NCBI GenBank assembly: GCA_016188005.1
Contig: JACPIQ010000120.1
Coordinates: 1 to 64,000 of the forward strand
DNA: 64,000 bases
Origin: Candidatus Rokuibacteriota bacterium
GTDB lineage: Bacteria > Methylomirabilota > Methylomirabilia > Rokubacteriales > CSP1-6
Direction of reading: 5' to 3'
The notes under the pieces: generated by a model
Database searches by the model: none
Seen by the model: the letters and a program-made list of their open reading frames with translations, nothing else
What the model was told of the DNA's origin: nothing
Part shown: positions 1 to 64,000 of the stretch, one piece after another
Numbering within the stretch: the stretch's first letter is position 1
Layout: each line of letters begins with the position of its first letter
Program-made: the position numbers and the translations under genes

Positions 1-888
1 GACGCGCGCGCGCTCGAAGACGTACTCGCGCACGTCCTGCTTCGACCAGCCCGCGGCGCCGAGCAGCTCGCGCTGCTGGGGCGCCATCACGAGGGCATAG
101 TTGCCCGCCCAGATCGAATACGTGAGCATGTTGGCGCGGATGGCGGCCGCGTAGGTCTCCAGGATCTCGCGCGGGGCCGACGTCCACTCGTTCATGACCT
201 GGTGCGGCGACTCGGCGGCGAGCACCGTCACCGCGGAGGCGCCCGCCGGCACGCCGCGATCGGCGGAGAGCGGAGGCCAGAAGCTGCCCTCCTCGTCCTC
301 GGCCACGCAGAAGGTGAACTTGCCGGGATGGCCGAGGGTCGAGCGATCGAGCTGGCCGGGCACCCCACCCAGCACGTTCAGGACGACGAGCCTGAGGGCG
401 CGGCCGATGCTCGCATTCGCCCGGCTGCCATTGGCGAGGGCATTGTGCGTGGTGTGCATGCCGAGGCGCCGGCGGATGGGCCCGTTGACGACAACGAACG
501 GCGCGCTGCCGCCGGTGCTCGCCGTGCAGCCGTGGAGGCCGAACTCCGGCGCGGCCACCGCCCGGACGAGGGCCGCCACCACCGGCATGTACTCGGGCAG
601 GCCGCCCGCCATGACCGCGGCGATCGCCACCTTCTCCGCGGGGATCCGGCGCCGGCGCACCGGCTCGATGGCGACGACGTCGGCGGGACCCAGGCCCGCG
701 GCGTCGAGGAATCGGCGGACCAGCACCTCGGTGGGCGGGACGACGGGAAGGCCGTCGGTCAGCCCCTCCCGCTGGTAGAGCTCATTGGCCTCGAAGGCGT
801 CGGCCACTTCCCACGACGGCGACGTCAGCGGCGCGGCCGGCACGCCCTCGGACCGTCGAGCCCCCGCCCAGCCGGGGGTGTCGCTCAT
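1..888 (-). CDS. Uncharacterised protein with DGLPVVPPT motif (3' end beyond window)
   Basis: The minus-strand frame is open from ATG at 888 to the window edge, giving 296 codons with the C-terminus missing. It reads MSDTPGWAG, then a conserved-looking LTDGLPVVPPTEVLV segment near residue 44, HGCTASTGGSAPFVVVNGP near 120 and PGKFTFCVAEDEEGSFWPP near 185. I recognise this pattern from uncharacterised bacterial proteins, often found near small seleno/thiol proteins, but I know of no assigned reaction. No signal peptide or membrane segment is visible. Its start overlaps the stop of the upstream cyclic-nucleotide-domain gene as ATGA, so the two are probably translationally coupled. Confidence 0.7.
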   Translation of the reverse strand, partial: MSDTPGWAGARRSEGVPAAPLTSPSWEVADAFEANELYQREGLTDGLPVVPPTEVLVRRFLDAAGLGPADVVAIEPVRRRRIPAEKVAIAAVMAGGLPEYMPVVAALVRAVAAPEFGLHGCTASTGGSAPFVVVNGPIRRRLGMHTTHNALANGSRANASIGRALRLVVLNVLGGVPGQLDRSTLGHPGKFTFCVAEDEEGSFWPPLSADRGVPAGASAVTVLAAESPHQVMNEWTSAPREILETYAAAIRANMLTYSIWAGNYALVMAPQQRELLGAAGWSKQDVREYVFERARV

Positions 889-1415
889 GACCCCGCCGAG
901 GGCGACCTGAGACGCTCCGCCCGCTCCTCGCCCTGTCGAACGCGTCTCGACAGCGTGATCAACAGGGTGTGAGTGAGCCCCGGCACTTCCTTGAGGAGTG
1001 CGGAGAAGTGCCGGCGACTGATGACGAGCAACCGCACCGGCGTATCCGCAATGACCGTCGCGGACCGCGGCCCCCCGTCGAGCAAACTCATCTCGCCGAA
1101 GAACTCTCCAGGGTGTAAAGGCACGCGCTTCTCGGCGGACACCTCGACTCGTGCAGTCCCATCGATGATCAGGAAGAACTCGTCGCCTGGTTCCCCAGCG
1201 CGGGTCAGGACGGTGTCAGCCGCGGCGTCGAAGACCCGGGCGATCTTGGCGACCTTCCGGAGCTGCCGCCGGCTGCAGGCCTCGAAGAGCGGGACTTCCT
1301 TCAACCGCTCGATCTTGCCTTCCTGCCTCGCCTCAACTCCCGAGGAGACGGGTTCCAGGCGACCTTCAGGGCCGTAGGGAATCGAGCCGTCCATCATCCG
1401 GCTGATCAGTTCCAT
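885..1415 (-). CDS. Cyclic nucleotide-binding domain protein
   Basis: The 176-residue protein is a single Crp-like cyclic-nucleotide-binding fold. The phosphate-binding cassette is visible as GEFFGEMSLLDGGPRSATVI near residues 103-122, and the N-terminal part reads LFEACSRRQLRKVAKIARV, typical of this fold. There is no helix-turn-helix after the domain, only a short helical tail, so it is not a complete Crp/Fnr transcription factor. It more likely senses a nucleotide or acts as a regulatory subunit. A GGAGG sequence lies just upstream of ATG 1415. Its stop overlaps the next gene's start, suggesting joint function with the DGLPVVPPT protein. Confidence 0.8.
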   Translation of the reverse strand: MELISRMMDGSIPYGPEGRLEPVSSGVEARQEGKIERLKEVPLFEACSRRQLRKVAKIARVFDAAADTVLTRAGEPGDEFFLIIDGTARVEVSAEKRVPLHPGEFFGEMSLLDGGPRSATVIADTPVRLLVISRRHFSALLKEVPGLTHTLLITLSRRVRQGEERAERLRSPSAGS

Positions 1416-1501
1416 GGGGGCCTCCGGCCTGGTTCGCGCTTACCCCTGAGCCCAGTTCCCCGCGCACCTACCACCCCGGGTCTTCTCCAGCCTACCACTC
1501 A

Positions 1502-1927
1502 TCACGGGACTGCGGGTCGCCGCAGACCCCACAGAACGAGGATGGCGGAGGCGAGTATTGCGATCCCGACGCTGATGAAGCCGATGGCCACAACGCCCTC
1601 CTGCCAGGGCTGGCCACTGTGGCCCGCTCCGGTGATTGGCGATAGAGCCGCCGTGCCAAAGATCGCCGCTGCCGTGGTCACGGCCCAGTTGGCGTACGTC
1701 CCGTACAGCGCCGTCCAGTAGGCCGCTGCCTCCAGTCGTGTGGACAGTTTCACCTCCGTCCAGACAGCGCCCAGCGCAACGAGGAAGGTCCCGTTCATCA
1801 CGCCTTCCAAGTGTGCGGCGAGCCCCATGCGCGGGTTGCTGAACTTCTGCTCGACGAAGCCCGTGAGGAGTCCGAGCAAGAAGAGGAACATGCCGTGCCA
1901 GAGCAATCGACGCCTGCTCGCGTCCAT
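1502..1927 (-). CDS. Hydroxylaminobenzene mutase-like integral membrane protein
   Basis: About 141 residues with four hydrophobic helices. The segments RLLWHGMFLFLLGLLTG, HLEGVMNGTFLVALGAVW, ALYGTYANWAV and GFISVGIAILASAILVLWGL match my recollection of the HabA/HabB hydroxylaminobenzene mutases and related styrene-oxide isomerases. HabA/HabB rearrange hydroxylaminobenzene to 2-aminophenol in nitroaromatic breakdown. ATG 1927 has GAGGTGG at good spacing; GTG 1936 is an alternative start. It is encoded downstream of the ABC importer and nucleoside phosphorylase-like gene on the same strand. The family is fairly sure from the motifs, but the substrate is unknown and no nitroreductase is nearby. 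Confidence 0.75.
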   Translation of the reverse strand: MDASRRRLLWHGMFLFLLGLLTGFVEQKFSNPRMGLAAHLEGVMNGTFLVALGAVWTEVKLSTRLEAAAYWTALYGTYANWAVTTAAAIFGTAALSPITGAGHSGQPWQEGVVAIGFISVGIAILASAILVLWGLRRPAVP

Positions 1928-2000
1928 GCTTGCCACCTCTTCGCGACGGATTCACTCGTCGCCGGTGGGCGCGACCCCGGCCCCGTCGGCGGGCCCGCGC

Positions 2001-2738
2001 TCAGAGACCCCGAAGCACGCCGAGGCAATTCTCGAGGGTCCCATCGCTCATGCCGCGGCGGTCGACGTACCAATCCTTCCATTCGCCGACCAGGAGATCG
2101 CTGACGTGCCCGATCCAGACCGCGTCCACGCCACACGCCGAGGCGGCCGCGTAGAAGGCGGCAGTTTCCATGTTGACGACGTGGGCACCCATCTCCACCC
2201 ACTGCCGGACGAGGCTCGCCGTCTCCCTGTAGACGGCATCGACCGTCGCGGCCGTCACGTGGCGGGCGGAGGGGACCAGCTCGACCAGCGCCGGCGCGGG
2301 GTGGAAGGGGCCGGCCCCGTATTGCCGGCTCGTCCCGTCCATCGCGGGGGCCGAGCCCACCACCAGCTGCGTGCCCTGCGGCAGCGACGCGTCGAGGCTG
2401 CCCGCCGCGCCGTACCCGACCACGTGCTTGACCCCCATCGCCGAGAGCTCCTCGACGAGAATGGCCGCCTGGGGTCCCCCCCAGATGCAGCCGGTCGCGA
2501 TGACGACGGACTTGCCCTCCACCTTCGCCGCATAGACCGCCGGGAGCTCGGCGGTCTCCTCCACGCCCCAGAGGACCTTCCGACCGACCGGGGCGGCGCC
2601 AAGCGCCTCGACGAGCGCTCTCGATCCCATCGCGTCGCGGAAGCACAGCACACCGACGTCCCACCGGGGGATGTCCGCCTCGCTCCGGAACCGCCCGGCG
2701 ATCACCCGTTCCGGCGTTATGTATCTCCGATCCATCAC
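2001..2738 (-). CDS. Purine/uridine phosphorylase-like protein
   Basis: The 245-residue protein fits the nucleoside phosphorylase superfamily (PNP/UDP type), which splits nucleosides with phosphate into base and pentose-1-phosphate. Visible signatures are the glycine-rich VVIATGCIWGGPQAAI near residue 78, VVGYGAAGSLDASLPQGT near 105 and the ribose-binding VVNMETAAFYAAAS near 190, where the Met-Glu pair is expected. The start is GTG 2738 or ATG 2735; both overlap the stop of the upstream ATPase gene, so it is translationally coupled to the ABC importer. Linkage to an importer suggests salvage of a taken-up compound. The exact base specificity cannot be read from the sequence. Confidence 0.8.
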   Translation of the reverse strand: MMDRRYITPERVIAGRFRSEADIPRWDVGVLCFRDAMGSRALVEALGAAPVGRKVLWGVEETAELPAVYAAKVEGKSVVIATGCIWGGPQAAILVEELSAMGVKHVVGYGAAGSLDASLPQGTQLVVGSAPAMDGTSRQYGAGPFHPAPALVELVPSARHVTAATVDAVYRETASLVRQWVEMGAHVVNMETAAFYAAASACGVDAVWIGHVSDLLVGEWKDWYVDRRGMSDGTLENCLGVLRGL

Positions 2739-3841
2739 CCTCCCCTCGGCCCGTCCAGTGAATCCTGTGCCGGCCGCCGCGGCCCTCCGCAGTCAGCGGC
2801 CTCGCAGGCAACTTGGCGCCCGGCGACCTGGCGCAGCGCCGGGTCGACGCTCGCGCAACGCTCGAGCGCCAGCGAGCAGCGGGAACGGAACCGGCAACCG
2901 CTCGGCAGATCGCCCGGGTTCGGGGGTTCGCCCTGGAGGGTAAAGGTGTCGGTGACTCTCTCGCCTCCGATCTCGGGGATCGCGGCGAGCAGTGACTGGG
3001 TGTAGGGATGGCGCGGGTCGGAGAACACAGTTTCGGTGTCGCCCATCTCGACGATCCGACCGAGGTACATTACCGCCATCCTGTTGCACATCATGCGCAC
3101 GACGGCGAGATCGTGCGAGATGAAGATGTAGGTCAGGCTGAATTCGAGCTTCAGCTCGCGGAAGAGCTTGAGCACCGTCGCCTGCACCGACACGTCCAGA
3201 CCTGAGGTTGGCTCGTCGAGGATCACCATCGTCGGCTGCAGCGTGAGGATCCGTGCCAGGCCCACGCGGCGCTGCTGCCCGCCGGAGAGTTCGTGCGGGT
3301 AGAGGTCGAGATGGGTCTGCGGAAGCCCGACAGCCTTCAGGATGCTCCGCACGCGCTCCTCGCGCGCCGCCTCGGAGAGTCCGGTGTGGACCACCAGCGG
3401 CTCGTGCAGGCTTCGCCGGATCTTCCAGCGCGGATCGAGCGACGCGCCCGGGTCCTGGTACACGTACTGCAGCCGGGGCGCGAAGGCACGCCGCGCGCGT
3501 GGACTCAGCCGGCTCACGTCGCGCCCCTCGAATCGCATCTCGCCGCCCATCGGTGGGTGTATGCCCATCAGCGTCTTTGCGAGCGTCGACTTCCCGCAGC
3601 CGCTCTCGCCCACGATTCCGAGCGTCTCCCCAGAGTGAACCGCGAACGACACGTCGTCGAGCGCCTTGACCCAGCCGCTGCGGAGGCCCCATGCGCTCTT
3701 CACCGGGAAATACTGCCGCAGTTCACGGACCTCCAGCAGCGCTGGTCCGGGGCCCGGGGCGGCTGCCGCGGAAGCGGCGCCGCTGGCCGCCTCGGCCGCG
3801 CACGTGCCGGCGGCGGGACGCGTCGAGGTGGGTGAACTCAT
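2735..3841 (-). CDS. Peptide/nickel-type ABC transporter ATP-binding protein (DppF/OppF-like)
   Basis: The 368-residue cytoplasmic ATPase powers the importer encoded here. Walker A GESGCGKST, signature LSGGQQRRVGLARIL, Walker B TMVILDEPTSGLD and the switch His in YIFISHDLAVV are all present. The C-terminal oligopeptide-transporter extension contains CRFRSRCSLALERC, with cysteines that bind an iron-sulfur cluster in some relatives. ATG 3841 was chosen because it overlaps the previous stop as ATGA and because upstream in-frame residues look unlike the family. The Ala/Pro-rich segment at residues 8-40 is a low-complexity linker. It forms a heteromeric pair with the next ATPase. Confidence 0.92.
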   Translation of the reverse strand: MSSPTSTRPAAGTCAAEAASGAASAAAAPGPGPALLEVRELRQYFPVKSAWGLRSGWVKALDDVSFAVHSGETLGIVGESGCGKSTLAKTLMGIHPPMGGEMRFEGRDVSRLSPRARRAFAPRLQYVYQDPGASLDPRWKIRRSLHEPLVVHTGLSEAAREERVRSILKAVGLPQTHLDLYPHELSGGQQRRVGLARILTLQPTMVILDEPTSGLDVSVQATVLKLFRELKLEFSLTYIFISHDLAVVRMMCNRMAVMYLGRIVEMGDTETVFSDPRHPYTQSLLAAIPEIGGERVTDTFTLQGEPPNPGDLPSGCRFRSRCSLALERCASVDPALRQVAGRQVACEAADCGGPRRPAQDSLDGPRGG

Positions 3842-4998
3842 CGGGAGTCGGCGGAAAAGAGCTGCCCGGGCAGCTGGGCGTGCGAACGATCCGCAGTGCT
3901 GGCGCGCGGCACGCCCGGTGGGATGGTCTCGGTTGGCGCGAGCGGGTGATGGCAGCGCACCGCGTGCGCGTCGCCAACCTGTCGCGGCGCCGGCCGCTCG
4001 TGGCGGCAGACGTCCGTCGTGTAGGTGCAACGCGGGTGGAAACGGCACCCCGCGGGCGGGTCGATCAGGCCGGGAATCTCGCCGCCGATTTCTCGGATCT
4101 CGCGCCCAGGACGTGGCAGGCTCTCAAGCAGCTTTGCGGTGTACGGATGCGCGGGACGCGCGAAGAATGAGCGGGTCGGCGCAGTCTCCATCTCCTGACC
4201 CGCGTACATCACGGTGACGCGGTCGCAGATCTCGTGCGCGGTTCCCATGTTGTGCGTCGTGAACAGCACCGAGATGCCACGCTCCTTCACCAGCGCCCGC
4301 AGCAGCCGCAGGATCTGCGCCTGGATGGTGACGTCCAGCGCCGTCGTCGGCTCGTCTGCGACGATCAGCTCCGGGTCGGGCAGTAGCGACATCGCGATCA
4401 TCAGGCGCTGCCGCTGCCCGCCGCTGAACTCGTGCGGGAGCTTCGACAGGGAGGCTCCGGGCTCCGGGATCTGGATCCTGCGCAGCAGCTCGGCGACGTC
4501 TGCGCGATCGGCCGTGCGGCGCGCGCGCGAGTACCCGACAAGAAGCGCCGAGATCCCGGACCGGCGTTCGGGACCGCACCGCGGCGACTTCCATTTCATC
4601 AGCTCGTCGATCTGGCTGCCGACCCGGAACAGCGGATTGAACGCGGCAAGCGGGTCCTGCGGGATGAAGGTGATCCGGCGGCCGCGGATCGCCGCGGCGA
4701 TCTCCTCCGGCGGCATGTCGAGCAGCGGCTCGCCCCTGAAGACGATCGAGCCCGAATCGATCCGGGCCGCGTTTGCCGGCAGAACGCCGAGGATGGCGCG
4801 GGCCAGCGTCGTCTTTCCGCAGCCGCTCTCGCCGACCAGCCCCAACACCTCGCCGTGACCGACGGTGAGACTGACGCCGTCGAGCACCCGCGCGAGTCCT
4901 TGGTCGGTAGCAAAGCTCACGCGCAGATCGGACACCATGAGCAGATCGCCGGCTAACTTGGTCGGCGAGCCGTCGGCCCGATCGCGTCGATCAAACAT
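3838..4998 (-). CDS. Peptide/nickel-type ABC transporter ATP-binding protein (DppD/OppD-like)
   Basis: About 386 residues. Walker A GESGCGKTT, signature EFSGGQRQRLMIAMSLL, Walker B ELIVADEPTTALD and switch TTHNMGTAHEI identify an ABC ATPase, and CRFHPRCTYTTDVC is the C-terminal cysteine cluster of the Opp/Dpp subfamily. There is an unusual roughly 25-residue insertion (KSPRCGPERRSGISALL and following) before the signature. ATG 4998 (MFDRRDR) lies eight bases inside the upstream permease gene, matching the coupling seen along this operon; longer in-frame extensions lie inside the permease. It is predicted to be the first of the two ATPase subunits at the inner membrane. Confidence 0.92.
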   Translation of the reverse strand: MFDRRDRADGSPTKLAGDLLMVSDLRVSFATDQGLARVLDGVSLTVGHGEVLGLVGESGCGKTTLARAILGVLPANAARIDSGSIVFRGEPLLDMPPEEIAAAIRGRRITFIPQDPLAAFNPLFRVGSQIDELMKWKSPRCGPERRSGISALLVGYSRARRTADRADVAELLRRIQIPEPGASLSKLPHEFSGGQRQRLMIAMSLLPDPELIVADEPTTALDVTIQAQILRLLRALVKERGISVLFTTHNMGTAHEICDRVTVMYAGQEMETAPTRSFFARPAHPYTAKLLESLPRPGREIREIGGEIPGLIDPPAGCRFHPRCTYTTDVCRHERPAPRQVGDAHAVRCHHPLAPTETIPPGVPRASTADRSHAQLPGQLFSADSR

Positions 4999-5848
4999 GC
5001 TTCGCCCGTCGTGTCTTGGGGTCGAGGACGTCGCGCAGACCGTCGCCGAGCAGGTTGAAGCCGAGGACGACGAGGAGAATCGCGAGGCCGGGTGCAAGCA
5101 CGTACCACCACGCATCGGGCAGGAACTCGCGCGATTCCGAGATCATCCGCCCCCACTCCGGCGTCGGCGGCTGCGCTCCGAGGCCGAGGAAGCCCAGCGA
5201 GGCCGCGGTGAGGATCGTGAACCCCATGCCGAGCGAGGTGCGCACGATGATCGGCGAGGCGACGTTGGGCAGAACGTGGAACAGAGTGATACGCCAAGAA
5301 GGCACCCCGAGGGCCACCGACGATTCGATGAACACCTCGTTCTTCAGCGACCGGGTCTCGGCGTAGACCAGCCGCGTGAACCATGGCCAATAGGTGAGCG
5401 ACAGGGCAAGGATCACGTTCTCGATCGACGGCCCGAGGGTCTGCGCGATCGCGATTGCGAGCACGATCTGCGGGACCGCGAGGAAGATGTCGGAGGTTCG
5501 CATCAGCGCGTCGCCAAGCCAGTTGCCGTACCAGCCGGCAACAAGTCCGATCGGCACGCCGATCACGAGCGATGCGCCGACCGCGATGAGGGCGATCATC
5601 AGCGTGATCCGGGCGCCGAACAACACCCGGCTATAGATGTCGCCACCCATCCGGTCGGTGCCAAACCAGTAGGTGTCGCCGGGCGGCAGCAGCCGCTTCG
5701 ACGGGCTCATCTCCCACGCGGCGTCCGGATGGGTCGCGAGCCAAGGAGCGAAGCTCGCCGCGACGATCAGCACCACGATGATCGCGAGCCCGAGCAACGC
5801 CGAGCGGTCATGCCCGAGCTTGCGCACGATGTAGAGGAAGCCCTTCAC
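4991..5848 (-). CDS. ABC transporter permease (DppC-like)
   Basis: The 285-residue inner-membrane permease has an N-terminal membrane helix (LLGLAIIVVLIVAASFAPWL), the WFGTDRMGGDIYSRVLFGAR signature of DppC/OppC proteins, and the EAA coupling loop ESSVALGVPSWRITLFHVLPN that docks on the ATPases. Six hydrophobic segments are expected and visible. It starts at ATG 5848 and ends eight bases inside the first ATPase gene. A 130-bp gap separates it from dppB, longer than the other spacings here, and I see no separate gene in that gap. Confidence 0.92.
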   Translation of the reverse strand: MKGFLYIVRKLGHDRSALLGLAIIVVLIVAASFAPWLATHPDAAWEMSPSKRLLPPGDTYWFGTDRMGGDIYSRVLFGARITLMIALIAVGASLVIGVPIGLVAGWYGNWLGDALMRTSDIFLAVPQIVLAIAIAQTLGPSIENVILALSLTYWPWFTRLVYAETRSLKNEVFIESSVALGVPSWRITLFHVLPNVASPIIVRTSLGMGFTILTAASLGFLGLGAQPPTPEWGRMISESREFLPDAWWYVLAPGLAILLVVLGFNLLGDGLRDVLDPKTRRAKHV

Positions 5849-5978
5849 CGCCCCGCGGCTCCGTATCCCGCCCCGCAGGAGGCCGTGACGCGGCCAGACG
5901 GGGCTCGGCGCGCCGCGTATCGCGCGCTGCCCCCCGCCCCCGGCGCGGCCTCGATATCTCCGCGGCGGCGTGCGGTTT

Positions 5979-6944
5979 TCATCCGCGTGTCTCGCGCGGG
6001 TCGATCAACACGTGGGCCAGGTCGACCGCCAGGTTGGCCAGGATGAACATGACGCCGGCGTACAGGGTGAAGCCCATCACCGCATTGTAGTCGGACTGCA
6101 GGATCGCATTGAACGCGTAGCTGCCGATTCCCGGCCAGTCGAACACCGTCTCGATGACGATCGCACCGCCGAGCAGCAGGCCGAACAGCAGGCCGATCTG
6201 TGTCACGGTCGAGGTGAGGGCGCCACGCAGGATGTACTTCCAGACGATCACCGTCCACGGGATTCCCATCGAGCGCTGGTACTGCACCGCCGCGCTCTGT
6301 ATCGTCTCGAGCACGCCGGCGCGCGTGAAGCGAACGACGGTCGCGAGCGCGGGGAACGCGAGCGTCAGCGTCGGCAGCGCCAGGTGCCACAGCGCCGAGG
6401 CAAGCGCGTCGACATCGCCACCGAGCAGCGCGTCGACGGTGAGCAGCCCGGTGATCCCGGGTGGAGGGAAGCCTTCGATACGGCCGCGCAGCGGCGTCCA
6501 GCCAAGCTTCATCGCGAACAGCCATTGCAGCATCAGACCTAGCCAGAACGACGCGATCGCCAGCCCCGACACGGTGACCAGGCGCACGACGTGGTCGAAG
6601 GCGCTGTTGCGGCGCAGCGCCGCAAGCACACCGAGCGGGGTGCCGACGACGACGGCCACCAGCATCGCCACGAACGTCAGCTCGATCGTCGCCGGCAGCC
6701 GCGCAAACAGGTCCTCGGCCACCGGCCGCGTGGTGAACAGGCTCTTGCCGAGGTCGCCTTGCACCAGGTTCAGGTAGTAGTTGCCGAGCTGGACGACGAG
6801 TGGTTTGTCGAAGCCGTACTGCGCGCGGACCGCCGCCTTGTGCGCTTCGGTTGCCGTTGCCCCGGCGATCAACGCGGCCGGATCAGCAGGGATGACGTGC
6901 GAGACGACAAAGACGATCGCGATCAGGCCGCCGACCGTGGGCAC
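5979..6944 (-). CDS. ABC transporter permease (DppB-like); true start probably AUC at 6986
   Basis: An inner-membrane permease of the DppB/OppB type, with GDLGKSLFTTRPVAEDLFAR, the EAA-like loop QYQRSMGIPWTVIVWKYIL and several membrane helices. Beginning at GTG 6944 the protein lacks the usual first residues. The frame stays open upstream and reads RFLVLTAKRFVWF before MPTVGG, which restores a normal DppB N-terminus. No ATG, GTG or TTG occurs there, but ATC 6986 lies seven bases after GGGAG, a good ribosome-binding site. The gene follows the binding-protein gene in the same direction. Function is secure; the start is not. Confidence 0.88.
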   Translation of the reverse strand: MPTVGGLIAIVFVVSHVIPADPAALIAGATATEAHKAAVRAQYGFDKPLVVQLGNYYLNLVQGDLGKSLFTTRPVAEDLFARLPATIELTFVAMLVAVVVGTPLGVLAALRRNSAFDHVVRLVTVSGLAIASFWLGLMLQWLFAMKLGWTPLRGRIEGFPPPGITGLLTVDALLGGDVDALASALWHLALPTLTLAFPALATVVRFTRAGVLETIQSAAVQYQRSMGIPWTVIVWKYILRGALTSTVTQIGLLFGLLLGGAIVIETVFDWPGIGSYAFNAILQSDYNAVMGFTLYAGVMFILANLAVDLAHVLIDPRETRG

Positions 6945-7055
6945 GAACCAAACGAAGCGCTTGGCGGTCAGGACGAGAAATCGGATACGCTTGCTCCCGT
7001 TGTGAATGCCGCCCGGCCGCCAGCGCGCGTGCGGACGATCAGCCCGCGACGCACG

Positions 7056-8648
7056 CTACTCGAAGTACACAGTGCGCATCTCCTGGCCGTTGCCGACCGG
7101 AGAGAACCTGACACCCTGCAGGTTCTTGGCGTAGGGGCCAAACCACTTGGTATTGTAGATCCACACACTGGCCGCCTCATCGACGACGATTCGGGTCGCC
7201 TCCTCGTACAGCTTGGCGCGCTCGGCCTGCTTGGTGCTGCGGAGGGCCTTGTCGAGCAGGTCGTCGACCTTGGGGTTCTTGTAGAAGCTGTTCGACAAGT
7301 ACGTGCCCCAGCCTCCAGAGTGGTACATCTCGCCGATCCAGTTGTGCGGGTCGGCGTAGAAGGTGCTGACCCACAATACCGAGAGGTCGGCGCTCGTTTC
7401 CTGCTTCGCCACCTTCTGGACAAACGACGGCCATGGCACGCCGACCAGCTTCGACTCGATGCCGATCTTCTTCAAGCCGTTCTGCAGCAGCGCAGCCGCC
7501 TGCTCGGACTGGCTGAAGCCGATGATGTGGGCGATCTCGAGTGGCCGGTCGACCTTGACCTTGGCCTGCGCGAGTTCGGCCTTCGCCTTCTCGGTGTCGT
7601 AGTAGTAGCCCTTCGCGTCCTTCGGGATGCCCCAGATGTTGTTGGGCAGCGGCGTCACGTTGCGCTCGACCATCCCACCGAGGATGTCCTTGTTGAACCC
7701 ATCGTAGTCGAATGCGTAGTTGATCGCGCGACGGACGTGGACGTCGTTCAGCGGCGCTCGCTGGTTGTGGATGTGGACCAGCATGACCCGCATCGACTCG
7801 GACTCGAGCACCTTGGTGTTCGCGCCTTCGCGCAGCGTCTTCAGCTGGTCGGAGGTGTGGTAGCCGCCCACGCCGCTGAAGTCGCCCTTCTGCAGGCCGA
7901 GCACGCGCGTGTTGGCATCCTTAACGCCGCGGAACTCGATCTCGTCGAGGTACTTCTTCCCCCAGCCCTTGAAATGGGGCACGAAGCGGTCGGCGACAAA
8001 GCCGAGCGCCGGATCGTACTGCTTCAGCTTGAAGGCGCCGGAACCGGCGTCATTCTTCGACAGCCACTGGGCACCCCAGTCCTTGTCCTTCTCGTTCTTC
8101 TGTACCAGTGCCTTGTTGACGATGTGCAGTTCGGGGACCATCGACAGGAAGATCGCCGAAGGCTTCGCGAGCTTGAACTCGACGGTGTACGCATCGACGG
8201 CGCGGGTCTGGCCGGGGCCTATCATCCGCTTGAAGATGGTAGCCGCGCCCTTGTTCATCGCAAGGATCCGTTCCATCGAGTACACGACGTCGACGGCCTT
8301 CACCTCCGAGCCGTCGTGGAACTTCACGCCCCGCTTCATCGTGAACCGATACGCCAGGCCGTCGGGCGAGATGGTATAGGTGTCCGCAACCCAGGGGTTG
8401 AGCTTCGCCGGGTTGTCCTGCCAGCGCATCAGGCCGTCGTAGAGGTTGAGGCGGACCGCCACACGAACGTTGTCGAACGCCGCATGCGGGTCCATCGTAT
8501 CGAAGTCGCTCTCGTTGGCGAACACGAAGCGGTTCTTGGCCTCGACCGAAGTGGGCAAGGCCACGCCGAACACGAGCGCCGCCATGCCGGCGGCGAGCGC
8601 GAGCTTCAGCGGCACGCAGGAGCGTAACTTCAACGCCATAGTAGTCAT
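7056..8648 (-). CDS. Peptide/nickel-type ABC transporter substrate-binding protein (DppA-like)
   Basis: The 530-residue periplasmic binding protein belongs to solute-binding family 5. A signal peptide is evident (KLALAAGMAALVFGVALP, cleavage near VEA-KN). The mature part begins RFVFANESDFDTMDPHAAFD and contains the family segments LYDGLMRW, FTMKRGVKFHDGSEVKA and VRRAINYAFDYDGFNK. GGAGG lies six bases before ATG 8648. As first gene of the dppABCDF-like operon it sets substrate choice, which could be peptides, opines, nickel chelates or other small molecules; nothing in the sequence decides this. It is divergently transcribed from the old yellow enzyme gene. Confidence 0.92.
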   Translation of the reverse strand: MTTMALKLRSCVPLKLALAAGMAALVFGVALPTSVEAKNRFVFANESDFDTMDPHAAFDNVRVAVRLNLYDGLMRWQDNPAKLNPWVADTYTISPDGLAYRFTMKRGVKFHDGSEVKAVDVVYSMERILAMNKGAATIFKRMIGPGQTRAVDAYTVEFKLAKPSAIFLSMVPELHIVNKALVQKNEKDKDWGAQWLSKNDAGSGAFKLKQYDPALGFVADRFVPHFKGWGKKYLDEIEFRGVKDANTRVLGLQKGDFSGVGGYHTSDQLKTLREGANTKVLESESMRVMLVHIHNQRAPLNDVHVRRAINYAFDYDGFNKDILGGMVERNVTPLPNNIWGIPKDAKGYYYDTEKAKAELAQAKVKVDRPLEIAHIIGFSQSEQAAALLQNGLKKIGIESKLVGVPWPSFVQKVAKQETSADLSVLWVSTFYADPHNWIGEMYHSGGWGTYLSNSFYKNPKVDDLLDKALRSTKQAERAKLYEEATRIVVDEAASVWIYNTKWFGPYAKNLQGVRFSPVGNGQEMRTVYFE

Positions 8649-9072
8649 GAATCCTCCATGGGTAAGGGCTCAACCTTCAGTGTCGTCCCTGACGCGGTCG
8701 GAATCATCCGGGTGCCCAGCCTCACTACTGCTCCGACCCGGGAATCCTGCCGGAAAAACGGGGGCGTGCGAGGTAGGGTCCCACTCGATCACGGACACTC
8801 TTCGACCCCCAACTTCTTCCTGCGATCCGCTGGGGTGGCGCACCGCCCCATTTCCCCGGCATGATTCACAGACCCGCTCGTTAGTATCACAACGTGAGGC
8901 ATCGCGCAACGACTTGATCACGCCTCGTGGCGCGCGCTTGACTAAGCGAAAACCGGGCGAGTATGCTCGGTCCCGAAGCAACGGCTCTGGAGTTGCCCCG
9001 GTTTGGTGGACCGCGACCCTCTGGGCAAGTCCAACCCGAGCGCGTAACGTCCATAGGATCTGAGAGCACACC
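8649..9072. other. Divergent intergenic region between importer operon and oxidoreductase
   Basis: These 424 bases hold no convincing gene. They contain the start regions of two divergent transcripts: the importer operon to the left and the old yellow enzyme gene to the right. Only the rightward promoter is clear. No regulator gene is adjacent. Confidence 0.6.
8938..8967 (+). promoter_or_regulatory. Sigma70-type promoter for old yellow enzyme gene
   Basis: TTGACT and TATGCT are separated by 18 bases, about 105 bases before the ATG at 9073. The match to the housekeeping consensus is good on both hexamers, and it is the only such pair seen in this intergenic region. Confidence 0.65.
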
Positions 9073-10242
9073 ATGAAAACCGAACTTCCAGAGCAGGGGG
9101 CCATGTTGTTCTCGCCCTGGCAGCTCAGATCGGTCAAGGCCCGAAATCGGATTGTCATTTCTCCGATGGACCAGTTTTCCGCCTCTAATGGGTTCGCGTC
9201 TGACTGGCATCTGGTGCAATTGGGACGCTATGCTCTCGGTGGCGCGGGGATCGTCTTTGTCGAAGCGACCGCCATCACCCCGGAAGGGCGCATCACGAGC
9301 GGCGACCTGGGCTTGTGGCAAGACGAACAGATCGCGCCCTTGGCACGCATCGCGAAGTTCCTGAAAGAGGAAGGGAGTATCCCCGCGATCCAGATCGCCC
9401 ACGCTGGGCGCAAGGCAAACACCCGGCGCCCGTGGCTGGGCCTCGGTCCATTGACCGAGCAAGACTACGCCAACGGAGAGGAATGCTGGCAGACGGTGGC
9501 TCCCAGTGCGCTGCCCGGCGGAGAGGGCTGGGCGCTGCCGCGCGAGCTGGATGCGGCCGATCTCAAGGTGCTGCGGGCGGCCTGGCGGGCTGCGGCAGTG
9601 AGGGCGCTGGCCGCCGGCTTCGAGATCATCGAGCTGCACGCTGCGCACGGCTATCTGCTGCATGAGTTCCTCTCGCCGCTCGCGAACCAGCGTCGCGACG
9701 CCTACGGCGGCAACTTCGCCGGGCGCATCCGCTTCCCACTGGAGGTGGTCGAGGAATTGCGTGAAGTCATCCCGGCCGCGGTGCCGTTCTTCGTGCGCGT
9801 TTCGGCCGAGGACAGGGTCGAGGGAGGATGGTCGCTCGCGGACACGGTCAGTTTTGCCAAGGAGCTGAAAATCCGCGGCGTCGATCTTGTCGATTGCTCA
9901 TCAGGCGGCATCCTCGGCGGTACTGCGACGCTCAGTTCGCGCCCGCTGGGACTCGGCTTCCAGGTGCCGTTCGCCGAGGCGGTGCGCGTCCAGGCGGACA
10001 TCATGACCATGGCGGTGGGCCTCATCATCAAGGCCGATCAGGCCGAGGCCATTCTCCGAAATGGGCAGGCGGACTTGATCGCCATCGGACGCGAGGCGCT
10101 GACCAACCCGAACTGGCCGCTACATGCCGAGCGAGCGCTGCACAAGAAGGACGACTATAGCCTGTGGCCCAAGCAATTCCGGCTCTACCTTGCGAACCGG
10201 GCGCAAAGGCTCAAGACCCTGGGCTATCCAGATTGGGTCTGA
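9073..10242 (+). CDS. NADH:flavin oxidoreductase, old yellow enzyme family (YqjM-like)
   Basis: A 389-residue FMN-dependent TIM-barrel enzyme of the old yellow enzyme class, which reduces activated C=C bonds of enones and related compounds with NAD(P)H. The substrate-binding pair appears in IIELHAAHGYLLHEFLSPL near residue 180, followed by NQRRDAYGG, both hallmarks. Also seen are NRIVISPMDQFSA at the flavin-binding start, IPAIQIAHAGRKA, and the phosphate-binding C-terminal part ADLIAIGREALTNPNWPLHA. No extra iron-sulfur domain follows, so it is the short type. It has its own promoter and is the only plus-strand gene in this stretch. Confidence 0.92.
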   Translation: MKTELPEQGAMLFSPWQLRSVKARNRIVISPMDQFSASNGFASDWHLVQLGRYALGGAGIVFVEATAITPEGRITSGDLGLWQDEQIAPLARIAKFLKEEGSIPAIQIAHAGRKANTRRPWLGLGPLTEQDYANGEECWQTVAPSALPGGEGWALPRELDAADLKVLRAAWRAAAVRALAAGFEIIELHAAHGYLLHEFLSPLANQRRDAYGGNFAGRIRFPLEVVEELREVIPAAVPFFVRVSAEDRVEGGWSLADTVSFAKELKIRGVDLVDCSSGGILGGTATLSSRPLGLGFQVPFAEAVRVQADIMTMAVGLIIKADQAEAILRNGQADLIAIGREALTNPNWPLHAERALHKKDDYSLWPKQFRLYLANRAQRLKTLGYPDWV

Positions 10243-10321
10243 TCCCAACCGCCCTGGAAGTCAATCGGGGGTGTGCGGCAAGTGGAGTGAGTCAATACTT
10301 CAGCGAGGGCGTCCCCTCGGC

Positions 10322-10762
10322 TCAGCCCGCCACCGCGCGCTCGAGTTCGTCCAGATGCTGGTGACGGTGCACGGCGCGAATGATCGTGCGCGGGCGCGTG
10401 GCGAGGACTGCCTCGACGAGCGCCGCCGGCAGACGCCGGGCCTTGTCGTCCGCCGCCGCCGCGGCGGCAAGCACCTCGTGCCGGACCTGGGCGGGCGCAA
10501 TCGCGCGCCACCACGGCAGCATCCCGTCGTTCATGCCATTGACGAAGGTCTCGACCCGCGGAACGGCGACCTCGCCCGTGCGCTCCCACTCGTCGAACTT
10601 CGCGAGCCAGAGCCGGTCCCAGAAGGCAAGGTGCGCCAGGCCAACGCCGACGGTCCAGTGGGTGCCGACGGGACGCGCCATGTCGGCGTCGCTCAGTCTG
10701 CCGACGAACGCCTTCAGCCGCGCCAGCTCAGCCTCGTTCTGGGCAACGTACGATGTGTCCAT
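10322..10762 (-). CDS. DinB-superfamily / mycothiol maleylpyruvate isomerase-like protein
   Basis: About 146 residues, four-helix bundle type. The core reads SDADMARPVGTHWTVGVGLAHLAFWDRLWL, with His residues at positions typical for the metal site of DinB-like proteins, and the C-terminal half carries AVHRHQHLDELE as the third metal ligand region. Such enzymes are metal-dependent thiol-linked hydrolases or transferases. ATG 10762 is preferred because GAAGGGA lies nine bases upstream; ATG 10771 is the alternative. It sits between a convergent oxidoreductase gene and the same-strand quinone reductase. No substrate can be named. Confidence 0.7.
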   Translation of the reverse strand: MDTSYVAQNEAELARLKAFVGRLSDADMARPVGTHWTVGVGLAHLAFWDRLWLAKFDEWERTGEVAVPRVETFVNGMNDGMLPWWRAIAPAQVRHEVLAAAAAADDKARRLPAALVEAVLATRPRTIIRAVHRHQHLDELERAVAG

Positions 10763-10805
10763 GTTGTTCATCCCTTCGAGGGACGCGATCATGCACCTCT
10801 GCGCG

Positions 10806-11786
10806 TCAGGAGGGGCGGATGAGCACGACCTTGCCCATCGTCTTCCGACGTGACAGGTGCTCATGCGCATCGGCGACCCTGTCCATGGTGAATACGGCGG
10901 AGATCACCGGTTTGACGCGGCCAGTCGCCACGAGGCCCAGGCACTCCTCGAGCGCTGCCCGGTGGAGGGTCTGGCTCCAGGGTTTTCCTCCGATGTTCAG
11001 CCCCGCGACCTGTAGATTCCTGGCGAACAGTTCATCCGTGGGGAGGCTCGGCAGGGACCCGCTGGCGCGGCCGTAGATCAGCAGCCGGCCGCCCGGCGCG
11101 AGCACGCCGAGACTCTTGAGCAGTACGTCCCCGCCCACGCATTCGAGCACCCGATCCACGCCGGCACCCGCGGTGCGCCGCAGGACTTCAGCCACGAAGT
11201 CTTGCTTGGTGTAATCGATGCACTCGTCCGCGCCGAGCTGTCGCGCGAGGGCCAGTTTCTCCCCGCTCGAGGCTGTTGCGAAGATTCGCGCTCCCCAGGC
11301 CTTGGCGAGCTGCACCGCTGCCGTTCCGACCCCCGATGCCGCCGCATGAATGAGGACCGACTCGCCGGGGCTCAGCGGCGCCAAGGTCTTCAAGAGGTGG
11401 TACGCGGTCAGGAAGACCACCGGGATCGCCGCGCACTCCACGAAGCTCGCCGCCGCCGGCATGCGCCAGATTTCGCCTGCTGGCACGGCCACGAACTCCG
11501 CCTGGCATCCGGCGACGCTGCTGCGGCAGAACACCCGGTCGCCCGGCTTGAACTCGGCGGCTTCCTCGCCGGCCCGGAGTACCGTGCCGGCCGCTTCCGT
11601 TCCGAGCATCGCCGGAAAGGTGCTCCGGAAATGGTAGCGTCCCGAGCGGCGCATGAGGTCTGCGAAGTTCACGCCCGCGGCCTGCACTTCGATGAGGACA
11701 TCGCGGGAGCCGACCGCCGGCTCGGGCGCCTCCTCCCACCGCAGCACCTCGGGGCCACCGACGGCGTGGTAGCGGACGGCTCTCAT
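10806..11786 (-). CDS. NADPH:quinone reductase / zinc-type alcohol dehydrogenase-like (MDR superfamily)
   Basis: The 326-residue medium-chain reductase begins MRAVRYHAVGGPEVLRWEE and contains the quinone-reductase signatures VNFADLMRRSGRYH and LGTEAAGTV. The nucleotide-binding stretch is VLIHAAASGVGTAAVQLAKA near residue 140. No zinc ligands of the alcohol dehydrogenase type are present, so it is expected to reduce quinones or enoyl compounds with NADPH. Its ATG overlaps the stop of the upstream LLM oxidoreductase gene as ATGA, so the two are coupled. The real substrate is unknown. Confidence 0.9.
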   Translation of the reverse strand: MRAVRYHAVGGPEVLRWEEAPEPAVGSRDVLIEVQAAGVNFADLMRRSGRYHFRSTFPAMLGTEAAGTVLRAGEEAAEFKPGDRVFCRSSVAGCQAEFVAVPAGEIWRMPAAASFVECAAIPVVFLTAYHLLKTLAPLSPGESVLIHAAASGVGTAAVQLAKAWGARIFATASSGEKLALARQLGADECIDYTKQDFVAEVLRRTAGAGVDRVLECVGGDVLLKSLGVLAPGGRLLIYGRASGSLPSLPTDELFARNLQVAGLNIGGKPWSQTLHRAALEECLGLVATGRVKPVISAVFTMDRVADAHEHLSRRKTMGKVVLIRPS

Positions 11787-12787
11787 CGGACCCCGCCCGC
11801 CCTCTGCCTCAGCTTCGGAAGCACGTCCGCCGCCAGCATCTCGAGCTGGTCCATCCCCCAGTTCACCGGGTTGAGGATGACGTGCTCCACTCCGCCACCC
11901 ATGGCCTCGATCTTCGCGTTGATCTTCTCCGCCAGCTCTTCGGCCTCCCCGACGAGATAGTACGTGCGCCAGAAGTCCAGGTTCATCCCCGAAATCGTGG
12001 AGAAGTGCGGCACGGCGGCGTCAGGCTTCTCTCCGTTCCGCAGCACGTAGACGAAGTTCGAGTAGGCCTTCGTCAGCTCCTCGGGCTTGCGTCCCTGCTC
12101 CCGCATGAAGCCGTGGATCCGGTCCCAATCGGCCTTCACCATGTCCGGGGTCGAGGCCGAGTGCGGCACCCAGGTGCTTGCGTGCTTCGCGATGCGGCGC
12201 AACACCGGCGTCATGTCCCGCACCGTCTGCGCGTAGATCTTCTCCGAGGGTTGCGTGCCGCCGCCGATCCAGATCGGCGGATGCGGACGCTGCAGGGGTT
12301 TGGGCTCGACCGTAATATCGTGGAAGCGGTAGTACCTGCCTTCGTAGGTCACCCGGTCACCGGCCCAGAGCGCGAGCACCGCCTCGAGCATCTCGTCCAT
12401 GCGGCGGCCCCGCTCCTCGTGCGGGACGTTCATGGCAGCGAACTCCTTCTCGTGCCAGCCGACACCGACACCCAGGAGCGAGCGGCCGCCGGTGAGGAGA
12501 TCAAACGTCGCCCATTCCTTGGCGAAGTACACGGGGTTGCGCAGCGGGAGGACGAGCACGAGCGGCCCGAGCTTGATCGTGCGGGTCACGCCGGCGAGCG
12601 CCGCGAGCAACACCATCGGCTCCAGCCACGTCCGGACCGTCGCGGGTGGGACGACGAGCAGGTGATCGATGCAGACAGCGGAGTCGAAGCCCAGATCTTC
12701 GGCGCGCCGCACGTAGGCGCCCATCTCGGCCAGAGTCGCGGTCTTCGGTCCCAGGGCGAAGCTTGGAAGACGCAGCCCGAATCTCAC
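11783..12787 (-). CDS. LLM-class flavin/F420-dependent oxidoreductase
   Basis: A 334-residue luciferase-like monooxygenase-fold protein. It starts MRFGLRLPSFALGP and shows AEDLGFDSAVCIDHLLV, KLGPLVLVLPLRNPVYFAKE, SLLGVGVGWHEKEFAAM and PPIWIGGGTQPSEKI, the typical order for F420-dependent or FMN-dependent members of this class. They oxidise or reduce alcohols, sulfonates or xenobiotics; the specific reaction is unknown. It is translationally coupled to the quinone reductase gene. No F420 biosynthesis gene is in the window, so cofactor choice between F420 and FMN is undecided. Confidence 0.87.
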   Translation of the reverse strand: MRFGLRLPSFALGPKTATLAEMGAYVRRAEDLGFDSAVCIDHLLVVPPATVRTWLEPMVLLAALAGVTRTIKLGPLVLVLPLRNPVYFAKEWATFDLLTGGRSLLGVGVGWHEKEFAAMNVPHEERGRRMDEMLEAVLALWAGDRVTYEGRYYRFHDITVEPKPLQRPHPPIWIGGGTQPSEKIYAQTVRDMTPVLRRIAKHASTWVPHSASTPDMVKADWDRIHGFMREQGRKPEELTKAYSNFVYVLRNGEKPDAAVPHFSTISGMNLDFWRTYYLVGEAEELAEKINAKIEAMGGGVEHVILNPVNWGMDQLEMLAADVLPKLRQRAGGVR

Positions 12788-12891
12788 CGCCTATCTCCTC
12801 CTTCGTTGACGGGGGAGCGACGAGCGCTCGGTCTCGAGCGGGCGATCGATGTCGCTGCTCACCGGCAGCCCCGTGTTGCGGCTGAGAGTGC

Positions 12892-14859
12892 TCACGGGTG
12901 ACCCGCCGGGACCGGACGCTCCAGCCGGACACGCGTCTCACCGTAGGCGGCCATCTCACCGAAGTTGGACATGATGTCCTCGGTCAAGACGTTGGCGCCA
13001 CCCCCCCGCTTGATCCACGTTCCGACAGGCATGATCACCATGCCGCGGCTCACCCGGTTGTCGACGATCACTTCGACCTTCAAATGGCCCACCGGCGAGC
13101 GGATGATTACCTCTTCTCCGCTCTCCACCCCGTACGTCGAGGCCGTGCCCGCGCCGATCCGGACAGAGGCTACCTTGGGATGATCCTTCTCGAGCATCTG
13201 GGACAGCAACCACTTCTTACTGTAGTTCGTGACGAGGGTCAGCGGGTAGTCCGGCAGGACCCGCGGCTCATATGCCATGGCGGTGATGAACTCGAACTTG
13301 CCGGACTTCGTCGGAAAGGCCCTATCCGCGAAGGGAACCAGGGGCGCCACGGGGCAGCGTACGGGCCCCTGCATCACCTGCTCAACCGACACGCCCTTGC
13401 GCTCCAGCGGGACGAAGATCCGCTTCAGCCACTCCCGCGGCGTGCCCGCCATCTCGTCGCCGAAGCCCAGCCGCTCGGCGAGCTGCTGAAAGATCCACAG
13501 ATCCGGCCGCGCGCCGCCCAGCGGCTCGATCACGCGATTGACACCGCCGATGATGTTGTGCCCCCACGACACGAGCATGTCCTCTTCCTCGAGGAACGTC
13601 GTCGTCGGGAAGAAGATGTGCGCGTAGTCACTGGTGTCCGTGAGGAAGCAGTCGACAACCACGACGAATTCGAGGGCCGCCATGGCGGAGGCGACGAGTT
13701 GTGAGTTCGGTGACTGATTGACGGGGTTGCCGCCATTCACGAACATCATGTGAATTTTCGGGTTCGCGGCGTCGATGAGGCCACGCCCGAGCAGAGGCTC
13801 GGGAATGGAGCGGCGGTGACGGGCGCGCTCGGGAAGCTCCACCGACTTGTCGAAGTGCCGCTGGGTGTTATAGCCGTGCGAGACACCGCCGCCGGTGACG
13901 CCGATATTGCCGCACAGGGCGCCGAGGGCATCGACCAGCCGGAAGATCTCGGCACTGTGCTTGTACTTGTTGAGCCCCCAGCCCAGGAGGATCGCGGCGG
14001 GCTTGGTGGTGGCGTAGATCCGCGCCATGTCACGGATCTCCTGCTCGGGCAGATCGCACGCCGTGCACAACGCCTCCAGCGGACGAGCGTCGAGCAGTGC
14101 CCGATACGCGGCGAAGCCGTGCGTGTGCTTCTCGACGAAGTCGCGATCGTGAAGTCCTTCCTCGAGGATGATCTTGGCCATCGCCATGGCCAGGTGCGCA
14201 TCACTCGCGACCCGGGGCTGGAAATGGCGGTCACAGAGCCCGGCGGACTCGCTCTGCACCGGATCGACGAGGAACACACGGCCGCCACGCGCGCGCACCT
14301 CCTTGAGGATCGGCACGACGTGGAGGTTCGTGGCCATGGGGTTGCGGCCCCAGAGGAACACGCCCCGGCTGTTGACCAGATCGAGGGGGTCGTGCCCGAG
14401 CCGCGATCCAAAATCGAGCGCCTGACCGGCGCGCGCGGCGCCGCTTCAGAGCGAGCCGCGGGGCGTGGTGACACCGCCGAGCAGGTTCCAGAACCTCCGG
14501 CTCAGCAGCTTGGTGGCGCCCCAGGACCCGGTGCGCTGGTAGGCCATGATGGACAACGGGCCGAGCGTGTCGACGAAGTGGCGGATGCGGCCGGCCACGG
14601 TCGCCAGCGCCTCGTCCCAGCCGATCCGCTCCCAGGCGCCCGCGATGCGCCCGTTGCTACGCCGCATGGGGGACAGCACGCGCTCATCGCTGTAGACGCG
14701 CTCGGGGAACCGGTACGTCTTGCCGCAGAGATAGCCGCGCGTGAACTCGTGGGTGGGGTGGCCTTCCAGCCGGATGACGCGGCCCTCCTCGACGTACGCA
14801 ACGATTCCGCAGCCGTCCGGGCAGTCCAGGGTGCACGAGGTGTAGATCCGCTTCTCCAT
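12892..14859 (-). CDS. Selenocysteine-containing molybdopterin oxidoreductase (formate dehydrogenase superfamily)
   Basis: Read through one in-frame TGA at 14448-14446, this gives 655 residues of one enzyme in the DMSO reductase/formate dehydrogenase superfamily. The N-terminus carries a [4Fe-4S] motif, SCTLDCPDGCG with a fourth Cys in GYLCGK. The TGA is codon 138, within TPRGSL-(TGA)-SGAARAGQALDFG, exactly where formate dehydrogenases have selenocysteine (Sec140 in E. coli FdhF) before a conserved block. Downstream are FLWGRNPMATN, MMFVNGGNPVNQSP and a normal C-terminal domain. A SECIS-like hairpin follows the TGA. The His after Sec in FdhF is Ser here, so the substrate may not be formate. 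ATG 14859 has AAGGAG upstream. Confidence 0.85.
14411..14445 (-). promoter_or_regulatory. Bacterial SECIS element (SelB-binding hairpin)
   Basis: Directly after the in-frame TGA the minus strand forms a hairpin with stem GCGCC/GGCGC (14432-14428 with 14422-14418) and apical loop GGUCA. The loop starts 18 bases after the TGA and begins with G. This resembles the GGUCU loop of E. coli formate dehydrogenase SECIS elements, and the distance is within the known bacterial range. Two further base pairs flank a C-U mismatch. Being inside the coding region it must also encode protein, as bacterial SECIS elements do. Confidence 0.75.
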
Positions 14860-14900
14860 CGAGCCACGCTCCTTTCCGTCTTTTCGCGACCGGTCGCGCC

Positions 14901-15032
14901 TCACTTCCGTAGCAGGTGAGCATGACCGACGAGGATCCGTGTGAGTGAAGACGCGACGATGACGGAGCCGACCGCACTGGTCTGCGGCGTGCTGTCGGCC
15001 ATGATCATCGACCAGAGGTACATGGGGAGGGT
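14901..15032 (-). pseudogene. Remnant of ABC transporter permease C-terminus (PotB/PotC-like)
   Basis: The minus strand encodes TLPMYLWSMIM followed by SPQTSAV-like residues (TPQTSAVGSVIV) and ends at a stop at 14901. This looks like the last 40 or so residues of a spermidine/putrescine-type ABC permease. No start or upstream domain exists in the surrounding 300 bases, so it is a decayed fragment. The rest of the 14860-15198 gap holds no gene that I can support. Confidence 0.5.
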
Positions 15033-15198
15033 ATGGTAGTTAATATCATGAGACGCACGCGGGTCAAGCCTGAACCTGGCGCCCAAGGAGGAGCTTGGTG
15101 CACCCGCGCCCCAGAAGGCGGGCGTGCCAACGCCGACGCCGTTCTCGCCGATGCCCTAAGAGCGCGGGACGGCCTGACACCGAAAGGGAGGTGACGGG

Positions 15199-15624
15199 GT
15201 GAAGATCAAGCGGATCGAGCACGTGGGCATCGTGGTGAGCGACCTCGACGGTAGCCGCCGGCTGTGGGAGAACGTCCTCGGCATCCACCTGGCGGAGGTC
15301 GAGCACCTCGAGCAGCACCAGGTCAGGATCGCGATGTACCCGATCGGCGAGTCCATGGTGGAGCTGCTGGCGGGGACAGCCCCTGACAGCAAGTACGCGC
15401 GACTGGCGCGGGAGGGGCGGGCGGGCCTGCACCACATCTGCCTCGAGGTCGAGGACATCGACGGTGCGCTCGCAGAGCTGAGGACGAAGGGCGTGCCACT
15501 CCTCGACGAGACGCCGCGACCCGGTCATCAGGGTAGCCGCATCGCCTTCCTGGACCCCGCCGGCACCGGCAACGTGCTGGTGGAGCTGGTGGAGCTGCCG
15601 GGCAAGCCACCCACGCACGGTTGA
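15199..15624 (+). CDS. Methylmalonyl-CoA epimerase-like VOC/glyoxalase-fold protein
   Basis: A 141-residue protein beginning IKRIEHVGIVVSDLDGSRRLWENVLG. The vicinal-oxygen-chelate fold is clear, with metal ligands in EHVGIV, VELLAG, LHHICLEVEDID and the terminal NVLVELVE. Length and motif order agree with methylmalonyl/ethylmalonyl-CoA epimerase, which interconverts the 2R and 2S epimers for propionate or branched-chain catabolism. Translation starts at GTG 15199 with GGGAGGTGA just upstream. It stands alone on the plus strand; no mutase gene is in the window, so the assignment rests on sequence resemblance only. Confidence 0.8.
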   Translation: MKIKRIEHVGIVVSDLDGSRRLWENVLGIHLAEVEHLEQHQVRIAMYPIGESMVELLAGTAPDSKYARLAREGRAGLHHICLEVEDIDGALAELRTKGVPLLDETPRPGHQGSRIAFLDPAGTGNVLVELVELPGKPPTHG

Positions 15625-15640
15625 CCCCCCTCGCGGAACC

Positions 15641-15684
15641 GGGCGGCGGCGACGGCGGGGGCGAGCCAGAGCACGCCGCCGCCC
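15641..15684. terminator. Inverted repeat between convergent genes, possible bidirectional terminator
   Basis: GGGCGGCGGCG at 15641 and CGCCGCCGCCC ending at 15684 form an 11-bp perfect stem between the plus-strand epimerase gene and the minus-strand operon end. There is no T-run on either side, so termination activity is an inference from position. Confidence 0.4.
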
Positions 15685-15694
15685 GCTGCGTCAC

Positions 15695-15787
15695 TCACAC
15701 GTAGAGCCGGAGGATCCCATAGACGACCGTCGCGATCAGCACCGTCGCGGCGATGAGGGTCAGCACGGCGTTGGCCGCGCGGCTCAT
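15695..15787 (-). CDS. Thirty-residue single-pass membrane peptide following TRAP permease
   Basis: A 30-residue frame reads MSRAANAVLTLIAATVLIATVVYG and ends with ILRLYV. Almost all of it is one hydrophobic helix preceded by an Arg, so it should sit in the inner membrane. Its ATG overlaps the stop of the fused TRAP permease gene as ATGA, the same coupling used by other pairs here, which argues that it is translated. It may be a small accessory subunit of the TRAP transporter. I know of no named family. It is too short for routine gene calling. Confidence 0.6.
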   Translation of the reverse strand: MSRAANAVLTLIAATVLIATVVYGILRLYV

Positions 15788-17670
15788 CGCGGCGACACTA
15801 TCGGGACCCCCACCGGATCCGGCCGTCGCAGCTTCTGCATCCCGAGACCGAGGCCGAGAAGGCCGACACCGATCAGGTCGGTCGCGAGGCCGGGATGGAT
15901 CAAGGTCAGCGCCGCGGCGATGAAGATGAGCCGCTCCAGCCGTATCGTGGGCCGGAGGAAATACCCCTCCAGGCCCGCGGCGAGGCAGATGACGCCGATG
16001 GTCCCGCTCACCGTCGCGCGGACGATGTCGATCCAGGCACCGTCGAAGAGCAGCGCCGGCGAGTACACGAAGAAGAACGGCACGATGAACCCGGCCGCCG
16101 AGAACTTCATGGCCTGCCAGCCCGACCCCCACAGGCCCGATCGGCTGATCGAGGCGGCCGCGTACACGGCCAGCGCCACCGGCGGCGTCACCGCCGACAG
16201 GCATGAGAAGTAGAAGGCGAACATGTGCGCGGCCATCGGCATCACGCCGAGGTTGATCAGGGCGGGGATGAGGATGGCCACCTGCATCAGGTACGACGCC
16301 GTCGTCGGCATCCCCATGCCGAGGATCAGCGCTGCCGCCATGGTGATGACCAGCGCCACCGGCAGGTTGCTGGCCGCGACGTCCACGAGGAAGGCGGTGA
16401 AGCGGATGGCCACGCCGAGCTGCATGATCACGCCGATCACGATACCGGCCGCGGCCGTCGCCATGGCCACGGGCACCGTCTGCTCGGCTCCCGCGCGCAG
16501 CGCCTCGATGGCCCGCGTCAGCCCGATCCGTGACTCCGTGCGGAGGTAGGAGAGGAGGATCACCGACACGGTCGACACGATGGCCGCATAGGTGGCCGAG
16601 AAGCCGGCGACGAGCAGGGCGAAGATGATGATCACGGGCAGGAACAGGTGGCTCTGCTGGCGAAGCGTGAGGCCCAGCGCCGGCAGCTCCTCGCGGGGGA
16701 TGCCGCGGAGGCCGCTGCGCACGGCGGTGAAGTGGATCGCCGCGAACAGGGCGGCGTAATAGAAGAGCGCAGGGATGAGGGCCGCCAACATCACTGCGGT
16801 GTACGAGACCCCGAGGAACTCCGCCATGACGAAGGCCGCCGCCCCCATGATGGGCGGCATGATCTGCCCGCCCGTCGACGCCACCGCCTCGATCGCCGCC
16901 GCGGCCTCCGGCTTGAAGCCGGTACGCTTCATCATCGGGATCGTCAACCAGCCGTCCACCATCACGTTGGCCACCGCCGAGCCCGAGATGGTCCCGAACA
17001 AGCTGGACGAGATGACGGCCACCTTGCCCGGCCCGCCCCTCGAGCCGCCGGCCAGCGCGTTGGCGAAGTTCATGAAGAACTGCCCCGCGCCCGACTTCTC
17101 GAGGAAGGCACCGAAGACGATGAACAGGATCACGTACGACCCCGCCACGCCGAGCGGGATGCCGAAGAGGCCTTCGGTGGTGAAGAAGGTCTGGTCGAGC
17201 AGGACCTCGAGCGTCAACCCGCGGTGTGGGAGGACGGGAAACCAGGGCCCGGCCACTGCGTACAGTATGAACCCGACCACGACGATGGGCAGGGCGGGGC
17301 CGATCGTGCGCCGCGTCACCTCGAGCACGAGCAGGATGGCCAGGCCTGCGGCCACCTTGTCGCCGAGCGAGAGCGGGTCCGAGGCCGGCAAACGATCGAC
17401 GACGTAGCGGTAGTTGAAGATCAGGTAGAAGAGCGGCCAGACGGACAGCGCCGCCAGCGCCAGGTCAGTCCACGGGATCCGATCACGCGGCGACCCCGCG
17501 GTGCGGGGGAAGAGGAGGAACCCCAGCACCAGGGAGAACATGAGCGTGATGATGCGGAGGATCAGGCTGTCGGGCGCGGCCGCCGTGAGGCGCGCGTAGA
17601 CGTGGTAGAGCGACATCGCGACACCCAGCGTGGCCACCACCCAGCCTGCGTACCCGGTGAGCTCGCGCAT
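15784..17670 (-). CDS. TRAP transporter fused permease (DctQM-type, TAXI family)
   Basis: The 628-residue inner-membrane protein fuses the small four-helix and large twelve-helix TRAP permease subunits. Segments seen include the N-terminal helices (YAGWVVATLGVAMSLYHVY), FFMNFANALAGGSRGGPGKV, SGSAVANVMVDGWLTIPMMK, ATGGQIMPP-like (VASTGGQIMPPIMGAAAFVM) and ILGMGMPTTASYLMQV, all typical of the DctM family. It works with the TAXI binding protein encoded just upstream, using an ion gradient to import organic acids. The spacing of 35 bases from that gene indicates one operon. Confidence 0.93.
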   Translation of the reverse strand: MRELTGYAGWVVATLGVAMSLYHVYARLTAAAPDSLILRIITLMFSLVLGFLLFPRTAGSPRDRIPWTDLALAALSVWPLFYLIFNYRYVVDRLPASDPLSLGDKVAAGLAILLVLEVTRRTIGPALPIVVVGFILYAVAGPWFPVLPHRGLTLEVLLDQTFFTTEGLFGIPLGVAGSYVILFIVFGAFLEKSGAGQFFMNFANALAGGSRGGPGKVAVISSSLFGTISGSAVANVMVDGWLTIPMMKRTGFKPEAAAAIEAVASTGGQIMPPIMGAAAFVMAEFLGVSYTAVMLAALIPALFYYAALFAAIHFTAVRSGLRGIPREELPALGLTLRQQSHLFLPVIIIFALLVAGFSATYAAIVSTVSVILLSYLRTESRIGLTRAIEALRAGAEQTVPVAMATAAAGIVIGVIMQLGVAIRFTAFLVDVAASNLPVALVITMAAALILGMGMPTTASYLMQVAILIPALINLGVMPMAAHMFAFYFSCLSAVTPPVALAVYAAASISRSGLWGSGWQAMKFSAAGFIVPFFFVYSPALLFDGAWIDIVRATVSGTIGVICLAAGLEGYFLRPTIRLERLIFIAAALTLIHPGLATDLIGVGLLGLGLGMQKLRRPDPVGVPIVSPR

Positions 17671-17705
17671 CGTCTTCCCCCCTCAGGCGTAGCGCGGGCG
17701 GACCG

Positions 17706-18680
17706 TCACTTCAGGAGTCCTGCCTCCCGGTAATACCGCTCGGCGCCAGGATGAAGCGGCATCCCGAAGTTCTGCGCCATGTCGGCGGGACCGATGTTCT
17801 TCATCGCCGAGGTGACGCTCACGAACTTCGCGCGGTTGTCCACGATGGCCTTGGTGATCTTGTAGACGACGTCGGCGGGGAGGCCGGTGGACACGATGAG
17901 GCTGGTCGAGGCCTGCACGGTGACGATGTCCTGATCGATGCCGGTGTACGTGCCCTTGGGGATGACGAAGCGGGCGAATCCCGCATTGAGGCTGGTCACC
18001 TTCTTGACGGCATCCTCGGAGACCGGGAGGAGGCGCACCTTCTGCGAAGAGCCGAGGTCCAGCATGAAGGACGCCGGCACGCCGGTGAGCCAGCCCATGG
18101 CCACCGCCTGGCGGTTCTTGATCAGCTCGACGTTGTCGCTGATCGAGCCGTAGCTCTTCGTGCCCAGCGCCTCCGCGGAGAGGCCGTAGGCCTGCAGGAT
18201 CGGCCACCAGCCGTAGTCGAGGCTGGCCGCAGCCCGCGTGGGCAGGGCGACCGCCTTGCCCTTCAGGTCCGCCACACTGTTGATGCCGGCGTCGGCGGGG
18301 GCGGCGAGTTGCCAGACGTTCGGGTAGTAGCTCGCCACGTACTTCATCTTGTCCACGGGCTTGTCGCTCCACCGGCCCTTGCGCTCCCGTGCCTCGGCCA
18401 TCGCCGTCGACATGGTCCAGCCCATGTGCGCCTTGTCGCGCATGATCTTGTCCATGTTGACGAGCGTGCCACCCGGCTCGACCTCGATGCCCACGTCGGG
18501 GTAGGCCCGGCGGACCACCTCGGCGGTCGCCGCCGCCAGCGGGACCCATGACCCGCCGGAGGGGCCGGAGGAGAAGATCAGCGTGGTCTTCGACTGAGCC
18601 AGGGCCCCGGACGTGACGCCGACAACCATCGTCCAGACCAGGATCGCCATCATCGTGGTACGCCGGTTCCATTCACGCAT
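17706..18680 (-). CDS. TAXI-family TRAP transporter solute-binding protein
   Basis: A 324-residue periplasmic protein with a signal peptide (MMAILVWTMVVGVTSGALAQ) and the TAXI hallmark region LIFSSGPSGGSWVPLAAATA, followed by VEPGGTLVNMDKIMRDKAHMG. The rest (GKAVALPTRAAASLDYGWWP, KAIVDNRAKF) fits the family. ATG 18680 has GGAGGTGG upstream; longer in-frame starts lie within the previous gene and are unlikely. It captures the substrate for the fused permease. The first bases overlap the end of the acyl-CoA synthetase gene by eight, showing operon membership. The ligand is not predictable; TAXI proteins often bind glutamate or related acids. Confidence 0.92.
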   Translation of the reverse strand: MREWNRRTTMMAILVWTMVVGVTSGALAQSKTTLIFSSGPSGGSWVPLAAATAEVVRRAYPDVGIEVEPGGTLVNMDKIMRDKAHMGWTMSTAMAEARERKGRWSDKPVDKMKYVASYYPNVWQLAAPADAGINSVADLKGKAVALPTRAAASLDYGWWPILQAYGLSAEALGTKSYGSISDNVELIKNRQAVAMGWLTGVPASFMLDLGSSQKVRLLPVSEDAVKKVTSLNAGFARFVIPKGTYTGIDQDIVTVQASTSLIVSTGLPADVVYKITKAIVDNRAKFVSVTSAMKNIGPADMAQNFGMPLHPGAERYYREAGLLK

Positions 18681-20898
18681 CTGTCCACCTCCGTTGCGGG
18701 TTTGCGTCACCGCACGCGCCGTCCGGGGACGCCCCATCGGCCGACGGTGACGTGAAGTAGCACTTGGCGTCGAGGACGGCGGCGGCGCCGGGCCGCGGAA
18801 AGAGCCGCACCGGGTTGACGTCGATGGCCGACACCCATGGCGCGACGTCCGCGGCCAGGCGCGAGAAGCGCCCGAGCAGGTCGATGAGGCCCTCCGGGGC
18901 AAAGCCGAGGCCGCGGTGCGCCTCGAGCAGACGTCCCACCTCGCTCTCGCGGACCATGCGGGTGGCGCCCGCCGCATCGAGCGGCGCCAGCCCCGAGGTG
19001 AGCGCTCCGGGCCGCGCCCCCAGGAGCCCGCCCAGGCCGAGCATCACGACGGCCCCGAACTGCGGGTCGCGCAGCATCCCGAGAAAGACATCGAGACCCT
19101 CGCGCGCCATCGCCTGCACCAGCACGCCCTCGATCGCCGCCGCCGGCAGGGAGCGCTCGACCTCGGCGACGAGCGCGCGGAACTCGCGGCGCACGGCGGC
19201 GTCGCCCGACACTCCGAGGCGGATCCCGCCGACCTGTTGCTTGTGGGCGATGTCCGCCGAGACGATCTTGAGCGCGACCGGATAGCCGATCTCGCGGGCA
19301 GCCCGGACCGCGTCGGCCGCGGATGCCGCCCGCCGCTCGGGCACGCCGGGGATGCCGTACAGCGCCAGCAGCCGCTTCGTCTCGTCCTCGGGGAGCGTGC
19401 CGGCCCGGTCGGCCAGGATCCGCTGCGCCGCCGCCGTCGTCGAGGGCTCCGGTGCGGCGACGGCGGCCGTCCCCGGCGCCCGGTCCTTGAACCGGGCGTG
19501 GTCCAGCAGCGCGCGCAGGCCGCGCACGGCGGCCTCGCAGGAGCGGAGCAGCGGCACGCCATGCCGCTCGAGGATGTCGAAGCCGCGCCGCGACAGGCTC
19601 CCGGCCAGCCAGGTGACGAGCAGCGGCACGGGGCCGCTACGATGGAAATCGACCAGGGCCTCGGCGATCTCGCCGCAGTAGTACGGCAGGCTCGGCAGCG
19701 CGACCACGATGCTGCCCACTCCGGGATCGGCCGCGATCACCGGCAGGCAGGCGCGCAGCATCGCCGGCTCCTCGCTGGCTAGCCCCGAGACGCCGGCGAG
19801 GTCCAGAGGGTTGGTGAGCGTGCACAGGGGAGAGACGAGGGGGCCGAGCGCCTGCTTCGTCGGCTCCGTGAAGTCGGCGAGGTCGAGGCCCGCTCCCGCC
19901 GTCATGTCGGCCAGCAGGCCGGCCGCACCGCCGGAGCCGACCGCGACCACCGCTACACCCGGCAGGCGGGGCCGCCGCGAGCCGGCAAGGACGCTGGCCA
20001 CGTCGATCATCTCGTCGAGGTCGTGGACGCGGATGGCGCCGGTGCGGGCGAAGACCGCCTGGAACGCCGAGTCCGAGCCGGCCGCGGCCCCCGTGTGGGA
20101 GGCGATGACCGCGCGCCCCCGCTCGTGGGCGCCGACCTTCAGCACGACGAGGGGCTTGCCGCGCTCGGCCGCCCGCGTGGCCGCGCGCAGGAACCGCGTG
20201 CCGTCCTTCACGCCCTCGACGTAGGCGACGATCACCCGCACACCGTCGTCCTCCGCGAAATACTCGACGAAGTCGGGCACGTCGAGGTCGGCCTCGTTGC
20301 CGCTGGAGACGAGGCAGGCGAAGCCGATCCCGCGGTCCTGGGCGCGGTTGAAGGGCGCGTTGCAGACCGTGCCGCTCTGCGAGACCAGCGCGATGTCCCC
20401 GGGAATCAAAGTGTCCAGCTCGAGACAGCTCAGCAGGCTCGCCCCGACGCGATCGCGCACGTTGATGATCCCGCCGGAGTTCGGACCGCAGATCCGCATG
20501 CCGGTCGTCACTGCCAGCTCGCTGACCCGCTGCTGGGCCTGGCGCCCCGCGGCGCCCAGCTCGGCGAAGCCCGAGCTCATCACCAGCGCGGCCCTCACGC
20601 CCTTCTTCGCACATTCCTCGAGGGCGGCCAGCACGTGGAGGGCGGAGAGCATGATGATCGCCAGGTCGACGGGGTCCGGAACCGCCGCGACGTCGGGAAA
20701 GCACGGATGGTCGCCGATGCGGTCGTAGCGCGGGTTGACGGGGTAGAGGGCGCCCGGGTAGCCGTGCTTGACCAGGAAGCGCAGCGGACGGCCGCTGTAC
20801 CTGGCCGTGTCCGCGGAGGCACCCACGAGGGCGATCGAGCGCGGGCGGAGCAGCGCGTCGATCCCGGGGCCGACGCTAGAAGAGGCGATATCCGGCAT
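18673..20898 (-). CDS. NDP-forming acyl-CoA synthetase (acetate-CoA ligase family)
   Basis: The 741-residue protein has the ADP-forming acyl-CoA synthetase layout. A CoA-binding Rossmann domain comes first (RPRSIALVGASADTARYSGR), then the succinyl-CoA ligase-like part with DIALVSQSGTVCNAPFNRAQ and the phospho-histidine segment VIASHTGAAAGSDSAFQAVF near residue 265. A C-terminal ATP-grasp domain follows (YGIPGVPERRAASAADAVRA, VALKIVSADIAHKQQVGGIR). It joins a carboxylate to CoA with ATP or GTP. Overlap with both neighbours puts it in the hydantoinase/TRAP operon, where it probably activates the acid produced or imported. The substrate is unknown. Confidence 0.9.
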   Translation of the reverse strand: MPDIASSSVGPGIDALLRPRSIALVGASADTARYSGRPLRFLVKHGYPGALYPVNPRYDRIGDHPCFPDVAAVPDPVDLAIIMLSALHVLAALEECAKKGVRAALVMSSGFAELGAAGRQAQQRVSELAVTTGMRICGPNSGGIINVRDRVGASLLSCLELDTLIPGDIALVSQSGTVCNAPFNRAQDRGIGFACLVSSGNEADLDVPDFVEYFAEDDGVRVIVAYVEGVKDGTRFLRAATRAAERGKPLVVLKVGAHERGRAVIASHTGAAAGSDSAFQAVFARTGAIRVHDLDEMIDVASVLAGSRRPRLPGVAVVAVGSGGAAGLLADMTAGAGLDLADFTEPTKQALGPLVSPLCTLTNPLDLAGVSGLASEEPAMLRACLPVIAADPGVGSIVVALPSLPYYCGEIAEALVDFHRSGPVPLLVTWLAGSLSRRGFDILERHGVPLLRSCEAAVRGLRALLDHARFKDRAPGTAAVAAPEPSTTAAAQRILADRAGTLPEDETKRLLALYGIPGVPERRAASAADAVRAAREIGYPVALKIVSADIAHKQQVGGIRLGVSGDAAVRREFRALVAEVERSLPAAAIEGVLVQAMAREGLDVFLGMLRDPQFGAVVMLGLGGLLGARPGALTSGLAPLDAAGATRMVRESEVGRLLEAHRGLGFAPEGLIDLLGRFSRLAADVAPWVSAIDVNPVRLFPRPGAAAVLDAKCYFTSPSADGASPDGACGDANPQRRWTDA

Positions 20899-21952
20899 CC
20901 TCGAACGTCCACTCGTCGACGGCGGCGCCCTCGACGCGCAGCCCGGTCACCCGGGCGCTCACGCTCGCGTTCGTCATGCGCGCGATCATCTCGTGAAAGG
21001 CGAAGGCCGCCCGGTGAATCGCAGGCGGATAGTCGCCGTGGTCGAACAGCTTGTCGGTGCTCCGGCGGACCGTCAGCCGTGACCCGTCGGCGTGGATCTC
21101 CACGTGCTCGTCGGCGAACCCCGCCAGGCGGGCGGCGAAGCCGGCGAGCGCGGCCGCGCTCCGTTCCGTCACCCCGAGCTCGGCCTTGAGCTCGTCGCCG
21201 TACTGCACGGCCACGATGCGGAGGGCCTGCTCCACGATCCGGGCCGTCTCCGCCACGCCGTAGGCCTCGAGCAGCGTCATGATGGTGTCGGAGAGGTAGC
21301 CGCGCGCGAACCCGCGGCGCGTCCGGTGAACGCGCTCCGCCGGCCAGAGGACGGGGTCGAGCACCGGGGCCTTCGCGGGATCGAACTCCGGCGAGCGCGT
21401 GACCGGGCGGAAGGTGATCCGGCGCGCCGGCGGCACCGGGTGATCCAGTTCCTCGAAGAAGCCCTCGCCGTAGGGCTCGCCGTACTGGTAGACCTTGGTG
21501 ACGACGAAGACCAGCCCGGGAGCGTCGAGCGCCTCGGCGTTGTTCGGGTGCCAGCCCGCGTACGTCATGCGCTGCACGCTGGGAGGGATGACCGCGAGGG
21601 CCAGGCCCTCGTAGCCCCACGACGGCGCCAGGTAGCGGATCCACGCCTTGCGCGGGGACTCCTCGATGTACTCCATGCGGAGCCCGCCCAGGATGTTCGA
21701 CAGGTAGTGATACTTGGCGGCCACGATGGCGGGTGGCTCGGAGGCGTCGACGCCGATCTTCTTGAGCCCGTCCAGGAAGTGGCTTGCCTGGTGGCGCGAG
21801 AGGAAGTTGTACTTCAGCTGCTCGAGCGCCGCGACCTCCTTGTCGCGGAGGAGGGTGAGCTGCACGGCGGTGTACATCCGCCGCCAGAGCTTCGCCATCG
21901 TCGTGCACCGCTGCTCCAGCGACCACTGGCTCACGTCGAAGTCGACGGTCAT
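20876..21952 (-). CDS. Uncharacterised protein in hydantoinase/acyl-CoA synthetase operon
   Basis: A 358-residue soluble protein starting MTVDFDVSQWSLEQRCTTMA, preceded by GGGGAGGGGAC. I do not recognise the family with confidence. Residues 1-150 look mainly helical (KLWRRMYTAVQLTLLRDKEV, LKKIGVDASEPPAIVAAKYH). The C-terminal part has ARIVEQALRIVAVQYGDEL and RLTVRRSTDKLFDHGDYPPA, with histidines near the end that could bind metal. No signal peptide or membrane helix. Its position between HyuB and the CoA synthetase suggests an enzyme or extra subunit acting on the same substrate. The overall order resembles carboxylase clusters, but this is only context. Confidence 0.6.
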   Translation of the reverse strand: MTVDFDVSQWSLEQRCTTMAKLWRRMYTAVQLTLLRDKEVAALEQLKYNFLSRHQASHFLDGLKKIGVDASEPPAIVAAKYHYLSNILGGLRMEYIEESPRKAWIRYLAPSWGYEGLALAVIPPSVQRMTYAGWHPNNAEALDAPGLVFVVTKVYQYGEPYGEGFFEELDHPVPPARRITFRPVTRSPEFDPAKAPVLDPVLWPAERVHRTRRGFARGYLSDTIMTLLEAYGVAETARIVEQALRIVAVQYGDELKAELGVTERSAAALAGFAARLAGFADEHVEIHADGSRLTVRRSTDKLFDHGDYPPAIHRAAFAFHEMIARMTNASVSARVTGLRVEGAAVDEWTFEDAGYRLF

Positions 21953-21983
21953 GTCCCCTCCCCGGCCCGCCGGCGCGGAGCCG

Positions 21984-23474
21984 CTAGACGTAACCGTGCT
22001 CGCGGTCCCGCGCGACGAGCCGCGGATCGCGCTGATCCGGAGGTCCGTACCCGCCCCCGCCCGGCGTCTGGATCGTCACCTCGTCGCCCGGCGCGAGCAC
22101 GTGCGACACCGTGGGATCGACCGCCTTCCCGTTGATCCACACGCTGCCCGCGGCGCCGGCCTCTCCGCCCGCAAGGCCGGGCGCGGGCGTCTTCGTCCGC
22201 TCGGCGACGAACAGGATCGAGAGCCGCTCGGGCGAGCGAGACTGCAGGACGACGCGCTGGCCGAGGCCGCCGCGGTATCGCCCGGCCCCCCCGGATCCGG
22301 GCACGAGGGCCTTGGCCGCCACCCGCAGCGGCCCGATACGCTCGATCATCTCCACGGGGGTGTTCGAGGCGTTTGCCGGGAAGCTGAGCGTCGAATAGCC
22401 GTCGCGCCCGGCGCTGGCGCCGTAGCCGCCGTTGAGGAAGAACTGCCCGACGCACCGGGCGCCGCCCGGCATCACGCCGTTGTAGTTGATGCTCCACAGC
22501 GGAGAGCCGGCGGCCGCGATCACACGCTCGGGGACCACGCCGGCCAGCGCCTGCAGGACCAGGAACGGGATGTAGTGGCCGACGAGCATCCGCGCCCCGA
22601 CGGCGGCCGGGAAGCGGGGGTTGAGGATCGAGCCCTCGGGCGCCGTCGTCCGGATCGGCCGGAAGCAGCCGTCGTTGTTCGCCGCGTGGGGCAGCAGCAC
22701 GCACTTGAGCGTGTATGCGGTGTAGGAGTACGTGAAGATCGGCACCACGTTGAGGGCGCGGTCGACCTGCGGGTGGCTGCCGGCGTAGTCGACCAGGACC
22801 TCGTCGTCGCGCACGATGACCGCGGCCTGCAGGCGCACGGGATCGGCGAGGCCGTCAGTGAACGTCTCCGCGTGGTACGTCCCGTTCGGCAGTCGCCGGA
22901 TCGCCGCCCGCATCGCCCGTTCCGACGCCTCCTGGACCTGCCGGGCGAACCCGGTGAAGTCCTCCAGGGCGTACTCCTCGATGAGCGCGCTGACCCGCCG
23001 CTCCACCAGCTCGTTCACCTTCACCTGGGCCATGAGGTCGCCCATGGTCAGGTCCGGGGTGCGCACGTTCTTCCGGATGATCCGCTCGAGGGTCGCGTCG
23101 ATGGCGCCGCGGCTCAACAGCTTCATCGGCGGGATCTGCAGCCCTTCCTCGAACACCTCGCGGGGCTCCACCGAGCGGATCTTGCCGCCGATATCGGGGG
23201 CGTGCGCCGTGCTCGCCGAGAACGCCACCAGGCGGCCGGCATGGAAGATGGGCTTCACGATGCTCACGTCCGGCAGGTGACCGGTGCCCAGCCACGGGTC
23301 ATTGGTGACGAGCACGTCGCCCGGCTCCAGTGTCTCCGGCGGAAAGAGCGCCAGGAAGTGCCGGACAGTGGCCGGCAGGGTGCCGACGAAGGACCCGAGG
23401 CTCGCGGAGGCCTGCGCGAGCGCGTTGCCGCGAGCATCGGTGAGCACGATCGAGAAGTCGTTGGACTCGCGCAC
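21984..23474 (-). CDS. Hydantoinase B / oxoprolinase B-type subunit; true start probably AUC at 23579
   Basis: HyuB-type subunit of the hydantoinase/oxoprolinase/acetone carboxylase family, acting with HyuA in ATP-dependent ring opening or carboxylation. Family segments include VLVTNDPWLGTGHLPDVSIV, HAPDIGGKIRS and the C-terminal ERTKTPAPGLAGGEAGAAGS. Starting at GTG 23474 drops about 35 conserved residues. The frame stays open upstream and reads AIAALDQIALGIVWGRVIGL, then LLDEASATLVRISFSTLV, up to the HyuA stop TGA in the same frame. There is no ATG/GTG/TTG there, but ATC 23579 lies eight bases after GGGAGGG. AUC initiation, readthrough or an assembly error are possible. Confidence 0.88.
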   Translation of the reverse strand: MRESNDFSIVLTDARGNALAQASASLGSFVGTLPATVRHFLALFPPETLEPGDVLVTNDPWLGTGHLPDVSIVKPIFHAGRLVAFSASTAHAPDIGGKIRSVEPREVFEEGLQIPPMKLLSRGAIDATLERIIRKNVRTPDLTMGDLMAQVKVNELVERRVSALIEEYALEDFTGFARQVQEASERAMRAAIRRLPNGTYHAETFTDGLADPVRLQAAVIVRDDEVLVDYAGSHPQVDRALNVVPIFTYSYTAYTLKCVLLPHAANNDGCFRPIRTTAPEGSILNPRFPAAVGARMLVGHYIPFLVLQALAGVVPERVIAAAGSPLWSINYNGVMPGGARCVGQFFLNGGYGASAGRDGYSTLSFPANASNTPVEMIERIGPLRVAAKALVPGSGGAGRYRGGLGQRVVLQSRSPERLSILFVAERTKTPAPGLAGGEAGAAGSVWINGKAVDPTVSHVLAPGDEVTIQTPGGGGYGPPDQRDPRLVARDREHGYV

Positions 23475-23582
23475 CAGGGTGGAGAAGGAGATCCGGACCA
23501 GCGTCGCCGAGGCCTCGTCGAGGAGGCCGATGACGCGGCCCCAGACGATGCCCAGAGCGATCTGATCGAGGGCGGCGATGGC

Positions 23583-25649
23583 TCAGGCCCTCCCGACGCG
23601 ACAGACGAGGTTGCCCTGGCGGTCGACGTGGAAGCGCCCGCCGGGACCGACGACGCAGGTCGAGTTCGCCTCTTCCACGACGGCCGGGCCCGCCAGCTCC
23701 ATGCCGGCCGGCAGGCTCGTGCGGTCGTAGACGTCGGTCACGCAGAAGCCGCCGTCGGGGAAGTAGACGGGCCGCCGCCCCTTCACCGCCGGCGTCCCGG
23801 CCGCGCGCGCCGGCGTGGTCACCGCCTGGCGCCACGCCCCGTCCACGGCTGTCAGGCGCCACGTCAACGCCTCGACGGGCACGCCGTCCATGAGCCGGCT
23901 GAAGAGGGAGCGGTAGACCGTGGTGAACGACGAGGTCAGCGGCTCCGCGTCGGCCGGGCCGAGCTGGCGGCGATCGGGGAGCGGCACGAGCACCTCGTGC
24001 CCCTGCCCTACGTAGCGCAGGTCGGCGGAGCGCGAAAACGTGACACGTGCCGCCTCGGCGCCCACCCGGGCCAGCCGGCCGATCGCCTCCGCCTCCATCT
24101 CGGCGTAGAGCGCGGTGACGGTGTCCCAGTCGAGAGCGTCCAGCCGGCGATGGTACGAGCGGGAGAGATCGATGCGAGGAGGCGCGACCAGCAGCCCCAG
24201 CGCCGACGCCACTCCCGCCGCCGACGGGCAGAGGACCTCCTTGATCTCGAGCTTGGAGGCCACCCAGTACGCGTGGACGGGGCCAGCCCCGCCGGTGGCG
24301 ACCAGCGCGTACCGGCGGGCATCGACGCCCTTCTCGGCGAGGTGGATGCGCGCGGTGCTCGCCATGCCGTCGGACACGGTGTCGTAGATGCCCCAGGCCG
24401 CCTCGGCGACGGAAATGCCCAGCGGGTCGGCGATGTCCCGGCGCACCGCCGTCTCGGCCGCCCGGACGTCGAGCGGCATGCGACCCCCGAGGAAGAATGC
24501 GGGGTTCAGGTACCCGAGGAGGAGGTCGGCATCGGTCACCGTCGGGCGCAAGCCACCCCGGCCGTAGCACGCCGGGCCCGGTTCGGCCTCCGCGCTCTCC
24601 GGACCGACCTTGAGGAGTCCGAACTCGTCGATGCGGGCGATACTGCCGCCCCCGGCGCCGACCTCGAGCAGCTCGACCGTCGGGCCGACGATCGGCAGAC
24701 CGCTGCCGCGCTGGAAGCGCGAGGTGCGTGCGACCTCGAAGCCGTACACCACGCGCGGCTGTTCGTCGTCGGCCAGACAGATCTTCGCCGTGGTGCCGCC
24801 CATGTCGAACGCCAGCGTGTGGTGCCGGCCGCTCTCCCGCACCACCCGGGCGGCGATGAGCGCGCCCGCCGCCGCGCCACCCTCCACGATGCGGATGGGG
24901 AAGCGAAGGACGTCCTCGACCGCGGCCAGCCCGCCGCTCGAGAGCAGCAGCGTCAGGGGGCCTTTGTAGCCGAGATCTCTGAGGCCGCCTTCGAGCCGCT
25001 CCAGGTAGCCGGCGACGATCGGCTGGACGTAGGCGTTCGCGACGGTCGTGGAGGTGCGCTCATACTCGCGCACCTCCGGCGCCACCTCCGACGACAGGCT
25101 CACCGGCACCCCGGCGACGGCGAGCGCTACCCCCGTGTGCCGCTCATGCTCGGGGTTGGCGTAGGCGTGCAGGTAGCAGACGGCCACCGCCTCCGCGCCG
25201 GCGGCCCGGACGGCTCGGACGGCGTCGTCGAGGCTGGCCGGGTCCACCGGGCACTCGACCCGGCCGTCGCCGTCCACGCGCTCGCGCACCTCGAAGCGCA
25301 GGGGCCGCGGCACGAGGGGCGCCGGCAGCTCCAGGAACAGGTCGTAGATGTCGAACCGCTTCTCCCTGGCGATCTCCAGCACGTCGCGGAAGCCCTCGGT
25401 GGTGACCAGCGCCGTGCGGGCGCCCGTGCGCTGGATGAGCGCGTTCGACACGAGGGTGGTGGCGTGGATGACGTGGGCGATGGCGTCCCCGCCCTCGCCG
25501 CGCGCGGTCAGCAGGTCGCGCACCCCGTCCAGCACTCCTGATGACGGATCGCGGGGCGTGGTGAGCGTCTTGCCCACGTGCACGCGGCCCTCGTCGTCGA
25601 CCAGCACAAGATCGGTGAACGTCCCCCCGATGTCGATGCCCAGGCGCAT
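23583..25649 (-). CDS. Hydantoinase A / oxoprolinase A-type subunit
   Basis: The 688-residue ATP-binding subunit starts MRLGIDIGGTFTDLVLVDDE, the phosphate-1 motif of the sugar-kinase/actin-like fold used by HyuA, oxoprolinase and acetone carboxylase. Others are ALVTTEGFRDVLEIAREKRF, LAFDMGGTTAKICLADDE (second phosphate motif near residue 290) and VATGGAGPVHAYWVASKLEI. ATG 25649 was chosen because it gives the canonical N-terminus. Together with HyuB it should hydrolyse or carboxylate a cyclic amide or ketone using ATP. The neighbouring CoA synthetase hints that the product is an acid later joined to CoA, as in acetophenone carboxylation, but this is only inference. Confidence 0.9.
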   Translation of the reverse strand: MRLGIDIGGTFTDLVLVDDEGRVHVGKTLTTPRDPSSGVLDGVRDLLTARGEGGDAIAHVIHATTLVSNALIQRTGARTALVTTEGFRDVLEIAREKRFDIYDLFLELPAPLVPRPLRFEVRERVDGDGRVECPVDPASLDDAVRAVRAAGAEAVAVCYLHAYANPEHERHTGVALAVAGVPVSLSSEVAPEVREYERTSTTVANAYVQPIVAGYLERLEGGLRDLGYKGPLTLLLSSGGLAAVEDVLRFPIRIVEGGAAAGALIAARVVRESGRHHTLAFDMGGTTAKICLADDEQPRVVYGFEVARTSRFQRGSGLPIVGPTVELLEVGAGGGSIARIDEFGLLKVGPESAEAEPGPACYGRGGLRPTVTDADLLLGYLNPAFFLGGRMPLDVRAAETAVRRDIADPLGISVAEAAWGIYDTVSDGMASTARIHLAEKGVDARRYALVATGGAGPVHAYWVASKLEIKEVLCPSAAGVASALGLLVAPPRIDLSRSYHRRLDALDWDTVTALYAEMEAEAIGRLARVGAEAARVTFSRSADLRYVGQGHEVLVPLPDRRQLGPADAEPLTSSFTTVYRSLFSRLMDGVPVEALTWRLTAVDGAWRQAVTTPARAAGTPAVKGRRPVYFPDGGFCVTDVYDRTSLPAGMELAGPAVVEEANSTCVVGPGGRFHVDRQGNLVCRVGRA

Positions 25650-25684
25650 GCGCGAGCGTCCCGCCGGTTTCCGGTCGACGGGTC

Positions 25685-26314
25685 TCAGGACCGGCCGACC
25701 ATCGCGAGGTAGACCTCGCGGCCCATCGCGATGTGCTCGAGGGTCAGCTTCACCATGCCGTGCTCGTCCCGCTGGCGCAGCGCCGCGATCATCTCGGTGT
25801 GCGCCCGGATCGACTGCTCGACGTTGCCCCGGCTCTGCCACACGATGTTCCGCACGAGGAAGGTCCGCCGGCACAGGTCGTCGACCATCTCCACCAGGAG
25901 GCGGTTGCCGCCCGAGCGCACGATCCGGCGGTGGAAACCGCGGTTGGTCGTCACCATCGCGGCGAGGTCCTCGCGGCGGCACGCCACCTCGAACCGCCGC
26001 GCCCAGCGCTCGGTCTCGGCGATGTCCCGGGGGGAGGCGTGCTCGATGGCCAGCCGTGCCGCCATCTCCTCGAGGACGGCCCGCACCGCGTAGATCTCCG
26101 CCAGCTCGGTGCTGGTGAAGTCGCGAACAGTGGCACCGCGATGCCGCGTCGCCACCACGAGCTCCCGCAGCTCGAGTTGCTTGAGCGCCTCGCGCACCGA
26201 CGTCCGGCTGGTCCCGAACCGCCCGGCCAGCGCCATCTCGGTCAGCCGCTCGCGCGGCTTCAGCTGGCCGGTGAGGATGGCCCGCTCCAACTCGTCGTAG
26301 ATCAGCTGGGACAT
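25685..26314 (-). CDS. GntR-family transcriptional regulator (FadR/FCD subfamily)
   Basis: About 209 residues. The N-terminal winged helix reads ERAILTGQLKPRERLTEMAL followed by AGRFGTSRTSVREALKQLE, the standard GntR pattern. The C-terminal all-helical FCD ligand domain begins YAVRAVLEEMAARLAIEHAS and has Asp/His metal positions including FHRRIVRSGGNRLL and RAHTEMIAALRQRD. It is the first gene of the hydantoinase/TRAP operon, with its own promoter and an overlapping palindromic operator upstream, so autorepression relieved by a pathway acid is likely. Start is ATG 26314; an upstream TTG is possible but would place the operator inside the gene. Confidence 0.88.
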   Translation of the reverse strand: MSQLIYDELERAILTGQLKPRERLTEMALAGRFGTSRTSVREALKQLELRELVVATRHRGATVRDFTSTELAEIYAVRAVLEEMAARLAIEHASPRDIAETERWARRFEVACRREDLAAMVTTNRGFHRRIVRSGGNRLLVEMVDDLCRRTFLVRNIVWQSRGNVEQSIRAHTEMIAALRQRDEHGMVKLTLEHIAMGREVYLAMVGRS

Positions 26315-26390
26315 CGGTGCCGCCGCGACGTCCGGCCGCGTGGGCCGGGCGCCGCGCGGCGGGCGGCCCGGGCCGCTGCTTGTCGACTTT

Positions 26391-26402
26391 CTTGTATGCA
26401 AG
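26391..26402. promoter_or_regulatory. GntR/FCD-type palindromic operator
   Basis: CTTGTATGCAAG is a near-perfect palindrome of the form TTGTAT-N-ACAA that FCD-type GntR repressors recognise. It lies just after the -10 hexamer of the regulator's own promoter, where a bound repressor would block transcription start. Confidence 0.65.
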
Positions 26403-26412
26403 ATTGCGCGAC

Positions 26413-26442
26413 AACGTACTACCGGCCGCGGGCGCTTGTCAA
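26413..26442 (-). promoter_or_regulatory. Sigma70-type promoter of the hydantoinase/TRAP operon
   Basis: On the minus strand TTGACA and TACGTT are spaced by 18 bases, about 100 bases before the regulator start codon. The -35 hexamer is perfect. The operator at 26391-26402 overlaps the expected transcription start. Confidence 0.65.
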
Positions 26443-26579
26443 CAGCTCCGTGATCGGAGAAGCCCAACCCAGGAGACCCGGTCCAGGTGGACGTCAAGAT
26501 CGTCACGATCGCAAGGCGCCCGCTGGCCGAAAGGGCGCTCGGCGGCGGACGCCGTGCGGGAAGGGCGTCGCGACCTCTG

Positions 26580-26697
26580 ATGGTCATGGACGCCAGCGTG
26601 ATCGTCAGCCGCCTCGTGCCGCACGACGTGCATCACGAGGCGAGCCGGCGGTGGCTCGCTCGCCACGTCGCCGGCGGCGGGCTGGTGGCACCGGGTA
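26580..26697 (+). pseudogene. Truncated PIN-domain (VapC-like) toxin remnant
   Basis: The plus strand reads MVMDASVIVSRLVPHDVHHE followed by ASRRWLARHVAGGGLVAP, the N-terminal third of a PIN ribonuclease with the first catalytic Asp in MDAS. It then changes to unrelated residues where the family would continue with the next helix, and runs into the convergent SCO1 gene. About 40 of 135 residues remain and other acidic site residues are lost. No antitoxin gene is recognisable upstream. Confidence 0.65.
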
Positions 26698-26741
26698 GCA
26701 AAACGCGCGCACGTCTGGCCTCGCCGCGGTCGAGCAGGCGC

Positions 26742-27374
26742 TCACCGCTCGCGCAGGAGCGCCTGCATGTCGAGCCACGCCTGGCGGTCGTCGAAGAACT
26801 GCAGGGAGTAGATCTCGCGGATGCGGCCGGCAGCGTCGATGAGGTGGACACGGGCGGGATGGTCGATCTCGCCGTCAGCCGTCGGGCGAGCCCACTCGCC
26901 CCAGGCGTGCAGCACCGGCGCCAGGGCGGCCGGATCGTCGCGCAGGAACCGCCACGTCGTCCGGTCGGCGGCGAAGCGCGTCGCATAGCGGCGCAACTCG
27001 GCGGCGGAATCGCGCTCGGGATCGACGGTGATGGACAGCAGCGCCGGGCGCCGCACGGCGGGCAGCGCGGCCAGCCGCCGCTGCAGCGCCGCCACGCGTG
27101 CGCTGAGCAGCGGACACACGGTGGTGCAGTGCGTGTAGATGAACGACACGAGGACGGGGCGGCCCCGCAGGTCGGCGAGGCGCACGGCCGCGCCGTCGAG
27201 GTCGCGCAGGACGAAGTCGGGCGCCGGCTTGATGACGGCCAGGTGCGGCGTCGCGCTCAGCGGCGATGCGCCTGCCCGCGGCGGCACCGGACCGTGGGCG
27301 GCGGCTGGCCCGACGAGCCCGGCCACCAGCAGCGTCACGATCCAGGCGCCGCGCGCGGAGGGGTACTCAATCAT
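26742..27374 (-). CDS. SCO1/SenC-family copper chaperone
   Basis: A 210-residue thioredoxin-fold protein with an N-terminal membrane anchor or signal (WIVTLLVAGLVGPAAAHG). The copper-binding CTTVCPLL motif near residue 93 follows RPVLVSFIYTH, and the distal His is in DHPARVHLIDAAG. SCO1 proteins deliver copper to periplasmic cuproenzymes, classically cytochrome oxidase. Here the gene directly follows the methanethiol oxidase gene, whose known relatives are copper-dependent and often genetically linked to SCO1. Loading copper into that oxidase is the likely job. A cytochrome oxidase target elsewhere is the alternative. Confidence 0.9.
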   Translation of the reverse strand: MIEYPSARGAWIVTLLVAGLVGPAAAHGPVPPRAGASPLSATPHLAVIKPAPDFVLRDLDGAAVRLADLRGRPVLVSFIYTHCTTVCPLLSARVAALQRRLAALPAVRRPALLSITVDPERDSAAELRRYATRFAADRTTWRFLRDDPAALAPVLHAWGEWARPTADGEIDHPARVHLIDAAGRIREIYSLQFFDDRQAWLDMQALLRER

Positions 27375-27410
27375 GGCGGGTCCTTGCGGGGCCCCGATCG
27401 CGGACCCCGC

Positions 27411-28610
27411 TCAGTTGAGCAGCATGTCGTGCGGCCGCGCCGGGCCGTCCGGCGGCTGGCCGAAGTCGACGGCGAAGAGCGGGTCGAGCTTCATGCGGCC
27501 GTCGGGGCCGATGCGGATGAGCCGCAGCGCGTAGCGCGGCGAGTAGTCGATGCTGCTGATCGCCGAGTTCGTGACGTAGAGCCGCCGGCCGTCGTAGGTC
27601 ACGTGCATCATGTTGGCCTGCACGATGCCCCCGACGACGTCGTGGAGCTTGGGCCGGTCGGGATCCGCGATGTCCCAGGCCTGGATCTCGCTGCCGCCGA
27701 TGCAGCTCACGTAGAGGTACCGGTCGTCGGGCGACTGCCGCAGGTCGCCGGGCAGGCAACCCTTGCCGGTGCTGGCGATCTTCCGGTACGTGAACGCGCC
27801 GGCTTTCTTCATCCGGAACATCCAGATCGAGTCGCCGCCGTTGGAGATGTTGTAGCCGTAGCTGGCCTGCGGTGCCAGCATCCACCGCGCGGCCAGCGGG
27901 ATCGGATCGCCCTTGAGCTCCTGGACGATCTTGCGGGCCTTGAGGTCCCAGACCAGCAGCGTGCTGGAGAAGTCCCTGGGGTCCCACTTGTCGAGCGAGG
28001 TCATGAACGTCTTCTGCGAGACCCAGGACGACGTGATCATCCGGTTGAACTCCGGCTTGATCACGGTCTCGTAGGGGTGGTTCGGCGCCTTGTGGCTGGC
28101 GATGAACTCGCCGTCGTTGGTGAACTCCGCGAGGCCGCCGGGGCCGGTGCCGTCGGGGCCGGAGGCCATGCTGATGAGGATGCGACCGGGGATCGAGTAC
28201 GGCGTGTGCGGGCCCGAGAGGCCGGTGAGCCGCGGGACGTCGTCGATCGTGCGGACCAGCTTCGGGTTCATCGGGTCGGTGCCGACGTCGAAGATGAAGA
28301 AGCGGCTGGTGTTGAGCGACGCCGCCCAGATCTTCGTGCGGTCGTCGGTGAAGCCCATGTGGTGCGCCTCGTTGCCGGAGGAGCCGACCTCGACCTTGCG
28401 GAGGATCCTGCCGTAGGTCGGCGAGGCGAGGTTGACGTCGATGACGCTCAGGTAGTCGGCCCCTTCCTTGGCCGGCAGCGTCCACAGGTACATGACCTTC
28501 TCCGGCTGGCGGAGACCCTTGATGTACGGCGACAGGCAGGTCTCGGCGAAGACGGCCCCGCCCATGAGGACCGACGCCGCCAGCGTCGCGAGGATGGTCC
28601 AGCGCTTCAT
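27411..28610 (-). CDS. mtoX: Methanethiol oxidase / selenium-binding protein SBP56 family
   Basis: The 399-residue protein begins with a signal peptide (MKRWTILATLAASVLMGGAV, cleavage near FAE), so it acts in the periplasm. The mature N-terminus TCLSPYIKGLRQPEKVMYLW and repeats such as GNEAHHMGFTDD, SGPHTPYSIPGRI and CIGGSEIQAWDIADPDRPK match the SELENBP1/MtoX beta-propeller family. Members oxidise methanethiol to formaldehyde, sulfide and peroxide. Export and pairing with SCO1 follow the bacterial mtoX arrangement; the mauG-like partner seen in some operons is absent here. The stop is followed 36 bases later by the SCO1 start. Confidence 0.83.
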   Translation of the reverse strand: MKRWTILATLAASVLMGGAVFAETCLSPYIKGLRQPEKVMYLWTLPAKEGADYLSVIDVNLASPTYGRILRKVEVGSSGNEAHHMGFTDDRTKIWAASLNTSRFFIFDVGTDPMNPKLVRTIDDVPRLTGLSGPHTPYSIPGRILISMASGPDGTGPGGLAEFTNDGEFIASHKAPNHPYETVIKPEFNRMITSSWVSQKTFMTSLDKWDPRDFSSTLLVWDLKARKIVQELKGDPIPLAARWMLAPQASYGYNISNGGDSIWMFRMKKAGAFTYRKIASTGKGCLPGDLRQSPDDRYLYVSCIGGSEIQAWDIADPDRPKLHDVVGGIVQANMMHVTYDGRRLYVTNSAISSIDYSPRYALRLIRIGPDGRMKLDPLFAVDFGQPPDGPARPHDMLLN

Positions 28611-28638
28611 GACTCGTCCTCCTGTGTCGTTGGGCGGC

Positions 28639-30715
28639 TCACACGAGCCGCGCGATGACGGCGGCCGCCCGGCGGGCGCCGTCGGTTTCCACGTCCCGGT
28701 AGAGCACCGGCCGCTTCAGCCCGTCGGCGATGGCGTGGGCCAGCGCCTCGGGGTCGGTCTGCGCGTAGTCCATCCGCGTGCCCGGCGCCGTACCGGGCCA
28801 GGCGGTGCGGCACGTGGAGCGTCTGCTCGAAGTGATTCCGCAGCGGGACGTACAAGAACGGCCGCTTGGTCGCCGTGAGCTCCATGCAGGTGCTGAGCCC
28901 CCCCTGCACGACGGCCAGGTCGCACGCGGCCAGGTGGGCGTAGAGGTCGGGCACGAAGCGGCGGTACTCGACGCCGGGGGCCGGCGGCAACGACGCCGGG
29001 TCGATGCGCGGGCCGGTGACGACCACGATGCGCGCCTCGGGCAGCAGCCGCCGCGTCGCCGGCGCCGCCGCGATCACCCGGCGCAGCAGGTGATGGCCGA
29101 CGCCGGTGCCGCCCACCGCGGCGAACACGACCTTCTCGTCGGCGCGGAAGCCCAGGCGCGCGCGCAGCGCCTCGCGGTCGGCGAACTCGGCCGGATCGAA
29201 GGGCAGGACGTAGCCGGGGAAGTCGAAGTGCTCGCGCGTCCAGTCGCGGATGCGCGGCAAGCCGGGGCCGAAGTCGGCGTCGATCACGTCGTCCGGGCTC
29301 CCCACGAACAGCGCCGCGTCGCGGATGCGCGGGAGGCGTGCGATCTGCTCGATCATCTCGGCGTTGTAGTCGGCGGCCAGCGTGGCCTCGCGGCGATCGG
29401 CGGGATCCACGGGCAGCCAGCCCACGAAGTCGGTGAGCCAGGCGAACGCGGTGCGCTTGAGCTCCGGGTTCTCGTGGAGGTAGTAGTCGACGTCCCACGC
29501 CTCGTCGCCGACCACGAGGTCATGGGGCTCGGCCTCGAGGACGTCGTGGAGCACCATGAAGTTGGCGACGAGGATCTCGTCCATGTTCCGCCAGGCGTAG
29601 AAGGCGTGCAGGTCGTGCTCACCCGCCTCCGACCCGAAGTGCGCGGATTCACCGGCCAGGAGGCGGCTGGCCGGATGAATCGTCTCGCCGCGCGCCTCCA
29701 GCACCCGGGTGACCGGGTCCTGCGCCAGCCAGCTGATCTCGAGATCCGGCCGCAGCGCGCGGAGGGCGCCCGCGATGGCGACGTCGCGCAGCGCGTGGCC
29801 GAGACCGATCGGGCTGGACACGAACAGCGCGCGCCGGCGGCGCGTCATCGCGCGGCGCCACGGCCGTGGGGCCGGCGCCGGCGCCAGGAACTCCCGGAGG
29901 AGCACGTTGTAGCGGACGGGGTCACGCGTGTTCGGGGTGTGGCCGCAGCCCTCCAGCGGGACCAGGACCGAGCCGGCGATGGCCGCATGCGCCCGCTCGG
30001 ACAGCGCGATGGGCCGCACGCGGTCCTCGGTCCCGTGCGCGATGAGCGTGGGACAGCGCACGCGGGCCAGCAGGTCGGGCAGCGGCGTGCGGCACCGCCC
30101 CTCGTCGAGGGTGGCGATCAGGATCTCCGGCGTGGTCTCCAGGCCCCACGCCACCCCGTCTTCGCGCTGCTTCGTGGAGTGCGGCTCGTTCGAGACCTGC
30201 GCGAAGAAGAACTCGAGGAAGTCGCGATAGTGGGCGCGCCAGTACCCGGCGTTGAACTGCGCCCAGCCCGTGGCGTCGTCGCCCACCGGCTCGTGGAAGC
30301 GGGGCCCACCGCGCGGGGCCTCCTCGAGCGCGCAGCCGGTGAGCACCAGGCGCTCGACGCGCTCGGGATGCTCGGCGGCCAGGATCACGCCCTGCCACGT
30401 CGAGCGGGAGAGCGTCACGACCGAGGCGCGCGCGGTCCCGGTGGCGTCGAGCACGGCGAGCGCGCCGGCCGCGACGCGGTCGTGGTCATAGCCGGTGGCG
30501 GGTCGACCCGAGCGTCCGTTGCCGGGCGGATCGAACGTGACGACGCGGAAGTGGCGCGCCAGGTAGGGGATCTGCGCCTTCCAGATACGGCTGTGGACGA
30601 TCTGCCAGGGCGGGAGGAGCAGCACTGTACGCTCCCCCTCGCCGTAGAGCTCCCATGCGATCGAACCGCCGCCATGCTCGACGACGCCCTCGCGGTCGGG
30701 GTAGCGCGCCCGCAT
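28639..30715 (-). pseudogene. Alpha/beta hydrolase fused to MGT-type glycosyltransferase, frameshifted near 28785
   Basis: Residues 1-280 form an alpha/beta hydrolase (VLLLPPWQIVHSRIWKAQIP, GNGRSG, HGTEDRVRPIALSE), although the nucleophile elbow reads TLSRSTWQG instead of GxSxG. Residues 290-650 are a GT1/UGT-like glycosyltransferase (ALFVSSPIGLGHALRDVAIA, VVQGGLSTCMELTATKRPFL). Near 28785 the frame shifts. In the original frame the tail is arginine-rich and ends at 28607. In the other frame it reads TRMDYAQTDPEALAHAIADG and ends naturally at 28639. This looks like one inserted base or an assembly error. The TetR gene lies nine bases upstream and probably controls it. Confidence 0.7.
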
Positions 30716-30724
30716 GCTGACCTC

Positions 30725-31390
30725 CTAGGCCAGCGTGGGAGGACGCCCTTCGCGCCGCTGCGTTTCCAGCCACCGCAGGAAGCGCCCGAAGGTCGCCAGG
30801 CTGGCCCGGTAATGCGATTCCTCCTCGGGAACACCCAGCACCATCTCCATCTCCATGCCGTACCAGAAGGCCACCAGGTACGCCGTGATCTGCTCGGTCG
30901 ACACCGAGCGGATCGCGAACTGCTGGAGCGCGTCGCCGACCACGCGCTCCAGCAGGGCCCGCCACTGGCCCCGCAGCTTGCGCACCTCCTCGCCGATGGC
31001 CGCGTTCGAGACGCCCAGCGCGGAGAGCTCGGTCAGCAGGCGCACGTATCCCGAGCGAAGATCGTCCTCGTAGAAGCGGCAGGCCTGCGCCCACTTGTCG
31101 GCCACGTCGCCGGGCGCCTCGAACATCTCGGCCTGCCGCTTGAGAAGCCTCTGATTCATCCGCTCCAGCACGGCGAGCATCAGCCGTTCCTTCGTGCCGA
31201 AGTAGTAGTGGATCAGGCTCTGGTTGACCCCGGCCTCGCTGGCCACCCCCCGGGTGGACAGCGCCGCGTGGCCTCGCGCCACGATGCAGCGCCCCGCCGC
31301 CTCCACGATCGCCTCGCGCATGGGCAGGGCTTCGGCTCCCCGCGGCGTGCGCGGTCGGGGACCCTGTTTCGGCCGTTGTCGGCTTTTCAT
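30725..31390 (-). CDS. TetR-family transcriptional regulator
   Basis: A 221-residue repressor-type protein. The DNA-binding domain reads REAIVEAAGRCIVARGHAAL, then STRGVASEAGVNQSLIHYYF followed by GTKERLM, the classic TetR pattern. The C-terminal ligand-binding part is helical and ends WLETQRREGRPPTLA. It lies nine bases before the hydrolase-glycosyltransferase gene on the same strand, so it very probably regulates that gene and itself. An AT-rich stretch around 31391-31405 just before its start is a candidate control region, without a clear palindrome. The ligand is unknown. Confidence 0.87.
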   Translation of the reverse strand: MKSRQRPKQGPRPRTPRGAEALPMREAIVEAAGRCIVARGHAALSTRGVASEAGVNQSLIHYYFGTKERLMLAVLERMNQRLLKRQAEMFEAPGDVADKWAQACRFYEDDLRSGYVRLLTELSALGVSNAAIGEEVRKLRGQWRALLERVVGDALQQFAIRSVSTEQITAYLVAFWYGMEMEMVLGVPEEESHYRASLATFGRFLRWLETQRREGRPPTLA

Positions 31391-31406
31391 AGGGCAATTG
31401 ATTTAA

Positions 31407-31775
31407 TCACGTGAGCAAGAAGTACCAGTGCGGGGGCCTCGTGTCAAGGGCTTCGTGCGGACAGACCGAGAACCCGGGTGCGCGCATGGCGCCCACGGCC
31501 AGGCCTTTCCTGGTCTGGAGAAATCGCAGCAGCAGAGTCTGGGCCCTGGGCGGCAGCTCGCCGGTCTCGTCGAGAAAGACCGTGCCACCGTCCACCCGGG
31601 GGAGAAGTCCCTCCGTCCTCCCGACGGCGCCTGTGAAGGCATCGCGCTCATGCCCGAAGAGCTCGCTCCGCAGGAGCTCGGGGGTGAGGTCGCCACAGTT
31701 GATCCTCTGGTATCCTCGCCCGCGCCGCCCGCTCAGGCGCTGGATGGCGCCGGCCACGAGTTCCTTCAACCAGAC
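31407..31775 (-). pseudogene. Remnant of sigma54-dependent activator (AAA+ domain)
   Basis: The minus strand encodes VWLKELVAGAIQRLSGRRGR followed by NCGDLTPELLRSELFGHERD, AFTGAVGRTEGLLPRVDGGT and VFLDETGELPPRAQTLLLRF. These are the GAFTGA loop and Walker B region of a sigma54 activator. The upstream Walker A GESGTGKE region and the downstream sensor and DNA-binding domains are missing, so this is a dead fragment. It lies in a 3-kb stretch rich in broken genes. Confidence 0.7.
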
Positions 31776-31935
31776 CCGATCAGATCGAGGCGAGCGCAGC
31801 GAGCCGCAACTCCAGGCGAAGGCGAGAAGAAAGAGGGGTGAGGCCTGTGCTGACCGTGGAAGCGGGATCACCCCGAAGTCGGGGCCGGGGGCTGCCCGCG
31901 GCTGATAGATAGAATGAGGCCAGGAGCGGATGCCC

Positions 31936-32292
31936 ATGACCGACCGCTCCCTGGTCACAACCACGGTTCCCGCACTCGCCCATGATCCGGCGCTGGCGGA
32001 TATCGTCCGCCGCCTCATCGAGACGGACCGGCCGCTGCGCGTCTACCTCTTCGGGTCGCGCGCGCGTTCCAGCGCCACGGCGGACAGTGACTACGACCTC
32101 ATGGTCGTCGTGCCGGATGACATGCCCGCTTCACTCCGGCGGAGCGCTCGCGCCTACGACGCCCTCTGGGGCCTCCCGGTGGGCGCCGATGTGCTCGTCT
32201 GGACCGAGTCCGCCTTCAGCACCCGCCTGCATCTGCGCGCCTCGCTGCCCTCTGCCATCGCGCGCGAAAGGAGACTCCTCTATTCCGCCTGA
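31936..32292 (+). CDS. Minimal nucleotidyltransferase (MNT-type antitoxin-like)
   Basis: A protein of about 118 residues with the Pol-beta nucleotidyltransferase signature VYLFGSRARSSATADSDYDL, giving the GS motif and two catalytic Asp residues. Such small transferases usually pair with a HEPN protein; in HEPN-MNT modules the MNT AMPylates and neutralises the HEPN RNase. The HEPN partner follows here with overlap but is broken. ATG 31936 has AGGAG nine bases upstream; ATG 31930 is too close. With its partner decayed, this protein may be a leftover or a solitary antitoxin. Confidence 0.8.
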   Translation: MTDRSLVTTTVPALAHDPALADIVRRLIETDRPLRVYLFGSRARSSATADSDYDLMVVVPDDMPASLRRSARAYDALWGLPVGADVLVWTESAFSTRLHLRASLPSAIARERRLLYSA

Positions 32293-32450
32293 CCCGATCC
32301 GGCCGGCGGACACGCGGGCCTGGCTCTGCCGCGCGCTCGACGACCTCCGCGGCGCCGAGGTCGATCTCGCGGCGGCGCCCCCGCTGCTCGGCGATGCGAC
32401 ATTACACTGCCAGGAGGCCGTCGAGAAAGCGCTCCACGCGTTCCTCCTCC
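32282..32450 (+). pseudogene. Decayed HEPN-domain protein, partner of the MNT gene
   Basis: The frame reads PPDPIRPADTRAWLCRALDD, then LRGAEVDLAAAPPLLGDATL and HCQEAVEKALHAFLL, the first two helices of a HEPN protein. The family's RxxxxH region should follow but is replaced by Pro/Ala-rich unrelated residues, so the toxin is inactive. The expected start is ATT 32282, seven bases after AAAGGAGA and overlapping the MNT stop; no ATG, GTG or TTG is available. The frame remains open to 32725 without family similarity. Confidence 0.6.
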
Positions 32451-33030
32451 CCGCCCCTGCGCCCGCGCCTGACCGCGAGCCCGCCGCGGCGCAGGATCGC
32501 TCGGGGGCCAGCGGGCGATCGCGATGCCGACCGTCGCCTTCGCCCCCTCGAACGGGCGCTTCCAGGCCGGCCGCCGGGGTTCACGGGGGCGCCCACCGGA
32601 CAACCGCACTGGCCGGATCCTCGCCGCCCTCGCGGAACTGGCGTCAGTCTTTCCTTCCTATCTATGCGCAGCTGCCAGGCGTGGTGCGCCGGCTCCGATT
32701 GGCCCAAGCGACGCGCTCCCGATAGCTGTCGCCGCCACTCGTCACGACCGGAAAGCAAACGGACATCGGTTGACGCGGGTCCCGGCCCGAGGGGGGTGAG
32801 GGCTGCCGGGCGATATCCCCGGGGGGGGAGAGCTGTGCGCGCGCGCGGCCTGCGGCCGGCAGTGGCCCAGGCGGAAACGGTCAACGCCGGCCCGTAGCGA
32901 GGACGAGTGGCCGCGCCTCACCTCGAGATCCCGCCACGAGAGGCTGGCCCGTGGCGGCGGCGCGTGAGAGACTACTGGAGGGTCCAGGGGCCGTGATGCC
33001 CCGCCCACCGGGAGGCGAGACCTCAGCACC
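32451..33030. other. Stretch without a recognisable gene
   Basis: After the HEPN homology is lost, no frame on either strand gives a recognisable protein up to the antitoxin start at 33031. It probably holds degraded HEPN sequence plus the promoter of the DUF433 gene, which I cannot place exactly. Confidence 0.5.
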
Positions 33031-33315
33031 ATGACGGTCGGAACCGAGCACCGCTACATCGTCCGCGACGACGAGATCCTCGGCGGCGAGCCTATCATCG
33101 TGGGCACGCGGGTCCCGGTGCGCGCGGTCGTGGAGCTCTGGCGTCTCGGCGTGGCCCCCGAGGAGATTCCCACTCACCTCTCGCATCTCACCCTGGCCCA
33201 GGTGTTCGACGCCCTGAGCTACTACGCGGACCACCAGACCGAGATCCAGCAGTACATCGAGCGGAATCAGGTCCCGGACGACATCGTGCACCGGCTCGCG
33301 CGTCCGGATGCCTAG
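33031..33315 (+). CDS. DUF433-family antitoxin-like protein
   Basis: A 94-residue protein with the DUF433 core RYIVRDDEILGGEPIIVGTR followed by VPVRAVVELWRLGVAPEEIP and LTLAQVFDALSYYADHQTEI, a helix-turn-helix-like region. DUF433 proteins commonly precede DUF5615 PIN-like proteins and are regarded as the antitoxin of the pair. The next gene begins eight bases before this one ends, as expected for a toxin-antitoxin operon. Autoregulation through the helical domain is likely by analogy; no operator palindrome was found. Confidence 0.85.
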   Translation: MTVGTEHRYIVRDDEILGGEPIIVGTRVPVRAVVELWRLGVAPEEIPTHLSHLTLAQVFDALSYYADHQTEIQQYIERNQVPDDIVHRLARPDA

Positions 33316-33655
33316 CCGTCCGCCAACCCTCTACTGCGACGAGGATGTCTCCGTGGTGCTCGCAGCCATGCTGCGCGCCCGGGGCTTCCCGGTGACCACA
33401 GCGCGGGATGCCGGGCATCTCGGGCGTGTCGACGAGCATCAGTTGCAGGTGGCCGCCGATGCAGACCGGATCCTGCTGACCCACAACCGAGCCGACTTCG
33501 AACGTCTACACCGCCAGTGGATCGAGGCCGGTCTGCGGCACGCGGGTATCATCATCGCCCGGCGTCGTCTCCCGGGCGAGCTGACAGTGCGACTTGGGCG
33601 ACTCCTCGGCCGACTCACTGCGGACGAGTTCACGAACCAGCTCTTCTACGCCTGA
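33308..33655 (+). CDS. DUF5615 PIN-like toxin
   Basis: A 115-residue PIN-like protein. It reads LYCDEDVSVVLAAMLRARGF, with the first acidic residues, then TARDAGHLGRVDEHQLQVAA, ILLTHNRADFERLH and a C-terminal helix. The conserved Asp residues expected for a PIN-type nuclease (DED, TARDAG, HNRADF) are all present, so this pair looks intact, unlike the neighbouring MNT/HEPN pair. It is probably an RNase neutralised by the overlapping DUF433 protein. No activity on a particular RNA can be predicted. Confidence 0.83.
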   Translation: MPSRPPTLYCDEDVSVVLAAMLRARGFPVTTARDAGHLGRVDEHQLQVAADADRILLTHNRADFERLHRQWIEAGLRHAGIIIARRRLPGELTVRLGRLLGRLTADEFTNQLFYA

Positions 33656-33977
33656 AGCCGACGCCGGCTGTGGACCACTCCGCGGCCCCGGGCGCGTGGA
33701 CACGCCAGTCCTTCACGCCCCCTCAGCGGCCGAGCCCCCGGCCGAGGAGCCGGGTGACGAACCTCTCTCCGTACGCCCCGCTCGCGAACTCCGGGCGCTC
33801 GTCGGCGAAGTCCCGCGCAGCGCGCGTCGCCGTCTTCGGATCGCACGGCGACCGGTCCGCGAGCCGAACTCAAGCCGGTGTGGCGCGATGGGCCGTCTCG
33901 CTTCCTCTTGGAGCCCCCCTGGACCTGCTCCTCAAGGTCCAGAAGGCCACTGCCGCTCGCCGCCGTCAGGCCGCATG

Positions 33978-34200
33978 AACACGGACCTCGTTACAGATCC
34001 TGGTGAAGAGCGCCTATTTCGCGAACGCGACCGGACAACCGGCGATGGCGGTCCCGACCCATTGGACCCCAAACGGCCTGCCCGTCGGAAGCCAGTACGT
34101 CGGCCACTTCGGCGATGAGGCGACTCTGTTCCGACTGGCCGCGCAGATCGAGGCCGCGCGGCCGTGGACGAAACGACGCCCGTCGGTCTGGGCGGGTTGA
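33978..34200 (+). pseudogene. C-terminal fragment of amidase-signature enzyme
   Basis: The frame reads [20 protein letters not shown] followed by [20 protein letters not shown] and [20 protein letters not shown], and ends at 34200. This is the last 70 residues of an amidase-signature protein. An in-frame TGA at 33976 closes it upstream and the catalytic Ser-Ser-Lys region is absent. The preceding 320 bases (33656-33977) hold no gene I can name; the minus strand there has a possible coding remnant ending near 33720. Confidence 0.75.
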
Positions 34201-34380
34201 TGTCAACGGTCGGCCTGGCAGAGCCACCCAGGGTCGCCCATGGGGAGCCCGTGTGGCGTGTCGTGACCCGGATAGTGGTGCCGATGAGAAGCGGCGAAGT
34301 AATGGCAAAGTTTCCGGGCGGCGACATGCCGCTCGAGGGCGTCAGCGTCGCGGGACTCAGCGAAAGGATGGCGGGGGAAA

Positions 34381-34456
34381 TGGTGGGCTGGGACGGGATT
34401 GAACCGCCGACACCAGGATTTTCAGTCCTGTGCTCTACCAACTGAGCTACCAGCCC
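34381..34456 (-). tRNA. tRNA-Phe (GAA)
   Basis: The minus strand folds as a full cloverleaf. The acceptor GGGCTGG pairs with CCAGCCC, the D-arm contains AGCTCAGTTGGTAGAGC, the anticodon loop is CTGAAAA with anticodon GAA, and the T-arm contains GGTTCAATCC. The CCA tail is encoded (TGG on the plus strand at 34381-34383). It stands alone, with decayed genes on one side and the exporter operon on the other. Confidence 0.97.
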
Positions 34457-34568
34457 ACCACGGAAGGTAGACACTACCAGACAGGGCGCAACGTGTCCAC
34501 CCGGATGGCCCCGGGACACGCTGCAACGGCCCGGGCGAGGGGGAAGGCGCCCGGGCCCGGCGCCGGCG

Positions 34569-35249
<681 letters not shown>

Positions 35250-35251
35250 GC

Positions 35252-36505
35252 TCAGGTCCCCCGGATCACGTCCACGGGGTTCACGCGCGCCGCGCGCCAG
35301 GCCGGGTAGAGGGCGGCGAGGAGCCCGACCACGATGGCCACGCCGATGGCGCCCGCGAAGAGCTCGGGCCGGAGGTCCACGCGGAACACGCCGCCGCTGC
35401 GCGCCACGATGCCCGCCTGGAGCCACCGCTCCGCGAGGATCGCGATCCAGGCGCCGAGCCCCGCGCCCACCAGGGCGCCGAGGGCGGCGACGAGGATCCC
35501 CTCGAGCGCGAAGATGCCGAGGATCTGCCGGCGGGTGGCGCCCACGGCCTTGAGGATGCCGATCTCGCGCATCCGGCTCATGACGGCCGTGATCAGGATA
35601 CCGGCGATGCTGAAGCCGGCGGCGACGACGCTGAAGCCGAGGATGAGGCCGGTGTTCTGCTTCTGGGTGCGGAGGGCGTCGAGGAGGTTCTCGTTCTTCT
35701 TCATCCAGGACTCCACCTCGTAGGGGAGCTGCGGGGCGAGGCGGCCCGCGACGGCGTCGGCCTGGAAGACGTCGGCGAGCTTGAGGCCGATGGTCGTGAC
35801 GGCGGTGCCGAGCGCGAAGAGGGCCTGGCCGTCCTTGAGGGGGACGAAGACGGTGCCCTCGTCGACGACGGTGAAGCCCGACTCGAAGATCCCCGCCAGG
35901 GTGAAGGACTGGGCGTTGCCCTCGTCGCTCACGAGCCGGATCTTGTCGCCGAGCTGGAGCGCGAATTCCTTGGCCAGCTTGCGGCCGAGCGCCGCCTCGC
36001 CGGGGTTGAGCCCGAAGAAGCGCCCGGCGGCGAGGCTGCCCTGGACGTCCAGGATGACGTTGTAGCGCTCAGGGATCATGCCGACGAGCCGGACGGCCTT
36101 CCGCTTGGCCGCGCGCACGAGGAAGCCCGGCCCCTCCGTCATGGCGGCCACGCCCACGATCGCGGGGTGGGCGCGCTCGAGGCGCGGGATCCATCCCGCC
36201 CAGTCCTCGATCTTCTGGCGGCGCTGCTGGAGCTTCACCACCCGGCCGACGTAGAGCGCCTCCGCCTCGCGCCCTTCCGGCACCTCCCAGGCACCGACGG
36301 GCTCGCGCTCGGGCTGGCGGATCACGACGTGGGCGATGGCGCCCGTCACGCTGTCGATCAGCCGCTGCTGGAGCCCGCCCACCAGGGCGCCGAGGAAGAC
36401 GATGAGGGTGACGCTGATGGCCACGACGCCCACGGTGAGCAGGTTCTGGCGGAGGTTCGAGCGCAGGTGCCGGACGGCGATGGAGCGGGAGAAGTAGTCG
36501 AGCAT
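35252..36505 (-). CDS. ABC transporter permease, FtsX/LolE/MacB type
   Basis: The 417-residue permease has one N-terminal membrane helix (LLTVGVVAISVTLIVFLGAL), a large periplasmic domain of about 220 residues, and three C-terminal helices (LGFSVVAAGFSIAGILITAV, GILVAALGALVGAGLGAWIA, FAGAIGVAIVVGLLAALYPA). The coupling segment MREIGILKAVGATRRQILGI is the FtsX-family hallmark. It ends AARVNPVDVIRGT, as MacB/LolE proteins do. It abuts the adaptor gene upstream and the ATPase gene downstream. The cargo is unknown. Confidence 0.9.
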   Translation of the reverse strand: MLDYFSRSIAVRHLRSNLRQNLLTVGVVAISVTLIVFLGALVGGLQQRLIDSVTGAIAHVVIRQPEREPVGAWEVPEGREAEALYVGRVVKLQQRRQKIEDWAGWIPRLERAHPAIVGVAAMTEGPGFLVRAAKRKAVRLVGMIPERYNVILDVQGSLAAGRFFGLNPGEAALGRKLAKEFALQLGDKIRLVSDEGNAQSFTLAGIFESGFTVVDEGTVFVPLKDGQALFALGTAVTTIGLKLADVFQADAVAGRLAPQLPYEVESWMKKNENLLDALRTQKQNTGLILGFSVVAAGFSIAGILITAVMSRMREIGILKAVGATRRQILGIFALEGILVAALGALVGAGLGAWIAILAERWLQAGIVARSGGVFRVDLRPELFAGAIGVAIVVGLLAALYPAWRAARVNPVDVIRGT

Positions 36506-36506
36506 G

Positions 36507-37727
36507 TTACGGGCCGCCGTCGCGCGCCCGCACCGTCTGGCCGGGCGTGACCTCCGTGGCGCGGACGATCACGCGCGCCTCCGCGGCCAGCCCCTCCACC
36601 GCCGCCCAGTCCGGGTTGCGCCCGCGGACCCGCACGTCCGCCAGGGCGGCGCGCCCGTCCTGGACGGTGAGGACATAGCTCTTGCCGCCGCGCTCGAGCA
36701 CGCTCGTCGCGGGGACGCTGAGGGCGTCGGGGACCCGCGCGACCTCGATGTTCACGTCCACGGTCATGTCGGGGCGGGCGAAGGGGGGCAGCGCGGCCGG
36801 GTCGAGGCGCAGCGCCACGACCCCCCGCTGGCTGTCCACCTCGGGCCCGATCTGCCGGAGCACCGCCGCGAAGGATTGCGCCGCGTAGGCCGGCGCGATC
36901 ACGATGGCGCGCTGGCCCACGCGCAGGCGGGCGAGGTTGTTCTCGTCGGTCTCCACGAGGAGCTCGGTTCTCGACATGTCCGCGACGGTGAGCAGCGGCG
37001 TGCCCGGCGCGACGCCCTGGCCCGGCTCCACGCTCCGGTGGACGACGAGCCCCGCGAAGGGCGCCGTCACCGCGCGCTTGCCGGCCTCGACTTCCGCCGC
37101 GCGCAGCGCCGCGCCGGCCTCGCGGAGCCGCGCCTGGGCGACCTGGACGTCCTCGGGGCGCGGCTGGCTCCGGAGGACCTGCCCCGCTTGCTCGGCCACC
37201 CGCCGCGCGGCGCGCGCCTGCTCGAGGCCGGTCTCGGCGCGATCGAGCTCGGCCCGCGCGATGAGGCCGCGCTCCCACAGCATCCGGGCCCGGGTGTGCT
37301 CGCGCTCGGCCTGCTCGAGCGCGGCATCGGCCTGCTCCAGCTCGGCTGCCGCGCGGCGGATCTCCTCGGGCGCCGCCCCCGCGCGCAGGCGCCCGAGCTC
37401 CTTCTCGGCGGTCGCCACGGCCAGCCGCGCCTGCTCCACGCGCTGCTCGGCGTCCTGCCGGCGGAGCCTCACGAGCGGCTGCCCCGCGCGGACGCGATCC
37501 CCCTCGTCCACGAGCACCTGCTCCACGACCCCCGCCACCTCGGCCCCGAGCGCGCTCTGCCGGACGGCGCGGAGGCGGCCGCTGGCGATGACCAGCTCCA
37601 CCACCTCGCGGCGCTGCGGATGGACCGTCTCCACGAGCGGGCGGGAGCGGATGAACCGCCACCCGGCGGCCAGCCCTGCGGCGGCGAGGATCACGAGGAG
37701 CCCGATGACCCACTGTCGGAGACGCAC
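36507..37727 (-). CDS. Periplasmic adaptor subunit (HlyD/MacA family)
   Basis: About 406 residues. A membrane anchor (WVIGLLVILAAAGLAAGWRF) is followed by the first lipoyl half (ALGAEVAGVVEQVLVDEGDR), a long alpha-hairpin coiled coil rich in Ala/Glu/Arg (residues 100-210), the second lipoyl half (VTAPFAGLVVHRSVEPGQGV) and beta-barrel domains (QRAIVIAPAYAAQSFAAVLR). This is the membrane-fusion protein linking an inner-membrane pump to an outer-membrane channel. GTG 37727 is the best start; the upstream ribosome-binding site is weak. An outer-membrane TolC-type gene is not in the window. Confidence 0.87.
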   Translation of the reverse strand: MRLRQWVIGLLVILAAAGLAAGWRFIRSRPLVETVHPQRREVVELVIASGRLRAVRQSALGAEVAGVVEQVLVDEGDRVRAGQPLVRLRRQDAEQRVEQARLAVATAEKELGRLRAGAAPEEIRRAAAELEQADAALEQAEREHTRARMLWERGLIARAELDRAETGLEQARAARRVAEQAGQVLRSQPRPEDVQVAQARLREAGAALRAAEVEAGKRAVTAPFAGLVVHRSVEPGQGVAPGTPLLTVADMSRTELLVETDENNLARLRVGQRAIVIAPAYAAQSFAAVLRQIGPEVDSQRGVVALRLDPAALPPFARPDMTVDVNIEVARVPDALSVPATSVLERGGKSYVLTVQDGRAALADVRVRGRNPDWAAVEGLAAEARVIVRATEVTPGQTVRARDGGP

Positions 37728-37759
37728 GGTCGGGGTCGGCTCTGCGGTGGGCGGCCGGG

Positions 37760-38083
37760 CTACTTCGAGTCGGGCAGGTCGGCGCCGCTGTCGGACTCGA
37801 AGACGATCCGGTCGTCGTCGTCCACGATGAAGGACTCGTGGAGGACGAACGGCACCTCGTGCTGGACGAGGAAGCGGATGAGCCGGGCCACGGCCAGCGG
37901 GTGGGAGTCGAGGTGGAAGGACAGCGCCAGGTCGCCGAGGTCGTCCACGGCGAAGATGGCCCAGTCGCCCACGATGAGCGCCTCCGTCTCCTCCTCGAAG
38001 GTGACGCCCCCCTCGAACTCCTCGGAGCCCTGGGCCAGCTCGCGGAGCTCCTGGAGCTTGGCCCGCCGCGCCGCGGGCTCCAT
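37760..38083 (-). CDS. Small acidic protein of unknown function
   Basis: A 107-residue soluble acidic protein starting MEPAARRAKLQELRELAQGS and ending DRIVFESDSGADLPDSK. The middle, ALIVGDWAIFAVDDLGDLAL and SFHLDSHPLAVARLIRFLVQ, suggests alternating strands and helices. I recognise no family. The start lies three bases after the stop of the aminotransferase gene, and the stop is 33 bases before the adaptor gene, so it links the two clusters on one transcript. Confidence 0.6.
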   Translation of the reverse strand: MEPAARRAKLQELRELAQGSEEFEGGVTFEEETEALIVGDWAIFAVDDLGDLALSFHLDSHPLAVARLIRFLVQHEVPFVLHESFIVDDDDRIVFESDSGADLPDSK

Positions 38084-38085
38084 CG

Positions 38086-39429
38086 CTACAGGCCCTGGAA
38101 GGCGCCGTCCGCCGCCATGGCGGTGAAGGCCTTCTCGTACCCCGCCACGGTGCGCGCGAGGTCCTCCGCGGTGTGCACCGCCGAGATCCAGCCGTGGTAG
38201 TTGGAGCAGTCGACGCCGTTGTTGAGCAGCGCGCAGCGCAGCAGGTGGTAGAGGTCGCCGCGCCGCGGCCGGTCGAAGCCGGCCAGCCCGGGCCGGCCCT
38301 CGAAGGAAACGTGGAAGATCGAGGCCTCGCCGAAGACGGCACCCGGCGCGCCGGCGCGCTTCATGGCCTCCGACAGGCCCGCCCGCAGCTCGTCCCCCGC
38401 CTTGTTGGCCCGGGCGTGGAGGGAGCCGTCCGACACCGCCTCGAGCGTGGCGATGGCGGCTGCCGCGCAGAGCGGGTTGGAGTTGAAGGTGCCGTTCTGG
38501 GCCACCCGCTGGGCGCGGTCCCACACCGGGTCGCCGCGGTGGGCCATCATGGACATGAGGGGCTTCTTTCCCGCGACGGCCCCGCCGGGCAGGCCGCCGG
38601 CCACGATCTTGGCCAGCGTGGTGAGGTCGGGCGTCACGCCGAAATAGGCCTGGGCGCCGCCGGGCGCGTAGCGGAAGCCGGTGATCACCTCGTCGAAGAT
38701 GAGGACGGCGCCGTGCCGGGTCGTGAGGCTCCTGAGCTCCTGGAGGTAGCCGGGAATCGTGGGCGTGGTGCCGGCCTGACCGCCGGCGGGCTCCAGGATG
38801 ACCGCCGCCACGTCCCCGCGCTGGAGCATGGCCTCCACCGCCTTGACGTCGTTGGGGGGGCAGAGCAGCAGCTGGTCCAGCACGCCCGCCGGCACCCCCG
38901 CCGACATCGGGACGTCGAAGGGCGGGTTGACGCCGGCCACCACGCCGTCGGCCCAGCCGTGGAAGTGGCCGTGGAACTTCACGACCTTCGAGCGGCCCGT
39001 GTAGGCGCGCGCGATACGCATGGCCAGATGCGTGGCCTCGGTGCCGGACATGGTGAAGCGCACCATCTCGGCGGAGGGGATCAAGCGCGAGACCAGCTCG
39101 GCCCAGCGCACCTCGAGCTCGTGGCAGGCGCCCGGATGGGTGGCGCGCGCGGCCTGCTGCTGGATGGCCGCCACAACGGCGGGGTGGCAATGGCCGAGGA
39201 AGAGCGCGCCGTGCCCCATCCAGTAGTCCACGTACTCGTGGCCGTCCACGTCCCACTTGCGCGAGCCCTGCGCCCGCTCCACGTAGATGGGGAAGGGGAT
39301 CAGGTGGCGGCCGTCGTGGGTGACGCCGCCCGGGATCACGCCGCGCGCGCGCTCCCAGAGGGCGGCCGACTTGGGGTGGAGGCTGCGGTAGGTCTCGTGA
39401 ACCTTCGACGGCTTCGCGGGCTGCGTCAT
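38086..39429 (-). CDS. Class III aminotransferase (glutamate-1-semialdehyde aminomutase-like)
   Basis: A 447-residue PLP enzyme. Segments are VIPGGVTHDGRHLIPFPIYV, MSGTEATHLAMRIARAYTGR (PLP phosphate site), VILEPAGGQAGTTPTIPGYL, VLIFDEVITGFRYAPGGAQA with the cofactor Asp, and TTLAKIVAGGLPGGAVAGKK with the Schiff-base Lys. This fits glutamate-1-semialdehyde 2,1-aminomutase-like enzymes, many of which are actually aminotransferases of unknown substrate. ATG 39429 overlaps the stop of the D-glutamate cyclase-like gene. The neighbouring glutamate-related genes argue for amino-acid metabolism and against heme synthesis. Confidence 0.88.
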   Translation of the reverse strand: MTQPAKPSKVHETYRSLHPKSAALWERARGVIPGGVTHDGRHLIPFPIYVERAQGSRKWDVDGHEYVDYWMGHGALFLGHCHPAVVAAIQQQAARATHPGACHELEVRWAELVSRLIPSAEMVRFTMSGTEATHLAMRIARAYTGRSKVVKFHGHFHGWADGVVAGVNPPFDVPMSAGVPAGVLDQLLLCPPNDVKAVEAMLQRGDVAAVILEPAGGQAGTTPTIPGYLQELRSLTTRHGAVLIFDEVITGFRYAPGGAQAYFGVTPDLTTLAKIVAGGLPGGAVAGKKPLMSMMAHRGDPVWDRAQRVAQNGTFNSNPLCAAAAIATLEAVSDGSLHARANKAGDELRAGLSEAMKRAGAPGAVFGEASIFHVSFEGRPGLAGFDRPRRGDLYHLLRCALLNNGVDCSNYHGWISAVHTAEDLARTVAGYEKAFTAMAADGAFQGL

Positions 39430-40292
39430 CTCGCTCGTCCTCCGGTCTGTCGCGATTTTGCGGCGACCCTCAGTAGCTCCAGCATGCCTACATGCGCCTC
39501 CCAGGGCAAGCCGTCCACGGTGGGCTCGGGGCGGCGGGTGATGCCGTCCACGGCGCCGGCCTCGACACAGGCGGCGACCATCCGGCGCTCCTCCTCGGCC
39601 GAGTGCAGGAGATCGCTCCCGTCGAGCCGCGACAGCTCGGCGACGACGCCGTAGGCACCCCAGTTGGAGGTGCCGGCCACCACCAGGTGGCGCACCGTGA
39701 CCACGGAGGCCATGAGCCGCGCCTTCGCACCACTGCGCGCGATCCGCCCGAGCACATTGCCCATGCCAATCTCGTTGCCGCCGTCGCCCACGCCGATGGT
39801 CACCAGCCGGCGCGGCGCCACGAGGAACAGGGCGTCGAGCGGCGCATTCCACGCGCGGATGGATTCCCCGCGGAAGTTCAGGTAATCGCCCGTGCGCGTC
39901 CGGCCCAGGCGCTCGATGGCGACGAGATGGGTCGGCGCGTGCTCGGCCAGGAACCGGCGGGCCACGGCCGCCGCGGACGCCGCGGTCGCGTGGAAGGTGA
40001 CGATCGAGGCGGACTCGCCGAGCGATCGCAGCGCGGCTGCGAGCGGCGGCACGGTGACGGGGTCGGTCACGAAGCTGACGTGCTTGCCCAGCCGGCGGAG
40101 CGCCCGGCCCAGCGAGGCGGCGCCGGGCGGCCCGTCGGTCTCGGGCAACCCGGGGCCCACGGCGAAGCCCGTGGTGATGAGGATGCGGCGGCCCCGCGCC
40201 AGCGCGCGCGCGGCCCGCTCCGCTCCCCCCGCGACGAAGAACCCCGCGATGCCGCGGCCGCCCGGATCCAGGGCCAGGAGATGATCGATCAT
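39426..40292 (-). CDS. D-glutamate cyclase-like protein (DUF4392)
   Basis: A 288-residue protein with the DUF4392 signature set: RRILITTGFAVGPGLPETDG near residue 35, APTHLVAIERLGRTRTGDYL near 120, VTIGVGDGGNEIGMGNVLGR near 162 and VAGTSNWGAYGVVAELSRLD. D-glutamate cyclases of this domain convert D-glutamate to D-pyroglutamate (5-oxo-D-proline). ATG 40292 gives MIDHLLALDPGGRG. It overlaps the aminotransferase gene by four bases. Next to gamma-glutamyltransferase and glutamate formiminotransferase genes, a role in glutamate and pyroglutamate turnover is plausible. Confidence 0.82.
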   Translation of the reverse strand: MIDHLLALDPGGRGIAGFFVAGGAERAARALARGRRILITTGFAVGPGLPETDGPPGAASLGRALRRLGKHVSFVTDPVTVPPLAAALRSLGESASIVTFHATAASAAAVARRFLAEHAPTHLVAIERLGRTRTGDYLNFRGESIRAWNAPLDALFLVAPRRLVTIGVGDGGNEIGMGNVLGRIARSGAKARLMASVVTVRHLVVAGTSNWGAYGVVAELSRLDGSDLLHSAEEERRMVAACVEAGAVDGITRRPEPTVDGLPWEAHVGMLELLRVAAKSRQTGGRAR

Positions 40293-40326
40293 GCGCAGGG
40301 AGCGAGGCGGCACGCGGGGGCCAGGC

Positions 40327-40908
40327 CTATCGGCGGGGCGGCGCAGGACCGGCCGGAGCAGGCGGAGCGGCGGGCGCCGGCGGGGCGGCCGGACCGGCCG
40401 GCGGCGCGTCCGACGATGGCGCGAGCCCTTCGGGCTGCTTCACGCCGAAGTACAGGCTCGTGGCGAGAGCGCCGCTCGGGTCGAAGACCACGACGAGCCC
40501 GGCGCGGTAGACGAACATCTCCCGCTCGTCCTTGGCTCCGACCTGGTCGGGCGGGCCCCATCCGTCCAGGATGGTCCGGCGGCCGAAGATGAACGGTTTC
40601 GGGTCCAGTCTCACCACGCGCACCACCGACGGGCTGTAGCCCGAGGGCGTGAGGAGGCCGAAGTCCACCGTCATCCGGATAAAGCCCACGGGGGCCTGGC
40701 GCCCCTCGTACAGCCACTCGAGGGTGTCGTACCCCTCGAGCTTGCGCCGGGTCTCCTTGGTCGGAGCGCCGTAGCGCTCGCGCACCTGCGGGGCGGTGGT
40801 GACGCCGGGCTCGATGCCGCCCCACTCGGCCGCATGGCCCGCCTCCGGCCAGACGGCGAGCAACGAGAGGGCCAGCGCGCCCAGCAGCGGGAGGGGCAGC
40901 CTCGCCAC
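40327..40908 (-). CDS. Secreted protein of unknown function with Pro/Ala-rich tail
   Basis: A 193-residue protein with a signal peptide (LPLLGALALSLLAVWPEAGH, cleavage near AHAAE). The mature domain (IEPGVTTAPQVRERYGAPTK, EGYDTLEWLYEGRQAPVGFI) resembles small periplasmic BamE/SmpA-like folds in that it opens with a PGVTT-x-VRERYGxP pattern. The last 35 residues are a Pro/Ala-rich disordered tail. It lies between the D-glutamate cyclase-like and gamma-glutamyltransferase genes on the same strand. Function unknown. Confidence 0.65.
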   Translation of the reverse strand: MARLPLPLLGALALSLLAVWPEAGHAAEWGGIEPGVTTAPQVRERYGAPTKETRRKLEGYDTLEWLYEGRQAPVGFIRMTVDFGLLTPSGYSPSVVRVVRLDPKPFIFGRRTILDGWGPPDQVGAKDEREMFVYRAGLVVVFDPSGALATSLYFGVKQPEGLAPSSDAPPAGPAAPPAPAAPPAPAGPAPPRR

Positions 40909-40910
40909 GC

Positions 40911-42506
40911 TCAGTAGCCCAGCGCCGCGCCGTCGCCGCGGGGATCCGCGCCGCCGGCCATGCTGCCGTCCCTCAGCGTGATGCCGTGGGCGTGGCCCAT
41001 CTGGCTGGCCCAGTCGGAGACGACGCGCACGTTGTGGCCGCAGCGGGCCAGGTCCGCGAGCGCGCCGGCGGGGACGCGCCCCTCGATCCTGAGGATGTCC
41101 GCCGGCTCCCCCGGGTTGACGGGGCCGTACATGAAGCGGGGCCGCTCGATGGCCTCCTGGATCTCCATGCCGTAGTCGAGGATGTTGGTGATGGCCTGGA
41201 CGTGGAACATGGCCTGGCCATCGCCACCCATGGTGGCGTAGCCCAGCACGGGGCGCGCTTCGCGGGTGACCATGCAGGCCGTGAGCGTGTGGAAGGGGCG
41301 CTTGCGCGGGGCGAAGCAGTTGGGGTGGGCGGGATCGGTGTTGAAGTAGGCGCCGCGGTTCTGGAGCACCACCCCCGTGCCGGGCGCGACCACTCCCGAG
41401 CCGAAGGACTTGTAGAGGCTCTGGATGACGCTGATCAGATTGCCCCGGGCGTCGGCCACCACGAAGCCCGTCGTGTCCCCGTCGGGATCGCCCCAGGCAT
41501 GGTGCTGCGCCTTCTCCGGATCGAAGCCCGCGCGCCGCCGCGCGGCATAGGCCGTGGCGAGGAGGGATGCCACCGGGATCTTCGCATGCTCGGGATCGGC
41601 CACCCAGCGGTCACGGTCGGCATAGGCGAGCTTGGTCATCTCGAGCAGGAGATGCAGCCGCTCGGCGGAGTCCGGGGAGTGCGCCGCGAGGTCGAAGCCC
41701 TCGAGGAGATTGAGCGTGAGCAGGGCGGCCATGCCCTGGGTGGGCGGCGGGGTCTCGTACACCGTGTGGCCGCGGTAGGTCGTCTGGATGGGCTCGCCCC
41801 ATTCCCCCGAGTGCTCGGCGAGGTCTCCGGCCACGAGGAAGCCTTCCCGCTCCAGCCGCCCGGCGATGGCCCGGGCCACACGGCCGCGATAGAAGAGATC
41901 GGGCTCGTCGGCGAGCTCGGCGAGCGTGCGGGCGAGATCCAGCTGGCGGAAGCAGTCGCCCCGCTCGGGGAAGCTTCCGCCGGGCACGAAGATGCGCCGC
42001 CACTCCGGGTCCTCGATCAGCTCGGCGCGCTCGCGGATGGCCTGGCAGACGATGTCCGAGATCGGGAAACCCTCGCCCGCGTGGTGGATGGCGGGCTCGA
42101 GCAGGCGTGCGAGCGGGCGGGTGCCGAAGCGCTCGAGCAGCATGCCCCACGCCCGCGTGACGCCGGGCACCGACACCGCGCCCGGCCCGAGGAATGGCAC
42201 GGCCCCGAGCCCGCGGCGGGCCAGCTCGTCGAGCCCGGCGCGCGAGCCCGAGCGTCCCGCCCCGTTGAGGAAGTGGACGCGCCCGGTGGCGGCCTCGTAG
42301 TAGAGGCAGAAGAGGTCACCGCCCACGCCGCAGAAGCAGGGCTGGGTGACGGCGAGGACGGCGTTGGTCGCGACGGCGGCATCCGCCGCGCTGCCGCCCG
42401 CCTCGAGGGTCCGGACGCCGGCGAGGGAGGCCAGGGGGTGGCACGAGGCCACCATGCCCCGGCGCCCCATGGGCGCCTGGCGATGCGCGTAGCCGATCTG
42501 TGGCAC
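40911..42506 (-). CDS. Gamma-glutamyltransferase family protein
   Basis: A 531-residue Ntn-hydrolase. The start reads RRGMVASCHPLASLAGVRTL and the N-terminal half has LEAGGSAADAAVATNAVLAV. The self-cleavage site with catalytic Thr is in DGDTTGFVVADARGN near residue 345, and the small-subunit motifs GSGVVAPGTGVVLQNRGAYF and PFHTLTACMV follow. Members transfer or hydrolyse gamma-glutamyl groups, or act on related acylases' substrates. There is no obvious signal peptide, so it may be cytoplasmic, unlike E. coli Ggt. It starts at GTG 42506, next to the stop of the AIR-synthase-like gene. Confidence 0.9.
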   Translation of the reverse strand: MPQIGYAHRQAPMGRRGMVASCHPLASLAGVRTLEAGGSAADAAVATNAVLAVTQPCFCGVGGDLFCLYYEAATGRVHFLNGAGRSGSRAGLDELARRGLGAVPFLGPGAVSVPGVTRAWGMLLERFGTRPLARLLEPAIHHAGEGFPISDIVCQAIRERAELIEDPEWRRIFVPGGSFPERGDCFRQLDLARTLAELADEPDLFYRGRVARAIAGRLEREGFLVAGDLAEHSGEWGEPIQTTYRGHTVYETPPPTQGMAALLTLNLLEGFDLAAHSPDSAERLHLLLEMTKLAYADRDRWVADPEHAKIPVASLLATAYAARRRAGFDPEKAQHHAWGDPDGDTTGFVVADARGNLISVIQSLYKSFGSGVVAPGTGVVLQNRGAYFNTDPAHPNCFAPRKRPFHTLTACMVTREARPVLGYATMGGDGQAMFHVQAITNILDYGMEIQEAIERPRFMYGPVNPGEPADILRIEGRVPAGALADLARCGHNVRVVSDWASQMGHAHGITLRDGSMAGGADPRGDGAALGY

Positions 42507-42507
42507 T

Positions 42508-43527
42508 TCACGCCTCCGTGAACAGTCTCGAGATCTCGTCCTGCGGGAAGCTCGGCATGGGCGCGGCGCGGCCGCCCGAGACGAGCGTGACGCCCTCGCC
42601 GGCGGGCCTCACCTCGCCGATCACGGCACAGGCGACGCCACCCCCGCGGCAGGCGGCCAGCACCGCCTCGGCCGCCGCCGCGTCCACCGCCAGCAGCAGC
42701 GCGCCCGAGGCGATGGTGCCCAGCGGGTCGAGCCCGAAGGCGCGGCAGAGCCGCTCCCCCTCGGGGAGCACGGGGATCCGCTCGCGCTCGACGCGCAGGC
42801 CCACCTCTCCGGCCTGCGCCAGCTCCCAGCACGCCGTGGCCAGCCCGCCCTCGGTCGGATCGTGCATGGCGTGCACGCGCGCGGCGCCGCAGGCGAGCCG
42901 CGCCTCCGGCACCACGCTGATTCCCGGGGCGCGCAGGAACTGCCGCGCCCGCGCCACCACCGCCCGCGGGACGCCGCGCCGTTCCGCCTCCTCCCCGCGC
43001 TCGCGCGCGATGAGGGCCGCCCCCTCCAGCGGCACGCCCTTGGTGAGCAGCACGCGATCGCCCGGTCTGGCGCCGGCGGTCGTCACCAGCCTGTCCTTGT
43101 CGACCTCGCCCAGCATGGCACCGACGACGACGGCCCGGGCGAGGCCCGCCGTGATCTCGGTGTGCCCGCCGACCAGCGACGCGCCGATCTCCCCGCACGC
43201 CTCCGCGATCTCGGCGAATAGCTCCTCGACGCCCGGCTCCGTCGTCTGGCCTTCGGGCAAGAGCAGGGTGGCGAGGAACCACCGGGGGAGGGCGCCGCGC
43301 ACCGCCAGGTCGTTGGCGTTCACGTGGACCGCGTAGCGTCCCATCTCGTCGGTGGCGAACGTGATGGGGTCCGTCGTCGCGACCAGGTACCGATCGCCCA
43401 TGTCGAGGACCGCGGCGTCCTCTCCGACCCGCGGCCCCACCACCACGCGCTCCCCGTGCGTCACGTACTTCGCGAACAGCCGCTGCAGGGTCTCCGCCCT
43501 CACTTTGCCCACCGGGAGCGGCGGCAT
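42508..43527 (-). CDS. AIR synthase-related protein (HypE-like, without terminal Cys)
   Basis: A 339-residue ATP-binding protein of the PurM/SelD/HypE superfamily: VVVGPRVGEDAAVLDMGDRY, VHVNANDLAVRGALPRWFLA, SLVGGHTEITAGLARAVVVG and AMHDPTEGGLATACWELAQA. It is closest to HypE by motif. HypE needs a C-terminal Cys for the cyanide ligand of NiFe hydrogenases, whereas this protein ends ISRLFTEA, so it cannot do that chemistry. No hyp or hydrogenase genes are nearby. It starts at 43527, divergent from the glutamate formiminotransferase gene, and leads the gamma-glutamyltransferase gene. Its ATP-dependent reaction is unknown. Confidence 0.82.
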   Translation of the reverse strand: MPPLPVGKVRAETLQRLFAKYVTHGERVVVGPRVGEDAAVLDMGDRYLVATTDPITFATDEMGRYAVHVNANDLAVRGALPRWFLATLLLPEGQTTEPGVEELFAEIAEACGEIGASLVGGHTEITAGLARAVVVGAMLGEVDKDRLVTTAGARPGDRVLLTKGVPLEGAALIARERGEEAERRGVPRAVVARARQFLRAPGISVVPEARLACGAARVHAMHDPTEGGLATACWELAQAGEVGLRVERERIPVLPEGERLCRAFGLDPLGTIASGALLLAVDAAAAEAVLAACRGGGVACAVIGEVRPAGEGVTLVSGGRAAPMPSFPQDEISRLFTEA

Positions 43528-43602
43528 GGCGCAGGTAGTATAGGCAGGGCTCCGGTGGGGGTCAAGGCGCGGACGCCGTCGAAGTTGCTATGATACGGGC
43601 CC

Positions 43603-44520
43603 GTGGCGGACCAGATCCTCGAGTGCGTCCCGAACATCAGCGAGGGCCAGGACCCGCGCGCGGTGGAGGGGCTGGCCGGGGCCGTCCGCGCGACCGCGGG
43701 CGTGAGGCTCGTGGACGTCCACGCGGACCCGGACCACAACCGATCGGTGTTCACCTTCCTCGGCGCGCCCGGGGACGTCGAGCGCGCGGCGCTGAGCCTG
43801 GCCGCGGCCGTCGCCCGGAGCGTGGACATGCGCGCCCACCGCGGCGTCCACCCGCGCCTCGGGGCGCTGGACGTGCTCCCGTTCGTGCCGCTCCGGGGGC
43901 TCACCATGACGGCGGCCGTGGAGATCGCCCGCCGCGCGGGCCAGACCATCGCCCTGACGCACGACCTGCCCGTCTACTTCTACGCGGCGGCGGCGCTGTC
44001 TCCGGCGCGCCGCTCGCTGCCTGCCATCCGCCGGGGCGAGTACGAGGGGCTCCCGGAGAAGCTCGCCGATCCCGCCTGGCGCCCCGACGCAGGCCCCGCG
44101 CGCTTCAACCCGCGGCTGGGCGCGACGGCCGTGGGCGCGCGCGAGCCGCTCGTCGCGTTCAACGTCTGGCTCGACTCCTCGGACCCCGAGGTGGCGCGTG
44201 CGATCGCGCGGGCCGTGCGCGAGTCCTCGGGCGGGCTCCCCGGCGTCCAGGCCATGGGCGTGCCGCTGGCCCGGCGCGGCCTGGTCCAGGTCTCCATGAA
44301 CCTGCTGGACTACCGGCGGACCTCGCTGGCGCGCGCCTTCGACGCCGTCGAGGCCGAGGCCGTGCGGCACGGCGTCGCGATCCGGCGCGGAGAGCTGGTG
44401 GGGCTGGCGCCGCGGGCGGCCTTCGAGGGGCGCGCGCCCGAGAGCGTGGGGCTCGCGGACTTCACCAACGCGAAGTACCTCGACACCCACCTCCCGCCCC
44501 CCGAGCGGGACTCCGACTGA
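43603..44520 (+). CDS. ftcD: Glutamate formiminotransferase
   Basis: A 305-residue enzyme matching the formiminotransferase part of FTCD. It starts ADQILECVPNISEGQDPRAV and carries VDVHADPDHNRSVFTFLGAP, RAHRGVHPRLGALDVLPFVP (with the catalytic His region) and GVQAMGVPLARRGLVQVSMN. It transfers the formimino group of N-formiminoglutamate to tetrahydrofolate, the last step of histidine breakdown. The cyclodeaminase domain is absent, so another protein must supply that step. GTG 43603 is the start. The IS110-family element begins within a few bases after its stop. Confidence 0.93.
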   Translation: MADQILECVPNISEGQDPRAVEGLAGAVRATAGVRLVDVHADPDHNRSVFTFLGAPGDVERAALSLAAAVARSVDMRAHRGVHPRLGALDVLPFVPLRGLTMTAAVEIARRAGQTIALTHDLPVYFYAAAALSPARRSLPAIRRGEYEGLPEKLADPAWRPDAGPARFNPRLGATAVGAREPLVAFNVWLDSSDPEVARAIARAVRESSGGLPGVQAMGVPLARRGLVQVSMNLLDYRRTSLARAFDAVEAEAVRHGVAIRRGELVGLAPRAAFEGRAPESVGLADFTNAKYLDTHLPPPERDSD

Positions 44521-44529
44521 CCTGAAACT

Positions 44530-45918
44530 TCACCCGGCGGCAACCTTCGGCACCAGAGTGTAGCCGAGGGTCCTGGCTGTTTCGGTGAGTGCTGCCAGGC
44601 GCCGGGTCTGGAACTGGTGGTCGTAGGCCTGTTCCCCGATGTCGACGTAGTCGTGTCCGTAACGGAGCATCCGGTAGATGAGCCGCGCGAGTTGCCGGGC
44701 GGTCGCGAAGACGGCGACCGCGCCCCCCTTGTGGCGAGCGATGCGGCGGAAGGAGGCGCCGAGGGCGGTCTTGGAACGTTGGAGCGACGTGGCCGCCATG
44801 CGCAGGACACCCGCGATGCGATTGGCCCCCAGACCGTTGCGTCGCTTCTTCAAGGGCTTGCCGCCCGAGATCGGCGTCCGCGGACACAGGCGCAACCACG
44901 AGACGAAATGGTCTTCCGACGGGAAGGCGGCCAGATTGGGGCCGACTTCGGTCAGGACCACCTGGGCGGCGCCGGCACTGATGCCGTCGACGCGCGTCAA
45001 GTCGACGCCGGCAAAGCGCCAGAGGGTGGTTCGGGCCGACTGCTCCCCGCGCGCCTTGATGGCTTTCTCCTTGGCCGGATTGGGGTGGGGTGGCACCGGT
45101 TCCGCCTGCCGTTCGGGCGGGTGCAGGGCCGCGACCTCCTGGAGGAGCTGCGCCTCGTACGCGGCGATCTCGGTTTCCAGCGCGTCGAACAGACGGAGCG
45201 TGGACGCCAGGTTGAACAGATGCTCGTCGCGCCAGGTGCCCGTGAGATACCGCGCGATCTCCGCGGCCGACTTCCCACAGCGTCGATCCCGGTGCCTGGC
45301 CAGACGGGCCGGATCGCGTTCGCCCCCGACGATGGCGCGCACGATCGCCATGCCGGTCACCCCGGTGAGGTCGGTGACGGCGCGATGCACCTGCACGTTC
45401 ATTTGATCCAGCGACTTCTGCATCCACTGGACACACCGTGTGCGCTCGGCCACGAGATTGGCCAGCTGGCGGTGGAGGGCGCGCAGCCGGGTGATGGCCT
45501 CGCCCGGGCGGAACGAGCCCCGCAGCAGTCCGCAGCTGTGGAGCAGTTGGAGCCACTGACAGTCACTGACGTCGGTCTTCCGCCCCGGGACGTGGTGCAG
45601 TTGGCGGGCGTTGACGAGCACGACCTCGATGCCCCGCGACTCCACCAGCTCGTAGATGGGAATCCAGTAAACCGACGTGCTCTCCATGGCCAGCGACTCC
45701 ACGCCTTGTTCGGCCAGCCAGTCGGCGAGCGCCTGCAGCTGATCGGTTGTCGTCCCGAAGCGCCGCACGTTCGGGGTGCCGTCGGCGCGCCCCGGGCCGC
45801 ACACCCAATGCTCGGAGCTACCCACGTCCAGCCCGGCCACCATGGGCCGAATGGCGGGAAGCGGGGTGGCTGAGGGGATCGCGTGCTTCCGGTTGCCCTT
45901 GTTCCCAGGAACGGTCAT
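44530..45918 (-). CDS. IS110-family transposase (bridge-RNA-type recombinase candidate)
   Basis: A 462-residue transposase. The N-terminal RuvC-like DEDD domain shows VAGLDVGSSEHWV (Asp), SLAMESTSVYWIPIYELVES (Glu) and PGRKTDVSDCQWLQLLHSCG (Asp-Asp). A helical middle follows, and then the C-terminal transposase_20 domain with VDGISAGAAQVVLTEVGPNL, SWLRLCPRTPISGGKP and RIAGVLRMAATSLQRSKTAL, including the serine used for DNA joining. The gene looks intact. ATG 45918 has GAGGTGAG upstream. Enzymes of this family are guided by an RNA made from the element's non-coding end. Confidence 0.92.
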   Translation of the reverse strand: MTVPGNKGNRKHAIPSATPLPAIRPMVAGLDVGSSEHWVCGPGRADGTPNVRRFGTTTDQLQALADWLAEQGVESLAMESTSVYWIPIYELVESRGIEVVLVNARQLHHVPGRKTDVSDCQWLQLLHSCGLLRGSFRPGEAITRLRALHRQLANLVAERTRCVQWMQKSLDQMNVQVHRAVTDLTGVTGMAIVRAIVGGERDPARLARHRDRRCGKSAAEIARYLTGTWRDEHLFNLASTLRLFDALETEIAAYEAQLLQEVAALHPPERQAEPVPPHPNPAKEKAIKARGEQSARTTLWRFAGVDLTRVDGISAGAAQVVLTEVGPNLAAFPSEDHFVSWLRLCPRTPISGGKPLKKRRNGLGANRIAGVLRMAATSLQRSKTALGASFRRIARHKGGAVAVFATARQLARLIYRMLRYGHDYVDIGEQAYDHQFQTRRLAALTETARTLGYTLVPKVAAG

Positions 45919-46142
45919 ATACTCACCTCGTGTGGCACTGGCCCCGACCCGAGGTGGCAGTAGGTCTGGATTCTGACCTGGGAGAGTGCGCACGCGGTGC
46001 TACCCGCGTGAACCTCATCAATGAACGATGGCCGACTCGGGCCCAAACTAGCCCTGGGGCACGTGCGCTCCAATGCGTTAACGGGGCATGACTGTCGGGG
46101 CCACGCCACCACTCCCATACCATATGAACGCTCCAAGTTTCA
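45919..46142 (-). ncRNA. Candidate IS110 bridge RNA region
   Basis: The 224 bases upstream of the transposase contain two clear hairpins on the minus strand. One has stem CACGCGG/CCGCGTG with a short loop near 45990-46012, and the other is AGGTC/GACCT near 45961-45980. In IS110-group elements this position encodes the bridge RNA whose loops pair with donor and target DNA. Loop identities cannot be assigned without knowing the exact element ends and the empty target site. Confidence 0.5.
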
Positions 46143-46177
46143 CTCTCGAATGATCCGCCGCAGGCGGGGGCGAAACC

Positions 46178-46285
46178 AGCCCGAATCGGTCGTGGGTGCG
46201 GGCGTGACGCGGAGCGGGCGCGCAAGGAGCTAGCCCGAATCGGTCGTGGGTGCGGGCGTGACGCGGAGCGGGCGCGCAAGGAGCT
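46178..46285. repeat. Tandem 54-bp direct repeat, two copies
   Basis: A 54-base unit beginning AGCCCGAATCGGTCGTGGGT occurs twice head to tail (46178-46231 and 46232-46285) with essentially no differences. It lies between the IS110-family element and the stop of the DUF2889 gene. It contains no gene. Origin by recent duplication near the IS end is likely. Confidence 0.9.
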
Positions 46286-46296
46286 TCGGCCCGGGG

Positions 46297-47184
46297 TCAG
46301 GCGACGGTGAGGAGCTTGAGGAGATCGGCCGTGAGGTCGTAGAGCTGGGCGCAGCCCCCGGCGCCGCCGAGCAGGGTCTGGATGCGCTTGCGCAGGAGCG
46401 CGTCGACGGGCTGGCCGACCATCGAGGCGATCTTCCGCTGCGGCTCGTCGCAGATGCCGCGGTAGGGCAGCCGCGAGACCACCGCGTCGGCCGCGACGAT
46501 GGCGCCCGCGCCCAGGTCGACCTCGTAGTGGAGATCGAAGCCGTGGACGTTGTCGTGCATGGAGTGGAAGAGGTCGAGGCGCCGTCCCGTGCGCACCAGC
46601 CGCGAGAGCTTCCTCCGCTGGAAGATCTTCACGGCCCCTGGCGGCGGGCTGTAGAGCTGGGCCGCCATGGGCGTGCTCACCTCGCGCGTCTCGAAGAGCG
46701 CGCGCCCCGCCTGCGTGTAGGTGAAGCAGGAGTCGGGCAGGTCGGCCCAGCCCGAGGTGTCCAGCTCCCAGCAACGCCTGGCATCACCGGGGCGCAGATC
46801 GGCGACGGCAGCGGCCGGGAGTCTCGTCACCTGGCGGGCCAGGCGGGCAACCTCGATGCCGGCGTCCACGAAGAGCCCGGCCCCGGCCCGCTGGCCCGTC
46901 ACTTCCGTCAGGCGCTTCGTGAAGCCGCCCACCATGCGCGCGCCGGCGAGGTCCTGGAAGGTGCGGGCGATGGCCGGATCGGCGCCGCCGCCCAGGACGC
47001 GCGCCGCGGCCTCGCGGACCTCGTAGCCGGGCGGCGGGGTGCAGACGGCGCGCACCTCCACGGCGAAGTCGTCGTCGGCGATCCGCACCGTGTGGGTGAA
47101 GGCCTCGGCAGGGGTGCCATCCACCCGCCCTTCCATCACCCGCTCGTAGCGGTCGCGGCCCTCGAGGTGGGGGGAGGCGATCAT
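46297..47184 (-). CDS. DUF2889 domain protein
   Basis: A 295-residue soluble protein starting MIASPHLEGRDRYERVMEGR. The core FTHTVRIADDDFAVEVRAVC and the C-terminal TLLGGAGGCAQLYDLTADLL match the DUF2889 family as I remember it, which ends in a Gly-Cys-x-x-L pattern. A Cys and several His residues could bind a ligand or metal, but no activity is known to me. The start is 13 bases after the copper ATPase/YHS stop, so it may be the last gene of the copper operon. The 54-bp repeats follow its stop. Confidence 0.7.
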   Translation of the reverse strand: MIASPHLEGRDRYERVMEGRVDGTPAEAFTHTVRIADDDFAVEVRAVCTPPPGYEVREAAARVLGGGADPAIARTFQDLAGARMVGGFTKRLTEVTGQRAGAGLFVDAGIEVARLARQVTRLPAAAVADLRPGDARRCWELDTSGWADLPDSCFTYTQAGRALFETREVSTPMAAQLYSPPPGAVKIFQRRKLSRLVRTGRRLDLFHSMHDNVHGFDLHYEVDLGAGAIVAADAVVSRLPYRGICDEPQRKIASMVGQPVDALLRKRIQTLLGGAGGCAQLYDLTADLLKLLTVA

Positions 47185-47197
47185 CGCCGCCGGTGCC

Positions 47198-47350
47198 TCA
47201 CTTCGGCAGATACTTCTCGGGGTTCTGGTCGAACTTGACCTTGCACCCCACGGCGCAGAAGTAGATCATCTGCCCCTTGTAATTGGTCTGGGCGGCGGCC
47301 TTCTTCGGGTCCACCTCCATGTTGCACACCGGATCCTTTGCCATGGCCAT
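47198..47350 (-). CDS. YHS-domain protein probably also translated alone from internal start
   Basis: Inside the copper ATPase frame, CGAGGAGGA stands directly before ATGGCCATGG, so translation can begin at ATG 47344 or 47350. The result is a free 48-50-residue YHS protein: [19 protein letters not shown] with Cys in PVCNME and in [11 protein letters not shown]. Free proteins of this kind are common beside copper ATPases as metal chaperone-like domains. Here both a fused and a free form could be made from one message. A lost stop codon between two former genes explains the layout. Confidence 0.6.
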
Positions 47351-49603
47351 TCCTCCTCGTGGCTGACTTGCCGCCGTGAACCGCTTCAGGCGCAGGCTGT
47401 TGGCGACGACGGAGACGGACGACAGCGCCATGGCCGCCCCCGCCAGGATCGGCGACAGCAGGATGCCCGCCACCGGGTAGAGCACGCCCGCCGCCACCGG
47501 CACCAGGACCAGATTGTAGCCGAAGGCCCAGCCGAGGTTCTCGCGGATGATGCGGATCGTCCGGTGGGAGAGCGCCACGGCGGTGGTCACGCCGTGCAGG
47601 TCCCCCCGCATGAGGGTGACGTCCGCGGCCTCCATGGCCACGTCCGTCCCCGAGCCCATGGCGATGCCGACATCGGCCTGGGCCAGCGCGGGGGCGTCGT
47701 TGATGCCGTCGCCGACCATGGCCACGAGCCGTCCCTCCGCCTGGAGCCGCTTGATCTCGGCCGCCTTCTGGTCCGGCAGGATGTCGGCGAGGACGCGGCC
47801 GATGCCCGCCTGGCGGGCGATGGCCTCGCCCGTGAGATGCGTGTCGCCCGTGAGCATGACCACCTCGAGGCCCAGCGCCTGGAGGGCCGCCACGGCGCTC
47901 GGGGCCTCGGGCTTGAGCACGTCGGCCACCGCGATCAGGCCCAGCGCCTCGCCCCCGAAGGCGACGAAGACCGCGCCCTTGCCGTCCTTGGCCAGCTGCC
48001 GCGCGCGGGCCTCGAGCGTCCCCACCTCGATCCCGCGGGCGGCCATGAGGCGCGCATTCCCGAGCAGGATGCGGCCGTCCTCGGCCAGCGCGTCCACGCC
48101 CTGGCCGGGCACGGCCTGAAACTCGCTGACGGGCGGCAGCGCGAGCCCGCGCGCCTTGGCCGCCGACACGATGGCCTCGCCCAGGGGGTGCTCCGAGCCC
48201 TGCTCCGCCGCGGCCGCCAGCGCCAGGAGCTCGTCGGCCGAGGCGCCCTCGGCGGGGACCAGGTCCGTGACGGCCGGCTTGCCCACCGTGAGGGTGCCGG
48301 TCTTGTCGAAGATGACGACGCCCACCTTGTGGAGCTGCTCCAGCGCCTCGGCGCTCTTGATGAGCACGCCCAGCTCGGCTCCCTTGCCGGTGCCCACCAT
48401 GATCGCGGTCGGCGTGGCCAGGCCCATGGCGCAGGGACAGGCGATGACGAGCACGCCCACCGCGTTGGCGATGGCGTAGAAGAAGGCGGGCTCCGGGCCC
48501 CAGGCCCACCAGACGCCGAAGGTCACGGCCGCGACGGCGAGGATCACCGGGACGAAGACCGCCGCCACGCGATCGGCCAGCCGTTGGATGGGCGCCTTGG
48601 AGCCCTGCGCCTCCTCCACGAGCCTGATGATCTGCGCCAGCACGGTGTCCTTGCCCACGCGCGTCGCGCGGAAGGTGAAGGTCCCGGTGCGGTTGACCGC
48701 GCCGCCGACCACGGAGGCCCCCGCCGTCTTCTCGACGGGGAGGCTCTCGCCGGTGAGCATGGACTCGTCCACGGCCGAGGCGCCCTCCACCACCAGGCCG
48801 TCCACGGCGATGCGCTCGCCCGGCCGCACCCGCAGGAGGTCGCCCGCCGCGACGTCGCTGATCGCCACGTCCTCCTCCCGCCCGTCGCGGAGCACGCGCG
48901 CCGTCCTCGGCTGGAGCGCCATGAGCCGGCGGATGGCCTCCGAGGTGCCGCCGCGGGCGCGCGCCTCGAGCCAACGGCCCAGGATGAGGAAGGTCATCAG
49001 CAGCGCCGAGGCCTCGTAGTACGGCATGGCGCCCGTCGCCATGAAGGTATGCGGCCAGAGCGTCACGGCCACGCTGAAGAGGTAGGCGGCGCTGGTCCCG
49101 ATGGAGACGAGCGTGTTCATGCTCGCCGAGCGGTGCCGGAGCTCCCGGAGGAACGCCGCGTGGAACTGCCAGCCCACCCAGAGCTGCACCGGCGTCGTCA
49201 GGGCGAAGAGGACCCAGTGCTCGCGCAGCACGGCCGGCGCCCACGGGAACAGCTCGTGCATGCTGCCGAGGAGGACGGGGACGGAGAGGAGGGCGCCCAC
49301 GGAGAACTTGAGACGCAGACGGCGGTCCTCGGCCCGGCGCTCCGCCCGCTCGCGGTCCTCGGCCTCGGGCGTCGCGGCGATCTCCTCGGGCACCGCGTAG
49401 CCGGCCGCGTCCACGGCGGCCCGGAGGGCGGGGAGCCCGACCCGCTCGGGATCGAGCCAGACGGTGGCGCGCTCCGTCGCGAGGTTCACCGCCGCGCGGC
49501 TCACGCCGGGGACGCCGAGGAGGGCGCCCTCGACCTTGCCGACGCAGGCGGCGCAGTGCATGCCCTTCACGGGAAAGTCGAGACGAGTGGCTGGCTCGGC
49601 CAT
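47198..49603 (-). CDS. copA: Copper-translocating P-type ATPase with C-terminal YHS domain
   Basis: About 801 residues. The N-terminal HMA domain has [15 protein letters not shown]. The P1B core has membrane-site CPC ([15 protein letters not shown]), phosphorylation site [15 protein letters not shown] ([12 protein letters not shown]), the SEHPLGEAI nucleotide site and [20 protein letters not shown]. This set defines Cu(I) exporters. Unusually the reading frame continues without a stop into a YHS domain ([31 protein letters not shown]). CsoR is encoded immediately upstream with a copper-type operator, so induction by excess copper is expected. Confidence 0.92.
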
Positions 49604-49619
49604 GGCTCCGTCCTCGCCG

Positions 49620-49901
49620 CTAGCGGCCGCCGAAGCGGGAGAAGACGTCGAGCAGCTCGTCCATCTTCTTCTGCCGCTCCCGCGCATTCCCGGAGCGGAT
49701 GGCCTCCGTGACGCAGGAGGCGATGTGGTGCCCCAGCACGAGCTTCTGCACCTGCTCGACGGCGCCCTGCACCGCCGAGAGCTGGAGGAGGATGTCCACG
49801 CAGTACTTGTCCTCTTGCAGCATGCGCTGGATGCCCTGGACCTGCCCCTCGATGCGCCGGAGCCGCCCCAGGGTCTTTGCCTTCGCCTCCTCGTCGATCA
49901 T
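49620..49901 (-). CDS. csoR: CsoR-type copper-sensing repressor
   Basis: A 93-residue all-helical repressor. It has the CsoR/RcnR family order: [40 protein letters not shown] and [20 protein letters not shown]. The copper ligands Cys (YCVD), His (GHH) and Cys (ASCV) are all present, matching the C-H-C set of copper sensors. Binding Cu(I) releases DNA and lets the ATPase gene be transcribed. The gene is 16 bases upstream of the ATPase, and an operator-like palindrome lies 48 bases before its start. Confidence 0.92.
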
Positions 49902-49948
49902 GTCCCGCGCCTCCAGAGTGAGGGAGCCGCGCTCGCCCGGTCGTGGAA

Positions 49949-49966
49949 TATACCCTACCCCGGTAG
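49949..49966. promoter_or_regulatory. Candidate CsoR operator
   Basis: TATACCCTACCCCGGTAG is a G/C-tract pseudo-palindrome (TACC...GGTA) of the kind bound by CsoR proteins. It lies directly upstream of csoR. The rest of the 49902-50273 gap has no clear gene; the minus strand at about 50060-50180 has a possible coding remnant I cannot identify. Confidence 0.55.
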
Positions 49967-50273
49967 TCTATCACGGGCGCGGCCGGCCCGGGCTGCTCGA
50001 GGATCTTCGCGGGGGGGGAGTGCCACGGCCGGCTGCCCCGGACGGCCAGCTCGCGCCACGGTCTCGGTACTACACGCAAGACGAGCAAGATGGGGCGCCC
50101 TGTCGGCGAGCTTTCCAGTTTCGACCGCCAGGGCCTTGCGCCAATCCAGCGCCTTCAGAATTTCATCAAGTCTATCGGCGACATATGGCCCGAACAGAGG
50201 CCTGGCACGCCGGCTGCAGAGGGGTCCACCACTAGGCTCGCACCCGGATGACCGGGGAAAAAAGGAGGTTCAT

Positions 50274-51188
50274 ATGAGGCGGTTTCTCGTCGTTCTTCTT
50301 GCATTGGTGCTGTGCGGCCCGGCTCTGGCCTGGGCGGGCCCGGTCATCCTGGGCGGTGACGACCTCACCGACCACGGCTCGCGGAGCGGAGCCGGGGCCA
50401 ACCTCGAGGGCTGGCTCTACATCGAGAAAGCCCTGTCGAATCTGAGCACTGGCGTCACACGCACAGGGCCCTTCACGTCAGACATCGCCGCCCTCGGCTC
50501 GGCCGACGGGGGCTGCCCCCCTGCCTGTTCGGGTGGCAACGCAGGTGACGCGATCGGTTCGGCAGCGAGCAACCTCGGGCTCACTGTCGGCTTTTTTGAC
50601 GGTACCACGGCCATGGACGCGTTCTTTGCCGGCCTCGCGGCAGGCGCCGTCAATCCCCGGATGATCTGGCTGGCCGGAGACGGCGCCGCCAACGACATGG
50701 ACGCCGCCGAAGCCGGGGTGCTCACCACCAACGCCTCAGCCCTGGACGCCTTCGTGGCATCGGGTGGTGGCCTGATGTCTCACGGCGACGACAGTGTCTA
50801 CGGCTGGCTGTCCGCTCTGCTCCCGGGTATCAGTGCGGTCCCCGGCTGCAGCTCTTCGGGGGCGACGCTCACCCCGGCTGGCACGGCCGCCTTCCCCGGC
50901 CTGAGCAACAGCGACGTGGATGCCAATGCTGGCCCTTGCCACAACCACTTCGAGGGCGACTTCGGCGGCCTGGTATCCCTCGTGAACGACGGGCTCGGAA
51001 GGCCCTACATCATCGGCGGCGGGGCCGGGACGCTCATCCGCTGCGGTGATCCCGGCCAGCCCCCGTGCCCGACCCCTGGGGTCCCCTTCCCGAGCACCCT
51101 GCTCCTGCTGACCGCGGCGGGCGGACTCGTGGTTGGGCTCCAGCGGACTCGCATCGGACAGCGTCGGCGCCGGCACCTGAAGGAGTAA
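50274..51188 (+). CDS. Secreted protein with PEP-CTERM-like sorting tail
   Basis: A 304-residue exported protein. The signal peptide is FLVVLLALVLCGPALAWAG. The mature part is Gly/Ala/Asp-rich (GSRSGAGANLEGWLYIEKAL, WLAGDGAANDMDAAEAGVLT). The C-terminus has PTPGVPFPSTLLLLTAAGGL, then a short hydrophobic helix and the basic tail RIGQRRRRHLKE, the layout of a PEP-CTERM sorting signal, although the PEP tripeptide is PFP. AAAGGAGG lies ahead of ATG 50274. It is probably processed by an exosortase encoded elsewhere and placed in the extracellular matrix or envelope. Low similarity to other families. Confidence 0.72.
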   Translation: MRRFLVVLLALVLCGPALAWAGPVILGGDDLTDHGSRSGAGANLEGWLYIEKALSNLSTGVTRTGPFTSDIAALGSADGGCPPACSGGNAGDAIGSAASNLGLTVGFFDGTTAMDAFFAGLAAGAVNPRMIWLAGDGAANDMDAAEAGVLTTNASALDAFVASGGGLMSHGDDSVYGWLSALLPGISAVPGCSSSGATLTPAGTAAFPGLSNSDVDANAGPCHNHFEGDFGGLVSLVNDGLGRPYIIGGGAGTLIRCGDPGQPPCPTPGVPFPSTLLLLTAAGGLVVGLQRTRIGQRRRRHLKE

Positions 51189-51207
51189 GTCGCTCGGTTC
51201 CACACCC

Positions 51208-51249
51208 GGGGGGAGGCCGGGACGGCATTCGCCGTGTCGGCCTCCCCCC
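51208..51249 (+). terminator. Hairpin terminator after PEP-CTERM-like gene
   Basis: GGGGGGAGGCCG (51208-51219) pairs with CGGCCTCCCCCC (51238-51249), a 12-bp perfect stem 20 bases after the stop codon. The T-run behind it is weak (CGTCTTGTT). Confidence 0.7.
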
Positions 51250-51329
51250 GCGTCTTGTTCCACCCCACCCGCGCATCGCTCACCCAGGGACTCGTCGCTC
51301 CTCCCGCGCCCGGTCGTGCCCGAGGCGGC

Positions 51330-51710
51330 TCAGGGGGAAAGATCCGGGAAGAGCAACTGCTGGCCGGCGAGCGGGGCTGCCCGACTGCGGCGCCCCGCGG
51401 GGGAGCGCGTCGCCTCTTTCTCGCTCCCGCCCCTCTTCTTCGCGGGCGGGGCGCGGCGCGGGCGCCGGGGGCGCGTCCACCCCTTCTGGCGGGCGATCTT
51501 CTCCCCCTGCTTGATGAGTAGCAGGTCCACCAGGCGCGCGAGCGGGTTGGTGAGGAGCTCCAGGTACCTCTCCCAGTAGCGGGGGGAGTAGGCGAGGGTC
51601 TTCATCTGGTCGCAGGCCAGCGTCAGCGCCGTGCGGTCGCCCTTCCGCGCGGCGATCCGGAGCTGCGCCAGGATCTTGGCGCGGCTGATCCTCGACGGGC
51701 GGCCGCTCAT
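51330..51710 (-). CDS. Small basic protein of unknown function after RNase G gene
   Basis: A 126-residue protein. Residues 1-75 are helical (SRISRAKILAQLRIAARKGD, RTALTLACDQMKTLAYSPRY). The tail is strongly basic (KGWTRPRRPRRAPPAKKRGG) and could bind nucleic acid. ATG 51710 is 12 bases after the RNase G stop, so it ends the mre-rng operon. I recognise no family. An RNA-binding partner of the RNase is possible, but only by position. Confidence 0.55.
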   Translation of the reverse strand: MSGRPSRISRAKILAQLRIAARKGDRTALTLACDQMKTLAYSPRYWERYLELLTNPLARLVDLLLIKQGEKIARQKGWTRPRRPRRAPPAKKRGGSEKEATRSPAGRRSRAAPLAGQQLLFPDLSP

Positions 51711-51722
51711 GGCCTCCCCCGG

Positions 51723-53252
<1,530 letters not shown>

Positions 53253-53298
53253 GGCAGCCCTCGATCCGGGAGGCACACCCCCGGCGGTAACCCAGCGG

Positions 53299-54390
53299 TT
53301 ACTGGAACTGCCGCATTCGCACGGAGAGCAGGAGCCCCAGCGCCATGAGCGAGACGACCATGGAGGACCCTCCGTAGCTCATGAACGGGAGCGGGATCCC
53401 CACCACGGGAAGAAGCCCCGTCACCATGCCCAGGTTGATCAGCGTCTGGGCGGCGAAGAGCGCGGTCACGCCGAGGGCCACGAGGCGCCCCCGCGGCTCC
53501 CGCGCGCCGGCGGCGATCTCGAACCCCCGGAGCACCAGGAGCCCGTACGCCAGGATCAGGACGAGGCACCCCACGAACCCCCACATCTCGGCGAACACGG
53601 CAAAGATGAAATCCGTATGGCGCTCCGGGAGGAAGGCGAGGCGGCTCTGCGTGGCGCCGCTGACGCCCTTGCCCAGGAGCTGGCCTGAACCGATGGCGAT
53701 CTTGGCCTGGATCACGTTGTACGCCGTCCCGAGCGGGTCGCGGAACGGGTCCAGATAGACGAGCAGCCGCTCCCGCTGGTACTCCCTGAGCGCGACCCAC
53801 CCGAGCGGCATGGCCGCCACCGCCCCGAGGGCGAACCCCGCCAGCACCTTGAGGCGCACCCCCACCCCCAGGAGCACGGCGGCCAGCACCGGCAGGAGCA
53901 CCACGGCCGTCCCCAGGTCGGGCTGGCGCACGACCAGGAGGAACGGGACCACCGCGAGGCCCGCCGTCCACAGGAGGGTCGCCCGCGAGAGTGGCCGCGC
54001 CCACCGGGAGGTCAGCGCCCAGGCCAGCGTGAGCACGAAGATCAGCTTGAAGAGCTCCGACGGCTGGACGGTGAGCGAGCCCACGTGGATCCAGCGGCGG
54101 GCCCCCGAGACGGTCCGGCCCAGCACGAGCACGGCCACGAGCAGGCCGAGCCCCGCCACGTAGAGGAGGGGCGCGGCGCGGACCAGCGTCTGGTAGTCCA
54201 GGCTCGCCACCACCACGAGCGCGCCGAGCCCCACGCCCACCCACCAGAGCTGGCGGAGCGCGATCTCCGAGCCGGTCCCGCGGGCGAGGCTCCAGAGCGA
54301 CAGGATGCTGAGGGTGACGATCGCCCCCACGGCCGCCAGGAGCGTCCAGTCCACGTTCTGGAGGAGCCGGCGATCGATCCCGGAGATCAC
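53299..54390 (-). CDS. rodA: Rod-shape peptidoglycan glycosyltransferase RodA
   Basis: A 363-residue SEDS-family membrane enzyme with about ten helices. Marker segments are RWIHVGSLTVQPSELFKLIF, VVRQPDLGTAVVLLPVLAAV (catalytic Asp region), LGKGVSGATQSRLAFLPERH, TDFIFAVFAEMWGFVGCLVL and VVGIPLPFMSYGGSSMVVSL. It polymerises lipid II into glycan chains with PBP2 during elongation. It starts at GTG 54390, overlapping the PBP2 gene's stop as GTGA, the usual arrangement. The order mreBCD-mrdA-rodA is the standard elongasome operon. Confidence 0.95.
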   Translation of the reverse strand: MISGIDRRLLQNVDWTLLAAVGAIVTLSILSLWSLARGTGSEIALRQLWWVGVGLGALVVVASLDYQTLVRAAPLLYVAGLGLLVAVLVLGRTVSGARRWIHVGSLTVQPSELFKLIFVLTLAWALTSRWARPLSRATLLWTAGLAVVPFLLVVRQPDLGTAVVLLPVLAAVLLGVGVRLKVLAGFALGAVAAMPLGWVALREYQRERLLVYLDPFRDPLGTAYNVIQAKIAIGSGQLLGKGVSGATQSRLAFLPERHTDFIFAVFAEMWGFVGCLVLILAYGLLVLRGFEIAAGAREPRGRLVALGVTALFAAQTLINLGMVTGLLPVVGIPLPFMSYGGSSMVVSLMALGLLLSVRMRQFQ

Positions 54391-56186
54391 GAGTCGGTGC
54401 CCGCGAACGCCATGGCCACCTTCTCGAGGAAGATGGCCCGGTAGATCGCGCGCGCGATGGGCGCGGCGACCTGTCCCCCCTTGCCCCCCCGCTCCACCAG
54501 GACGACGACCACGACCTGCGGGTCGTCGGCTGGCGCGAAGGAGGCGAACCAGGCGTGGTCCTGGCCGCGGGCGCTGTCGCTGTGAGCGATGCTCTGCGCG
54601 GTGCCCGTCTTGCCCGCCACCTCGATGCCCGGCAGCCGGGCCGCGTGCCCGGTGCCCTCGCTGACCACCCGGCGGAGGGCGTCGCGGAGGAAGGCCCACA
54701 CCACGGGCGAGAGATCCACCTGGCCGGTCATGTGGCTCGTCTCGGAGTAGGCCAGCGTGCCGTCGGCCCGCTCCACGCGCTGGATCAGGCGCGGCTTCCA
54801 GAGGATGCCGCCATTGGCGACGGCGGCCATCATCCGCGCCACCTGGAGCGGGGTGACCAGCAGCTGCCCCTGGCCGATGGACATGTTGACGGTGTCCCCC
54901 CCGTGCCAGGGGCGGCCCTGGCGCCGCCTCAATGCCGGCGACGGGACGAACCCCGGCTTCTCGCCGCCGAGCTCGATCCCTGAGGGCGCGCCCAGCCCGA
55001 AGGCCCGGGCGTAGCGGGCCAGGGCGTCCGGCCCCACCTTGAGCCCGGCCTGGTAGAAGAACACGTTGCACGAGCGGACCAGGGCCGAGCGGAGATCCAC
55101 GTGCCCGTGACCCCCCTCGAGCCAGTCCTTGAACGTCCAGGCCCCGAGCCGGAACTCGCCGTTGCAGTACGTCCGGTCCATCGGAGTGAGCGAGCCCTCC
55201 TGGAGTCCCGCCGCCGCCACCACGATCTTGAAGACCGAGCCCGGGGCGTACTGGCTCTGCAGCGCGCGGTTCAGCAGCGGGTGCGTCGGGTCCTTCACCA
55301 GCGCGAGCCAGGCCTCGCGATCGAGGTTGCCGGCGAACCGGTCGAGGCCGAAGGCCGGGCTCGAGGTCATGGCGAGGATGTCACCGCTGCGCGGGTCCAG
55401 GGCCACCACGGAGCCCGAGCGCCCCGCCAGGGCCGCCTCGGCAGCCTCCTGGATCCGGCGGTCCAGCGTGGTCACCACGTGGGCCCCGGGGCGCGGCTCC
55501 TCGCGCTGCATGACCTGCACGGGCCGGCCGAGGGCGTCCACCTCGATCCGCTCGCCGCCGTCCCGCCCGCGCAGGTGCTCGTCCAGCAGCCGCTCGAGGC
55601 CGACCTGGCCGATCATGTCCCCGCGCCGGTAGCGCCCCTGCCGCGTCTGCTCCTCGGTCACCTCCCGCACGTAGCCGAGGAGGTGGGCGGCGAAGGTGTT
55701 CGTGGGATAGACGCGCTGGGGCTCGACCTCCACGACCACGCCCGGCAGCTCGAGCTTCCACTCCTCGACCCGTGCCACCTCCTCCAGCGAGAGATCCCGC
55801 CGGACGCGCACGGGCCGCAACGAGTCAGCCGGGACGCGCGCCAGCATCTCCTGCAGCTCGGCGAGGGGGATCTTGAGGAGGATGGACAGGCGCGCCAGCA
55901 CCGAGTCCCGGTCCTCCATCTCCCGCGGGATCAGCGAGACCGTGAAGGCGGGGCGGTTGTCCACCAGCGCCAGCCCGTGGCGGTCGTAGAGGATGCCCCG
56001 GGGCGCGGCCACGGGGCGGACGCGGATGCGGTTGCGCTCGGACATGTCGCGGAAGCGGGCGCCCTCCAGCACCTGGAGATACCAGAGCTGCCCGAGGATG
56101 CAGACGAAGCCCGCGGCCACCAGGAGCGTCATCGCCAGCACGCGGCGGCTCCACGCCTCCTGCCGGGCGCCCGGCGCCGCCCTCAT
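54387..56186 (-). CDS. mrdA: Penicillin-binding protein 2 (elongation transpeptidase)
   Basis: A 599-residue bitopic protein with one membrane anchor (VLAMTLLVAAGFVCILGQLW). After the dimerisation domain (RGILYDRHGLALVDNRPAFT) comes the transpeptidase domain with the active-site SxxK in YAPGSVFKIVVAAAGL, SxN in VRSCNVFFYQAG and KTG in EVAGKTGTAQSIAHSD. All catalytic residues are present. It cross-links glycan made by RodA at the cell side wall. ATG 56186 overlaps the mreD stop. Beta-lactams of the mecillinam type target this family. Confidence 0.95.
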   Translation of the reverse strand: MRAAPGARQEAWSRRVLAMTLLVAAGFVCILGQLWYLQVLEGARFRDMSERNRIRVRPVAAPRGILYDRHGLALVDNRPAFTVSLIPREMEDRDSVLARLSILLKIPLAELQEMLARVPADSLRPVRVRRDLSLEEVARVEEWKLELPGVVVEVEPQRVYPTNTFAAHLLGYVREVTEEQTRQGRYRRGDMIGQVGLERLLDEHLRGRDGGERIEVDALGRPVQVMQREEPRPGAHVVTTLDRRIQEAAEAALAGRSGSVVALDPRSGDILAMTSSPAFGLDRFAGNLDREAWLALVKDPTHPLLNRALQSQYAPGSVFKIVVAAAGLQEGSLTPMDRTYCNGEFRLGAWTFKDWLEGGHGHVDLRSALVRSCNVFFYQAGLKVGPDALARYARAFGLGAPSGIELGGEKPGFVPSPALRRRQGRPWHGGDTVNMSIGQGQLLVTPLQVARMMAAVANGGILWKPRLIQRVERADGTLAYSETSHMTGQVDLSPVVWAFLRDALRRVVSEGTGHAARLPGIEVAGKTGTAQSIAHSDSARGQDHAWFASFAPADDPQVVVVVLVERGGKGGQVAAPIARAIYRAIFLEKVAMAFAGTDS

Positions 56187-56677
56187 CTCCACGACAGCCG
56201 CGCGCGCGCCGCCTCGGCAAGGCCGACGGCCACCAGGCACGCCGCGCCGAGCGCGCCGTTGTAGAGGGCCTGGGGCGCGATGACGTCGGCCAGCAGCGCC
56301 GAGAGGCTGGCGGGATAATGGAAGAGCTGGAGCAGGCCGAAGCGCAGGAGCCCCTCGCCCGCGGTGAGGAGCACGAGTCCCGCCACCTGCACGAGCGGGC
56401 TTCCCACCTGCAGCCGGCCGCCGGCCAGGCCGAGCGTGAAGCCCGCCAGCGCCTTGGTGAGCGCCTGGACGCCGACGAGGCCGCCGCCCGTGGCGTCCTG
56501 CAGCAAGCCGGCGAGGAAGCCCGCCAGGCAGCCGACCTCGGGCCCCCGGCGCAGCGCCAGGAACGCCATGACGACGAACGGCAGGTCAGGGATGGCCCCG
56601 CCCACGGAGAGGGCCTGGACCACGCTCGTCTGCGCCACGGCCCCACCGAGCGTCATCAGCAGGAGCCCGATCCTCAC
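56183..56677 (-). CDS. mreD: Rod shape-determining protein MreD
   Basis: A 164-residue hydrophobic protein with about five membrane helices (IGLLLMTLGGAVAQTSVVQA, LPFVVMAFLALRRGPEVGCL, LVQVAGLVLLTAGEGLLRFG). Sequence conservation in MreD is low, so the call rests on length, helix number and its place between mreC and mrdA. It connects MreC to the membrane part of the elongation complex. It overlaps mreC and mrdA by four bases each. Confidence 0.87.
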   Translation of the reverse strand: MRIGLLLMTLGGAVAQTSVVQALSVGGAIPDLPFVVMAFLALRRGPEVGCLAGFLAGLLQDATGGGLVGVQALTKALAGFTLGLAGGRLQVGSPLVQVAGLVLLTAGEGLLRFGLLQLFHYPASLSALLADVIAPQALYNGALGAACLVAVGLAEAARARLSWR

Positions 56678-57516
56678 GAGCTGTCCCTCTGGAAGAGCGC
56701 CGCCAGATCCATTGGCGTCTGGCCGGTCAGGAGCAGCACCTCCTCGACCCTGGCGAAGTCCGCCGCCGGAGCGAGCACCGCGAAGTGGAAGAGGGCGGAG
56801 CCCTTGTCCTCGACGGCCAGGACGCGCCCCACGGGGAGCCCCTTCGGGAAGACCTGGCCCAGGCCCGAGGTGACGATGAGGTCACCGGGGAGGATGCCCG
56901 CTCCGTCACGCGCCATGAACTTGAAGCGGAGCGTCCCCCCCGGCTCGCCCTCGACGAGCCCGGCCGTGCGGGTCCGCTGGACGAGGGCCCCCACCACGGA
57001 GGCCGGGTCGGTCAGGAGCTGCACCACCGAGGCGCCCGGGCGGACGCGGACGACCCGCCCCACGAGCCCATCGGGCACGATGACGGGCGTCTGGGTGGTG
57101 ACACGGTCGCCGACCCCGCGGTTCACCGTGAGCGCCCGCACCCAGCCGCCGCTCTCGCGGCCGATCACCTCGCCCGCCAGGGTGGCCAGCGGCAGCCGCT
57201 GGCGCAGCGCCAGGAGCCGGCGCAGCCGCGCGTTCTCCTCCTGCGCCTCGCGGACCTGCAGCGACTCGACCCGGAGGCGCTCGTTCTCGGCGCGCAGCAC
57301 GAGGTTCTCGCGCCACGCCGCCTTCCACTCGCGATAGCCGGTCCAGAGGGACTGCGCCCCGCGGTGCGCCCGGGCGAGCACGGCCTGCGCGGGGGTCGTG
57401 AGGACGGACAGCACGTCGGCGGCCCGCCCCGTGCCGCCCCCCCGGGTCTGAACCGTCAGGAGCAGCAGGCAGACCAGCACCACCGACATCAGGAGCGCGT
57501 ACCTGCGAAATCTCAC
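56674..57516 (-). CDS. mreC: Rod shape-determining protein MreC
   Basis: A 280-residue protein with one N-terminal membrane helix (YALLMSVVLVCLLLLTVQTR), a coiled coil (residues 60-100, NLVLRAENERLRVESLQVRE) and the paired beta-barrel periplasmic domain (LVGRVVRVRPGASVVQLLTD, GAGILPGDLIVTSGLGQVFP). MreC activates PBP2 in the periplasm. It starts at GTG 57516, 49 bases after the mreB stop. The C-terminus is short, without the long Pro-rich tail found in some relatives. Confidence 0.92.
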   Translation of the reverse strand: MRFRRYALLMSVVLVCLLLLTVQTRGGGTGRAADVLSVLTTPAQAVLARAHRGAQSLWTGYREWKAAWRENLVLRAENERLRVESLQVREAQEENARLRRLLALRQRLPLATLAGEVIGRESGGWVRALTVNRGVGDRVTTQTPVIVPDGLVGRVVRVRPGASVVQLLTDPASVVGALVQRTRTAGLVEGEPGGTLRFKFMARDGAGILPGDLIVTSGLGQVFPKGLPVGRVLAVEDKGSALFHFAVLAPAADFARVEEVLLLTGQTPMDLAALFQRDSS

Positions 57517-57565
57517 CGACGGCCACCCGCAGCGGCGGCGTCCGGCGCGCCCGGCCAGGGGAGCG

Positions 57566-58648
<1,083 letters not shown>

Positions 58649-58650
58649 CT

Positions 58651-58679
58651 AATCTAGCACCGGCCCGGGCGCGGCACAA
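58651..58679 (-). promoter_or_regulatory. Sigma70-type promoter of the mreB operon
   Basis: On the minus strand TTGTGC and TAGATT are separated by 17 bases and lie about 55 bases before the mreB start. Both hexamers keep four or more consensus bases. No operator is evident. Confidence 0.55.
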
Positions 58680-58728
58680 CGGGCCATCTCGCCTGCGAGG
58701 ACGCCGGCGCGCCCGCCGGCCGCGCGCG

Positions 58729-60012
58729 TCAGCGGATGCCCAGGGTGTCCGGCAGCCAGAGGGACAGCGCCGGGACGTAGGTGACCAGGAGCAGCGCCGC
58801 CGCCAGCGCGACCACGAAGGGCATGGCCCAGCGCGAGATCTCGGTCATGGGGGCGCCCGAGATGTGCGAGGCCACGTAGAGGTTCACGGCCACCGGCGGC
58901 GTGATGGTGCCGACGGCGAGGTTGACGGTCATCATCACGCCGAACCAGACGGGGTCCCAGCCGAACTGCTTCATGAGCGGGAGCAGGATCGGCAGGAAGA
59001 CGTAGTAGATGGAGATGGCGTCGAGCAGCATGCCGGCCACCAGCAGCATGGCGTTGAGGAGCAGCAGGATCACCACCGGGCTCGTGCTGAGCCCGACGAG
59101 CGCTGCCGCCGCGCGGTCCATGATGCCCATGGTCGAGCCCGTCCAGGAGAAGAGCCCGGCGAAGGCCACCACCACCATGACCACGGAGGTGGACACGGCG
59201 GCGTCGCGGAACGTCTCGTAGAGGTCGCGCCAGGCGAGGTTCCGGTGCACGGCGAGTCCCACGAAGAGGCCGTAGGCCACGGCCACCACGGCCGCCTCGG
59301 TGGGCGTGAACACCCCGCCGTAGATCCCGCCCAGGATCACGACGGGCGCCAGGAGCCCCCACTTCGCCTCCCAGGCCGCGCGGCGGATCTCGGCCCAGGT
59401 CCCCCAGCGCTCGCCGCCCCAGCCGTGGCGCCGCGCGATCCACATCGTCGGCGCCACGAGCGCCAGGCCCATGAGGAGCCCCGGCACCACGCCCGCGGCG
59501 AAGAGCCGCGCGATGGAGGCCTCCGTGATGACGCCGTAGACCACGAAGGCCACGCTGGGGGGGATCAGCACGTCCGTGGTCGCGGCCGCGGCCACCAGGG
59601 CCGCCGCGAACCCGACGGCGTACCCGCGCCGGACCATGGCCGGGATCATCACGGTGCCGATGGCCGCCGTGTCGGCCGGGCCCGTGCCCGAGATGGCGCC
59701 GAAGAACACGCACCCGCCGATGGCGACCAGGCCCAGCCCGCCGGGCACGGGGCCGATCATCAGGTTCAGGAGGTTGACGAGCCCGCGCGACAGGCCCGCG
59801 CGGTCCATGACGAAGCCGGCCAGGATGAAGAACGGAATCGCCAGCAGCGGGAACTTCGCGATGTTCGCGTAGACGTTGGCCGCGGTGACCTGGATGCCGA
59901 GGTTGAACTGCCAGAGAAAGAGCAGGGCCGTGAGGCCGATGGAGGTGACGATGGGGACGCCGAGGCACAGGAGCAGGAAGAAGCAGCCGAAGAAGAGGAG
60001 CCCCGGCTCCAT
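58729..60012 (-). CDS. dctM: TRAP transporter large permease subunit DctM
   Basis: A 427-residue protein with about twelve membrane helices. It starts MEPGLLFFGCFFLLLCLGVP and has the DctM markers AIPFFILAGFVMDRAGLSRG, FFGAISGTGPADTAAIGTVM, YAVGFAAALVAAAATTDVLI and GTITPPVAVNLYVASHISGA. It is the channel subunit of a tripartite ATP-independent importer using an ion gradient. It starts right after the stop of dctQ. With dctP and dctQ it forms a complete DctP-type system, distinct from the TAXI system at 15.7-18.7 kb. Confidence 0.94.
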   Translation of the reverse strand: MEPGLLFFGCFFLLLCLGVPIVTSIGLTALLFLWQFNLGIQVTAANVYANIAKFPLLAIPFFILAGFVMDRAGLSRGLVNLLNLMIGPVPGGLGLVAIGGCVFFGAISGTGPADTAAIGTVMIPAMVRRGYAVGFAAALVAAAATTDVLIPPSVAFVVYGVITEASIARLFAAGVVPGLLMGLALVAPTMWIARRHGWGGERWGTWAEIRRAAWEAKWGLLAPVVILGGIYGGVFTPTEAAVVAVAYGLFVGLAVHRNLAWRDLYETFRDAAVSTSVVMVVVAFAGLFSWTGSTMGIMDRAAAALVGLSTSPVVILLLLNAMLLVAGMLLDAISIYYVFLPILLPLMKQFGWDPVWFGVMMTVNLAVGTITPPVAVNLYVASHISGAPMTEISRWAMPFVVALAAALLLVTYVPALSLWLPDTLGIR

Positions 60013-60480
60013 CTACTCCCCGAGCCTCCGCTGGGCCCGCAGGGCGCCCTGCACGATCCGGAGAAGGATGAGGGCGCCGATGACCGGGATGCCGGCCGTG
60101 TACCACCACTGCGGGATGGCGAGCGCCTCGGAGGTGGTTCCGAGCTGGCGCTCGCTCCGGATCTGTCCCACGCCGAAGTAGATGAGGGCGGCGAACAGCG
60201 CCAGCGCGAGGGCGGCCGCGAGCCAGATCGCGCAGCGCTGCATGCCCCGAGGCATCCGCTCGACGACCCACGTGAAGCCCAGGTGCAGCCCCTCGCGGAA
60301 GGCCACGGAGGCCCCGAGGAGCGTGAGCCAGACGAAGAGGCTCACCACCACCGCCTCGGTGAAGGCCAGCGAGTAGCGGATGAGGTAGCGGGTGACGACG
60401 TTGAGGAGCGCGATGGCCGTCATGACCGCCAGGAGGAGGACGCACGCGCCCTCCTCCAGGCGGTCGAGCCACCGGCTCAC
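60013..60480 (-). CDS. dctQ: TRAP transporter small permease subunit DctQ
   Basis: A 155-residue protein with four membrane helices: ACVLLLAVMTAIALLNVVTR, YSLAFTEAVVVSLFVWLTLL, ALALALFAALIYFG and TAGIPVIGALILLRIVQGAL. The FREGLHLGF segment after helix two (GASVAFREGLHLGFTWVVER) is a DctQ hallmark. It pairs with DctM in the inner membrane. It lies 18 bases after dctP and abuts dctM. Confidence 0.92.
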   Translation of the reverse strand: MSRWLDRLEEGACVLLLAVMTAIALLNVVTRYLIRYSLAFTEAVVVSLFVWLTLLGASVAFREGLHLGFTWVVERMPRGMQRCAIWLAAALALALFAALIYFGVGQIRSERQLGTTSEALAIPQWWYTAGIPVIGALILLRIVQGALRAQRRLGE

Positions 60481-60498
60481 GCGCGCGGGCTCGCGCGC

Positions 60499-61521
60499 CT
60501 ACTTCGTCCGGGCGACGATCGTCTCGGCCGACTTGACCAGGTCGGCCCCGACCTCGGTCACCCACTTGTCGTAGACGGGCCTGGTCTTCGTCCTGAAGGC
60601 GGCCAGCTCGGCCGGCGACAGCGTGACCACCTCCATGCCGTTCTTCTTGAGTGTCTCGACGGCCTCCGTGGAGCCCTCGAGCCCCGCGCGCGCCCCCTTC
60701 TTCTGCCAGGCCATCACCTCCAGCGCCGTCTTCTTGACGATGTCGCGGTCGGCGGGCGTCAGGCTCTCCCAGGTGATCTTCGACACGCCGAGGATCAGGG
60801 GATCGATGGCGTAGCTCCACAGGGAGATGTTCTTGTGCACCGTCCAGAGCTTGTACGGGAAGATGACGGACACGACGGGGTTCTCCTGGCCGTCCACCGT
60901 GCCCTGCTGGAAGGCGGTCTGGGCATCGCCCCAGTTCATGTTGATCGGGTTGGCGCCCAGCGCCCGGAAGGTGTCGATGAAGATCGGCGAGCCCACCACC
61001 CGCACCTTGAGCCCATCCATGTCCCCGGGCTTGCGCACCGGACGCTTGGAGTTGGTGATCTGGCGGAAGCCGTTCTCCCCCCAGGCCAGCGGGAGCACGC
61101 CCTTGGCCTCGACGAGCTTGAAGAGCTTCTGCCCGGGCTCCCCGCTCTCCACCGCGTCCAGCGCCTTGTAGGAGCCGGCGAACAGGAAGGGCATCGCGAA
61201 GAGGTTGAGCTCCTTGACCTGCGGCGACCAGTTGATGGTGGAGCCGAGCGCGAAGTCGGCCACCCCCTGGTTCAGCAGCGTGAACTCGTTGGTCTGCTTG
61301 CCGGCGAAGAGCTGGCCGGCAAAGTAGTTCTTGACGTTGATCCGGCCCTGCGTGCGCTCCTTGAGGAGATCGGCGAACCTCGTCGCCGCCTCCCCCCAGG
61401 GGCCCGTCGGGCCCACCACCAGACTGTTCTTGAACTCGGGCTTGTACTGCGCCGCGGCAGGAGCCGCGGACCAGGCGACGAGAAGCGAGAGGGACAGCGC
61501 AACGGGCAGGAAGCGTTTCAT
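60499..61521 (-). CDS. dctP: TRAP transporter solute-binding protein DctP
   Basis: A 340-residue periplasmic protein with a signal peptide (FLPVALSLSLLVAWSAAPAA, cleavage near AAAQ). The family pattern is clear: WGEAATRFADLLKERTQGRI near residue 42, QGVADFALGSTINWSP, DGLKVRVVGSPIFIDTFRAL and QTAFQQGTVDGQENPVVSVI, where the conserved Arg of KVRVV binds the carboxylate of the ligand. The substrate is thus an organic acid of unknown kind. AAGGAG precedes ATG 61521. It has a strong promoter and is divergent from a cold-shock gene. Confidence 0.94.
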   Translation of the reverse strand: MKRFLPVALSLSLLVAWSAAPAAAQYKPEFKNSLVVGPTGPWGEAATRFADLLKERTQGRINVKNYFAGQLFAGKQTNEFTLLNQGVADFALGSTINWSPQVKELNLFAMPFLFAGSYKALDAVESGEPGQKLFKLVEAKGVLPLAWGENGFRQITNSKRPVRKPGDMDGLKVRVVGSPIFIDTFRALGANPINMNWGDAQTAFQQGTVDGQENPVVSVIFPYKLWTVHKNISLWSYAIDPLILGVSKITWESLTPADRDIVKKTALEVMAWQKKGARAGLEGSTEAVETLKKNGMEVVTLSPAELAAFRTKTRPVYDKWVTEVGADLVKSAETIVARTK

Positions 61522-61558
61522 GGTGGTATCTCCTTGATTTGGCCGGTTCCCGCGAGCG

Positions 61559-61588
61559 GGTATAGCATGCCTCCGGAAGATGTGTCAA
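61559..61588 (-). promoter_or_regulatory. Sigma70-type promoter of dctPQM
   Basis: On the minus strand TTGACA and TATACC are separated by 18 bases, about 40 bases before the dctP start. The -35 hexamer is perfect. Confidence 0.7.
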
Positions 61589-61626
61589 CACGCGTCCCAC
61601 ATGGACGCATCGGGCGGAAATACCGC

Positions 61627-61655
61627 TTGACAGCGGGGCGGTGCGCTTGTAAAGT
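61627..61655 (+). promoter_or_regulatory. Sigma70-type promoter of first cold-shock gene
   Basis: TTGACA and TAAAGT are separated by 17 bases. A start near 61663 leaves a leader of about 180 bases before the ATG, as is common for cold-shock genes. Confidence 0.75.
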
Positions 61656-61662
61656 GAGGTGC

Positions 61663-61843
61663 GGTTCTAGGTTCATCCGGTCAGCCGATTGGTAGCGGGC
61701 ACGAAGACGCGAAAGTCGAGATCAACGCCGCGGGGGCCTCAAGCCCAGCGGCGTTTCTGTTTGTCCTCCATTGTCGGAGGGCCCCCCGCCATGGTGGCGG
61801 GGTATCACCGAGGCGCAAGCCTCAGAAGAAAGGGTAGTGGTCC
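61663..61843 (+). promoter_or_regulatory. Structured 5' leader of first cold-shock gene (candidate RNA thermosensor/attenuator)
   Basis: Four hairpins follow each other. The first is AACGCCGC/GCGGCGTT (61724-61731 with 61748-61755) followed by a U-rich stretch, like a leader terminator. Next come CCTCC/GGAGG (61765-61780), the perfect CCCCGCCA/TGGCGGGG hairpin (61784-61802), and GAGGC/GCCTC (61810-61823) just before the ribosome-binding site. The second cold-shock gene has the same plan, including the shared CCATGGTGG, so the structure is probably functional. Confidence 0.6.
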
Positions 61844-62044
61844 ATGGCACAGGGTACGGTGAAGTGGTTCAACGACGCGAAGGGGTACGGCTTCATTTCC
61901 CAGGAGGGTGGCGAGGACGTCTTCGTACATTTCAGCGCCATCCAGGCCCAGGGCTTCAAGAGCCTGGCCGAGGGCGATAGGGTGGAGTTCGAGGTGACCC
62001 GGGGCCCGAAGGGGCTCCAGGCCTCCAACGTGCGGAAGGCCTGA
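61844..62044 (+). CDS. Cold-shock protein (CspA family), first copy
   Basis: A 66-residue OB-fold RNA/DNA chaperone. RNP1 is KGYGFI and RNP2 is DVFVHFSAI; the start is [20 protein letters not shown]. It melts RNA structures at low temperature or during growth. It is nearly identical to the second copy 340 bases downstream, differing mainly at SQEG versus QVEG and near the C-terminus. It has its own promoter, long leader and terminator, so the two genes are separate units. Confidence 0.97.
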
Positions 62045-62069
62045 CAGCATCCCCAGCGCGAAAACGGAC

Positions 62070-62102
62070 GGCCGGGCCCCCGCGAGGGGGCCCGGCCATT
62101 TT
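62070..62102 (+). terminator. Rho-independent terminator of first cold-shock gene
   Basis: GGCCGGGCCCCC and GGGGGCCCGGCC form a 12-bp perfect stem around a GCGA tetraloop (62070-62097), followed by ATTTTC. Confidence 0.92.
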
Positions 62103-62147
62103 CATGCCTCCGAAGGCATCCGGCATCGGCGCGGGTGAAGAACAGCC

Positions 62148-62177
62148 TTGACAGGCCTTCGAGGGGGTTGGTAAGGT
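62148..62177 (+). promoter_or_regulatory. Sigma70-type promoter of second cold-shock gene
   Basis: TTGACA and TAAGGT are separated by 18 bases. The start near 62185 leaves a leader of about 200 bases, parallel to the first cold-shock gene. Confidence 0.75.
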
Positions 62178-62184
62178 AGCGGCG

Positions 62185-62385
62185 GTTTTCGGGTACCGCT
62201 GACGTGTCGCTTGATCCGCACGCGAACGAAGCTGGTCGGTCCTGAAGGGCGCGAGCGCCGTGAGGACGCGAGTCCTCGTAGGCGCTCTTTTTGTTTCCCC
62301 CCGATCTCGGGGGAGACCCCGGCCATGGTGGTCCGGGGATTTCGTGGGCGGATCACCCCCGCTCAAGGAGAGAGGGAATCGAGGT
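62185..62385 (+). promoter_or_regulatory. Structured 5' leader of second cold-shock gene (candidate RNA thermosensor/attenuator)
   Basis: GAGCGCC (62253-62259) pairs with GGCGCTC (62281-62287), enclosing an inner GAGGAC/GTCCTC hairpin, and is followed by TTTTTGTTT, a terminator-like signal inside the leader. Then come CCCCCGA/TCGGGGG (62298-62313) and CCCCGG/CCGGGG (62317-62338), the latter with CCATGGTGG in its loop. The ribosome-binding region with AAGGAGAG follows. The order matches the first copy although most bases differ. Confidence 0.6.
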
Positions 62386-62586
62386 ATGGCACAAGGCACG
62401 GTCAAGTGGTTCAACGACGCGAAGGGGTACGGCTTCATCCAGGTCGAGGGCGGGGAGGACGTCTTCGTCCACTACAGCGCCATCCAGGCCCAGGGCTTCA
62501 AGAGCCTGGCCGAGGGTGACAAGGTGGAATTCGAGGTCACCAAGGGCCCGAAGGGGCTCCAGGCTTCCAACGTGAGGAAGATGTAG
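62386..62586 (+). CDS. Cold-shock protein (CspA family), second copy
   Basis: A 66-residue cold-shock domain protein starting [20 protein letters not shown], with RNP motifs KGYGFI and DVFVHYSAI. It is an RNA chaperone. The start at ATG 62386 gives the canonical N-terminus; upstream in-frame sequence is leader. The close similarity of the two coding regions and the divergent but structurally parallel leaders suggest an old duplication with coding conservation. Confidence 0.97.
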
Positions 62587-62605
62587 GACCGGCGCGAACC
62601 ATTCG

Positions 62606-62640
62606 ACGGCCCGCCGGACCTTCCGGCGGGCCGTTTTCTT
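62606..62640 (+). terminator. Rho-independent terminator of second cold-shock gene
   Basis: ACGGCCCGCCGG and CCGGCGGGCCGT form a 12-bp perfect stem with loop ACCTT (62606-62634), followed by TTTCTTTG. Confidence 0.93.
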
Positions 62641-62669
62641 TGTCGGGCGGCAGTGCTGCGGAAAAAGGA

Positions 62670-62767
62670 GCCCCGACGGCGTTTGCGGCTTCGGGGGTGC
62701 TGAGCCGCCCCGCTGGTGAAAAGCGGGGCCGTCGGGGCCGGTGGGTCCTGGGTCCTCCAGGGCCACC
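62670..62767. ncRNA. Compact three-way-junction RNA plus adjacent hairpin, unknown class
   Basis: P1 is GCCCCGACGGC (62670-62680) with GCCGTCGGGGC (62728-62738), 11 perfect pairs. Inside it P2 is GCGGCT/AGCCGC (62685-62690 with 62703-62708) and P3 is CCCGCT/AGCGGG (62709-62714 with 62722-62727), with only four unpaired bases, GTTT, in the whole junction. P4 is GGTGG/CCACC (62740-62767) with inner CCTGG/CCAGG. No protein frame fits. I match it to no riboswitch, ribozyme, 6S, SRP or tmRNA I know. Strand is uncertain; plus is favoured by the elements that follow. Confidence 0.6.
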
Positions 62768-62792
62768 TTCAACAGCTTACTGCCGGGCCTTA

Positions 62793-62853
62793 GGAGGTGA
62801 CCACCTCACAGATCACCGTAGGGGTACACATCGGCTGGATCACCTCCCTTTCT
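62793..62853 (+). other. Near copy of 16S rRNA 3' end with anti-Shine-Dalgarno, preceded by a perfect SD
   Basis: ACCGTAGGGG (62815-62824) and CGGCTGGATCACCTCC (62832-62847), followed by CTTTCT, reproduce the last 35-40 bases of bacterial 16S rRNA, except that the dimethyl-adenosine loop is altered. No 16S gene lies upstream. GGAGGTGA at 62793-62800 is the exact complement of TCACCTCC at 62840-62847, and can also fold locally as GAGGTG/CACCTC. The two pairings exclude each other. A short GTG-started frame from 62797 exists but is not convincing. Confidence 0.65.
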
Positions 62854-63011
62854 CGGCGCGGCCCGGCTGAGGGCCCAGGACCCATCACCGCGCACCGGAC
62901 GCCGACTCCCGGCGCGAGGCTCGGCCACGTCGCTGCTGGCGGGATTGCCCGCGGGGACGCCAGGGGAGCCTGTGTGAGCTCCGACCGATTTCGCCCGAAT
63001 CTTACATGAGC

Positions 63012-63035
63012 CGGGCATCGCCCGAAAGGTTTTTT
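63012..63035 (+). terminator. Possible terminator for a plus-strand RNA, between convergent units
   Basis: CGGGC and GCCCG enclose ATC (63012-63024), followed by AAAGG and six T. It could end a plus-strand RNA covering 62640-63035. The stem is short. Confidence 0.45.
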
Positions 63036-63334
63036 CATTTCACGCTGAGCCGGCCCTGGTTCTTCTCGAGAACGCCGCGCCCCACGCCCTCGACCTTCCC
63101 GAGGTCCTGCACCCGCTTGAACGGCCCATGGGCCTGGCGGAAGGCGATGATGCGCTCGGCTACGCCCGCCCCCACGCCCGCGAGCTTCATGAGCTGCGCC
63201 TTCGACGCCTCGTTGATGTTGACCTTGGCCTCGCCCCTGCCCGCCTTGTCCTCGGGGCCCGCGACGACCCCCGGGACCAGCGCACACGACACCGCCAGCA
63301 GCACCATCGCGATCCATCCCGTCCGCAACGTCAT
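63035..63334 (-). CDS. ComEA-like helix-hairpin-helix DNA-binding protein
   Basis: A 99-residue exported protein. A signal peptide (GWIAMVLLAVSCALVPGVVA) is followed by the paired helix-hairpin-helix domain: KVNINEASKAQLMKLAGVGA, GVAERIIAFRQAHGPFKRVQ and DLGKVEGVGRGVLEKNQGRL. This is the DNA-binding part of ComEA, which holds incoming DNA in the periplasm during natural transformation. GAGGAGG precedes ATG 63334. It stands without other competence genes, so a role in DNA uptake is likely but not certain. Confidence 0.88.
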   Translation of the reverse strand: MTLRTGWIAMVLLAVSCALVPGVVAGPEDKAGRGEAKVNINEASKAQLMKLAGVGAGVAERIIAFRQAHGPFKRVQDLGKVEGVGRGVLEKNQGRLSVK

Positions 63335-63459
63335 GGCCTCCTCCTCGGTGGTGAGTGGATGATGAGACGCCTCGGTGGACGCGATTTCACTCCGGCGGGG
63401 ACGAGCCGTCAATGTCCAGAATGCGATACACGACGCGTGGGGACGGGAGGATACAGCGG

Positions 63460-63864
63460 TCAGGGCGCGACGCGGAAGGTGAAGCGGCCCTCGCTCACGT
63501 GGCTGTCCACGGAGACGACACGCCAGCGCACGGTGTAGGCTCCGGGCAGGAGCGGCTGGAGCGAGAGGCGGAAGAGCTTCGGCGCGGAGCGGTCGATCCG
63601 GCCGTCGCCCCGGTCCACCCGGCGCCCGTCTTCGCCGACCACCTCGAGGCGGCTCCACGCCGGCTCGAGCGCCTCCGTGAACCAGAGCCGCACCTCGCGT
63701 GGCGGGGTGCGCAGCGCGCTCCCGGCGCGGGGGTCCGTGCGCTCGATGAGGGCATGCGCCGCGCCCCCCGTCGCCCCGACCAAGGCGATCAGGAGTGCCA
63801 GGACGGCCACCAGCGTCGTGCCGCCGTGCGCGCGCCTCACGACGGCGCGCGTGCGTCGCGTCAC
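63460..63864 (-). CDS. CopC-domain copper resistance protein
   Basis: About 134 residues. An N-terminal hydrophobic signal (LVAVLALLIALVGATGGAAH) leads to the CopC beta-sandwich: HALIERTDPRAGSALRTPPR, EVRLWFTEALEPAWSRLEVV and GAYTVRWRVVSVDSHVSEG. The His at the mature N-terminus and the DSH near the end fit the Cu(II) site. It acts in the periplasm as a copper binder. The fused CopD membrane domain of YcnJ proteins is absent. GTG 63864 overlaps the stop of the HNH gene as GTGA. A second copper gene set lies at 47-50 kb. Confidence 0.83.
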   Translation of the reverse strand: MTRRTRAVVRRAHGGTTLVAVLALLIALVGATGGAAHALIERTDPRAGSALRTPPREVRLWFTEALEPAWSRLEVVGEDGRRVDRGDGRIDRSAPKLFRLSLQPLLPGAYTVRWRVVSVDSHVSEGRFTFRVAP

Positions 63865-64000
63865 TCGTCCGCCGGGCGGGCGAATTCGCGGAGGCAGGCC
63901 TCCCACTCCCACGGCAGGAGCGACTGCTTCTTCGAGTTGCAGTCCTTGCAGGCGGGCACCAGGTTTCCCCGCACCGACTTGCCGCCGCGGACGAGGGGCA
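63861..64000 (-). CDS. HNH endonuclease family protein (5' part beyond window)
   Basis: Only the last 45 residues are present. They read LVRGGKSVRGNLVPACKDCN, then SKKQSLLPWEWEACLREFAR, ending PADE. The N-V-P-A-C-x-x-C-N segment with Cys pairs is the second half of an HNH nuclease motif with its zinc-binding cysteines. The protein probably nicks or cuts DNA. It overlaps the CopC gene start by four bases. The catalytic His-Asn part must lie outside the window. Confidence 0.75.
   Translation of the reverse strand, partial: PLVRGGKSVRGNLVPACKDCNSKKQSLLPWEWEACLREFARPADE

Follow-up and report, generated by a model that had tools for sequence, protein, structure and literature searches.

Does the TGA that interrupts a molybdopterin oxidoreductase gene on the minus strand of this Rokubacteria contig encode selenocysteine (Sec), and, if so, what kind of enzyme would the protein be? 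In the molybdopterin oxidoreductase (MopB, DMSO reductase) superfamily, a superfamily study named FwdB, FdhG, and cytoplasmic formate dehydrogenases (FDHs) as the sole members with Sec/Cys (PMC10100899). Of the 119 prokaryotic selenoprotein families in a 2026 catalogue, FdhA and FwdB, both with a UHxP motif, are the only ones from this superfamily (PMC13188914). Sec has been proposed as the ancestral ligand in the superfamily (PMC7331816). Here we analyzed a window of 64,000 nucleotides from a Rokubacteria genome that is 98% complete. We propose, with a probability of about 85%, that the gene encodes a genuine selenoprotein, a Sec-ligated, Cys-derived MopB oxidoreductase whose substrate is most likely not formate.

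Gene structure and the in-frame TGA

The gene (12892..14859, minus strand) runs from an ATG at 14859 to a TGA stop at 12894-12892 and encodes a single protein of 655 residues, in which the sole internal TGA is codon 138 (14446..14448, minus strand). Standard gene calling returned two ORFs, 14904-14446 and 14361-12892, as the first-pass annotation of this DNA had anticipated. That annotation had also assigned both pieces to one molybdopterin oxidoreductase in the same frame, and the Pfam search agrees: PF04879 (residues 3-57), PF00384 (60-463), and PF01568 (556-640) follow in the canonical order, and the PF00384 match spans the TGA codon. With the Molybdop_Fe4S4, Molybdopterin, and Molydop_binding domains in order and a MopB fold, the protein belongs to the MopB superfamily. 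Its AlphaFold2 model (pLDDT 90.8, pTM 0.91) was matched by Foldseek to FDHs, DMSO/TMAO reductases, nitrate reductase, and acetylene hydratase alike; as the MopB fold is common to the whole superfamily, fold matches cannot tell subfamilies apart. No Tat signal is visible in the protein.

The counterpart of codon 138 in E. coli FdhF is Sec140, and the N-terminal cysteines C9, C13, C17, and C45 align with the FdhF [4Fe-4S] cysteines C8, C11, C15, and C42, so the proposed correspondence with Sec140, and with it the Mo/W ligand position, stands. The residue at this position was Cys or Sec in 17 of 17 aligned proteins, E. coli FdhF included, and the same alignment showed no variation in the four cluster cysteines or in the Lys that follows them. 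The TGA recurs at the same codon in L030 (= L098), from a Rokubacteria genome of another genus in the same family. No TGA genes other than these two are known, and both come from metagenome-assembled genomes of a single family.

The orthologs from Rubritepida (L031) and Afipia (L032) have TGC at this codon, and a third alphaproteobacterial ortholog, L115, from a genome of the Rubritepida order, also has Cys. These three uncharacterized proteins are about 70% identical to the Rokubacteria protein along their full length and have the motif GS[LI]-C/U-SGA[AS]RAG in common with it, with Cys where the latter would have Sec. The 1100-aa open frame of L115 was considered as a fusion and rejected, the extra part being an upstream open stretch. 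A wider search added one Cys ortholog from 397 sampled genomes of the Rubritepida order and none from 397 of the Afipia order. Five plasmid matches that were inspected, with up to 33% identity, were Cys homologs only, and homologs on two clostridial plasmids likewise have Cys. The close, well-aligned relatives thus show Cys or Sec at codon 138 and no other residue. Some distant pairwise alignments (22-30% identity) place other residues opposite this codon, which is alignment slippage.

The SECIS element

The first-pass annotation described a textbook bacterial SECIS hairpin downstream of the TGA. The hairpin and its placement are real: GCGCC-GGUCA-GGCGC (14418..14432, minus strand) has its loop starting at nt 22 (with the U of UGA as nt 1), exactly where the GGUC of FdhF begins, and it conforms to the published bSECIS model (PMC13188914) with a GGUCA loop, 5 bp, 18 nt, and -9.1 kcal/mol. 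Its weight as a stand-alone signal was overstated, however. Some hairpin satisfies a loose bSECIS model at 19% of all TGAs in this GC-rich window, which makes the hairpin taken alone weak evidence, and the single-sequence fold including the UGA is no more stable than expected (z 0.33) and faces a competing minimum. We therefore rejected fold stability as proof in its own right. Only 5 of the 1342 TGAs in the window satisfy the stricter combination of a loop starting with GG exactly at nt 22 and a stem of 5 bp or more. Rfam gave no match at the locus at gathering thresholds.

The comparison of the two TGA genes is more telling. Their DNA is 72% identical overall, and identical residues are encoded by matching codons in 53% of cases. 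The longest identical run in the gene is a stretch of 38 nt (14411..14448, minus strand) that covers the UGA and the SECIS region, and the two genes use the same codons for the 11 residues that follow the TGA, which has a chance probability of ~4e-5 given per-amino-acid codon match rates. The same stretch is ordinary in the comparison with the Cys orthologs, and the hairpin, identical in L030, is absent from both Cys orthologs tested (L031 and L032). It is this comparative identity, and not the hairpin alone, that lifts the SECIS evidence beyond chance.

Selenocysteine machinery

The Sec machinery, for which the earlier annotation had called for a search, is complete in the genome. We found a tRNA-Sec with a TCA anticodon (69 bits against a cut-off of 47), SelB (364 bits, cut-off 242), SelA (577 bits, cut-off 268), and SelD (348 bits), with selA and selB near each other on one contig. 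SelB was also above the cut-off in the second TGA genome, and it was not above it in the two Cys-ortholog genomes tested (Rubritepida and Afipia).

Other genes of the genome also carry in-frame TGAs. The selD gene itself (L099, G000:C86:102037-102972) has one (CAG-U-ASK), followed by a strong hairpin whose loop starts with G, and so encodes a Sec-type SelD. Two FdnG-like FDH alpha genes, L119 (G000:C8:92359) and L120 (G000:C49:14735), have an in-frame TGA in the UH motif, and L120 is followed by the hairpin GUCCCC-GGACU-GGGGAC with its loop at nt 22; both look like selenoprotein genes as well. About 470 nt upstream of the tRNA-Sec gene lies a gene for a phage-type tyrosine integrase (L017:7722-8819, G000:C4), which suggests that an element was inserted beside the tRNA-Sec gene.

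Relationship to known Mo/W enzymes

The protein shares several features with FdhF and the Sec-containing FDH alpha family (TIGR01591/TIGR01553), namely the putative Sec at the Mo/W ligand, the four cluster cysteines, the Lys after the fourth cysteine, an identical distance to the bSECIS loop, and the same fold. However, it is only 28% identical to FdhF, and its cluster motif is CX3CX3C, whereas that of FdhF is CX2CX3C. The catalytic residues also differ. As the first-pass annotation had noted, a Ser replaces the catalytic His, with Ser139 aligned to FdhF His141; in addition, Tyr330 takes the place of Arg333. All orthologs have Ser at the first of these positions and Tyr or Phe at the second, and none has the FDH residues. 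The FDH alpha model (TIGR01591) was the best NCBIfam match, at 260.3 bits, far below its curated cut-off of 666.25. The suggestion that the substrate is not formate thus gained support.

Apart from the FDHs, FwdB alone among MopB families is catalogued with Sec/Cys. The Rokubacteria protein reads U-S-G-A where FwdB has UHxP (PMC13188914, Table 1), and no FwdB model was among the 25 NCBIfam matches listed for it.

In the tree, the protein falls within a clade of five orthologs (support 100/100) whose internal branching order is not resolved. This clade adjoins Cys proteins of Rokubacteria and Chloroflexota, apart from FdhF and FdnG, a deep placement that is tentative because the branches of the E. 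coli references are long. Among its Rokubacteria neighbors is a sister group (L034, L102, and L103) with 39-41% identity, the same architecture, a Cys ligand, and the motif GR[FY]C[AG]GE; SelB is present in the genomes of L102 and L103. A TGA in L102 was considered as a Sec codon and rejected, being simply the terminal stop of a gene whose ligand codon is TGC. As every near outgroup has Cys, the Sec would have been gained from Cys. By the tests available, the protein is not an FDH, given its residues, its score, and its place in a clade that otherwise has Cys throughout. We judge it to represent a new MopB subfamily, one that contains Sec as the result of a Cys-to-Sec change.

Gene neighborhood

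The next gene downstream (11783..12787, minus strand) encodes an LLM-class F420-dependent oxidoreductase (TIGR03619) and is overlapped by a gene for a zinc-type/quinone-oxidoreductase-like dehydrogenase (10806..11786, minus strand). Both may be co-transcribed with the Sec MopB gene; neither association is conserved in the orthologs. The wider neighborhood contains TRAP-TAXI transporter, acyl-CoA synthetase, and hydantoinase/caprolactamase-like genes in the window, cyclase and ABC transporter genes around L030, a Rieske oxygenase and hydantoinase B in Afipia, and a TctC receptor in Rubritepida. The neighborhoods of the window gene and its orthologs revealed neither a conserved operon partner nor a substrate gene, and we rejected gene neighborhood as a guide to the substrate because the orthologs share no conserved partner.

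Two other features of the window were recorded. An apparent catabolic cluster (15784-26414, minus strand) encodes A and B subunits of a hydantoinase/caprolactamase-like enzyme, an ADP-forming acyl-CoA synthetase, a TAXI solute receptor, and a fused TRAP permease, along with a 358-aa protein of unknown function (20876-21952, minus strand), located between hydantoinase B and the acyl-CoA synthetase, that matches nothing in Pfam or NCBIfam. A gene at 27411-28610 (minus strand), about 13 kb from the Sec gene, encodes an SBP56/methanethiol oxidase-like protein, a homolog of selenium-binding proteins (PF05694, 180 bits; NF052453, 255 bits, below the cut-off of 650).

Discussion

On sequence evidence, the Sec reading of TGA 138 is very well supported. 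Of the findings that the first-pass annotation said would refute it, a lack of Sec machinery and a variable residue at this codon were both contradicted by the data. The UGA would be decoded by tRNA-Sec, SelA, SelD, and SelB acting on the bSECIS hairpin directly downstream, and the inserted Sec would be the protein ligand of the Mo/W atom in a bis-PGD cofactor. We infer a cytoplasmic, [4Fe-4S]-containing, and apparently single-subunit oxidoreductase of the DMSO reductase superfamily. It would most likely oxidize or reduce a small organic substrate other than formate, with electrons passing via the [4Fe-4S] cluster to a separate carrier, and it would have originated by replacement of Cys with Sec inside an uncharacterized, otherwise Cys-dependent MopB clade.

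Four other explanations deserve consideration. The protein could be a Sec enzyme that performs no redox reaction, in the manner of acetylene hydratase or transhydroxylase, with the metal activating water or a hydroxyl group. An apparently single subunit without a conserved electron-transfer partner fits this possibility, and both the sequence and the fold matches include acetylene hydratase. However, that similarity is distant (110.9 bits, compared with 157.7 for FdhF), a substrate clue is absent, and the Lys beside the cluster (K47) is kept, which fits electron transfer although it does not prove it. We consider a non-redox enzyme unlikely.

Somewhat less probable again is an atypical Sec-containing FDH that does not need the usual His and Arg. 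The FDH alpha family provides the best NCBIfam model, FdhF and MeFDH1 are among the top PDB sequence and fold matches, and the other Sec-containing MopB enzymes in the literature consulted are all formate/CO2 enzymes (PMC10100899, PMC13188914). Against these points, the score falls some 400 bits short of the family cut-off, both catalytic residues are replaced in every ortholog, the tree groups the protein with Cys proteins and away from FdhF and FdnG, and the same genome encodes separate Sec-type FDHs.

A reading of the TGA as a genuine stop, or else as an artifact of assembly or the lesion of a pseudogene, leaving two halves that are separate or dead, would agree with the two ORFs of standard gene calling, with the unexceptional single-sequence fold, and with genes known from metagenome-assembled genomes alone. 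It is already contradicted, and we regard it as very improbable. A genome from a different genus has the same TGA in a gene whose protein is 72% identical, and the longest run of identity in the gene starts at the TGA. In the comparison of these two genes, dN/dS was 0.25 upstream of the TGA and 0.14 downstream, figures that are rough because synonymous sites are close to saturation; purifying selection acts on both parts of the gene flanking the TGA. The complete Sec machinery also speaks against a lesion.

Finally, decoding of the TGA as Trp or Cys through code reassignment or suppression would keep the frame open but is scarcely credible, as TGA ends this very gene as an ordinary stop (12894-12892), relatives carry Cys and never Trp at codon 138, and the machinery and SECIS evidence indicate Sec.

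We return to the Sec-ligated, non-formate oxidoreductase as the preferred reading. The gene probably defines a selenoprotein family that is new and that arose through a recent Cys-to-Sec gain in Rokubacteria; it would provide the first Mo/W bis-PGD enzyme with a Sec ligand to act outside formate/CO2 chemistry. A text search of the literature for Rokubacteria and selenocysteine returned nothing relevant. The 2026 review cites a Methylomirabilota metagenome-assembled genome with 63 predicted selenoprotein genes (PMC13188914), and the gene described here may already be among them. Such a family is easily missed because gene callers split the gene at the TGA.

From a biological perspective, a Sec enzyme without the FDH catalytic residues would form a natural Sec/Cys pair with its 70%-identical Cys orthologs. 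If our reading is correct, near-identical enzymes acting on a non-formate substrate would offer a comparison of Sec with Cys at one and the same metal. This bears on why some Mo/W enzymes use selenium, as Sec at this site has so far been tied to formate/CO2 enzymes (PMC10100899, PMC13188914), and it suggests that Sec can be gained at the ligand site within a Cys clade.
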